Shown piece after piece: positions 1 through 39,586 of a DNA stretch of 39,586 nucleotides. The notes beneath the pieces are model-generated. The model was given only the letters and a program-made list of their open reading frames with translations. It was not told where the DNA came from and did no database searches. Positions within the stretch are counted from its first letter, which is position 1. Each line of letters starts with the position of its first letter. The position numbers and the translations under genes were made by a program. The stretch is from a bacterium. Its GTDB lineage: Bacteria; Vulcanimicrobiota; Vulcanimicrobiia; Eremiobacterales; Eremiobacteraceae. The DNA lies in contig CADDZI010000020.1 in NCBI GenBank assembly GCA_902812405.1, positions 1 to 39,586 of the forward strand. Reading direction: 5' to 3'.

Positions 1-185
1 CCGTAAAAAGAACGCGCTTGCACGGCGTCGACACGTTCCCAGGTTGAGTGTCACGAGGCGTTGTCTCGCGGCCGCGCTTGCATGGCCGAGAGGGCGTCTC
101 CTCGAGGGCGAGGGCAGCACAAGATGCGAGGTTGCGTCGGTCGCATCGGTGCGACCGCGTAACGGCCGGGGGAGGACCGGGCACC

Positions 186-1439
186 GTGGACGATGATACG
201 ACGCCGGTTAAGCGCAGGCTGCGACGCGGACGATACTACCCTATCATGGCGGCATCGAGCGGCGGCTACGTCCAAGGGCGGATTGCCTACATTGACGGGC
301 TGCGCGCCGTCGCCGTGCTATCCGTGGTTGTCTTCCACGCGGCGCATTGGGATCCGCACCTCCACAGCCCGCTTGCCCGCCATCTGACCATCGAGGGGGC
401 ACACGGCGTCGATCTGTTTTTTGTCCTCTCTGGATTTTGTCTCTCCTACCCGTTCTTGCGCCGGTTGCACGACACGGGCAGCGCGCGGTTTGATACGGTA
501 GCGTACTTTGCGCGCCGCATGACGCGCATTCTCCCCCCGTACTATCTTGCGATGCTGGCCATTGGTATCGGCCTGGTCGCACTGCAGGCCGGCGGGTGGC
601 AGATGCCCGAGGACTTCAGCTTGAGCCGTATCGACGGCTGGCAGCTCTTCAAGCAGATCGTCTTTGCCGACCGCAAACCGCAGTTTCTCAATCCGTCGTT
701 TTGGACGCTGGCGGTCGAGTGGCGCTGGTACGTCGTGTTTCCGCTCGTGCTCATCTTGTGGACACGCTCGCCGAGGGCGTTCGTCTTTGTGGCTGCGTCG
801 TGCGCGCTGGCGGGCATGGCGACGCGAGCCGGGGGCTTCGATCTTGCGCTGTTGCCGGCGTTCATGTCGGGCATTGGGGCCGCATGGTTGGAAATCAGGT
901 CTGTCATGTGGGGGCGGACGGCCCTCTTGGGGGCAATACTGGCGGTGTGCATCGGTCTGGCGGTGGAACCGTACTACGATCCGGATTCCCTGATTCAGCA
1001 GCAAGTCGCATGGCAGATCGCGGCGTTTTGTCTGGTTGTTGCCTCGGGATGCCTGTCGCCCCTGCGCCGGGTTCTCTCGTGGCGGCCGCTGGAGGGGATC
1101 GGTCTTGCTTCCTACAGCATTTATCTTGTCCATGAACCGGTGATTGCCGCCCTCGAGACAAACACCGCACTCTCCCCCGCCCTTGCGGGCATCGTCGCGG
1201 TCATTGCCGGCTGCGTCTTTTGGGTTGCCGTCGAACGCTGGTTCTTGACGGATCCGCTGAAGGGCTGGCTGACCGGGAGGCTCGCGGCGCCGCTCCAAAG
1301 AGTCGGGCTCTTGCTTGGGATTCCGGTTCAGGTCGTCGTGCAGAAGACCCGTACCACTCACCGGAACGAGGTCGAAGGGTCACCGCACCTGGAGGGACTG
1401 CCGCTACCTCCCGAGCCTGAAGCCCTCGAGACGCGTTGA
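186..1439 (+). CDS. Membrane acyltransferase 3 family protein (OafA/YrhL-like)
   Basis: Predicted integral-membrane O-acyltransferase that would transfer an acyl group, often acetyl, to a surface sugar, lipid or glycan. The family hallmark lies near the N-terminus: an R-x-x-YIDGLRAVAVLSVVVFH block with the conserved His, then GVDLFFVLSGF. FWTLAVEWRWYVVFPL and a late SYSIYLVHEP segment are also typical. About ten hydrophobic segments are visible, and length (417 aa) is normal for the family. I chose GTG 186 because GGAGG (171-175) lies 10 bases upstream. ATG 246 would give 397 aa but has no clear ribosome site. The acceptor is unknown. It lies upstream of the pilus genes, separated by 243 bases, so a role in modifying pilus or envelope glycans is only inference. 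The C-terminal tail (after about residue 385) is hydrophilic. Confidence 0.88.
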   Translation: MDDDTTPVKRRLRRGRYYPIMAASSGGYVQGRIAYIDGLRAVAVLSVVVFHAAHWDPHLHSPLARHLTIEGAHGVDLFFVLSGFCLSYPFLRRLHDTGSARFDTVAYFARRMTRILPPYYLAMLAIGIGLVALQAGGWQMPEDFSLSRIDGWQLFKQIVFADRKPQFLNPSFWTLAVEWRWYVVFPLVLILWTRSPRAFVFVAASCALAGMATRAGGFDLALLPAFMSGIGAAWLEIRSVMWGRTALLGAILAVCIGLAVEPYYDPDSLIQQQVAWQIAAFCLVVASGCLSPLRRVLSWRPLEGIGLASYSIYLVHEPVIAALETNTALSPALAGIVAVIAGCVFWVAVERWFLTDPLKGWLTGRLAAPLQRVGLLLGIPVQVVVQKTRTTHRNEVEGSPHLEGLPLPPEPEALETR

Positions 1440-1470
1440 CGGGGCTCACGCCTTGGCACCTCCGGTCTCT

Positions 1471-1481
1471 CATATGATATG
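1471..1481. promoter_or_regulatory. AT-rich 11-mer CATATGATATG in the acyltransferase-pilT gap
   Basis: The 243-base gap 1440-1682 holds no convincing gene. It contains the 11-mer CATATGATATG, AT-rich against a GC-rich background, with a -10-like TATGAT inside (1473-1478). A TTGGCA at 1453-1458 is only 14 bases upstream, too close for a standard spacer. The same 11-mer occurs once more, on the minus strand at 9301-9291, at the start of the third glycosyltransferase. It could be a promoter element or a regulator site; neither is proven. Confidence 0.3.
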
Positions 1482-1682
1482 GGGCCCGCTACCGGCACAT
1501 CCGCCAGTCCAGGCCCGGCCTGCCACGAGCGCCAATCAACGTCGGGAGGCCGGGCTCTTGGCGTTCGGGCTGAAGAGCGCATCGCTGTTTGCCGATAGTT
1601 CATGCATGAATCTGCTGCGGTGGTGTCAGGTCCTCGCGGCCGATTTCTCCTGCGACCTTACGCTGACGAATCGAGTAGCTAG

Positions 1683-2771
1683 ATGGCAGCCAATGTAAGC
1701 GACCTTCTCGGCCTGCGGATGGACGAGTTGATGCGCGTGACCATCGAGCGCGGCGCATCCGATCTCCACATGAGCGTGGGCCTGCCGCCCATGCTTCGCA
1801 TCGACGGCCGGCTGACGCCCACGGAATTTCCGAAGCTGACGCCGGACGATACAAAACGTCTCATTTACAGCATCCTCACCGACCAGCAAAAGGAACGCTT
1901 CGAGAAGAACCTTGAGCTGGACTTCTCGCACGGCCTGAAAGGGTTCGGGCGCTTCCGCATCAACGCGTTCCGCCAACGAGGGGTCATCGGCGCCGTCTTT
2001 CGGGCCATCCCGTCCTCGGTGCCGGCCTTGGGCAGCCTGAACCTGCCGCCCGTCATGGGCGACCTGACGATGCGCCCGCACGGCCTCATTCTGGTGACGG
2101 GGCCCACCGGCTCCGGTAAGTCCACCGCCTTGGCGTCGATGATCGACATCATCAACTCGACCATGGCGCGGCACATCATCACGATGGAAGACCCGATCGA
2201 GTATCTGCACTTCCACAAGATGTCGATCGTCAACCAGCGGGAGATCGGCCACGATTCGTACAGCTTCGCCAACGCCCTGCGGGCCGCGCTGCGCGAGGAC
2301 CCGGACGTCGTCCTGGTCGGCGAAATGCGCGACATGGACACGATCGCGACGACCCTCACGATCGCCGAAACTGGGCACTTGGTCTTCGCGACGCTGCACA
2401 CCTCGGATGCGGCGCAGAGCATCGACCGGATCATCGACGTCTTCCCGGCACACCAGCAGCAGCAGATTCGGGTCCAGCTTGCGTCGGTCATCGAGGCCAT
2501 CATCTGCCTGCGCCTGCTGCCGCACGCGTCGGGCGTGGGCCGCGTACCCGCCGCCGAGGTCATGATCGCGACGCCCGCCATCCGCAACCTCATTCGCGAG
2601 AACAAGACGCACCAGATCCACAACGCCATCGTCACCAGCCGCGGCATGCACATGCAGACCTTCGACATGTCCCTGCGCGATCTGGTACGCAAGCACATGA
2701 TCACGGAAGACGAAGCCCTGGCGGCGTCGATGCATCCGGAAGAGCTGCGCAAGCTCATCGAAGGCACGTAA
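1683..2771 (+). CDS. pilT: Type IV pilus retraction ATPase PilT
   Basis: Hexameric cytoplasmic ATPase that powers pilus retraction. The N-terminal region has the family's GASDLHMSVGLPPMLRIDG signature. Walker A GPTGSGKST is at about residues 139-147, and the Walker B region REDPDVVLVGEMRD at about 204-216. The His box TLHTSDAAQSIDRIIDVFP follows. The C-terminal AIRNLIRENKTHQ segment is typical of PilT rather than PilB, as is the length of 362 aa. An in-frame TAG directly precedes ATG 1683, so the start cannot be further upstream. ATG 1719 (MDELM) is a possible alternative that aligns well with other PilT N-termini. It is followed by a micro-ORF, pilC and a sigma factor on the same strand. No pilB lies next to it. 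Confidence 0.97.
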   Translation: MAANVSDLLGLRMDELMRVTIERGASDLHMSVGLPPMLRIDGRLTPTEFPKLTPDDTKRLIYSILTDQQKERFEKNLELDFSHGLKGFGRFRINAFRQRGVIGAVFRAIPSSVPALGSLNLPPVMGDLTMRPHGLILVTGPTGSGKSTALASMIDIINSTMARHIITMEDPIEYLHFHKMSIVNQREIGHDSYSFANALRAALREDPDVVLVGEMRDMDTIATTLTIAETGHLVFATLHTSDAAQSIDRIIDVFPAHQQQQIRVQLASVIEAIICLRLLPHASGVGRVPAAEVMIATPAIRNLIRENKTHQIHNAIVTSRGMHMQTFDMSLRDLVRKHMITEDEALAASMHPEELRKLIEGT

Positions 2772-2792
2772 GCAAGGAAGGGGACCACCACC

Positions 2793-2864
2793 ATGCAGAT
2801 GTCATTGCTCTGGCTGCTCATTCTCCTCGTCATCTTGGTCGTCGGCCAAGCGACAAAGCTGTAA
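2793..2864 (+). CDS. 23-residue single-pass membrane micro-protein between pilT and pilC
   Basis: A short open frame fills the gap between pilT and pilC. It starts at ATG 2793, 21 bases after the pilT stop, and ends at TAA 2862-2864. A purine-rich ribosome site AAGGAAGGGG (2774-2783) lies upstream at roughly normal spacing. The peptide begins MQMSLLWLLILLVILVVG and ends with a short polar tail QATKL, so almost the whole chain is one transmembrane helix. A second in-frame ATG is codon 3. It resembles other tiny membrane-subunit proteins (KdpF-like in style) but I recognise no family. Position suggests a partner of PilC or PilT in the inner membrane; that is inference. It is too small for most gene callers. 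Confidence 0.55.
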   Translation: MQMSLLWLLILLVILVVGQATKL

Positions 2865-2869
2865 CCCCC

Positions 2870-2888
2870 GCCGGGCTGCGAGCCCGGC
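2870..2888 (+). other. GC-rich hairpin between the micro-protein and pilC
   Basis: An 8 bp perfect stem, GCCGGGCT (2870-2877) with AGCCCGGC (2881-2888) and loop GCG. It starts six bases after the micro-protein stop and 23 bases before the pilC start. No T-run follows, so it is not a classic terminator. It could attenuate read-through or protect the upstream mRNA, tuning PilT against PilC. Confidence 0.5.
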
Positions 2889-2911
2889 CGCTCATCCGAG
2901 GGATCCACTGC

Positions 2912-4150
2912 ATGCCCAGTTTCGCATACCAGGCAAAAGATGCCAGCGGCAAGTCCGTCAACGGCGTCATCGAGGCGGAGAACGAACGCGTCCTGCGTGC
3001 CAAGCTCCGCGAGATGAACTACTACGTCACCGGAATCACCCAGAAGCAGACGAGTGGCCTGAACGCCGACGTCTCGGCCGTCTTCGGGGGTGTGCTGGGA
3101 AAGATCAAGGGGGTCAGCGAGCAGGCGCTGGTCGTCTTTGCACGCCAGTTCGCAACGATGATCAACGCCGGCCTGGCGATGGTGCGCTGCCTCGACGTCC
3201 TGGGGATCCAAACCGAAGACGCACAGCTGAAGCCGGTCATCGTCCAGGTGCGGCGCGAGGTGGAGGGCGGTTCGACGCTCGCCAACGCGCTGGCCAAATT
3301 CCCCAAAGTCTTCTCGCCGCTGTTCGTCAACATGGTCCGGGCGGGCGAGTTGGGCGGTATCTTGGACGAGGTGCTCAACCGGCTGGCCGGCTTCCTCGAG
3401 AAGGACTACAACCTGAAGAAGAAGGTCAAGTCGGCGATGACCTACCCGATGGTCATCCTCGTCATGGCCGTCCTCATCGTGCTCTTCCTCGTGACCTTCA
3501 TTCTGCCGACCTTCGTCAGCCTGTTCGTCGGCATGAACATGAAACTGCCGCTGCCGACCAAGATCCTCATCGGGTTCACGAACGGTGCGCGCAATCCGGC
3601 CGTCATCGGCATCACCCTCGTCGTGCTCATCGTCAGCTTTATTCTCTTCAAGCGCTGGACGGCGACCCAGACCGGGCGCTATCAGTACGATAAGTTCAAA
3701 CTCAAGCTGCCCGTCTTTGGCATGCTCATCCGCAAGGTTGCGATCTCGCGCTTTTGCCGGACGCTGGGCGCCCTGCTCCAATCCGGCGTGCCGATCATGC
3801 AGGCCCTGGAAATCGTCGGCAAGGCCTCGGGCAACGAGGTTGTGGCGGAGACGGTCGGCAAGGTGCGGGAGTCGGTGCGCGAGGGCGAATCGATTGCCGT
3901 GCCCCTCAACCTGTCGGGGCTCTTCCCGCCGCTTGTCACGCAGATGGTCGCGGTCGGCGAGGAAACCGGGAATCTGGACGGCATGCTCCAGAAGATTGCC
4001 GACTTCTACGACGTCGAGGTCGAGTACATGCTGGCCTCGCTGACGTCGCTGCTGGAGCCCATCCTGATCCTTGCGATGGGGTTCGTCGTCGGCTTCATCG
4101 TCATCTCGGTCTTCCTGCCGCTGTACCAGATCATCGGCAACATCAAGTAA
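2912..4150 (+). CDS. pilC: Type IV pilus inner-membrane platform protein PilC
   Basis: Polytopic inner-membrane platform that couples the pilus ATPases to pilin insertion and extraction. The N-terminus FAYQAKDASGKSVNGVIEAE is diagnostic. Two tandem GspF/PilC domains follow, one from about residue 75 (FARQFATMINAGLAMVRCLD) and one from about 275 (FCRTLGALLQSGVPIMQAL). Strong membrane segments lie near 175-205, 225-245 and at the C-terminus (ILILAMGFVVGFIVISVFLP). Length, 412 aa, is typical. The start ATG 2912 has GAGGGA about ten bases upstream. It lies downstream of pilT and a micro-protein and five bases before a sigma-factor gene. Confidence 0.97.
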   Translation: MPSFAYQAKDASGKSVNGVIEAENERVLRAKLREMNYYVTGITQKQTSGLNADVSAVFGGVLGKIKGVSEQALVVFARQFATMINAGLAMVRCLDVLGIQTEDAQLKPVIVQVRREVEGGSTLANALAKFPKVFSPLFVNMVRAGELGGILDEVLNRLAGFLEKDYNLKKKVKSAMTYPMVILVMAVLIVLFLVTFILPTFVSLFVGMNMKLPLPTKILIGFTNGARNPAVIGITLVVLIVSFILFKRWTATQTGRYQYDKFKLKLPVFGMLIRKVAISRFCRTLGALLQSGVPIMQALEIVGKASGNEVVAETVGKVRESVREGESIAVPLNLSGLFPPLVTQMVAVGEETGNLDGMLQKIADFYDVEVEYMLASLTSLLEPILILAMGFVVGFIVISVFLPLYQIIGNIK

Positions 4151-4155
4151 GGCTC

Positions 4156-4899
4156 ATGGCGACCGCCGTTGCGCCGCCCGGCGGAGAAAGCGAATTCGAG
4201 GCCTACGCGCGCACGCGCAGCCTCGAGCTCCGTGACCGGCTGATCCTGGAGCACGTGCCCCTGGTCAAGTCGATCGCGGCGCACTGCGCGCAACGCCGGG
4301 ACCAGCGAGACGACCTGGAACAGGTCGGCTACGTGGGCTTGATCAAAGCCGTCGAGCGCTACGACCCGACCCTGGGCGTGCCGTTTGAGGCCTACGCGCG
4401 CACGATCATCACGGGTGAGATCTTCCACTACTTGAGGGACCTGGCTCCGGCGCTGCGGATGCCGCGCTGGTACCGCACGCTCAACCGCCGTCTGCACGAA
4501 TCCCACGACCGCTTGCTGGCCAGCCTGGGCCGTGAACCCAGCACCGAGGAGCTGGCCGCCGACATGAACATCACGCTGGACGGTGTCCGGGAGATCCTTC
4601 GCTTGCGGGAGTCGTACAATCTGTTGTCGCTTTCCGAGCGCGGCCCCGAGCACGACACGCCGCGCTGGTCTGCCATCCGCAGCCTGCGGCACCAATCGTT
4701 TCGCCTGCCGGTGGAGGATCGCATCGCCCTGGATAGGGCCGTGGAGGGCTTGGCCGAGTTCGAACGTCGGGTTGTCGAACTGTTCTTCTATCGGGACCTA
4801 ACCCAGACCGAGATTGCGCGGCGGCTGGGATTTTCGCAGAAACACATCTCCCGCACCCTGGCCAGCACGCTTCGCAAACTCAAAGCCGAGATCCGTTGA
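4156..4899 (+). CDS. RNA polymerase sigma factor, SigB/SigF/FliA-like (group 3)
   Basis: Alternative sigma factor of 247 aa. Region 2 is seen as DLEQVGYVGLIKAVERYDP and GVPFEAYARTIITGEIFHYLRD, as in SigB/SigF/SigG proteins. Region 3 follows (GREPSTEELAADMNI), then region 4 with the helix-turn-helix FYRDLTQTEIARRLGFSQKHISRTL. Start ATG 4156 is five bases after the pilC stop, with GTAAGG just upstream, so it is almost certainly co-transcribed with pilC. Its stop overlaps the TTG start of the first glycosyltransferase. Placement suggests it directs pilus or surface genes, but its target promoters are unknown. I see no adjacent anti-sigma gene. Confidence 0.9.
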   Translation: MATAVAPPGGESEFEAYARTRSLELRDRLILEHVPLVKSIAAHCAQRRDQRDDLEQVGYVGLIKAVERYDPTLGVPFEAYARTIITGEIFHYLRDLAPALRMPRWYRTLNRRLHESHDRLLASLGREPSTEELAADMNITLDGVREILRLRESYNLLSLSERGPEHDTPRWSAIRSLRHQSFRLPVEDRIALDRAVEGLAEFERRVVELFFYRDLTQTEIARRLGFSQKHISRTLASTLRKLKAEIR

Positions 4900-6380
4900 C
4901 CCACAGTAGGCCGCCTGATCGGCGGGACGGCCGGCTCATCGGGTGGGGCGCCTTGCTGTTTGCATCCGGTCTGGGGGTGCTGTTGCGCGCCTGGCATCTC
5001 ACAGCGGCCAGTCTCTTCACCGATGAGGCCTTTACGTTCGCGATCGCGGCCCGGCCCGTACCGGGTCTCGTGCACGACGTCACGGTGCACGATTTTCACC
5101 CGCCCCTTTTCTATCTGGTTACCCATGCGGCGCTGGCGACTCTACGTTGGATGCCGTGGGACTACCGGTACCTCATTTTGCCATGCGGACTGGTGACGAT
5201 CGTTGGTACCTGGACCTGTGCGCGAACCCTCTTTGGTGAGACCGTGGCTGCAATCGCTGCCCTGCTCGTGGCGCTGTCCCCGGCTCTGGTCGTGTACGAC
5301 CGTCTGTATCGCATGTATGCGCCGCTGGTGAGCCTTTCGGTCGTGTCCTGGTGGCTGCTCCTGGCGGCGCAAACCGCCCGTGCGGGACGGCAGCGATGGT
5401 GGTGGTGGGCGGGATATACGGGCGCCATCCTGCTGTTGGCCTACACACAGTACCTGGGTCTGCTTGTCATCGCCACTCAGGCCGGGTACGCGCTGGTTCG
5501 CCGCCGGGACGTGCCGGCGGCGCTCTGTGCATACGGTGTGCTGGCGTTGGGATTTGCTCCTTGGGTTCCGCACCTGCTGTATCAGCTGCCCGAAGGCGGC
5601 ATGGCATTGAGCCGGCCGGGATTAGATGCGGGTCTGGCCCAAAGCATCCGGGAGGCATTTCTTCTGGGAGTGCCGGATGGGCTGCTGCCGGGGGCGGTTG
5701 CGCTCTGGCTGCCAACCGCCGTTGTCGCAGCGCTGACGGTCGCCGGCATGTGGTTGGGAAGGCAGTCCGCACTGCCCTGGTGGCTGGGGTGCCTGCCCCT
5801 TGCCGTTTGTCTCTCCATTGTTGCGCATCGCAATCTCGCGTATTTTTCGCGCTACCTGCTCATCGACATTCCCCCGCTGGCGGTAGCAACGGCGTTGCTT
5901 GCGCACCGGGCTTTCGAGACGCGAACTCGCATGGCGGCGGCGGGCGGCCTGTGTGCGCTGTTCGCAGTCTGCGCCGTGGGGTGCCGGAACGTGCTCTTTG
6001 ATCCGTTTTACCAGTTCCCGGACTGGTACGCGGTGAACGCCGTGATGCTGCGCGCCGAACGACCGCACGACGCGATCATCTTGGACGCGGGGTATGAACT
6101 GCCCGTCGTGCGTGATTTCACGGCTTTCCGCCACCACACAATCCTCTCGTTCATGAACCCATCAGACTTTGCCCCGATTGAGGCGTGGGTTGCGGCGCAC
6201 CCCGCCCGGCGCGTCTGGTACGTCGAGCACCAAAACTTCTACTGGGATGCCAACCGCCGGATCGAAGCGTCTCTGGCCCAACGCCCTCGCCTCCTGGCGG
6301 TGCGTTTTGCGCGTGCGTTGCCCGTCAACGCCGTGCGGGTGGAGCTGTTCGGCGCCCTGCGGGCAGGTACGCGGCTGTGA
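4896..6380 (+). CDS. GT39/ArnT-like membrane glycosyltransferase, copy A
   Basis: Predicted polyprenyl-phosphate-sugar-dependent glycosyltransferase of the PMT/ArnT (GT-C) superfamily. It would transfer a sugar from a lipid carrier to an acceptor on the outer face of the inner membrane. The first loop carries DEAFTF and HDFHPPLFYLVTH, the acidic and His/Pro motifs of the family, followed by YDRLYRMYAPL. About ten to twelve membrane segments are visible, then a short soluble C-terminal domain with DWYAVN and RRVWYVEH. Length is 494 aa. The start is TTG 4896, which overlaps the sigma-factor stop (TTGA), a sign of coupled translation. Copies B and C share the same motif order. Acceptor and sugar are unknown; pilin is an attractive candidate by location. 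Confidence 0.85.
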   Translation: MTHSRPPDRRDGRLIGWGALLFASGLGVLLRAWHLTAASLFTDEAFTFAIAARPVPGLVHDVTVHDFHPPLFYLVTHAALATLRWMPWDYRYLILPCGLVTIVGTWTCARTLFGETVAAIAALLVALSPALVVYDRLYRMYAPLVSLSVVSWWLLLAAQTARAGRQRWWWWAGYTGAILLLAYTQYLGLLVIATQAGYALVRRRDVPAALCAYGVLALGFAPWVPHLLYQLPEGGMALSRPGLDAGLAQSIREAFLLGVPDGLLPGAVALWLPTAVVAALTVAGMWLGRQSALPWWLGCLPLAVCLSIVAHRNLAYFSRYLLIDIPPLAVATALLAHRAFETRTRMAAAGGLCALFAVCAVGCRNVLFDPFYQFPDWYAVNAVMLRAERPHDAIILDAGYELPVVRDFTAFRHHTILSFMNPSDFAPIEAWVAAHPARRVWYVEHQNFYWDANRRIEASLAQRPRLLAVRFARALPVNAVRVELFGALRAGTRL

Positions 6381-6382
6381 GC

Positions 6383-7900
6383 ATGGTCGAAAGCGCGGGG
6401 ACACCCCGGCCCTCCGTCTGGCGTGACGGCAGGGCGTGGCTGTGGATTGCCATTGCCGCCGGTGCGGCGTGCCGCTTTTGGGACCTCACGGGACAGAGTC
6501 CTTTCATCGACGAAGGCTGGGTGTTTCACATTGCCGAGCACGCGCCGCACGAAATCCTGCAGCTCGTCGCGCACACGGACTTCCACCCGCCCCTCTTCTA
6601 CCTCGTCACCCATGCGCTGCTCGTCTGGCTGCGCTGGCCGGTCTGGGAGTATCGCTACCTGACTTCGACCTTCAGCCTCATTGGGATCGCGGCCACGTGG
6701 GGCATCGGCCGCCGCCTCTTTGGCCCGACTGCGGCCGCCGTGGCTGCACTCGGTGTGGCCCTGGATCCGGCTCTCGTGGAGTGGGATCGGCTGTATCGCA
6801 TGTACGCCGTCTTGACGGCCTTGACGGCGCTCTCGTGGTGGCTCATCCTGGAAGCCGAGAACAGTGTTGGACGACGCCGCGCCTGGTGGTGGGCCGCCTA
6901 CGCGCTGTGTGCGATTGCCTTGCCGTCTACGCAGTATGTCGGCGGCTTCGTGGTTGCCAGCCAAGGCCTGTATGCCCTCGCGGCGTGGCGGCGACGGTGG
7001 CCGGCATTGGTCGGTCAAGTCATGGCCGGGCTTGCGTTGCTCCCCTGGCTGTGGGCGGTGCGCATCCAGTATCCGCATGGAGGGCTGGTCGGCGACGTCC
7101 GTGCGCCCGGATTCTCCTGGGCGGCGCTCGTCCGATCGACGCTGGTCTACGGTGAGCCGCCGACGTGGATTGTGCACTGGCATTTCGATGCTCTCTGGAC
7201 ACTGGCCGTGCTGGGTGTCACCGCAGCCGGCGTCGTGCTGGCACGCGGCGGTGTGCTCGCACTGTGGCTGCTGCCGGCTGCGGCACAAGCAGCGCTCTCG
7301 TTTGCCTTGAGAAAAGATCTCGTGGTGCCCCGCTACCTGCTGTGCTACGTGCCGGCGGTGTGTCTGGCACTGGGGGTCGTGGTTGCGCGTCTGCTTGCCA
7401 CGCCGTATCGTGTCGCAGCCGCTGCCCTGCTCGGAGGGTGGGGCGCGGTGTGTCTTGTGTGCGTCCCCAATTTGCTCTTCGTCCCGTACTACCAATTTCC
7501 GGACTGGTATCAAGTCAATGCACTTCTGTTATCACGCGAGCAACCTCAGGATGTCATCATCATGGTGCAGGGGGCTGAATACTGGGTCGTGCGCAATTTC
7601 AGCGCGTTCCGGAGTCACCCCATGAACGGACCGGCACTGCCGTCGGATATTCCGGGTGCCGTACGTTGGGTGGACACGTTCCCCCGGCGCCGAATCTGGT
7701 ACATCGAAAATCAGCCCGGCTTCGCCGACCCGCAACGTGGTGTGCTTCGTCATTTGGCTGCCACGCGGCCGCTGCTCGGAGCCTGGCGTCAGAATCGAAT
7801 GTTTGCAGAGGACGTTGTCCGCATTATGCTCTACGGTCCGCGACCAGCGGGACGAGCGCTATCGCGCCAGAAGAGCGTCGTGAAGACGAGGTCACCGTAG
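6383..7900 (+). CDS. GT39/ArnT-like membrane glycosyltransferase, copy B
   Basis: Tandem paralogue of the preceding gene, 505 aa from ATG 6383. GTG 6377, overlapping the previous stop, is an equally possible start. The same landmarks occur in the same order: IDEGWVFHIAEHAP, HTDFHPPLFYLVTHALL, EWDRLYRMYAVLTAL, STQYVGGF, then DWYQVNALLL and RRRIWYIENQ in the C-terminal soluble part. Close similarity along the whole length points to a local duplication. The two-base gap to copy A indicates one transcript with pilC and the sigma gene. Its last 70 bases overlap the 3' end of copy C on the other strand. Function as for copy A; differences in the first loop (DEGW against DEAF) could alter donor or acceptor choice. 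Confidence 0.83.
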   Translation: MVESAGTPRPSVWRDGRAWLWIAIAAGAACRFWDLTGQSPFIDEGWVFHIAEHAPHEILQLVAHTDFHPPLFYLVTHALLVWLRWPVWEYRYLTSTFSLIGIAATWGIGRRLFGPTAAAVAALGVALDPALVEWDRLYRMYAVLTALTALSWWLILEAENSVGRRRAWWWAAYALCAIALPSTQYVGGFVVASQGLYALAAWRRRWPALVGQVMAGLALLPWLWAVRIQYPHGGLVGDVRAPGFSWAALVRSTLVYGEPPTWIVHWHFDALWTLAVLGVTAAGVVLARGGVLALWLLPAAAQAALSFALRKDLVVPRYLLCYVPAVCLALGVVVARLLATPYRVAAAALLGGWGAVCLVCVPNLLFVPYYQFPDWYQVNALLLSREQPQDVIIMVQGAEYWVVRNFSAFRSHPMNGPALPSDIPGAVRWVDTFPRRRIWYIENQPGFADPQRGVLRHLAATRPLLGAWRQNRMFAEDVVRIMLYGPRPAGRALSRQKSVVKTRSP

Positions 7901-9291
7901 TTGGCGGCGGTCGTTTGCCATGTCACGTGGTGCGGATGCGAGCGGGCAAGTTCCTTGAAGGCGACGAGGTGAGGGTCGCATTCGAATGTTTGATAACCCA
8001 CCAGCCAGACGCGTGGGTAGCGGCGCGCCAGGACGGCGTCGGCGCGAGCCTGACGCGCATTCGCGACCGCAAACACTGGGCGGCCAGTGACCGCCTTCGT
8101 TCCGATGAGCACGTAGTACACCATGCCGCTGTCCAAGATGATCGCATCCCCGGGATGCATGCGACCCTCCAAGAAAGCTCCGTAGCGCGTCCAATCCACC
8201 GGCATGTAGGAGGAGAGGAAGTGCTTGTCGACGGTGCCGGCAACGGCCAAGACCAGGAGGACGGCAGCGGCTGCGGGCGCAAGCGGCCGGGTCCGCAGAC
8301 GCCCCAGGCCGGCAACGCCGGCTAGAGCCAGGAGGATGAGGCCGGGAATATCCTGGACGAAGTAACGCTGGCCGATCAACAACTTACCCGACACAAACGA
8401 GTACGTCATCTGGAGAACCAGGGGAGCATTGAGAGCCACAAGCAGCTGGTTTCGCATGGCGACGGCAGATATGAGTCCGGCTGCCACGAGCAGCCACAAG
8501 AAGGCAAGGAGAAGGGGCGCATATTCGAGATGCGGCGGTAACCCGTCAGTGAGGAGGATAGCGGGCAAGATCACGAGCGAGTCGAGGTGGCCTCGCAAGA
8601 AGTTGAAGGCGGTGCCGCCCAGGGCATATTGAGCCGCGAACACGGGCACCCACGGAGCAAACGCGAGCACGGCCGTCGTCCACGCAAGCCAGAAAGCACA
8701 AGCCCGGCTGCGGTACATGAGCACCCAGAGTGCCTGCGCGGCGATGACAAAAAAGGCCAGGTACTGGGTGTAGAGCAAGGCGACGGCTAAGGCACCGTAT
8801 AGGACCCAGCGGCCGGCGCGGCTCGGATCCTCGAAGGCTCGGCACAGTGCGAGCCAGCTCAAGACCGTGAGCGCCCAGAGCATGGCGTACATTCGAAAAA
8901 AGCCGTCGAAGAACACGAGCACCGGGTTGAGGGCTGCGAGCAGTCCAGCCAGCCAAGCCCAGCTCCCCAGGATGCGGCGCCCCAGGCAGTAGGTGGCTGC
9001 GACACCAGCAACGCCAAAAGCGGCGCTGACGGTTCGCAGGAGGTATGCACGCGATGTGACCTCGAGTAAGAGGTGCCCGATCAGATAACTCAACGGGGGA
9101 TGGAAGTCCCCGACGCGCAGCAGGTGCAGGAGCGCGGGGACCGGATGTACGGCGACGAAGAAGGTGAAGGCCTCATCCGGTATCGTCGCGTGCTCATACA
9201 GGCCGGTGCAGCGGGCAACCACGGCGACGAGGATGACTAGCCAGAAGGTGGCTTTGCGGTATACCGGGGTGCCTCCGGCGACGCTCGTCAC
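7831..9291 (-). CDS. GT39/ArnT-like membrane glycosyltransferase, copy C
   Basis: Third member of the family, transcribed towards copy B. It has 486 aa from GTG at 9291 on the minus strand. Motifs include PDEAFTFFVAVHPVP, GDFHPPLSYLIGH, FFDGFFRMYAMLWAL and YTQYLAFFVIAAQALW, with about ten further hydrophobic segments. The C-terminal soluble part has PRVWLVGYQTFE where the other copies have RRVWYVEH and RRIWYIEN. There is no good ribosome site before the GTG, and the 11-mer CATATGATATG overlaps it (9301-9291), so the true start may be slightly downstream. Its 3' end overlaps copy B by 70 bases tail to tail. It is more diverged from A and B than they are from each other, by eye. Confidence 0.82.
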   Translation of the reverse strand: MTSVAGGTPVYRKATFWLVILVAVVARCTGLYEHATIPDEAFTFFVAVHPVPALLHLLRVGDFHPPLSYLIGHLLLEVTSRAYLLRTVSAAFGVAGVAATYCLGRRILGSWAWLAGLLAALNPVLVFFDGFFRMYAMLWALTVLSWLALCRAFEDPSRAGRWVLYGALAVALLYTQYLAFFVIAAQALWVLMYRSRACAFWLAWTTAVLAFAPWVPVFAAQYALGGTAFNFLRGHLDSLVILPAILLTDGLPPHLEYAPLLLAFLWLLVAAGLISAVAMRNQLLVALNAPLVLQMTYSFVSGKLLIGQRYFVQDIPGLILLALAGVAGLGRLRTRPLAPAAAAVLLVLAVAGTVDKHFLSSYMPVDWTRYGAFLEGRMHPGDAIILDSGMVYYVLIGTKAVTGRPVFAVANARQARADAVLARRYPRVWLVGYQTFECDPHLVAFKELARSHPHHVTWQTTAANYGDLVFTTLFWRDSARPAGRGP

Positions 9292-9624
9292 ATATCATAT
9301 GTCGGCCAAAAGAGGCAGGCGGCCAGCGTGCAGCCCAGCTGGGGTTGAATCCAACTGTCCGGCGGCATCCACTGTCCCGGCACCCGCTCGGACGCCATTG
9401 GGGAACCCGCAAGGTGTGCGTTTGGTCACGCGGCCGAAAGTCTGGAAGATGTCCATCCTGGGCATAACAGCGGTTGGGGGAGAGACAGCGAAAGCCGACC
9501 GCCGCGGCGCGGGGGGAGGGAAGCCCGTGCGGGCGGAGCATCGGAAGGGCCCGAGGTCATGGCTAGGTCGCTTGCTCTGACCAGTTGTGAATTCACATCC
9601 AAAACGAAAGGGTTTAGGATCTTC
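9292..9624 (+). other. Intergenic region between glycosyltransferase C and pilin 1
   Basis: A 333-base gap between divergently transcribed genes. I see no convincing protein in any frame. It should hold promoters for both flanking genes, but no standard -35/-10 pair is clear. It contains a purine-rich G tract around 9511-9530, and the TTGTGAATTCACATCC element (9585-9600) just before the pilin ribosome site. A GG-N11-GC pair at 9561-9575 resembles a sigma-54 site but its spacing is one base too long. Confidence 0.5.
9585..9600 (+). promoter_or_regulatory. Palindromic element TTGTGAATTCACATCC upstream of pilin 1
   Basis: The 12 bp TGTGAATTCACA (9586-9597) is a perfect palindrome. It consists of Crp-like half sites TGTGA and TCACA, but with a 2 base spacer instead of the usual 6. 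The 16-base element ends 24 bases before the pilin ATG. A 14/16 match lies upstream of the BsuPI gene at 23242-23257, 23 bases before that ATG. This suggests a shared regulator or mRNA-level signal; the protein that reads it is unknown. Confidence 0.4.
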
Positions 9625-10074
9625 ATGAAGAGACTGCAAAAAGGATTCACGCTCATCGAGTTGATGATCGTGATTGCGATTATCGCCATTTTGGCGGCGA
9701 TTCTGATTCCGAACTTCCTGCACGCCCGTGCCGAGTCTGTGACGGCGGCATGCGAGGGGAACGAGAAGCAGATTGCGACAGCGGAGGAAGAGTACGCGGT
9801 GGACCATGGCGGCGCGTATGCCAATCCGCTGAGCAATCTGACGACGCCGTACCTGAGTGTCGTGGTCACAGATCCGGTGAAGGCCGGCAATGCGTACACG
9901 ATCACGGTACCGGGCCCGAACGCGGCTTACGACGGTTCCTACCAGATTGCCGACGCTGGCGGGCACGACGAGACAACGACGACCAACCTCACCCAGGAGA
10001 ACACCACCAACACCGCGTGCTCGGCGTGCACAAGTATCGTGTACGACCAGGCCTCGGGTATTCACGGCCAGTAG
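9625..10074 (+). CDS. Type IV pilin 1
   Basis: Prepilin of 149 aa. The short basic leader MKRLQKG is cut before Phe8 by PilD, and the mature start FTLIELMIVIAIIAILAAIL contains the conserved Glu at position 5 (residue 12). ATG 9625 was chosen because it gives this leader and has AGGA six bases upstream. The body (NEKQIATAEEEYAVDHGGAY, then LTTPYLSVVVTDP) is the pattern of small pilins in little-studied GC-rich phyla. Cys43 lies in the helix and Cys132/Cys135 form a C-x2-C near the C-terminus, preceded by a Thr/Asn-rich stretch (TTTTNLTQENTTNT) that could be glycosylated. It is followed by a strong terminator, so it is probably expressed separately from pilin 2. Whether it is the major or a minor subunit cannot be told. 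Confidence 0.93.
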   Translation: MKRLQKGFTLIELMIVIAIIAILAAILIPNFLHARAESVTAACEGNEKQIATAEEEYAVDHGGAYANPLSNLTTPYLSVVVTDPVKAGNAYTITVPGPNAAYDGSYQIADAGGHDETTTTNLTQENTTNTACSACTSIVYDQASGIHGQ

Positions 10075-10098
10075 GGAACTATAGCTCACACCGATACC

Positions 10099-10133
10099 AT
10101 GCCCACACCCGCTAGGGTGTGGGCATGTTTTTT
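10099..10133 (+). terminator. Intrinsic terminator after pilin 1
   Basis: A 12 bp perfect stem, ATGCCCACACCC (10099-10110) with GGGTGTGGGCAT (10115-10126), loop GCTA, then G and six T's (10128-10133). It lies 24 bases after the pilin 1 stop. This is the clearest Rho-independent terminator in the window and separates the two pilin genes transcriptionally. Confidence 0.93.
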
Positions 10134-10252
10134 GGCATCCCGCAGGGGGACACTGCGCGGGGAGAACCGGTTGATGGCCGTCACTCGTGGAACGAGACCG
10201 TCCAGATTTCGTGCCCTGGGGTATTACAAATAATGACGTGGAAAGCAAATCT

Positions 10253-10702
10253 GTGCCGCCTGGCCGGTTATGTGCGGGCCCGCGGGGGTTCACCCTGGTG
10301 GAGCTGATGATCGTCGTCGCGATCATTGCCATTTTGGCCGCCATTCTCATCCCGAACTTTTTGCACGCCCGAGCCCAATCGGCCACCTCGGCTTGCGAGA
10401 TGAACGAAAAGCTCATTGCGACCGCCGAGGAGGAATACTCGGTCGACCACGGCGGTCAATACGTGGTGCTCAGCTCGCTAACGACCCCGTACTTGTCGAG
10501 CATCGTGACCGATCCCGTCCAGGCCGGGAAGACGTACTCGATTACCCTAACCTTTGGTGCGTACGGTTCGTATCAAATTTCCGACAGCGGCGGTCACGAT
10601 TCGACGACGATGTTGCAGGTTCTCAAAGATGGCAGCACGACTTCGTGTACGAGCTGCACCAGCGTCGTCTACGATCAAAATTCAGGGATTCGCGGCCGCT
10701 AG
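10253..10702 (+). CDS. Type IV pilin 2 (leader frame uncertain)
   Basis: Paralogue of pilin 1, 149 aa from GTG 10253. The mature start is FTLVELMIVVAIIAILAAIL, with body SACEMNEKLIATAEEEYSVD and LTTPYLSSIVTDP. The C-terminus carries a Ser/Thr-rich stretch with C-x2-C (SCTSCTSVVYDQNSGIRGR). The N-terminus is doubtful. In frame, the leader from GTG 10253 is MPPGRLCAGPRG, poor in Lys, with a GGAAAG ribosome-like site. An ATG at 10233 in another frame reads MTWKANLCRLAGYVRARGG, a better basic leader that would join FTLVELM if the G-run 10284-10288 had six G's instead of five. So the gene may contain a one-base assembly error, a true frameshift, or an atypical start. pilD follows 25 bases downstream. 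Confidence 0.85.
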   Translation: MPPGRLCAGPRGFTLVELMIVVAIIAILAAILIPNFLHARAQSATSACEMNEKLIATAEEEYSVDHGGQYVVLSSLTTPYLSSIVTDPVQAGKTYSITLTFGAYGSYQISDSGGHDSTTMLQVLKDGSTTSCTSCTSVVYDQNSGIRGR

Positions 10703-10727
10703 GGTGCGCCGCTAGGCTGCGCGTGGC

Positions 10728-11510
10728 ATGGGCAGCGTGGTGCCGATTCCCATCGCCGTACTCCTGGGTCTCGTCGTCGGCTCGTTCCTCAATGTCGTCA
10801 TCGTTCGGCTACCTGAAGGCCGCTCCGTTGTGTTTCCGGCGTCGCACTGCCCGCGCTGCGGGCGGACGCTGCATGCATGGGAAAACATCCCGGTCCTGTC
10901 GTGGATCGTTTTGCGGGGGCGCTGCCGCGGTTGCAAGGCCGAGATCTCGTCGCGCTACCCGATGGTGGAGCTGGCGACCGCGGCGCTGTTCGTCCTCGCA
11001 GCAGCCGAATGGGGAGCAAGCCTGCAGGCGCTTGAGGCATGTGTCGCGGCGGCGTTGCTGGTTGCCACGTTGTACGTCGATGTCGATCACCTGCTGATTT
11101 TGGACAGCGTCCTGATGCCGGCGGCGCTGGCGGGCGTGGCCTGCGCGCTCGGGCTGGGCGCCCTGCGCGAGAGCTTGGAGGGCGGCCTCGTCGGGGTCGG
11201 AATCTTCGGGCTCCTGTTCGCCCTGACGCGGGGAATGGGGCTTGGCTTCGGCGATGTGAAGCTGGCGGCAGTCTTGGGCATCTTTTTAGGGCCGGCTGCG
11301 GCGATCGCGGCGTTTGTCGTTGCCTTCCTGGTTGGGGCGGCGTGCGCCGTACCGGTGTTGGTGGCGCGGCGCAGGGGTGGCAAGGACGTTTTGCCCCTGG
11401 GACCGTTCCTCGTAGTTGGCGCGACCGTGATGCTGTACGCTCCGGGCCTGGTGTGGACCCCGTACTCCCTCTACCAGATGTTCCTGTATCGTCACCTAGG
11501 CGGCTTCTGA
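10728..11510 (+). CDS. pilD: Prepilin peptidase / N-methyltransferase PilD
   Basis: Aspartic-acid membrane protease that cleaves prepilin leaders and usually methylates the new N-terminal Phe. The N-terminal part has GSFLNVVIVRLPEGRSVVFP and the zinc motifs CPRC (about residue 41) and CRGC (about 65), indicating the full bifunctional type. Catalytic aspartates are expected in YVDVDHLLILD (about 115-125) and in GFGDVKL (about 174-180), the GxGD motif. About seven to eight membrane segments fill the rest; 260 aa is normal. It follows pilin 2 by 25 bases and is probably co-transcribed, so one substrate and its processor are made together. Confidence 0.95.
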   Translation: MGSVVPIPIAVLLGLVVGSFLNVVIVRLPEGRSVVFPASHCPRCGRTLHAWENIPVLSWIVLRGRCRGCKAEISSRYPMVELATAALFVLAAAEWGASLQALEACVAAALLVATLYVDVDHLLILDSVLMPAALAGVACALGLGALRESLEGGLVGVGIFGLLFALTRGMGLGFGDVKLAAVLGIFLGPAAAIAAFVVAFLVGAACAVPVLVARRRGGKDVLPLGPFLVVGATVMLYAPGLVWTPYSLYQMFLYRHLGGF

Positions 11511-11511
11511 A

Positions 11512-11525
11512 TCCGTCCGGACGGA
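11512..11525. promoter_or_regulatory. 14 bp perfect palindrome after pilD
   Basis: TCCGTCCGGACGGA is a perfect 14 bp palindrome one base after the pilD stop, followed by CTTTAA. As RNA it could form a short stem with loop CCGG and act as a weak terminator. As DNA it could be an operator for the Crp-family gene 112 bases downstream. The sequence does not decide between these. Confidence 0.4.
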
Positions 11526-11637
11526 CTTTAACACCGGGCTGTGACTGCCGATACTCAAAGACAAGCGCCCCCAGTGCGCCCGCGGTCTTGCTTCAATGCG
11601 GCCGCCGCATGTGTTAGTCGGCTATGGAGTGACACCG

Positions 11638-12339
11638 GTGCAAAAGACGTTTGACAAGCCTCTGGACGCCGTGCTCCTGAAAAAAGTACCGCTTTTCTCG
11701 GAGTTCAGCGACGAGGATTTGGCCGCCATTGCGGCGCTCATGCAGGGCCGCCGCTATGCAAAGCATGCTGTTCTGGTGTATGAGGGCGATCCGGGCGACT
11801 CGTTGTACATCGTCGTGAAGGGGAACGTCGCGGTAACTCGAGTCTCCAACGAAGGCAAAGAGAGCATCCTGTCAATTCTCAAGGAAGGCGACTTTTTCGG
11901 CGAGATGGGCGTGTTGGACGCCTCCCCCCGCTCGGCAACAATCAAGGCCTTGGGGGATGTCGAGGTTGCGCTCCTGGCGCGCAAAGACTTCGTCGAGCTT
12001 CTGGGCCGCAGTCCCCAGATGGCCTTGCGTATGGTTCTGACGCTCTCCGCGCGACTGCGGGCGACAAACCAGGCGATGCAGGCGGCCTCGTATCAGGACA
12101 TCCGGACGCGGCTGGCCTCCCTGCTCCTCAATCTGGCCAAGAATTTCGGGGAACGCGCCGAGGGTGGGACGCGCCTGACGCTGCGCCTGACAAATCAGGA
12201 AATGGCCAACATGATTGGCACGACGCGCGAGACGGTCAATCGGATGCTCAACCGTTTCTGGGATGAGAAACTCATCGATATGCGCACAGCCAACATCGTC
12301 ATCACCGACCCGGATAAACTCCAAGCCATCGTCAAGTAG
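11638..12339 (+). CDS. Crp/Fnr-family transcription regulator
   Basis: Cyclic-nucleotide-type regulator, 233 aa from GTG 11638, chosen because GGAG (11626-11629) lies eight bases upstream. ATG 11596 and GTG 11611 are longer in-frame options. An N-terminal cNMP-binding beta-barrel (about residues 10-130) carries the phosphate-binding cassette GEMGVLDASPRSAT, with the Glu and Arg-Ser used for cyclic-nucleotide binding. A central dimer helix follows, then a Crp-type winged helix with LTNQEMANMIGTTRETVNRMLNRF (recognition helix near residue 200). No Fnr-like Cys cluster is present, so it is not an oxygen-sensing Fnr. It sits between pilD and the pilM operon. A nucleotide cyclase lies further along this window (28082-30853), which makes cAMP sensing plausible but unproven. 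Confidence 0.9.
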   Translation: MQKTFDKPLDAVLLKKVPLFSEFSDEDLAAIAALMQGRRYAKHAVLVYEGDPGDSLYIVVKGNVAVTRVSNEGKESILSILKEGDFFGEMGVLDASPRSATIKALGDVEVALLARKDFVELLGRSPQMALRMVLTLSARLRATNQAMQAASYQDIRTRLASLLLNLAKNFGERAEGGTRLTLRLTNQEMANMIGTTRETVNRMLNRFWDEKLIDMRTANIVITDPDKLQAIVK

Positions 12340-12587
12340 CCATGCTGAGCAGGGGCGCCGCCCCTAGGCGCGGGTTCCCACCATCCGCGATGCGGGAGAT
12401 GTCCCGAAGGATGGATTCTGCTGGCTAGCGAGAGCTCCAACACGACCCGAAGGTCCAAGGCTTCCCGGCCATGTCAGGGTCTAACGTTGGGCGATGGGGG
12501 TGCCGATGATTCTGTGTGAGGGGAGCTCTCGGGACCACCTCGCGCCGGGCATTGTGAGCGCAGGGTGTCGAGAGGCATGATGACCGC
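12340..12587 (+). other. Structured intergenic leader upstream of pilM
   Basis: 248 bases with no evident gene but several possible RNA stems. AGGGGC/GCCCCT (12351-12365) follows the regulator stop and may be a weak terminator. CCATCC pairs with GGATGG across an inner GGGA-GATG-TCCC hairpin around 12379-12416. GACC-CGAA-GGTC forms a tetraloop hairpin near 12436-12447. It does not match the conserved cores of c-di-GMP, fluoride or glycine riboswitches as far as I can see. The pilM operon promoter should lie here, but I cannot point to a clean -35/-10. Confidence 0.35.
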
Positions 12588-13709
12588 ATGTCGTTTGTGA
12601 GCAAGTTATTTCGGCGTGCCGCCACCAAGTACGTTGGGATTGATTTTGGCTCGTACGAGCTGAAGGCCGTCCAGTTTGCACCGTCGACGCGGGGTCCGGT
12701 ATTGGAGCACGTGTACCGCGTCAGTACGCCCGCCAACAGCATCAAGGACGGCGTGGTGACCGATCCCCAGCAGGTCGGCGAAGCCTTGCGGTCGCTCATC
12801 GCGGACGGTGCGTTTACCGCACGCCGCACGGTTACCGCGGTCTCGGGACCGACGGTCGTCGTGCGGCAAGTGACGATGCCGGTGATGAGCGAGCGCGAAC
12901 TGCGGGAATCCACCAAGTACGAAGCAGAGAGGTTTCTGCCCTACGCGGTCGAGGAGGCGCAGATCGACGCAAAAATTTTGGGGAAGACCGAGGACGGGCA
13001 GAACATGGACGTCCTGATCGTTGCCGCGCAGAAAGACCTCGTGACGTCGCAGATGAGTGCCCTCCAGTTCGGGGGCCTCACGCCGGCCGTCGTCGAGGTG
13101 GAGCCGTTCTCGATGGTACGGGCGATGATTGCGCCCGACGAGCGGCAGTTCGAACAGAATATCGCCATCATCAACGTTGGTGCGGCCTCGACAAGCATCA
13201 ACATCACGAAGGGCGGGTTCGTACCGTTCACGCGCAACGTGCCGATCGGGGGCAACGCCATTACGAAGGCCATCGCCAACGGTTTGAACGTGTCGCTGGA
13301 CGATGCCGAGAAGATGAAGCGGGAGAAGGCCAAGATTCTCTCCCAGCAGGACACGGGGCCCGTTCCGCCCACGGTGACCAGGATCTTCAACGTCATCACG
13401 CCGCCGCTCACCGAACTGGTCACGGAAATTCACAAGTCGCTGGATTACTTCCGGACCCGCTTCCGGGGCGAAACGATCGAAGGCGTCATTTTGGGCGGCG
13501 GGTCGAGCCGGCTGGAGAATCTGGATGCCTTCCTCAGTCATGAGCTGGGTCTGCCGGTCGTGGTCGCCAACCCCCTGGAGCGAGGCGTCTACGACCCGGC
13601 CGACTTCCCAGCCGACTTCATCCGTGATGCCGGGCCTTCCATGATCGTCGCCGCAGGGCTCGCGCGGCGCGACGTCGAGAACCAGAGCCGTTCGGGCGCG
13701 GCGGCATGA
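12588..13709 (+). CDS. pilM: Type IV pilus assembly protein PilM
   Basis: Cytoplasmic actin-like (FtsA-fold) ATPase that binds the N-terminal tail of PilN and anchors the alignment complex. Conserved parts are YVGIDFGSYELKAVQ near the N-terminus (phosphate 1), TAVSGPTVVVRQVTMPVMSERELRE, and a SHS2-containing middle. IINVGAASTSINI (phosphate 2 region) and GVILGGGSSRLENLDAFLS (adenosine site) complete the fold. Length, 373 aa, is typical. It opens the pilM-pilN-pilO-pilP-pilQ operon. A 7-codon overlapping open frame starts at ATG 12577, but its significance is doubtful. Confidence 0.96.
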   Translation: MSFVSKLFRRAATKYVGIDFGSYELKAVQFAPSTRGPVLEHVYRVSTPANSIKDGVVTDPQQVGEALRSLIADGAFTARRTVTAVSGPTVVVRQVTMPVMSERELRESTKYEAERFLPYAVEEAQIDAKILGKTEDGQNMDVLIVAAQKDLVTSQMSALQFGGLTPAVVEVEPFSMVRAMIAPDERQFEQNIAIINVGAASTSINITKGGFVPFTRNVPIGGNAITKAIANGLNVSLDDAEKMKREKAKILSQQDTGPVPPTVTRIFNVITPPLTELVTEIHKSLDYFRTRFRGETIEGVILGGGSSRLENLDAFLSHELGLPVVVANPLERGVYDPADFPADFIRDAGPSMIVAAGLARRDVENQSRSGAAA

Positions 13710-13737
13710 CGTACGCGTTCGTGGTGGGAGCACGCTT

Positions 13738-14319
13738 GTGATTGATATCAACCTACTCCCCTCCGCGCAGCGGCGACCGTTTTTTACGCTGGACCGGACC
13801 TTCGGGGTGGGCTTGGCGCTGCTGGCTGCCGAGCTCGTACTGTTGCTGGTCTTCGTCGCCGTCGAAAACGCTCAGATTAACCGGCTGAACGCGCAAATCG
13901 CGGATTGGCAGCAGCGCGTGGCCCAGGTGCAGCAGCAGGTCAAGGAAGTCAGCGACCTGCGCGACCAGGTGGCGCAGCTGCGGGCCAAGGCCGATTTGCT
14001 CGAGCGGATCAAGCAGAGCCCGGTCCAGTTGGCTGAAATCCTCGACGAGATTGCCGACAACACGCCACACGGTGTCTTCTACAAGAGCATCACGATCGTC
14101 CACCCAGCGTCCGGCGGGTCCGTGACGTTGGCGGGCGATACAGCGACGTACCGCGAGGTGGCGGATCTCATGCTCAACCTGGACGGATCGCCCATTTTCG
14201 GGGATGCCGTCCTCACGACAAGCTCGCAAGCCGTCTCACCGGCGCAGCCGAGCGGCGGGGACGTCCAATTCTCGGTTGTCGGGACCTTGAGCCCGGCCGT
14301 GACGGGAGAGCAGCAGTGA
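13738..14319 (+). CDS. pilN: Type IV pilus assembly protein PilN
   Basis: Bitopic inner-membrane protein that links PilM in the cytoplasm with PilO. The cytoplasmic tail begins MIDINLLPSAQRRP; the INLLP motif is the PilM-binding site. A transmembrane helix follows at about residues 21-42, then a coiled coil rich in Gln/Val/Leu (about 45-92). The periplasmic alpha-beta domain carries LAEILDEIADNTPHGVFYKSI. It starts at GTG 13738, with GGGAG about ten bases upstream. Its stop overlaps the pilO GTG. Length 193 aa is normal. Confidence 0.94.
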   Translation: MIDINLLPSAQRRPFFTLDRTFGVGLALLAAELVLLLVFVAVENAQINRLNAQIADWQQRVAQVQQQVKEVSDLRDQVAQLRAKADLLERIKQSPVQLAEILDEIADNTPHGVFYKSITIVHPASGGSVTLAGDTATYREVADLMLNLDGSPIFGDAVLTTSSQAVSPAQPSGGDVQFSVVGTLSPAVTGEQQ

Positions 14320-15191
14320 ATCAGCAGCCGAACAACGTCAGCCGCATTCTCATCGTGGCGGCGGTTCTGCTTTTGGTCTTCATCGCCGCGTACTTTATGA
14401 CGGTCCAGCCGAAACTGACACAGGTGGCGGCCTCGCGCCAACAGCTGGACACCCTGCAGTTGCAGTACGCGCAGCTCAAACAGGTCGCCGACCAAAAACC
14501 CCTCTACCTGGCCCTGATTAAGCAGATCCAGGGACGTTTGACGGGCGTCGAGCTGACCGCGGACCCGCGCACCTACATTCCGTCCTACCTGAAACAGATC
14601 GAGGCGTTGGCGACGCGTGACGGCCTAGTCGTCACGTCGATCGTGCCGGCTCCGGAAGCGACGCCGACCCCGTCGGGGTCGCCCTCGCCCGGCGCGGTGC
14701 CGACGGGCGCCGCCGCCCTGCAGAATGTGCCCGTCGTCGGAGCACCGTTACGCAGCGCCGGGCGTGCTCTGGGTGCGTCCAATGCGCAGGCGCAGGCGGA
14801 GAACGGACAAATGCCGGGCGCCTCCCCGGCCCCCGCCCTGCCGGGAGCAACGCCGATACCGGCTGCGTCTGCAGCGCGGGCTGTGCCGGCCACCGCAACG
14901 ACCTCGCCTCAAGAAAACGCCATCGTCTATCTGAACGAACAATTCCAAACTGTGCACGTGGATATGGAGATGAGTGGGACGTTTGCCGATCTGCGCCGCT
15001 TTCTGCGGGATCTGAATAAGTTTCCGAAGCTGGTCGGCGTCGGCAACGTTACCCTGACCGCCCAGCAAGCGCCGGTCGGTGAGACGCCCAAGCTGCATAT
15101 CGTCCTGCCCATCAATCTGTACCGTCTCAGCGCGGGCAGCGTTGGGCCGTCACCAACTCCCGCTCCCGACGGAGGTACGATCTCGCAATGA
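14316..15191 (+). CDS. pilO: Type IV pilus assembly protein PilO, with a large low-complexity insertion
   Basis: Inner-membrane partner of PilN: short cytoplasmic tail, membrane helix at about residues 9-28, coiled coil, then a periplasmic ferredoxin-like domain. The C-terminal half is recognisable in VYLNEQFQTVHVDMEMSGTF and ADLRRFLRDLNKFPKLVGV. Between the two halves lies an Ala/Pro/Gly/Thr-rich insertion (about residues 110-200) with no predicted structure, making the protein 291 aa against about 200 usual. Starts at GTG 14316 within the pilN stop (GTGA), and its own stop overlaps the ATG of the next gene (ATGA), so translation is coupled. Confidence 0.9.
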   Translation: MNQQPNNVSRILIVAAVLLLVFIAAYFMTVQPKLTQVAASRQQLDTLQLQYAQLKQVADQKPLYLALIKQIQGRLTGVELTADPRTYIPSYLKQIEALATRDGLVVTSIVPAPEATPTPSGSPSPGAVPTGAAALQNVPVVGAPLRSAGRALGASNAQAQAENGQMPGASPAPALPGATPIPAASAARAVPATATTSPQENAIVYLNEQFQTVHVDMEMSGTFADLRRFLRDLNKFPKLVGVGNVTLTAQQAPVGETPKLHIVLPINLYRLSAGSVGPSPTPAPDGGTISQ

Positions 15192-15688
15192 GACTGGGAT
15201 ACCTCGCGTTTGGATGCGGCATGTGCCTTGCCGTTGCGGCATGTGCAAGCGCACCGCCGCCGGCGCCGGTCGCCGTCAGGCCGCAGCAAATGATGACACC
15301 GCCGCCCGTGACGACGACCCCGGTGCCGGTCGTCCGGGCACGGCCTATCCCCGGCGCCGGCCGGCCGGATCCGTTCGTGGCGCTCTTCGGCCCGCCAACG
15401 GGCGGACAACCGGCCCCGCCGAAAGTGGCCGTCTCATCCTTCCCCAATATCCCGACTCTGCCCGGTTTCCAAAGCGCGCCGGGTGCCGGCGGCATCTGGT
15501 CGGACGTCCATTTGACGGGCGTGCTCGTGCACAACGGGTACACGGCAATCGTGGAGACTGGCGGACGCTCGTACTTCGTTCGGCCGGGGGACAGCATTGA
15601 CGACAAGTTCCGGGTAGTCTCGATCGGCCCAGATTCCATCACGCTTGCGACACCGACAGAAGAACGACACTTCTTGCTAGGGGGTTAA
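15188..15688 (+). CDS. PilP-like lipoprotein of the type IV pilus alignment complex
   Basis: 166 aa lipoprotein. The signal peptide ends in a lipobox, LAVAAC, so the mature protein is lipid-anchored at Cys19. A long Pro-rich unstructured stretch (PPPAPVAVRPQQ onward) precedes a small beta domain: SDVHLTGVLVHNGYTAIVETG, then SYFVRPGDSID and FRVVSIGPDSITLATP. This layout and its place between pilO and pilQ fit PilP, which bridges PilNO to the secretin. The sequence is too divergent for me to be sure of family membership. ATG 15188 overlaps the pilO stop, and pilQ starts three bases after its stop. Confidence 0.78.
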   Translation: MRLGYLAFGCGMCLAVAACASAPPPAPVAVRPQQMMTPPPVTTTPVPVVRARPIPGAGRPDPFVALFGPPTGGQPAPPKVAVSSFPNIPTLPGFQSAPGAGGIWSDVHLTGVLVHNGYTAIVETGGRSYFVRPGDSIDDKFRVVSIGPDSITLATPTEERHFLLGG

Positions 15689-15691
15689 ACA

Positions 15692-17695
15692 ATGCATCCG
15701 CATTTTCGCTTGACGTCGGCCTGGTTGGCGGGAACCAGCGTGCTCATCCTAGGGCTCGCCGGCCTGTGCGCGGCCCGAGCGGCTGACGGTCCTGCGGCGA
15801 CCGTCTCGTACGGAACGCACAACGGGGCGTTTGAGGTCTCTGTGGTCGCACCGGGTCCGATCAGCACGAAGGTGAGCCGCTATGCGGTCGACGCTGAGCG
15901 CGGCACGGTGGACGTCGTCGTCGATGTCTCGCCCGCCTCCTACGACGGGCAGACGAAGGTCATCGGATTCTCCCGCGGCCAGCTGGAGCAAGTCCGTGTC
16001 GGACAGTTGTCGACCTCGCCGGCCGTCATGCGGATCGTTGTCGAAGCCTCCGGCACGCCGCACTACGACGTGGAGCGCAGCGGTCCCGGGAAACTGACCC
16101 TGCGTGTTCCCACCCAGCAGGCGGCGTTTACGCTGCCGCCGCAGCAAGCGGTGGCGGCGGCGCGCGCGGCGAGCCAACGGCGGGATGTCGCGTTAAACGC
16201 CCCCGCGGGGGCGGCAAAGCCGCCAAGTCCGGCACGACCGCGGGTCGCCATCCAGCGGTTTGCCGCGCCGGCACATGCCGCGCCGCGGACCGTGGCGGCG
16301 GCAGGAGTGCAAACGTCCACCGTTCGTAGGGCGACTCCGCCGCGGCGGGTTGCCGTGTCCAAGCCGGCAGTGGCCTCGCGACCTGCGGTCGTCGCCATGG
16401 CGACACCCAATCCCTGGCTGCCTGGCGGCAAGTACTACTGCAAGGTGCCGAGTAAGCATGGCGTCGGGGCAGGGACGATGGCGTCGCACGAGGCGGCAGC
16501 CCCGCGCCGCGCGGCCGCGACGGCGGCACCGGCAATGGGCATGCCCTTTGAAAGCCGCAACGTCAGCCTGGATGTCAAGAACGCCGACATTCTTGACGTG
16601 CTGCGTCTGCTAGCCAGTCAAAGTGGCCAGAACATCGTTGCGACCCAGAGCGTCAAGGGGACGGTCTCCGTGTCGCTGCACGATGTTCCCCTGACGACCG
16701 CTCTCGACCTCATCGTGCGGACAAACGGACTGGACTACCGGCGGCTGGGCAACATTTACGTCGTCGGCACCTCCGACGATTTGAACAAGGAGTTCGGCTC
16801 CGTCGGGCAAGAGGCGACGCAGACGGTAGCCTTCCCGATCAAGTACGCTAATCCGGCGGATCTCGGGAAGCAGCTGGGCAGCGTCATTCCGGCCTCGTCG
16901 TATACCATTGATCCACGCACGGATACGGTTATCGTGACCGGGACTCCGGATATCATCCAGTCGGCGCGCAACTTCTTAGCGCTGTCGGACGTCCCCGCAC
17001 CGCAGGTCGTCTTCGAGGTCAAGGTTCTCGACGTAACGCGGGACGCCAATTCGAACGTGGGTGTCAACTGGTCGGGCGCCTCGCCCTTCGACCTGTTCGA
17101 GAACTGCCTGGCGTGCTCGGCGGGTCAAACCGTGCCGGTGCAGACGGTGAGCGGGAACCCCATAGCGCCCCAGCCCTTCACGCGCAACGCGATCTTCATC
17201 CAGGGAACGCTCAACTACCTCATCTCCCACAACGAGGCCACGGTGCTCGCAAATCCGCGCGTTGCGGCGCTGGATAACCAACCGGCCAACCTGCTTGTCG
17301 GCCAGACGTACCCCATCGTCTACTACGATCCGCGGTCCGGTCAATTCCAAGCGCAGTACATCGACATCGGCGTCAAGATCATCATCACGCCGGTCATCAA
17401 CACTGACGGCTACATCACGACGCAGATGCACGTCGAGCGCAGCTCGATCGTGGGTTTGGTGCAGAACTTCCCCATTCTGGACAACCGCAAAGTCGAATCG
17501 ACGCTGCGAGTCAAGGACGGAGATACGATCGTGCTGGGCGGCCTGCTCGACGACGAGAGCACGACGACCGTCAGCAAGGTGCCGCTGCTGGGGGACATCC
17601 CGATCCTCGGGGCGTTCTTCCGCAACGTGCAGCGCACCAAGACCCACGAGGAAGTGGTCTTCCTCATCACCCCGCACATCGTGGGAGACCACTAA
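15692..17695 (+). CDS. pilQ: Type IV pilus secretin PilQ
   Basis: Outer-membrane pore for the pilus, 667 aa. A signal peptide (hydrophobic core SVLILGLAGLCAARAA) is followed by an AMIN domain (about residues 45-150), which in the family binds peptidoglycan. An Ala/Pro/Arg-rich linker spans about 155-285. The secretin short domain (SLDVKNADILDVLRLLASQSG) begins at about 289, then an N1 domain. The C-terminal secretin domain runs from about 495, with VPLLGDIPILGAFFRN and EEVVFLITPHIV. AGGGGG lies seven bases before ATG 15692. Cys472 and Cys475 form a C-x2-C (ENCLACSAG) just before the beta-barrel, which I do not know as a general PilQ feature. Last gene of the pilM operon. Confidence 0.96.
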   Translation: MHPHFRLTSAWLAGTSVLILGLAGLCAARAADGPAATVSYGTHNGAFEVSVVAPGPISTKVSRYAVDAERGTVDVVVDVSPASYDGQTKVIGFSRGQLEQVRVGQLSTSPAVMRIVVEASGTPHYDVERSGPGKLTLRVPTQQAAFTLPPQQAVAAARAASQRRDVALNAPAGAAKPPSPARPRVAIQRFAAPAHAAPRTVAAAGVQTSTVRRATPPRRVAVSKPAVASRPAVVAMATPNPWLPGGKYYCKVPSKHGVGAGTMASHEAAAPRRAAATAAPAMGMPFESRNVSLDVKNADILDVLRLLASQSGQNIVATQSVKGTVSVSLHDVPLTTALDLIVRTNGLDYRRLGNIYVVGTSDDLNKEFGSVGQEATQTVAFPIKYANPADLGKQLGSVIPASSYTIDPRTDTVIVTGTPDIIQSARNFLALSDVPAPQVVFEVKVLDVTRDANSNVGVNWSGASPFDLFENCLACSAGQTVPVQTVSGNPIAPQPFTRNAIFIQGTLNYLISHNEATVLANPRVAALDNQPANLLVGQTYPIVYYDPRSGQFQAQYIDIGVKIIITPVINTDGYITTQMHVERSSIVGLVQNFPILDNRKVESTLRVKDGDTIVLGGLLDDESTTTVSKVPLLGDIPILGAFFRNVQRTKTHEEVVFLITPHIVGDH

Positions 17696-17717
17696 GGGCA
17701 CAGGCGTCCGAGCCATT

Positions 17718-17753
17718 GCGACGAGACCGTGCCGCCGGGCACGGTCTCGTCGC
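17718..17753 (+). terminator. 16 bp hairpin closing the pil operon
   Basis: A perfect 16 bp stem: GCGACGAGACCGTGCC (17718-17733), loop GCCG, then its complement (17738-17753). It starts 22 bases after the pilQ stop. No T-run follows, so it may work as a Rho-independent-like terminator of GC-rich genomes or as an mRNA 3' end stabiliser. Confidence 0.7.
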
Positions 17754-17871
17754 GTCTGCCTGCCTGGCGGTCGCCCATACGGCGCACGCTGCGGGCTTGA
17801 CCGGCTCGGCCGACGGGGGATCGTGTCCACGGCGGCATGGGGGTCGCAGCCTCGTGAGGAATCGCGGACCT

Positions 17872-19026
17872 ATGTTTCGCTACATGACGGCCGGTGAATC
17901 GCACGGCCCGGCGCTGGTGGGGATTGTCGACGGCCTGCCGGCCGGGCTCGCCATCGACGTGGACGCCGTGAACCGCGGGCTGCGTCTGCGTCAGGGCGGC
18001 TATGGGCGCGGCGGGCGCATGAAAATCGAGCAGGACGAGGTGGAGGTCCTGGCCGGAGTCCGCGGCGGGCGAACGCTGGGTTCGCCCGTGGCGCTTGTGA
18101 TTCGCAACCGCGACTACGAGAACGTCCGGGCCCTCATGGATCCCTTGACGGGTGGCGGTGAACCGATCACCCGGCCGCGCCCGGGCCACGCCGACTACGC
18201 GGGAGCACTCAAGTACCGGCACCGCGACCTGCGCAACGTCCTGGAGAGAGCCAGCGCGCGCGAGACCGCGATGCGCGTCGCGCTGGGCGAGCTGGCACGC
18301 CAGTACCTGGCTGTGTTCGGCGTCACAGTCGTCGGCCACGTCGTCCAGATCGGGGAGGTCAGGGCTCGCCCCTTGCACGGTCGGCCCGATATTGACCATA
18401 TAGCATCATCTGCCGTCCGCTGCGCCGATCCGGAGGCTGAGACGAAGATGATCGCGTGCATCGACGAAGCGCGCCGCGCCGGCGATACGTTGGGTGGGGC
18501 ATTCGAGGTCATCGTGAGCGGCGTACCGGCCGGCATTGGCGGAAACCGGCAGCCCTGCGATCGGCTGGATGCATGCTTGGCGGCGGCGCTCATGAGCATT
18601 CAAACGGTAAAGGCGGTCGAAGTGGGCGAGGGCATGTGGGTCAGCGAGGTGCGGGGCAGTCAGGCGCACGACACCTTCATACGTGACGCCGGGACCGTCC
18701 GGCGGGCGACCAATCGCGCCGGCGGTATCGAGGGCGGCATTGCCAACGGTGAAGATATTGTCGTCCGCGCTCGGCTAAAGCCCATTGCCACTCTCATGCG
18801 ACCGCTGGCGTCGGTGGATCTTGCGACCGGTGGGGATGCTCCGGCGGCCGTCGTGCGCAGCGACGTGTGCACGGTGCCTGCGGCGTCGGTGATCGGTGAA
18901 GCGATGGTGTGTCTGGAGCTGGCTCGACATTTTGCCGACAAGTACGGAGGCGACTCGGTCGAGGAAGTGCGTGAGCATTTTGCCGCCTCGCAGGCGGGTG
19001 CAGCGGCAATCCTACGGAAGGACTAG
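17872..19026 (+). CDS. aroC: Chorismate synthase AroC
   Basis: Final shikimate-pathway enzyme: converts 5-enolpyruvylshikimate-3-phosphate to chorismate, using reduced FMN. Signatures are TAGESHGPALVGIVDGLPAGL at the start, LERASARETAMRVALGE, GDTLGGAFEVIVSGVPAGIG and RRATNRAGGIEGGIANGEDI. Start ATG 17872 gives MFRYMTAGESHG, the usual N-terminus, and GAGGA lies upstream at somewhat long spacing. At 384 aa it is the normal size. It follows the pilQ hairpin by 118 bases and is separated by seven bases from a large TPR gene, beyond which aroK and aroB lie. Confidence 0.97.
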   Translation: MFRYMTAGESHGPALVGIVDGLPAGLAIDVDAVNRGLRLRQGGYGRGGRMKIEQDEVEVLAGVRGGRTLGSPVALVIRNRDYENVRALMDPLTGGGEPITRPRPGHADYAGALKYRHRDLRNVLERASARETAMRVALGELARQYLAVFGVTVVGHVVQIGEVRARPLHGRPDIDHIASSAVRCADPEAETKMIACIDEARRAGDTLGGAFEVIVSGVPAGIGGNRQPCDRLDACLAAALMSIQTVKAVEVGEGMWVSEVRGSQAHDTFIRDAGTVRRATNRAGGIEGGIANGEDIVVRARLKPIATLMRPLASVDLATGGDAPAAVVRSDVCTVPAASVIGEAMVCLELARHFADKYGGDSVEEVREHFAASQAGAAAILRKD

Positions 19027-19033
19027 AGGCGGG

Positions 19034-22000
19034 ATGGCGAGCGGCGGACGCAGCGAGGGCAGGGCAGACGGCGCTTCCGTGCAGCGCGTGCAGGGGCTCT
19101 TGGCTCAAGCCCGCCAACAGTTGATCCGCAACAACCCCAAGAGCGCCGCCGCTCTCTTGAAGGATGTTGTGGGCCTGCCGGATTGCCCGGCCGAAGCCAG
19201 GCTGGAAGCGGCCAAAATGCTGGCCGCGGCCGGCGAAAATGCGGAGGCCGCAGCGGCGTACTTGAGCGCGGGCCTGGCGCTCTTATACGATCACGGGGAC
19301 ATGGCCCGGGCACGCCAGGCGTTTGCGACGGCGCACAGTCTGGATCCGCAAAACGTTGACGTGATCTTCCACCTGGGTCAAGCCGACGTCGTGGAAGGCC
19401 GGACGCAGGATGCCCTCGCCAAGTTCATCGATGTCTTGCGGCGTTCGAACCTCAAACACACCCCGGCCTTGTTTGAGGCAGGCTGCATCTACCAAGCCAA
19501 CGGGCAGTACGATCAGGCCATCCTGGCGTTCAAAAAGGTGCTGGATCGAGAAAAGCACCACATTCAGGCGATCGTGCATATGGGCCAGCTGCACCAGATC
19601 AAAGGCATGCTGCCCGAAGCGATCAACTACTATCTGCAAGCCGCGCAGATTACGCGGGACGCCCAGCAGACCGGGACGACGCGTCAGATCTTGAACATGG
19701 TCCTGGCGATCGAACCCTCACATGCGCGCGCGCGGAGCATGCTGGCGGATCTCGACGAGACAAAGGAGGACGAAGAAGCGCCTGCCACGCAGGCTGCGGC
19801 GCCGGACTCAGCTGCGCCACCCACGTCTGCGGCCCTGGAGGCTGCGGTTGTAGAACGCGTACCCCCGACCGTCGGCTCCCGACCATCGGCTGAAGCCGAG
19901 CCTGAGGTCCAGACGTCGCCTGCCCAGATGCAGACCGCGCAGATCGAGGCCGAGGTGGCGCCGGTTGCCGCCGCGAGGGAGGCAGCACAGTCGGAGCTCG
20001 CTGCGTTACAGGCAAAGATTGCGGCTGCGCGAGAGGAGCATCGTGTCCAGGCTGCCGCGGCAGCCGACGCCGAGCGCGTGCGACGCGAGGTCGAACAGGC
20101 AACGGCGGAGCTCGACGAGCGGCTGCGTCAGCTCCAAGGGATTGTGGCTGCCGCCGAGCAGGAGGCGGCGGCGCTTGAATCCCGGCGGACATCGCTGGCG
20201 GACTTAGAGCGGGCCGCGGCAATGATGCGTGAAGCCGCGGCCGAAGAGGAAGCGCGGGCTGAAGCGGCGCGGGCGCAGGCCGCGCAGGCGCAGCGTCTGC
20301 AGGCCGAGCATGAGGCCGCGCTGGCGGAGCTTGCCGCGCGGCGGCGCCGTGCGGAAGAAGAACTGAAGCGGCTTGAGGCACAGCTTGCGGAAACTGCCCG
20401 CGTCAAAGATGCCACGAGAGAGCGGGCGGAGTCCTCGGTCGCGCAGCTCGAAGCAAAGGCACGGGCGCTGCGCAAGCAGGTGGAAGCCGACGAAGAGCGC
20501 CGGGTGCGCGCCGCCGCAGCGGCTGAGGCTGCGGCAAAGCGCTTGGCCGAGCTTGAAGAACAGATTGCCGCGGCCCAGGCCAAGGTGCAGACGGCGGGTG
20601 CCGACCTCAGGGACATTGTCGACCAGACGCGGGCAACGCAGGCGCAGACCGCAGATCTAGCGGCGCGCCTGGCGGGGTTGCAAGCCGACATTGAGGCGGC
20701 GGAGGCGAAGAAGCGCAGCCTTGAGGATTCGATAGCGCGCCTGAAGCCGCTTGCGACGGCGGCCGAGCGCCGGAAGACGGAGGCCGAGAAGGCCGCAGCC
20801 GATGCGCAGCGCCGTTTGGAAGAATCGGCGGTTCGGTCGGATGCCGTCGAGGCTGGGCGGCGAGAGGTCGAGGAGGCCCTGGCCAAGACGAAGTCCCTTG
20901 TCGCCGCTGCCGAGCAGCGGCGCGCTCAGGCCGAAGCTGCGGCCGAGAAGGCGGAAGCACTGCGGGCGAAGCGGGAGCAGGATGCGGAAGCTCTGGCAGC
21001 GCGCGTCAGCGCTCTCGAGGAGGCCCTTGTCGCCGCCGGCGAGCGAGCCAAGGCGGCCGAAGCGCAGAAACTGGTGTTGGAAGAGCTGGCCCGCAAAATT
21101 TCCGAGGAGAAGGCGCAGCTGGCCGAGCTGGAAGCGCAGCGCGCGTCGGTGCGCCGCGAAGTTGACGAGCTTCGGGCGGCTGTGGAGGCGGCACGCGAGA
21201 CCGCCGAGACGGCTGCCGAGGCCTCGGCCGGCGGTCGCGACGTCATGTCCACGCCACATCCAGCCTCATGTGGAGAGGCAGAAGCGATTGCGGCCATCGT
21301 GCCGGTCGAGGTGTGCGGTGAAGCGCTGCGGACGATCGAAACCCTAGCGGCAGACGGCGAACTACCGATTGAGACTGCGACACACCTGGCTGGCTTGATC
21401 CACGAGGGTCGCGCTCCGCAAGCGCTCCGGGAGGCGCGCAAATTGGCGAACCTGGCGGCCTTACCGGGACCGTATCTGCTGGTCTGCGGCGACTTGGCCC
21501 GGGACATGGGAGATATTGCCGCAGCACGGCAGGCGTACGAGATGTTGGTTCTTGCCGCCCCCAAGAAGGCGCCACTGGCACAGGCGCGCATGGGCGAACT
21601 CTTTTTGGCATTTGCGCAGCGGAGCACGGCCGCGGCCCTGGCCCGAGACGACGCGCACTTTACAGCCGTCACGGACCCGCACAAAGCGGTCGAGACATAC
21701 GCCGAGCTCGTGGCCCGGTTCCCGGATGACCCGGTTTTCCGGGAAGAGCTCGGCATGCTGCACGCGCAGCTTGGCAATGAGACAGCCGCAAGCCTGGCAC
21801 TGATCCGGGCCATGGAGGACTACCTAGGCAACGACGACGTGGCGCACGCCGTCGCACTGGCACCCAAACTGCTCGCATTGCGCCGAGACGACGGGGCGGC
21901 GTGGGAATTGGTGGCCAAGGCGTACGAGCGGGCGGGCCGCCCGGGCGATGCACGCCAGGCGTTAGACCAAGCCCTGCACTGCTACCAATCGGCCATGCGG

Positions 22001-23071
22001 GCGTCGGACGTTGAGCGGGTGTGCCGGCGGTTGGCCGAGACAGCGGACGACCCGGTACAGTACCGGAAGCTCTTGGCCGGACTCCTCCGTGAGGCCGGCG
22101 ACAGCGTGGGGGCTGCGGAGCAGCTGTGCGATGCGGCGGAACGTCTCATTGGGTGGTCGCGTGCCGCCGAGGCTGCGGTGCTGCTGGATGAGGCCATGGG
22201 CATTGCAGGACGCGACGCCGCAGTCGCGGGCCGGGTTGAGGTACTGCGGGAACGGGCGTCGGGTATTGCGCGCGCGGTGGACGAAGCCGCGCGCGGGGAT
22301 CTGTTGGTCGGCAAGGGAGACTACGTGCGGGCTATTGAGGCCTACAGGAAGGCGCTACAGGAAAACCCGCACGATGCGAACGTCGCGTACCAGCTGGCAT
22401 GTCTGCTGATGGATCATGCCGGGGATAATGCGGAGGCCGAGAAGCTGTTAGTATCCGCATCGGAGTTGCGCCCGCACCATGCGGCAACGCGGTATCGCTT
22501 GGCCGTCGTGAAAGCAGCGCGCGGCGAGGTGGCTCAGGCGGTCGAGTTGCTCATCGCCTTGGCGCGTTTCGATGAGGCCAACGCGGATTTCATCGAGCAG
22601 TTTGTAGAACGCTTGGAAAAGGACGCCGAGCGGGGTGACGCGGCGGCAAAGTACAGGCTGGGTATCGCGTACCGCGAACTGGGGCGGGTGGACGAGGCGC
22701 TGGTCATCCTTCAGTCGATCCAGCGCGAGCCGGAGTATGTCGTTGTGTGCCACAACGCGATTGGCCTGTGTCTGCAGCGCCAAGGCTTGGATACCGCCGC
22801 CGCCAAGCGCTTCAGCAAGGCCATCGAAACGCCGGGCTACCCGGAGTGGCAGTACCATGAGGCGCTGTACAACTTGGGGGCGCTGCACGAAGCCAAAGAT
22901 ACTCCCGAATCGCTGGCTCTTGCGCTTTCCTCGTACGAGGAGCTGTACGCCAGCGACTGCACGTACAAGGATGTTGCAGATCGCATCAAGGCTGTGAAGG
23001 CGCGTCTGGGGGCGAGCGACCGGCCCAAGGTCAAGCGTCTGCCGACGCGTGCGGCCGAACACGGGCAGTAG
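19034..23071 (+). CDS. Giant TPR / coiled-coil protein of unknown function
   Basis: 1345 aa from ATG 19034, with AGGCGGG directly upstream and only seven bases after aroC. No signal peptide or membrane helix is visible, so it is probably cytoplasmic. Three parts can be seen. Residues about 15-250 form helical TPR repeats (AYLSAGLALLYDHGDMARAR and FEAGCIYQANGQYDQAILAF). About 305-735 is an Ala/Glu/Arg-rich coiled coil with heptad-like ALEE/AEAQ runs. About 745-1330 returns to TPR repeats (AIEAYRKALQENPHDANVAY, AIGLCLQRQGLDTAAAKRF). Such proteins usually scaffold complexes. FimV-like pilus or polar scaffolds combine TPRs and coiled coils, but no LysM or membrane segment is present here, so that analogy is weak. 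I do not recognise a family. Confidence 0.85.
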   Translation: MASGGRSEGRADGASVQRVQGLLAQARQQLIRNNPKSAAALLKDVVGLPDCPAEARLEAAKMLAAAGENAEAAAAYLSAGLALLYDHGDMARARQAFATAHSLDPQNVDVIFHLGQADVVEGRTQDALAKFIDVLRRSNLKHTPALFEAGCIYQANGQYDQAILAFKKVLDREKHHIQAIVHMGQLHQIKGMLPEAINYYLQAAQITRDAQQTGTTRQILNMVLAIEPSHARARSMLADLDETKEDEEAPATQAAAPDSAAPPTSAALEAAVVERVPPTVGSRPSAEAEPEVQTSPAQMQTAQIEAEVAPVAAAREAAQSELAALQAKIAAAREEHRVQAAAAADAERVRREVEQATAELDERLRQLQGIVAAAEQEAAALESRRTSLADLERAAAMMREAAAEEEARAEAARAQAAQAQRLQAEHEAALAELAARRRRAEEELKRLEAQLAETARVKDATRERAESSVAQLEAKARALRKQVEADEERRVRAAAAAEAAAKRLAELEEQIAAAQAKVQTAGADLRDIVDQTRATQAQTADLAARLAGLQADIEAAEAKKRSLEDSIARLKPLATAAERRKTEAEKAAADAQRRLEESAVRSDAVEAGRREVEEALAKTKSLVAAAEQRRAQAEAAAEKAEALRAKREQDAEALAARVSALEEALVAAGERAKAAEAQKLVLEELARKISEEKAQLAELEAQRASVRREVDELRAAVEAARETAETAAEASAGGRDVMSTPHPASCGEAEAIAAIVPVEVCGEALRTIETLAADGELPIETATHLAGLIHEGRAPQALREARKLANLAALPGPYLLVCGDLARDMGDIAAARQAYEMLVLAAPKKAPLAQARMGELFLAFAQRSTAAALARDDAHFTAVTDPHKAVETYAELVARFPDDPVFREELGMLHAQLGNETAASLALIRAMEDYLGNDDVAHAVALAPKLLALRRDDGAAWELVAKAYERAGRPGDARQALDQALHCYQSAMRASDVERVCRRLAETADDPVQYRKLLAGLLREAGDSVGAAEQLCDAAERLIGWSRAAEAAVLLDEAMGIAGRDAAVAGRVEVLRERASGIARAVDEAARGDLLVGKGDYVRAIEAYRKALQENPHDANVAYQLACLLMDHAGDNAEAEKLLVSASELRPHHAATRYRLAVVKAARGEVAQAVELLIALARFDEANADFIEQFVERLEKDAERGDAAAKYRLGIAYRELGRVDEALVILQSIQREPEYVVVCHNAIGLCLQRQGLDTAAAKRFSKAIETPGYPEWQYHEALYNLGALHEAKDTPESLALALSSYEELYASDCTYKDVADRIKAVKARLGASDRPKVKRLPTRAAEHGQ

Positions 23072-23241
23072 GCGGGCGTCCGGTTCGGTAGGTCCGTGGC
23101 GCCGGCCGGAGGCCGTGGGCCACGATGGACTCATCTCATCTAACGGGGCTGCCCGCAAAAGCCGATGACTACACTCGGGGGATGATTTCGGCCGGCCCGT
23201 CGGCATGCTCCCAAGCCGCCAGGGTCGTTCCGGCTTTTGAT

Positions 23242-23257
23242 TTGTGAACGCACATCC
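23242..23257 (+). promoter_or_regulatory. Second copy of the TTGTGAANNCACATCC element
   Basis: TTGTGAACGCACATCC matches the element before pilin 1 (9585-9600) at 14 of 16 positions, and lies 23 bases before the BsuPI-protein ATG (24 bases in the pilin case). The rest of the 209-base gap 23072-23280 shows GC-rich inverted repeats but no gene. Confidence 0.38.
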
Positions 23258-23280
23258 GCGTCGCAGCTCAGGACGGCTCA

Positions 23281-23910
23281 ATGTCGCCGCGTCGTAGTGC
23301 TTGGGGACGCCCTCCGTACAGAGGTCAGGCGTTTCATCCGGCCCGGCGGGGACACCCCTTGCAGGTGGCACTGGCGGTGGTCCTCGTTGCTTCCCTCTGC
23401 GTGCTCGCCATGTCGGGTATCACCCGCTATGCGGTCGGCGAACCTGTCATTCCACCCGCCCTGGCCAGGCTGATCGACCGGCCGGAAGCTAGTCTGCCGC
23501 CCGGGATGACGTACAATTTTGCCGTCATCGACCCCTCGACCAAGCGTGACCTGAATGTGCTTCCGGAAGTGGGTACCATCGAACTGCGTCTGGCCGTCAC
23601 AAACGACTCGGCGCTGCCCATGACGATGCACTTTCCGACCGGCCGGCAGTGCGAGTTCATCGTACGTCGCATCTTTTACTACGTTGACGGTCTCTTTGCC
23701 ATACCGTCGGAAGTCTGGCGCTCGACATACTTTCACATTATTTCCCAGAGGCCGTCGGTTCTTGTTCTGCAGCCCGGGCAGACCAAGGTGTACACCGCAA
23801 CCTTGACGCTCAATGCTCTCAACGCGCTGCAACTGCCGCCCGGGCGCTACCGCCTCATCGCCAATTTCGACGGCTGGCAGACCTCCCTGCCGATGGACAA
23901 GCCGCTGTAA
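23281..23910 (+). CDS. Membrane-anchored BsuPI-domain protein
   Basis: 209 aa. A basic N-terminus precedes one transmembrane helix (about residues 28-48, VALAVVLVASLCVLAM). The extracytoplasmic part has the BsuPI fold seen in the intracellular proteinase inhibitor of Bacillus: LRLAVTNDSALPMTMHFPTG and CEFIVRRIFYYVDG, then a VLQPGQTKVYTATL strand and LPPGRYRLIANFDG. The domain is an immunoglobulin-like beta sandwich whose role outside Bacillus is generally unknown. ATG 23281 has an AGGACGG ribosome site. It lies between the TPR gene and aroK. No link to shikimate metabolism is apparent. Confidence 0.75.
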   Translation: MSPRRSAWGRPPYRGQAFHPARRGHPLQVALAVVLVASLCVLAMSGITRYAVGEPVIPPALARLIDRPEASLPPGMTYNFAVIDPSTKRDLNVLPEVGTIELRLAVTNDSALPMTMHFPTGRQCEFIVRRIFYYVDGLFAIPSEVWRSTYFHIISQRPSVLVLQPGQTKVYTATLTLNALNALQLPPGRYRLIANFDGWQTSLPMDKPL

Positions 23911-23968
23911 GTCCCGCACCGTCCGCCGCAATAAGGAGGGAGCGCCCAGGGACCGAAAGAGGAGCGGC

Positions 23969-24493
23969 GTGAACATTGCATTGACCGGCTTCATGGGTGC
24001 CGGCAAGAGCACAACGGGCCGGCATCTGGCGGCGCTTCTGGGGTTTGACTTCGTCGACACCGACCAGGAGATCGAGCGGCTCTACGGCCCCATCCGCACG
24101 ATCTTCGCCGAGCGGGGAGAGCGTTTCTTCCGGTGCATTGAAGAGCGGGCCGTGCGGTCCGCGAGCCTACGCGACAAGAGCGTCATTGCCGTCGGCGGCG
24201 GCGCCGTGCTGTCGGCTCGGAACCGGCGTGCACTGAAGGCAACCGGGTACGTCGTCTACCTCGCGCTGAGCCCGGAGGAGGCCTGTCGCCGCATTGCCGG
24301 CCGTGGTGAGAGGCCGCTCGTGGGCGACAGCCCGCAGTTCTCCCGCGTGCGGCATCTCATGGTGCGGCGCCTGCGCGCCTATGGCGAGTGCGACGTAAGC
24401 GTCTGGGTGGAAGGACGAAGCCCGCCTGAGGTGGCCACGCTGATTGCACGCTGGTTTGAGAGCCGGCAGGCGCAGGGTGCCGGATGTCGGTGA
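23969..24493 (+). CDS. aroK: Shikimate kinase AroK
   Basis: Phosphorylates shikimate at the 3-OH with ATP. Walker A GFMGAGKST lies at residues 7-15. The shikimate-binding Asp is in FVDTDQEIE, the Arg in RFFRCIEERAV, and the Gly-rich loop is VIAVGGGAV. The lid has GRGERPLV, and the adenine-site Arg lies in RRLRAYGECD. GTG 23969 is preceded by AGAGGAG at five bases. A second strong ribosome-like site, AAGGAGGG, at 23933-23940 has no start codon near it. Length is 174 aa. Its last ten bases overlap aroB. Confidence 0.96.
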   Translation: MNIALTGFMGAGKSTTGRHLAALLGFDFVDTDQEIERLYGPIRTIFAERGERFFRCIEERAVRSASLRDKSVIAVGGGAVLSARNRRALKATGYVVYLALSPEEACRRIAGRGERPLVGDSPQFSRVRHLMVRRLRAYGECDVSVWVEGRSPPEVATLIARWFESRQAQGAGCR

Positions 24494-25569
24494 TGCGCGC
24501 CGTCGAAGGTTTGCCGTATCCCGTCGTCTTCAGCGATGACGCACCGGTCGATGTGACTCGCCTGATTGCGGGTTGTGCGAGCAACGCGGTCGTCGTCGCA
24601 GATGAGGCTGTCGCCGCACGGGCGAATGAGATCGCAGCCCACCTCTCCGAAAGGGGTGTCGAAGCAGGACCGGTTGCGGCCATCGCCGGGGGCGAAGAAA
24701 GCAAGAGGTGGGAATCGGTGGCTGCGATCCACGACGCGTTGGCACGCAGATACGCGGAGCGATCCTGGATCGTCGTCGCCGTGGGGGGCGGCATGCTGAC
24801 GGATGTCGCGGGATTTGCCGCCGCGACCTACATGCGTGGGTTGCGCTGGCTTGCAGTTCCAACGACGCCGGTGGGCATGGCGGATGCGGCGGTGGGCGGG
24901 AAAACCGCCATCAACCACGCGCTGGGCAAAAACCTCATCGGTGTGTACTGGGACCCGGTCGCGGTCGTGGCGGACGTCGCCGCACTGGCGACTGTGCCGC
25001 GCAGGTCGTTCGCCGATGGGATTGCGGAAATGGCGAAAGCTGCGATTGTCGGGGATAACAGCCTCTTGGATGAGCTTGGGACATTGCCGAGATTGCCGGA
25101 CGATGCGGCCCGGTGGGTGCCCCTTCTTGCCCGGGCGGCAGCGGTGAAAGCGCACATCGTGGCCACCGATCCGCGCGAACAAGGGCGGCGGGCCGAACTC
25201 AACCTGGGCCATACGGTGGGTCATGCGCTTGAAAAGGCATCAGCCTACCGGGTCAGTCACGGCGAAGCGGTTGCGTTGGGTCTGCGGGCGGCCGGCACCT
25301 TGGCGCACACGGTAACCGGATTCAGCCTGGAAGAGCACCGGCGCATCTTGGCGGTCTTGGAAAGGCACGGCCTACCGGTATACGATCCGGCTATCGATGT
25401 CGAAACGTGTCTGGCCGCCATGCAAGTAGACAAAAAGCGGCGGGACGGCAGCCTGCGCTTCGTGCTTCCGATACGTGTTGGAGAGGTGGTCTGGGGTCAC
25501 GAGGTCAGCCCGGAGGCTGTGCGTGGAGCCGTACAGATGTTGCGCCGCCCGCCTGCGGACGGCTGGTAA
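24484..25569 (+). CDS. aroB: 3-dehydroquinate synthase AroB
   Basis: Converts 3-deoxy-D-arabino-heptulosonate 7-phosphate to 3-dehydroquinate, using NAD+ and a divalent metal. Motifs in order: GGEESKRWESVAAIHDAL, VVAVGGGMLTDVAGFAAATY (NAD loop), PTTPVGMADAAVGGKTAIN and KNLIGVYWDP. The metal ligands are the Glu in FADGIAEMAKAA, the His in NLGHTVGHALE and the His in SHGEAVALGLR. At 361 aa it is a normal size. ATG 24484 overlaps the aroK end by ten bases, with AGGG upstream; ATG 24493 is a second option. priA starts two bases after its stop. Confidence 0.97.
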   Translation: MSVMRAVEGLPYPVVFSDDAPVDVTRLIAGCASNAVVVADEAVAARANEIAAHLSERGVEAGPVAAIAGGEESKRWESVAAIHDALARRYAERSWIVVAVGGGMLTDVAGFAAATYMRGLRWLAVPTTPVGMADAAVGGKTAINHALGKNLIGVYWDPVAVVADVAALATVPRRSFADGIAEMAKAAIVGDNSLLDELGTLPRLPDDAARWVPLLARAAAVKAHIVATDPREQGRRAELNLGHTVGHALEKASAYRVSHGEAVALGLRAAGTLAHTVTGFSLEEHRRILAVLERHGLPVYDPAIDVETCLAAMQVDKKRRDGSLRFVLPIRVGEVVWGHEVSPEAVRGAVQMLRRPPADGW

Positions 25570-25571
25570 GC

Positions 25572-27965
25572 GTGGACGGTCCACACGCCCCGGCCGACGG
25601 CTTGGTTGACGTCGTCGTGGACGTTGCCACGCCGGCGTTGGATGAAACGCTGACGTACGCAACCGGGGGCAGGGAGGTCCCGGTGGGATCGCGGGTACGC
25701 GTGCCTCTTGGCAAGCGCACAGTCGACGGATGGGTGATCGGCAACGCGCCCCGTGGGCCGGAGGGGACGACGGTGCGCGCGGTTCTCGAGGTCTACGACG
25801 AACCGGCCCTCCCGAGCGAGACGCTGCGCTTGGCCGACTTTTTGCGCCGCCGCTATGTGTGCACGCTGCGCGAAGCCCTTGCAAGCATCGCGCCTCGCAC
25901 GCCCGCGCCGACGGACCGATTTCGGTTCGTCACGGCCTCGCCCGGCAACGGCGATGGCCGCGTGCGCGTCCTGCATGAAGCGATGGGCGACAGGGTGTTC
26001 TCGCCCCTGAGTGCCGCCCGGGCCTTGGTGCGGGCACGGATGCCGATGCCGCTGTCCGAGTTGCGGCGCCTCCTGCGGCGGCTGGCGGCTGTCGGCAGCG
26101 TGCAGCGGGTTGCTCCATCCCAGGGCAAGGGGGTTCGAAGGGCGCGGCAGCCTTTGGTTGCCAGGCTTGCGGATACGCAGGCCGCAAGGGGTCAGGCGCA
26201 GCGCCGAATCGTGGACGCCTTGCGTGCGGCGCACGGGGAACTCAGCCTTGACGTGCTGCGGCAGCAGGCGTCGGTCTCCGCCGCGACGGTGCGCGCAGCA
26301 GCGGCTGCGGGAATCATTGCGCTGGCGCAAGCTGTGACCGATACGCTTGCAGTGACATCCACTCCGGCGGCTGGCGTCCTGCCGACGGCGGAACAGCAGG
26401 CGGCTATCCAGCGTATCGCGGCTGGAATGTGCAGCGGGGGCGTTCGCGCTCTGCTCTTGGGTATCACCGGCTCGGGCAAGACCTACGTGTATGCGAAGCT
26501 CGTCGACATCGTGCGACGTACGGGCGGCCAGGCGGTGGTTTTGGTGCCGGAGATCGCACTGACGCCCCAGACTGTGGCTCGCTTCCGCGCCGAGTTCGGC
26601 GCCCGCGTCGGGGTCATCCACAGCCGGCTTGGCAGGCGCGAACGCGACGACGTGTGGCGGCAGGCTGCCGCAGGCAACCTCGACGTCGTGGTGGGCGCGC
26701 GCTCGGCGGTTTTTGCCCCGCTGCCAAACCTGCGCCTGGTTATCCTTGATGAGGAACAGGAACCCTCTTACAAGCAGGATACGGCGCCGCGCTACCATGC
26801 CGCGGAGGTCGCGGCCGAGCGGATGCAAGCCTGCGGCGGCAGTCTCGTGCTTGGCAGCGCGACCCCGAGCCTGGAAGCGTACTGGGCAGCACGGCGCGGC
26901 GAATTGCTTCTCGTGCGCCTCACCCAGCGGGCCAGCACGGCGCCCTTGCCGCCGGTCGAGTTGGTTGACATGAAGCGTTACCGGCAGCCGGATCGACGCC
27001 GTGCGCTGGGAAGCGTGCTCACCGCAGCCCTGGACGAGTGCCTGCGCCGCGGAAGTAAGGCGATGCTCTTCGTCAATCGGCGCGGCTTTGCGGGCCTCTT
27101 GATCTGCCGAGCGTGCGCCTTCGTGCCACGCTGCCGACGCTGCGCGGTCTCCCTCGTCGTTCACGCGCATGACCGGACGATGCGATGTCACGTGTGCGGG
27201 GCCGCGTTTCGGCTTCCCGATCGCTGCGCCCGCTGCGGCAGTGACGACGTTCAGGCCCTGGGGTACGGTACACAGCGCGTCGAAGCCGAAGTGCGCGAAC
27301 TCTTTCCCGCAGCGCGTGTCGTGCGTATGGACGCGGACAGCACCGGCACCCGGGGTGCACATGGGGCGCTCCTGGAGAGGTTTGGCGCCCAGGCGGATAT
27401 CCTGGTTGGGACGCAGATGATTGCCAAGGGGCTCGATTATCCGGACGTCAGATTGGTCGGCGTGGTGGCCGCCGACCAGGATCTCCACCGTCCCGACTTT
27501 CGCGCAGCCGAGCGGACGTTTTCGCTCTTGACGCAGGTAGCGGGGCGGGCGGGACGAGCAGCGGGCGACAGCCGGGTTGTCGTGCAGACGTATTCACCCG
27601 AACACTATGCGATCGCCTTGGCGGCGCGCCACGACTACGAAGGCTTTGCCGAGCAAGAGCTCGCATCCCGTCGCGAGCTGGGCTACCCGCCGTTTGGCTT
27701 TCTGGCCCACATCGTGCTGGCCGGCGTGGAGGAAAAGGCTGCAGCGGATGCGGCCGCACGAATCGCCGGCGAGCTGCGGGGATTCCCCGGCGTCGAGGTG
27801 CTGGGCCCCGCACCGGACCTGCTGCCCAAAGCGCGGGGAGAATATCGGATCCGGGTGGCACTCAAAGCCGCGCGCGCCGACGATGTACTGGACGCCTGTC
27901 ATCACGTCCAGGGCTTGCGTGGACCGAGCGGAGTCCGCTGTACGATCGTCGTCGATCCCCGATAG
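25572..27965 (+). CDS. priA: Primosomal protein N' (replication restart helicase PriA)
   Basis: 3'-5' helicase that reloads the replisome at stalled forks. From GTG 25572 it has 797 aa. The N-terminal DNA-binding domain (VDVVVDVATPALDETLTYA) is followed by Walker A GITGSGKTYVY. The helicase Walker B is LVILDEEQEPSYKQD, where most PriA proteins have DEEH. All eight zinc cysteines are present as CRAC, CRRC, CHVC and CARC. Helicase lobe 2 has VGTQMIAKGLDYPDV and LLTQVAGRAGR. It lies directly after aroB with a two-base gap, so it is probably translated from the aro transcript. Confidence 0.96.
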   Translation: MDGPHAPADGLVDVVVDVATPALDETLTYATGGREVPVGSRVRVPLGKRTVDGWVIGNAPRGPEGTTVRAVLEVYDEPALPSETLRLADFLRRRYVCTLREALASIAPRTPAPTDRFRFVTASPGNGDGRVRVLHEAMGDRVFSPLSAARALVRARMPMPLSELRRLLRRLAAVGSVQRVAPSQGKGVRRARQPLVARLADTQAARGQAQRRIVDALRAAHGELSLDVLRQQASVSAATVRAAAAAGIIALAQAVTDTLAVTSTPAAGVLPTAEQQAAIQRIAAGMCSGGVRALLLGITGSGKTYVYAKLVDIVRRTGGQAVVLVPEIALTPQTVARFRAEFGARVGVIHSRLGRRERDDVWRQAAAGNLDVVVGARSAVFAPLPNLRLVILDEEQEPSYKQDTAPRYHAAEVAAERMQACGGSLVLGSATPSLEAYWAARRGELLLVRLTQRASTAPLPPVELVDMKRYRQPDRRRALGSVLTAALDECLRRGSKAMLFVNRRGFAGLLICRACAFVPRCRRCAVSLVVHAHDRTMRCHVCGAAFRLPDRCARCGSDDVQALGYGTQRVEAEVRELFPAARVVRMDADSTGTRGAHGALLERFGAQADILVGTQMIAKGLDYPDVRLVGVVAADQDLHRPDFRAAERTFSLLTQVAGRAGRAAGDSRVVVQTYSPEHYAIALAARHDYEGFAEQELASRRELGYPPFGFLAHIVLAGVEEKAAADAAARIAGELRGFPGVEVLGPAPDLLPKARGEYRIRVALKAARADDVLDACHHVQGLRGPSGVRCTIVVDPR

Positions 27966-28081
27966 GATAAGGACCTGGGCCGCCGGCCAGCGGGACAGCC
28001 GTCGATCGCCGGCGTGGAAGCGATCTCTCCAAAACCAGCCAGGACTCCCGCAGCCACGTCCGGAACGGCGAAGAAGCAGAC

Positions 28082-30853
28082 ATGCCGGAAGGACAATCTC
28101 CTCTGCCGTCGGGGACGATCACATTTCTCTTCACGGACATTGAGGGGTCGACGCGGCGTTGGGAGGTCAACCGCGATGCCATGGCGGGTGCAGTCGCCCG
28201 CCACGATGCATTGTTGAAGGAGATCTTTGAACGCCACGAGGGTTATATTTTCAAGACGGTCGGGGATGCATTTTGCGTGGCGTTCAGAACCGCTCCTCGA
28301 GCCGTGGCAGCGGCGGTGGAAGCCCAGCGCGCTATGGCGGCCCAGGATCACCGTGACGTCGAGGGGCTGTACGTTCGCATGGGCCTCCACTGCGGGCCGG
28401 CCTACGAACGTGAGGGCGACTACTTCGGTCCCACCGTCAATCGAGTCGCCCGGCTAGTTGGGATCGGCCACGGCGGGCAGATTTTGCTCTCGGAAGCCGC
28501 GCGTGCGCTGGTTGCAGCCGACCTGCCGGCTGGGGTGATGCTGGTCGATCTGGGCTTCCACCGTCTCAAGGACCTCGAGCATGCCGAGCATGTGTGGAGT
28601 GTCGGCGGGGAGGGTTTCGCCTCCGCTTTCCCGCCGCTGCACTCGCTCGACCTGCTTCCAAACAACCTGCCGCAGCACGTGACCCGTTTCTACGGGCGCG
28701 AGCAAGAGGCGGACGAGCTTGCGGCACTCTTGGCCGAACACCGCCTGGTGTCGGTGCTTGGACCCGGAGGCATCGGCAAGACGCGCCTCGCCGTTCAGGT
28801 TGGCGCCAACCTCCTGGAACGCTATCCCGACGGGGTGTGGTTTGCAGACCTGGCGGGTCTGCGCTGGCCCGACCTTGCAGCGAGCGTCGTCTCCAAGACC
28901 CTGGGCATTGCCCAAGTCGAACACCGCAGCATCGACGACTCCGTCGCCCTATGGCTGCGGCGCAAGCGGCTGCTGCTCATTCTTGACAACTGCGAGCACA
29001 TTGTGGACGACGTCGCGCGGCTGGCTGACTTCCTGCTCACCCAATGCCCTACCCTGAGCCTGCTGGCGACGACGCGTCAACCGCTGGGCATTGCGGGCGA
29101 GCACGTTCTGCGCCTCGCTCCTCTACGTCTGCCGGCGGCCGGGGATGCCGTGTTGGCCTCGGCCATCGACGAGTACCCGGCGGTGGCGCTCTTTGTGGAG
29201 CGGGCACGAGCGGCGAATGCGGCGTTTGCGCCGAGCGACGATGACGCATTTTTGATTGCCGAGATCTGCCGCCACTTGGACGGATTGCCGCTGGCAATCG
29301 AACTCGCCGCCGCTCGGGTGAAAGTTCTGAGTCTCGAGGGTTTGGCACAGCGTTTGGATCGGCGATTCGCGCTGTTAACGGGAGGCAGCCGGACAGCTCT
29401 CCCGCGACAGCGCGCCCTCAGCGCGCTCATTGACTGGAGCTACGACCTGCTGACGGCCAAAGAAAAGCGCCTCTTTGCACGCCTGTCGGTCTTCGCGGGG
29501 AGTCTCTCGCTGGAGGCCGCGGAGACGGTGTGCGCGGGCGGTGAGCTCGAGGCAGATGAGATGTTGGACCTCGTCACGTCATTGGCGGACAAGTCGCTGC
29601 TTGTTGCGGAGATAGAGTCGCGAAGCGAAAGGTACCGGCTGTTGGAATCGCTGCGAGCGTATGGTGCGGACAAATGCCGGGCATTCGGGGATGATGATAC
29701 CGTTACCGACCGGCATGCGGCATATTATGCCGAACTGGCTCAACGGGCAGACCGCAGCTACGGCATGAAGCCGGACGGGGAGTGGTTACAGACGGTGGAG
29801 GCGGACGTTGATAACTTCCGAGCGGTCTTGGAATGGTCATTGGGTCCCGGGAACAAGGCGTCTTTGGGGGGACAAGTCGCAGGGTCGCTGGAGCGGCTGT
29901 GGCGGGAGGGCGGGCTCGAGGCTGAAGGCCGGCGTTGGATCGAACACGCCCTGGCGGCATGCCGGGAAGATGACGATGCCCGAGTGTGTGCGCGCTTGTG
30001 GCGATCCCTGGCCTGGTTGACTTCGGGGAAGCGCAGCTACGAGGCGGCGCAGCGGGCGTGCGATCTCTACGAGAGCGTGGCGGACGAAGCCGGGCTGGCG
30101 CATGCGCTGCACGTCTTGGCGTGGGGTCTGTGCCACCGAGGCCAATACGACCGTGCCGAGGTGGCAAACGATCGCGCTCTCGGCTGGTTCAAACAGCACG
30201 CGGATCGCCGGCATATTGCAGCCTGCCTGCGACAGCAGGCGGCAATCCTGGAAGCGCGGGGTGACAGTGCGACGGCGCGTCAGCTGCACGTTCAAGCCCT
30301 GAGCCTGGTCAGGGCATTGGGCTCCGGGAATGCCGTGGCGGCGGCCCTCTCAAGCCTTGCCGGGTTCGAAGCGCAGGAGGGCAATGCGGCGGACGCGCTG
30401 CGGTACATTCAGGAAGCCATCGAGCTGGCGTCGTGGGGTAAGAACGCGGCGGAACTGGCGGCGTACCACGCCCAAGCAGCCGGCTACCGCATCGCGCTGG
30501 GGGCGCTGGACGCCGCCCGCGAGCAGGCGTTGGATGCACTCCACTGGGCCGGTCAAGCGCAGGACGAGTTGCGGGTGCTGGATGCCATTCAATTGCTTGC
30601 CTATACCGGAGCACAACGGGGGGACGTTCAGAAAGCGGCCCGTCTGGTAGGATTTGTACGCGCCAAATGTGATGCGTTGCAGGATCGACCGGAAGGCACT
30701 GCTGTCTGGGGATGGGAACGGTTGGCCGAGACACTGCGCCGGCAACTGGCGGAGATGACCTGGAACACTTTGCTCGCGGAGGGGGCACTCTGGTCGGACG
30801 CCCAAGCCGCGGCCGTCGCTGCCGAAGCGGCCGACGTTGCTGCCGCCGCGTAG
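28082..30853 (+). CDS. Class III nucleotide cyclase fused to a LuxR-type ATPase and TPR-like repeats
   Basis: 923 aa multi-domain signalling protein. The N-terminal class III cyclase domain (about residues 8-180) has both metal aspartates, D19 in FTDIEGST and D62 in FKTVGDAFCVAF, where the Lys would contact the base. The transition-state Asn and Arg are in GPTVNRVARL, so it should be active, probably on ATP. A predicted STAND-type NTPase follows, with P-loop GPGGIGKTR at about 226-234 and Walker B RLLLILDNCEH. An Ala-rich helical C-terminal half (about 560-900) resembles TPR sensor repeats. No DNA-binding domain is visible. This architecture is common in actinobacteria and related GC-rich phyla. 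It could supply cyclic nucleotide for the Crp-type regulator in this window; that link is inference. Confidence 0.9.
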   Translation: MPEGQSPLPSGTITFLFTDIEGSTRRWEVNRDAMAGAVARHDALLKEIFERHEGYIFKTVGDAFCVAFRTAPRAVAAAVEAQRAMAAQDHRDVEGLYVRMGLHCGPAYEREGDYFGPTVNRVARLVGIGHGGQILLSEAARALVAADLPAGVMLVDLGFHRLKDLEHAEHVWSVGGEGFASAFPPLHSLDLLPNNLPQHVTRFYGREQEADELAALLAEHRLVSVLGPGGIGKTRLAVQVGANLLERYPDGVWFADLAGLRWPDLAASVVSKTLGIAQVEHRSIDDSVALWLRRKRLLLILDNCEHIVDDVARLADFLLTQCPTLSLLATTRQPLGIAGEHVLRLAPLRLPAAGDAVLASAIDEYPAVALFVERARAANAAFAPSDDDAFLIAEICRHLDGLPLAIELAAARVKVLSLEGLAQRLDRRFALLTGGSRTALPRQRALSALIDWSYDLLTAKEKRLFARLSVFAGSLSLEAAETVCAGGELEADEMLDLVTSLADKSLLVAEIESRSERYRLLESLRAYGADKCRAFGDDDTVTDRHAAYYAELAQRADRSYGMKPDGEWLQTVEADVDNFRAVLEWSLGPGNKASLGGQVAGSLERLWREGGLEAEGRRWIEHALAACREDDDARVCARLWRSLAWLTSGKRSYEAAQRACDLYESVADEAGLAHALHVLAWGLCHRGQYDRAEVANDRALGWFKQHADRRHIAACLRQQAAILEARGDSATARQLHVQALSLVRALGSGNAVAAALSSLAGFEAQEGNAADALRYIQEAIELASWGKNAAELAAYHAQAAGYRIALGALDAAREQALDALHWAGQAQDELRVLDAIQLLAYTGAQRGDVQKAARLVGFVRAKCDALQDRPEGTAVWGWERLAETLRRQLAEMTWNTLLAEGALWSDAQAAAVAAEAADVAAAA

Positions 30854-30870
30854 CAAACGTCGCGCATGGC

Positions 30871-31605
30871 CTAGAGTGATGTGCCCAGGCCGATCTCGAG
30901 CGTCGTCACCGAACCGGGTGATACCGTCGCGGGCAGTCCACTGCGCAGCGAAGCCCCGATGCGCAGGAATGCCCCGCCGCGGTGCGCCGGCACGTAGGTC
31001 AAACCGGCGTTGCCGGCCGTCAGCGTGCCGGCGTTGCCGGCTGCGTGCAGTCCGGGATAGACGAAGAGTCCCGCATACGGATGGAAGCCGGGCATGTTGG
31101 ATGGGAGCAGAGTCAGCCCGAGGCCGGGGCCATTGAGACCGGCATTGACCGTGGACCGCTGCACCGCCGTCCAGGCCAGGCCGACCGCCAGGGCCGAACC
31201 GTGCAGCTCGTACGTCGCTCGGAGCTGGGCATAGGAGATGAGAGGTCGCCCGGGTGCCGAGAGCACGTCATTGTCGTAGAGAATCTGCGCCCAGTACGAC
31301 GGCGAGAGTCTGCCCGTCAGATCGATCCAAAATCCGTGAGCTGAAGAGGCCGGAAAGGGATACGGTGTGGCCGTGCTGCCGGGCAAGGGTTGAACGGCTC
31401 CCCCGGTGGCACTCCCAAGAGCGTATCCAGCCGCCGCATATCCGTAACCTCCGTAGGGACTCGGTGCCGGGGAGGGACTCGGAAATGGGTTTGCAAGCGG
31501 CGACTGTGTCGGAATAGGCGCCGTCTGGGCGGGTGATACGGGTGCGTCGTGCGCCAGTCCGGGTGTTACGAGACCGGCTACCAGCGCGCCACACGCAGCC
31601 AGCAT
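30871..31605 (-). CDS. Exported protein of unknown function, possibly an outer-membrane beta protein
   Basis: 244 aa from the minus-strand ATG at 31605. The open frame extends upstream to 31788, but that part lacks coding character. A signal peptide (MLAACGALVAGLVTPGLAHD) precedes a Pro/Ser/Tyr/Gly-rich linker. The C-terminal half has alternating strands ending in an aromatic-poor TTLEIGLGTSL. Strand-like stretches such as GFWIDLTGRLSPSYWAQILYD and YAQLRATYELHGSALAVGLA suggest a beta-barrel or beta-sheet surface protein. I do not recognise the family. It is convergent with the cyclase gene (17-base gap) and on the same strand as rpsT. Confidence 0.6.
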   Translation of the reverse strand: MLAACGALVAGLVTPGLAHDAPVSPAQTAPIPTQSPLANPFPSPSPAPSPYGGYGYAAAGYALGSATGGAVQPLPGSTATPYPFPASSAHGFWIDLTGRLSPSYWAQILYDNDVLSAPGRPLISYAQLRATYELHGSALAVGLAWTAVQRSTVNAGLNGPGLGLTLLPSNMPGFHPYAGLFVYPGLHAAGNAGTLTAGNAGLTYVPAHRGGAFLRIGASLRSGLPATVSPGSVTTLEIGLGTSL

Positions 31606-31696
31606 GAGGTACCAACGCTCCGCAAAGCAAGATGTCTCTTCGCCGGGTGAACGGGCCGCACGGGTCGATCCGGAGTTGGAGCGCCGGCCCTCGCTC

Positions 31697-31942
31697 TTAG
31701 GCCGAACGCGCAAGATGCCGTGCGAGCCGAGACTTCTTGCGATTTGCCTTATTCTTGTGAATGATACCGCGTGCCGCTGCCTTGTCAAATGCGGACTCAG
31801 CGTCCCGCCGCGCCTCGGGCGGTGCGCCGGTGGCGAGTGCCTTCTTGAAAGCGGTCTTCAGGGCTGTCTTGACGCTCAGGTTGCGCTGTCGCCGGCGCGC
31901 GGAGGCGCGCATCCATTTCTTGGCAGATCGAATGTTGGGCAC
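31697..31942 (-). CDS. rpsT: 30S ribosomal protein S20
   Basis: 81 aa, highly basic helical protein that binds 16S rRNA early in small-subunit assembly. The N-terminus MPNIRSAKKWMRASARRRQRN and the tail IIHKNKANRKKSRLARHL are diagnostic. It starts at GTG 31942, with AGGAG eight bases upstream on the minus strand. It is divergent from the formiminotransferase-like gene across a 109-base gap that should hold both promoters, though none is clear to me. Confidence 0.95.
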   Translation of the reverse strand: MPNIRSAKKWMRASARRRQRNLSVKTALKTAFKKALATGAPPEARRDAESAFDKAAARGIIHKNKANRKKSRLARHLARSA

Positions 31943-32051
31943 AGATCTTGCTCCTGCGGGTCGTGATGTAACCGTATCGTGTTCCCGCTCCAGACTGGGA
32001 CTCCCTCCGGGGAACGTGCGTCAAGGCTGCGGAAGATACCCGGGACGACGT

Positions 32052-32900
32052 ATGGATCAACCTCACAGAGTACACCTGCGCCTGCTTGTCAGCCCGTCTT
32101 TCGAGGTGCGCGAAATTGACGTTCGGCGCTACCTGCCGCCCTCCGCGTCTCTCCCGGTGAGCATCATGGATAACGATGTCAATGTGACGGTCGTTGCCTG
32201 CGCCGCCGGACGGGAAGATCTTGTCGCTGCGGCGGAGGCTCTCATGCGGGTCATTGAGCCAGACGGGGCTTTGGGACGGTCGCTCCGGTGTGACGTCCAG
32301 CCGCAGACGGACGCCCCCGGGCTGGACGAGGACAGTGTCCGATCACTGGCGATTGCGGCGCACGGCGCGTTGTCGTGCCCGGTCTTTGTCGGACGGCGCA
32401 TCGCTCCCATGAGTGCCTGGCGTTCTCTTCGTCCCATGACATGGGGACGGCGCGGATTGGAGGTTGCCGGAGGCGCTCAGCCCGTGCTGCCCTTTGGCGG
32501 TTCGAAGTCGGAAGGCATCGCCGTCGAAGTGGGACCGCCGACGCTCATCTACAAGGCGCGCCTGTCCGGCATTCGCATGGAAGACGCTCAGCGCATCGCC
32601 TCCGCGGTCGGGGGCGGCACGGCCGGCCTCGTGGGGGTCGCCGCCTACGCGATTGATGGCGCCGAACCTGGCGCCGCCTGTGTGCTGTGCGAGACAGAAA
32701 GTGATGCGGATGTGTTTCTGCGGCTGCTGTCGCTCGTGGAGCTGGAGGCACGGCGCTATGGCGGTATACCGGGAGCGGGTGCATTCTTGAGCGCAGTTCC
32801 GCTCTCGGTCATCACCGGCGTGCTGAAGACCGCCATGGGGCTGCCGCTTGAGAGGCGGCAAATCATCGAGACCCATCTCACAGCACTGGGCGGCGCATGA
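32052..32900 (+). CDS. Formiminotransferase-like protein lacking the catalytic His region
   Basis: 282 aa from ATG 32052. By eye it follows the glutamate formiminotransferase (FTCD N-terminal) fold from end to end. LLVSPSFEVREI stands where the family has VPNFSEGR. MDNDVNVTVVACAAG stands for the DHNRSV region. CPVFVGRRIAP corresponds to VPVYLYGEA. GIAVEVGPPTLIYKARLSGI corresponds to GATVAGARKFLLAFNINL. AGAFLSAVPLSVITGVLKTA corresponds to the SQLVGLVPLKALLDAA end. The catalytic HPRMGALDVCPF block is replaced by GRSLRCDVQPQ, so normal formiminotransferase chemistry is unlikely. This is pattern matching, not a search result. It overlaps glmM by four bases (ATGA), suggesting co-expression with cell-wall precursor synthesis. 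Confidence 0.55.
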   Translation: MDQPHRVHLRLLVSPSFEVREIDVRRYLPPSASLPVSIMDNDVNVTVVACAAGREDLVAAAEALMRVIEPDGALGRSLRCDVQPQTDAPGLDEDSVRSLAIAAHGALSCPVFVGRRIAPMSAWRSLRPMTWGRRGLEVAGGAQPVLPFGGSKSEGIAVEVGPPTLIYKARLSGIRMEDAQRIASAVGGGTAGLVGVAAYAIDGAEPGAACVLCETESDADVFLRLLSLVELEARRYGGIPGAGAFLSAVPLSVITGVLKTAMGLPLERRQIIETHLTALGGA

Positions 32901-34255
32901 ACCGCGGTCCACATCGCCTCTTCGGCACGGACGGTGTCCGGGGTATTGCCAACGCCGTTCTCACCCCGGAGCTGGCGTTTGCGTTGGGCCGGGCGGGGGC
33001 CTACGTTCTCGCCTCGCAGGGTCGCCGCCGCCCGGTCGTTATCGGGCGCGACACCCGTTGTTCGGGGACGATGCTGGAAGGGGCGCTCTCTGCCGGCATC
33101 TGCTCGGTCGGGTTGGATGTCGTGCATGTCGGTATCCTACCCACGCCGGCCGTTGCGTGGTTAACGCACGAGTGGTCGGCGGCGGCGGGCGTGATGATCT
33201 CCGCCTCGCACAACCCGATTGATGACAACGGCATCAAGTTCTTTGCCGCCGACGGGTGCAAACTCCCGGATGCGGTCGAGGACGAAATTGCCGGCCTGGT
33301 CGAGAACGCTTCGTCACTGCCGCGCCCGGTTGGGGCGCGGGTGGGCCGCGTGCATGATCGGCGGCGGCGGGCCAGGCGGAAGTATGAAGAGCACTGCCAA
33401 GCTCTGGGCGCGGATCTTTCGGGAAAGACGATTGTCGTCGATGGCGCCCATGGCGCGGGGCATGCAGTTGGGCCCGCCGTGCTCGAACGTTTGGGCGCAC
33501 GGGTCGTGCGTCTGCACTGTACGCCCAACGGCCGGCGCATCAACGTCAACTGCGGGTCGACGGACCTCCGCCCGCTGCAGGCCGCTGTGCGGGCGCATCG
33601 CGCCTTCCTGGGGGTTGCCTTCGACGGAGATGCCGATCGGGCGCTGTTTGTTGACGAACAGGGTGACATCGTCACCGGGGATCATGTCCTGGCAATCGTA
33701 GCCCGCGATCTCATGTCGCGTGGAGAACTGCCGCACGCGACCGTCGTTGCGACGGTGATGAGCAACATTGGACTTGAGCGCGCGCTCGCGACGTGCGGCA
33801 TTCGCCTGGTACGAACGCCGGTCGGTGATCGCTACGTGCTGGAAGCACTCCGGCGCGGGGGCTACCGGCTGGGCGGAGAACAATCCGGACACATTATCGA
33901 TATCCAAGCGAACCCAACCGGCGACGGCATCGCGACTGCGGTCAGGGTGGCCTCGCTGGCGGTGCATTCCGGAAGCCTGCATGCGCTCAGCCAGGTCCTG
34001 CAGTTGTCACCGCAGGTATTGGTCAATGTCGCGGTGAGCGATAAGCGGTGCGTGGAACACGCAAGCGTGCGCCAAACGATCGCCGACGTCGAACGGATGC
34101 TCGGGGTTGACGGGCGCTTGCTTGTCCGGCCTTCCGGAACAGAGCAGCTTATCCGTATTATGATTGAGGGTTCCGACGAGGCGCAGATCAAAAAATGGGC
34201 CGCGCGAATCGCAGACGACGTGCGGCGAGCCTCGACAGAGTGGCCTGCGTCATAA
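32897..34255 (+). CDS. glmM: Phosphoglucosamine mutase GlmM
   Basis: Converts glucosamine-6-phosphate to glucosamine-1-phosphate for UDP-GlcNAc and thus peptidoglycan. RLFGTDGVRGIAN opens the protein, and the catalytic phosphoserine loop is ISASHNPIDDNGIKFF. The Mg loop is FDGDADRALFVDE and the sugar-binding loop GEQSGHII. The phosphate-binding loop is RPSGTEQLIRIMIEG. Length of 452 aa and domain order are normal. ATG 32897 overlaps the stop of the formiminotransferase-like gene. Confidence 0.97.
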   Translation: MNRGPHRLFGTDGVRGIANAVLTPELAFALGRAGAYVLASQGRRRPVVIGRDTRCSGTMLEGALSAGICSVGLDVVHVGILPTPAVAWLTHEWSAAAGVMISASHNPIDDNGIKFFAADGCKLPDAVEDEIAGLVENASSLPRPVGARVGRVHDRRRRARRKYEEHCQALGADLSGKTIVVDGAHGAGHAVGPAVLERLGARVVRLHCTPNGRRINVNCGSTDLRPLQAAVRAHRAFLGVAFDGDADRALFVDEQGDIVTGDHVLAIVARDLMSRGELPHATVVATVMSNIGLERALATCGIRLVRTPVGDRYVLEALRRGGYRLGGEQSGHIIDIQANPTGDGIATAVRVASLAVHSGSLHALSQVLQLSPQVLVNVAVSDKRCVEHASVRQTIADVERMLGVDGRLLVRPSGTEQLIRIMIEGSDEAQIKKWAARIADDVRRASTEWPAS

Positions 34256-34343
34256 AGGCAGGCGCGCGTAACAGGAATCACGGACCCTTATTCCCAACCT
34301 GCCGCCGTGCAGACGTGACAGCCGGCACGGTCGTGCCGTGGGA

Positions 34344-34395
34344 GCGGTTCTATAGTGAGAAGACCGCGACCAACCTCTTTTTATTTTTATTTTCC
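34344..34395 (+). terminator. Possible terminator / T-rich tract after glmM
   Basis: An imperfect hairpin (GCGGTTCT with AGAAGACCGC, loop ATAGTG, 34344-34367) is followed about nine bases later by the T/A-rich run CTTTTTATTTTTATTTT (about 34377-34394). The distance between stem and T-run is longer than usual. The run could instead be an upstream promoter element for the NlpC/P60 gene. It stands out sharply in this GC-rich DNA. Confidence 0.4.
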
Positions 34396-34464
34396 GTACT
34401 CTGAGTCGCGTCGTTCGTAGCCGCGCCCGTTGCTGTAGCCGCAAGGCATCCGCGAGGGAGTCCT

Positions 34465-35280
34465 ATGCCGCGAAGAGTGATTGTCGCCGTCCTTTTCGGT
34501 TGCGCCACCCTGAGCCTCGGTGGGAGGGTAGCCCTGGCGCAACCGAGCACGTACGCGGTCCGGGATGGCGATTCTCTGTGGGGGATTGCGCACCGTTTCG
34601 GGATCGACACTGCGTCGCTCATTCACTTCAATCACCTGACGCATCCGGATGCCCTACAGCCCGGGCAGATTTTGCGGCTGACGCCTCTGGCAGTTCGGAG
34701 CAAGCACGGGGCGGATGACACGAGCATTCGCGGGTCTCGGATGGCCGGCACGCACACTGTTGCCCGGCACCAAGCGCGGCCGCGGTCACGCGACAATCCG
34801 GTTGCCCGGCTGGCTGTCGCCCAGGCTCTTTTTGCGGCACTCCACACCGGTGTTGCCGCACCGAAGCCGCCGGGAACACCGTCCTTTACGTTTGCCGAGC
34901 GCTTGGTTGCGCTTGAGGTGAGGTTAACCGATACGGCATTGCGCTACCTCGGCGTGCCGTATGCGTGGGGTGGAGAGTCCTTTACCGGCGTCGACTGCTC
35001 GGGCTTTGTCCAAGCAGTGTTTCGCCGTAACGGCATTGCCTTGCCGCGGACGGCAGATGCCCAGTTCAGCTTCGGGCGGCACGTCACGCAGGATGCTTTA
35101 CGACCGGGCGATCTCGTGTTCTTCGAAACGTATGCGCCCGGGGCGTCTCACGTCGGCATCTACCTGGGTGGCGGCAGGTTTGTCCACGCCTCTGCCTCAC
35201 AGGGCGTCCGCATCGACTCATTGTCGGACGGGTACTACGCAGCGAGGTACATCGGGGCACGCCGCTACATTGGGACCTAG
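34465..35280 (+). CDS. Secreted LysM-NlpC/P60 peptidoglycan endopeptidase
   Basis: 271 aa. A signal peptide ends near residue 25 (VALAQPS). A LysM peptidoglycan-binding domain spans about 28-72 (YAVRDGDSLWGIAHRFGID). A basic, low-complexity linker (about 75-150) leads to the NlpC/P60 domain (about 155-270), with Cys178 in VDCSGF, His229 in SHVGIY and His241 in FVHAS as the catalytic set. It would cut stem peptides in the wall, for growth, division or passage of the pilus. AGGGAG lies about five bases before ATG 34465. It follows glmM on the same strand, but a T-rich tract lies between. Confidence 0.93.
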   Translation: MPRRVIVAVLFGCATLSLGGRVALAQPSTYAVRDGDSLWGIAHRFGIDTASLIHFNHLTHPDALQPGQILRLTPLAVRSKHGADDTSIRGSRMAGTHTVARHQARPRSRDNPVARLAVAQALFAALHTGVAAPKPPGTPSFTFAERLVALEVRLTDTALRYLGVPYAWGGESFTGVDCSGFVQAVFRRNGIALPRTADAQFSFGRHVTQDALRPGDLVFFETYAPGASHVGIYLGGGRFVHASASQGVRIDSLSDGYYAARYIGARRYIGT

Positions 35281-35513
35281 CAGCCTCACCCGGACCGGCT
35301 GCCATGCAACGGGCGGCCGTCGTGCAGGCTGAGGGTCCCCGCTGCACGCCCGCGAAACCTCCATGTCGTACCTCTGACGGGGAGGCATCCTTGCCGGCAG
35401 CAGCGCCCTCGCCGGGTGCCCGAGGGAGGCCGTCGGGCGAGACGGCTTGGTACTAATGCAGGCCGGCCTCAGGAAAGGACGCAGCCCGCACGCAGACTAA
35501 AGGGGCCGGAGGG

Positions 35514-35586
35514 TGGGGCGTCGCCAAGCTGGTAAGGCACCAGACTTTGGATCTGGCATTCGTAGGTTCGAATCCTACCGCCCCAG
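35514..35586 (+). tRNA. tRNA-Gln (anticodon TTG)
   Basis: A full cloverleaf. Acceptor TGGGGCG (35514-35520) pairs with CGCCCCA (35579-35585), and G35586 is the discriminator. The anticodon stem CCAGA/TCTGG encloses loop CTTTGGA with anticodon TTG, which reads CAA. The T arm is GTAGG-TTCGAAT-CCTAC. The 3' CCA is not encoded (GCATC follows), so CCA must be added by an enzyme. The 233 bases upstream (35281-35513) show no gene. Confidence 0.96.
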
Positions 35587-35650
35587 CATCGGTGAACCGC
35601 GAGCCGGCCTGGAGCGTACTGTCTTTAAGGGGCCACCCGGCGAGGATGCG

Positions 35651-36217
35651 GTGACGACACATCGGCGTACGGACGACGCGTTGTTGGCCCGGGTGGCGCA
35701 GCAAGACGTGGCGGCGCTCGAGGAGTTGTACGATCGGTACGGCAAGCAGGCGTACTCCCTGGCCTATCGCATTCTGGGCGACTCTGGTGCGGCGGAAGAC
35801 GCCGTGCAGGAAGCATTTGTATCAATCTGGCGTAAAGCTTCGCGCTTCCGGTCCGAACGCGGGATGGCTCGCACCTGGCTCTTTGCGATTGTCCATCACC
35901 GTGCCATCGACCGGTTGCGAGCTCGCCGCTTTCGGGAGCAGGATGCCCAGGCCGTGCCCGCGTCAAGCTCCGACGCAGAGGATCCGTCGGATGCCGTCTG
36001 GGCAACCCTACAGGGCGATGCCGTGCGGCGGGCAGTCGGCCAGTTGCCCCTCGAACAGCGGCGCTGCATCGAGTTGGCCTACTTTAGGGGATACACACAG
36101 GCCGAGATCGCGGACCTCACCGATGTTCCCTTGGGAACGGTGAAAGGGCGCCTGCGACTGGCGCTCCACAAACTGCGTGACCTCTTGGCAGGCGGGGCGC
36201 TGGGGGTGCTGCCATGA
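35651..36217 (+). CDS. ECF RNA polymerase sigma factor (RpoE-like)
   Basis: 188 aa extracytoplasmic-function sigma factor. Region 2 is LEELYDRYGKQAYSLAYRIL with AEDAVQEAFVSIWRKASRF. Region 4 is LPLEQRRCIELAYFRGYTQAEI with VPLGTVKGRLRLALHKLRDLL. The open frame extends back through the tRNA, so GTG 35651, with GAGGAT six bases upstream, is the credible start. Its stop overlaps the anti-sigma ATG (ATGA). The pair resembles SigK/RskA-type systems that respond to envelope stress. Its target promoters are not known. Confidence 0.93.
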   Translation: MTTHRRTDDALLARVAQQDVAALEELYDRYGKQAYSLAYRILGDSGAAEDAVQEAFVSIWRKASRFRSERGMARTWLFAIVHHRAIDRLRARRFREQDAQAVPASSSDAEDPSDAVWATLQGDAVRRAVGQLPLEQRRCIELAYFRGYTQAEIADLTDVPLGTVKGRLRLALHKLRDLLAGGALGVLP

Positions 36218-37017
36218 GACGGACCGCTCATGTTGGTGAGGATCTGGGCGCCTATGCCGCGGGGGCTTTGGATGGGGCCTCACGACAGGCGGTTGACGAT
36301 CACACGGCCCGCTGCTCGCGGTGTCGGGAAGAGTTGCGCGGCCTTTTGGAGGCTGCGTCCGAGCTGGCGCAAGCCTGTCCTACGGCCGAGCCCCAGCCAA
36401 CCCTGAAGTCCCGTATTCTCGCGGCGCTGCGCTCAGAGGAGTATCCGGCCCGGACCCTGGGCAATCGGCGTGTGGCGTTTCAGTGGGACAAGCGCACTTT
36501 TCCAGCCTGGCTTGGTGTGGCGGGGTGGTGTGGCCTGGCTGCGGCTTGTGTCCTGCTTGGAATCCGTATCGGCGAGCTGAGCGCGGCGAACCGGCTTGCA
36601 GGCGTCACAGCATCCCCGAGAGTGCACGCTGCCTCCGGTCTCGCCGAAGGCGGTGTCTATGCAGTCACCCCGGAAGCTATGCGAGATGCCGTCCGCCTGA
36701 TCGGGGAATCCGAGGTGTGGGACTTACGCGCTCGCCGACGCGGGCCGCGGATTCCATGCACGATCATACAGCCGCGCGGCGCAGATCACGCGATGCTGGT
36801 CAGCGATTTACCGATCCCGCACGGGGGCACGGTCTACCGGGTGTGGCTGATTCGGGGCGGGTCAATGCACCGCGTGGCTGTCGTCAGGCCCGGACATATG
36901 GTCCAGACCATCATCCCGATGCGGGTGCGCAGCGGCGACGTGATCGCATTTTCGATGGAGCCGCCAAGGGGAAGTCCAAACCCGAGCGGGCACTTCGTGA
37001 TGGAGGAGACGCTGTAG
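36214..37017 (+). CDS. RskA-like anti-sigma factor with zinc finger
   Basis: 267 aa membrane anti-sigma factor. The N-terminal zinc-binding anti-sigma (ZAS) motif H-x3-C-x2-C is in DDHTARCSRCREEL (about residues 29-42). One membrane helix follows at about 93-113 (AWLGVAGWCGLAAACVLLGI). The C-terminal RskA-like domain outside the membrane carries SDLPIPHGGTVYRVWLIRGG and MQTIIP-like strands (HMVQTIIPMRVRSGDVIAFS). It should hold the ECF sigma factor inactive until cut by regulated proteolysis. It overlaps the sigma gene by four bases and is convergent with gltA, 31 bases apart. Confidence 0.92.
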   Translation: MRRTAHVGEDLGAYAAGALDGASRQAVDDHTARCSRCREELRGLLEAASELAQACPTAEPQPTLKSRILAALRSEEYPARTLGNRRVAFQWDKRTFPAWLGVAGWCGLAAACVLLGIRIGELSAANRLAGVTASPRVHAASGLAEGGVYAVTPEAMRDAVRLIGESEVWDLRARRRGPRIPCTIIQPRGADHAMLVSDLPIPHGGTVYRVWLIRGGSMHRVAVVRPGHMVQTIIPMRVRSGDVIAFSMEPPRGSPNPSGHFVMEETL

Positions 37018-37048
37018 CGCAATCCTGTCGTAACGCCGGATCCTCCGG

Positions 37049-38221
37049 TCAATCCGTCTCGACGATGGGAATATCGTTCGTGCGCTCGGCAAGCGGCACG
37101 TAGCGCACGTCCCGTGGCCCGACATAGTGCTCGGCGGGCCGGATGAGTTTGTTATTGGCGTACTGCTCGATGAGGTGCGCACACCATCCGGTCACCCGGC
37201 TCATGGCGAAGACCGGCGTAAAGTACTCGGGCGGGATCCCCAACGTGTAGTAGACGCAGGCGCTGTAGAGGTCGACGTTGGCGTACAACTTACGCTGTTC
37301 CCACACCGCCTGTTCCATGCGCTCGGTCATCTCCAGCCACTTCGTGGTGCCGGCACGCTCGCCGGCTTCGCGGGCAATGCGCTTGAGCTCGACGGCACGC
37401 GGATCATGCGTCTTGTAGACAGCATGCCCGAACCCCATGATCTTTTCATGGCGGGCGAGTTTCTCGGCGACCCAGGCATCGACGGCGTCGATCGAGCCGA
37501 TGTGGAGCAAGTTGGTGATGACACCTTCGTTGGCGCCGCCGTGCAGCGGGCCTTTCAATGTCGCGATGGCGGACGTAACGGCGGCGTACATGTCGGCCAG
37601 GGTTGCCGCGGTCACGATGGACGCAAACGTTGAGGCGTTCATGCCGTGATCGGCATGCAGGACGAGCGCCACATCGAGAAGTCGCGCGGCCTGAGGGTCG
37701 GGCTCCTGGCCCGAGAGCATGTACAGGAAATTGGCGGCGCTGGCGAGATCGGAGCGCGGCGGAACCGGGTCGTGGTCGTGGCTGAGGCGATAGAAAGCGG
37801 CCAAGATGGTGGGGAGAACGGCGGTCAGACGTTGCGCCTTTTCGAGGTTGGATTGCGGCGTTGTCTCTTTGGCCTGAGGGTCAAAGAGCGCGATCGCCGA
37901 GACCGCGGTGCGCAGAACGTCCATCGGCGTCGCAGTGGCGGGGACTTCTCCCAGGATCGCCAGGATGGGGTCGGGCAGGGAGCGCCGGCGAGCTAGGTCG
38001 GCGTGGAATGTCTGCAGGTGCTCGCGCGAGGGTAAAGCCGAGAACCACAAAAGATACGCCACCTCTTCGAAGGTGGCGTAGCGAGCCAGGTCGTGAATGT
38101 CGATGCCGCGGTACATCAACTGCCCGCGCTCGCCGTCCACATACGAGATGCGAGTGTCGCCGACGACGACGCCCCGGAGACCTGCCGCGACCTGCGGTTG
38201 CGTGGTTGCTGTTGTGGTCAT
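37049..38221 (-). CDS. gltA: Citrate synthase
   Basis: 390 aa, minus strand, ATG at 38221. Condenses acetyl-CoA and oxaloacetate to citrate. The N-terminus GLRGVVVGDTRISYVDGERG and YRGIDIHDLA is the short dimeric-type form (CitZ-like). Active-site elements are LHADHGMNAST, GPLHGGANEGV, GFGHAVYKTHDPRA (catalytic His) and NVDLYSACVYYTLGIP with Asp. VFAMSRVTGWCAHLIEQ ends the core. A 2-methylcitrate synthase has the same motifs, so substrate choice cannot be fixed by eye. It is divergent from mdh, an enzyme of the same cycle, with a shared 128-base promoter region. Confidence 0.95.
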   Translation of the reverse strand: MTTTATTQPQVAAGLRGVVVGDTRISYVDGERGQLMYRGIDIHDLARYATFEEVAYLLWFSALPSREHLQTFHADLARRRSLPDPILAILGEVPATATPMDVLRTAVSAIALFDPQAKETTPQSNLEKAQRLTAVLPTILAAFYRLSHDHDPVPPRSDLASAANFLYMLSGQEPDPQAARLLDVALVLHADHGMNASTFASIVTAATLADMYAAVTSAIATLKGPLHGGANEGVITNLLHIGSIDAVDAWVAEKLARHEKIMGFGHAVYKTHDPRAVELKRIAREAGERAGTTKWLEMTERMEQAVWEQRKLYANVDLYSACVYYTLGIPPEYFTPVFAMSRVTGWCAHLIEQYANNKLIRPAEHYVGPRDVRYVPLAERTNDIPIVETD

Positions 38222-38349
38222 AGCTGCGGGTGTACCCTTTCTTGGCCGACTCTGTGATTATTCGCGCACGGGCCAAAGGTCCACTCCACGCCGCGTGCCA
38301 AGGCCCTGACGGAAAAGTCCCAGGTCCCAGGTGCGAGAAGGAGCAAGGC
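38222..38349. promoter_or_regulatory. Shared gltA/mdh divergent promoter region
   Basis: 128 bases between divergent gltA and mdh must hold promoters for both TCA-cycle genes. I cannot assign clean -35/-10 pairs; a GAATAATCA stretch on the minus strand (about 38253-38261) is the best -10-like piece for gltA. A direct repeat of GTCCCAG (38317-38330) lies just before the mdh ribosome site (GGAG, about 38339-38342). Confidence 0.35.
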
Positions 38350-39273
38350 ATGCGCAAGAAAGTGACCATCGTCGGCGCCGGCAACGTCGGCGCGACGACT
38401 GCACATTGGCTGGCGGCAAAAGAGCTGGCGGATGTCGTCTTGGTGGACGTCGTCGAGGGCATTCCCCAGGGCAAGGCTTTGGATCTGCTCCAAGCCATGC
38501 CGGTCGAGGGATGCGACGTCTCGATCACAGGTGATAACGATTATGGGCCGACGGCCGGCTCGGATGTCGTCGTCATCACGGCGGGGTTTCCGCGCAAGCC
38601 GGGCATGAGCCGGGATGACCTTCTCAAAGCCAACGCCCAGATCGTACAAACGGCGACGGAAAAGGCGGTGCAGGCGTCGCCCCAGTGTATCCTCATCGTG
38701 GTCACAAACCCGCTTGACGCGATGTGCGAGGTAGCGCGGAGAACCAGCGGGTTTCCGCGCAACCGCGTCCTGGGTATGGCGGGGGTCCTCGATTCAGCCC
38801 GGTTCCGCACGTTCATCGCAGCCGAGCTGAAGGTCAGCGTCGACAACGTGCACGCCTTTGTCTTGGGAGGTCACGGCGACCAGATGGTGCCCCTGCCGCG
38901 CTTTTCGACCGTGGCCGGGGTTCCCATACCCGAACTTTTGGATGCGGCAACCATCGAGCGTCTCGTGAAGCGGACGGCGGCAGGGGGTGGGGAGATCGTC
39001 AGCCTGCTAAAGACCGGCAGCGCATACTACGCTCCTTCCCGGGCCATCGTCGAGATGGTCGATGCCATCCTGAAAGACAAGCACAAGATTTTGCCTTGCG
39101 CGGCCTACCTGGAGGGCGAATTCGGGATGCGCGGCCTTTTCCTCGGGGTCCCCTGCAAACTGGGCGCCACGGGCTTGGAAAGCGTGTTTGAGGTCACGTT
39201 GACGGTCGAGGAGCAGGCTGCGCTGGGCAAGAGCGCGGACGCCGTGCGGGAGCTCGTGGCGGCCCTCGGGTAG
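38350..39273 (+). CDS. mdh: Malate dehydrogenase
   Basis: 307 aa, LDH-like NAD-dependent malate dehydrogenase: malate to oxaloacetate. The Rossmann motif is [15 protein letters not shown], with the NAD-selective Asp at the end of strand 2 (VVLVDVVEG). The mobile loop is [14 protein letters not shown], with substrate Arg residues that favour malate over lactate. The catalytic pair is Asp in [11 protein letters not shown] and His in [22 protein letters not shown] is also typical. Start ATG 38350, with GGAG about eight bases upstream. It produces the oxaloacetate used by the divergent citrate synthase. Confidence 0.96.
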
Positions 39274-39511
39274 AGTCGCAGGCTATTCTGGCTGCGGGGC
39301 TTGGCGTGCGGGACACCGAACCCCACGTGGTATCAGCTCGCAGCTATGCGGACGCCCGGCGAGTGTCACGCCCACGGACCCGGACGTGTCATATACGTAT
39401 CTCCACGCGATGCACGCCTCATGGTGTGCCAGAGGGTGGTGCTCGAAGGGTTGTGCAGTCTGACTGTCCCGCCGCGCGAGGGGCTTAGATGGGAAGAGCG
39501 ACGAGAGCATT

Positions 39512-39586
39512 GTGAAACGAGCCGTGCGTAACGACGAGCGCCCTCGGCGGCGCTACAAGCGCCGCCGCCTCTCCCTGCCGGTGGTT
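39512..39586 (+). CDS. Start of an unidentified gene, cut by the window edge
   Basis: GTG 39512 opens an in-frame reading of 25 codons to the window end. It begins MKRAVRNDERPRRRYKRRRL and then turns hydrophobic (SLPVV). A very basic tail before a membrane helix is typical of bitopic envelope proteins such as penicillin-binding or LytR-like proteins, but too little is visible to name it. GACGAGAGC lies upstream as a weak ribosome site. The DNA also forms a 9 bp hairpin, GGCGGCGCT-ACA-AGCGCCGCC (39546-39566), so an untranslated stem is the alternative. The preceding 238 bases (39274-39511) hold no gene I can support. Confidence 0.4.
   Translation, partial: MKRAVRNDERPRRRYKRRRLSLPVV

Follow-up and report, generated by a model that had tools for sequence, protein, structure and literature searches.

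The locus described here raises two questions: whether a short reading frame in the gap between two genes of a type IV pilus is a gene, and with which part of the pilus its product would work. The frame lies in a stretch of 39,586 nucleotides, hereafter the window, which belongs to a 2.32 Mb draft genome. The nearest relatives of this genome are Candidatus Eremiobacterota, a group filed within Vulcanimicrobiota in the NCBI taxonomy. A preliminary description of the DNA had claimed a small membrane protein gene between pilT and pilC, preceded by a strong purine-rich ribosome site. Its coordinates, start, stop and peptide proved exact (2793-2864). The ribosome site was found at 2774-2783 as AAGGAAGGGG, whose end lies 9 nt from the ATG, and in Pfam the flanking products are indeed a T2SSE ATPase and a T2SSF protein (Table 1). 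The frame, called the microgene below, is located within a pilT-pilC gap of 140 nt.

Table 1. Features at and around the microgene in the window
Feature	Position	Strand	Basis
pilT, retraction-type ATPase, 362 aa, upstream neighbour	1683..2771	+	Pfam T2SSE
Ribosome-binding site of the microgene, purine-rich, AAGGAAGGGG	2774..2783	+	Read from sequence
Microgene, 23-residue single-helix membrane protein, MQMSLLWLLILLVILVVGQATKL	2793..2864	+	ATG to TAA; homologs; selection
GC-rich perfect 8-bp hairpin in the microgene-pilC spacer	2870..2888	+	Sequence
pilC, platform gene, 412 aa, partner ortholog tracked by the microgene	2912..4150	+	Pfam T2SSF, E 3e-63; co-location; tree
Sigma-70 family gene, downstream neighbour of pilC	4156..4899	+	Pfam

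A conserved gene below the size limit of annotation

The peptide consists of a Trp-rich end, some 15 hydrophobic residues and a short polar tail. This tail usually ends in Lys or another polar residue plus an aliphatic one, and no room is left for a domain. The consensus of related loci is approximately M-S-x-x-W-W-W-L-x-P-L-A-I-x-x-V-G-x-L-T-K-I/L, and family members are 19-28 residues long. A frame of such length is by itself common, since 36% of 40,000 shuffles of the gap contained an ORF of at least 19 codons. Its hydrophobicity is not: the 17-residue Kyte-Doolittle mean of the peptide, 2.75, was reached in none of the 40,000 shuffles, and a mean of at least 1.6 in 0.08% of them. The window has 102 ATG-initiated ORFs of 19-40 codons, and this is the sole one so hydrophobic. 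The claim of an almost purely hydrophobic chain holds.

A profile of the peptide was searched against 149 genomes of the phylum, and 37 of them gave matches at E ≤2.2e-6. Weak matches at the correct position were obtained from two more (G007 and G010), and in G008 the member was picked up at its locus. In the fetched loci, which held about 31,000 ORFs, members scored at least 12 bits and the best noise 6.2. When PilC "of this type" is defined by at least 57% identity, 41 genomes have it (G019 included), and the microgene lies directly upstream of the orthologous pilC on the same strand in 40 of these 41, which span 14 families, versus 0 of the remaining 108 genomes of the phylum, some of which have many PilC paralogs. 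The exception is G131, in which PilC (60%) is encoded on a 3.2 kb contig and no such frame occurs in the 368 bases upstream. The cultured Vulcanimicrobium alpinus (PMC9758169) seems, provisionally, to be of the lineage that is without the microgene. Homologous frames of 19-28 codons occupy the pilT-pilC gaps of relatives, and the lack of any conserved frame, named in the preliminary description as the outcome that would count against a gene, was not observed. Purine-rich sites resembling Shine-Dalgarno (SD) sequences are found upstream of the homologous ORFs, too.

The frame is conserved at the level of amino acids. In the window's own family (f1, 14 sequences), pS was 0.69 and pN 0.22, giving a dN/dS of about 0.13, while the two shifted frames of the same DNA, used as the f1 control, gave ratios of 0.66 and 3.9. 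The observed conservatism of amino acids was reached by column permutation in 0 of 500 trials for f1 and 0 of 200 for all 39 sequences. Conservation is highest at the second codon position and lowest at the third. One locus (L022 of G023) carries two tandem copies of the microgene upstream of pilC (L022:2120-2281). These copies differ at 14 of 17.7 synonymous versus 6 of 51.3 non-synonymous sites, so that both are kept as proteins. The comparison of synonymous with non-synonymous change that had been proposed as a check therefore returned purifying selection.

The microgene is a real gene. A chance ORF, for which only the commonness of frames of this length speaks, is ruled out by retention in 40 of 41 genomes, by strong purifying selection and by the comparison of hydrophobicity with shuffles, and its residual probability is negligible. 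The earlier claim of a genuine overlooked small gene is strongly supported by a frame and a position that are both conserved, and by purifying selection. The lower limit of bacterial gene callers is usually 30 codons, and it was because every member is shorter than this that the gene was missed, as had been supposed.

No family for the peptide is present in Pfam or NCBIfam, and no chain among solved structures matches its profile. Among solved sequences, those found to be related to PilC were limited to an entry for the type IV pilus machine of Myxococcus (3jc8/3jc9) and to short fragments of PilC/GspF. Several known kinds of small protein were considered and set aside. TatA and TatE models gave weak matches, one member per model (E 0.015 and 0.093), and no amphipathic helix follows the membrane segment. 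A type IV pilin or pseudopilin was rejected, as the peptide shows no motif for prepilin peptidase (a G before F, with E at +5) and is too short for a globular domain. A type I toxin, for which an antisense RNA and a mobile or multi-copy distribution would be expected, is unlikely, given a single copy in each genome and its fixed place in the operon.

PilC as the probable partner

In the window, an acyltransferase gene and not pilB lies upstream of pilT. In other families, where examined, the order is pilB-pilT-microgene-pilC, then a sigma-70 gene. The latter is directly 3′ of pilC in three families (window 4156-4899, L009:5274-6059 and L011:5309-5998), and it might exert control over pilus genes.

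The evidence points to PilC rather than PilT as the protein that the microgene tracks. In three genomes (G007, G008 and G010; loci L013, L011 and L014, respectively), the order is pilT-pilC′-microgene-pilC, and the microgene still adjoins the orthologous pilC. The microgene is single, next to the ortholog, even in genomes whose PilC paralogs number up to ten, and at 22 loci where PilC is a paralog or divergent no homolog was found. Two genomes of 96-97% completeness (G134 and G145) are without orthologous PilC, orthologous PilT and the microgene, all three. It is because of this gene order, the single copy amid paralogs and the joint absence that the microgene is tied to PilC. In the PilC tree, the 38 micro-associated PilCs and 18 others form one group (SH-aLRT 98%), and this group excludes the divergent PilCs of f2 and f3, sister families of the window's own; this tree is a quick search with some long branches, and its inner details are not relied on. 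The preliminary description had proposed a subunit or regulator of a PilT-PilC complex. A role in the pilus, which we infer from these associations, is plausible, and the gene order in the three genomes favours PilC over a PilT-PilC pair.

Several observations were made on the pilC genes themselves. The additional pilC′ in L011 (2573-3793) and its counterparts in L013 and L014, located between pilT and the microgene-pilC pair, is divergent (43-49% identity), and the tandem arrangement possibly reflects a hetero-oligomeric platform. In the larger sister families f2 and f3 of the class (e.g., G118 and L164), the microgene is absent and the pilT-pilC pair is a different, far more divergent one (35-48% identity), which suggests that the pilus core was replaced or diverged rapidly. 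PilC residues Ala89, Met90 and Met185 (window numbering) are invariant in all 38 micro-associated PilCs, and position 185, in the first membrane segment, is Leu in PilCs of the same clade without an adjacent microgene (L030 and L032). As markers of the group, these three residues are confounded by ancestry and are a lead only.

A probable relative of the microprotein exists in Calescibacteriota, to judge from its sequence. The peptide MGWWWL(V/L)xLAI(I/L)LVGLSYPDxF was found in six of seven genomes (loci L179-L182, L195 and L196; E 2.6e-5 to 2.4e-3). It is close to the peptides of L011 and L013 (WWWLL-LA-TLVGL-Y) and is under purifying selection (pS 0.62, pN 0.07). Its gene is located upstream of a gene for a TFIIB-type zinc-ribbon protein, away from pilC. 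The PilCs of four Calescibacteriota genomes group with the micro-associated PilCs in the tree, and a PilT ortholog is present in all seven. The correspondence with PilC is incomplete here: in G175 a PilC of the orthologous type is present and the microgene absent, and in G173 and G174 the microgene is present but no PilC of that type was detected.

Searches in other phyla covered about 440 genomes altogether. The phylum of the Armatimonadota query yielded no homolog in 201 genomes at E up to 0.01, and that of the Actinomycetota query none in 198, both results being read with no positive control inside the phylum; the same or a near-identical profile does detect members in Eremiobacterota and Calescibacteriota. 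The lone match among 43 further genomes lies inside a 501-residue frame and was taken as chance, and three additional genomes gave none.

Proposed role and competing explanations

The reading that we consider rather likely is that the microprotein is a single-pass inner-membrane accessory subunit of the PilC platform in one type IV pilus system. With fewer than about 60 residues and essentially one hydrophobic helix, it has the form of small single-helix accessory proteins; it is under the purifying selection expected of an accessory subunit, and it is found beside the partner gene and conserved in lineages that bear this partner. The microprotein would be made just ahead of PilC from the same transcript. 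It would insert as one short helix, with the Trp-rich end, the hydrophobic stretch and then G-x-L-T-K-I/L, its C-terminus probably in the cytoplasm, and would pack against the membrane helices of PilC. There its effect could be to stabilise the PilC oligomer, or else to adjust the channel and the way in which this is coupled to the PilB and PilT motors. The mode of action would be like that of CydX for cytochrome bd or KdpF for the Kdp pump. For PulF, a PilC homolog, modelling and crosslinking gave a channel-bearing trimer, in which membrane segments one and three line the channel and the second is peripheral (PMC10790770). For L104, AlphaFold2 was applied to a read-through fusion in which the intergenic linker joins the microprotein to PilC. 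The model, based on an alignment of 13 fused and 36 PilC-only rows, showed a helix at residues 3-21 with pLDDT of about 52-56 and, as a monomer, no confident docking. A narrower proposal is put forward more tentatively, as a possibility: the helix of 19-28 residues would be an obligate, hitherto unrecognised subunit of the type IV pilus platform that binds PilC and gates or stabilises its central channel. Within Eremiobacterota it would be an ancestral companion of this PilC type, one that Calescibacteriota also have, and it would have escaped notice because gene callers pass over it.

The accessory-subunit reading has a precedent in CydX, a short single-helix protein encoded in the operon of its partner, often unannotated, whose presence is coupled to one sequence type of CydA (PMC4325964). 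However, the relative in Calescibacteriota is unlinked to pilC, the three mismatched genomes of that phylum do not fit, the PilC of G131 is without a microgene, albeit on a short contig, and operon position alone could stem from translational coupling. If coupling were all, the frame would be a relay whose peptide is a harmless by-product. The short spacers to pilC in many members would agree with such a relay, but a relay needs no particular amino acids, while the codon analysis shows the amino-acid sequence to be under selection. In addition, L022 has two copies of the gene, and in Calescibacteriota it has no link to pilC. All this makes a pure relay very improbable. The main cis-acting rival is instead a leader or arrest peptide of the TnaC or SecM kind, which would set pilC translation and be conserved for its role in the ribosome tunnel and not in the membrane. 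The microgene immediately precedes pilC and is read in the same direction, and in Eremiobacterota the stop codon follows the invariant Trp at a constant distance, as expected of a stalling peptide of TnaC size (TnaC has 24 residues). This rival is weakened by the spacers to pilC, which range from 13 to 239 nt; in 14 of 39 loci they do not exceed 20 nt, too little for a hairpin that would sequester the SD sequence. The hairpin of the window likewise would find no space for an equivalent in many relatives with spacers of 13-20 nt, and the SD sequence of pilC is not consistently paired; neither downstream structure nor spacing is thus conserved. Moreover, the Calescibacteriota peptides have another C-terminus (SYPDxF) and are encoded away from pilC, the tandem copies of L022 persist under constraint, and the whole helix length is conserved. 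An arrest peptide is accordingly judged quite improbable.

A small membrane protein could also act mainly on PilT, PilB, a pilin or PilM/N/O, with its adjacency to pilC a matter of operon organisation only. The usual unit pilB-pilT-microgene-pilC is compatible with this, as are the Calescibacteriota, which all have the PilT ortholog and include the two genomes with a microgene and no detected orthologous PilC. Against it, the microgene adjoins the orthologous pilC even where another pilC separates it from pilT (L011, L013 and L014), and genomes with many other T2SSE ATPases have one microgene, beside this pilC. A target other than PilC is therefore unlikely, yet of all the rivals it keeps the largest share.

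Comparison with known systems and significance

Single-helix accessory proteins are a known kind; for one linked to the platform of a type IV pilus, no earlier example was found. The literature search returned no description of a PilC-linked microprotein, with subscription journals outside its scope. To our knowledge, there is no type IV pilus component of this size. The known inner-membrane parts, namely PilC/GspF, PilM-PilN-PilO and pilins, are encoded in the same cluster; unlike them, the microprotein is not a pilin, having no prepilin cleavage motif, and has no matching solved chain. CydX differs from it in having 37 residues in E. coli and in being an oxidase subunit whose binding is established, whereas binding of the microprotein to PilC is something that we infer; no sequence relation between the two was found (no Pfam match). 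KdpF and AcrZ are also single hydrophobic helices thought to pack on a larger membrane machine (for AcrZ, PMC7267776), but they serve a potassium pump and a drug efflux pump, respectively, whereas the microprotein would serve a platform protein of type IV pili. TnaC and SecM share with the microgene a short conserved peptide upstream of a gene, and TnaC also the fixed spacing from Trp to stop; in contrast to them, the microgene has no conserved downstream RNA structure or spacing, encodes a hydrophobic helix and has the unlinked relative in Calescibacteriota.

A one-helix protein genetically tied to one type of PilC would offer a small, mutable handle on how PilC transfers the work of the motors to the pilus. 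If the proposed role is true, even the much-studied core of the type IV pilus can have parts that have been widely missed in under-studied phyla.
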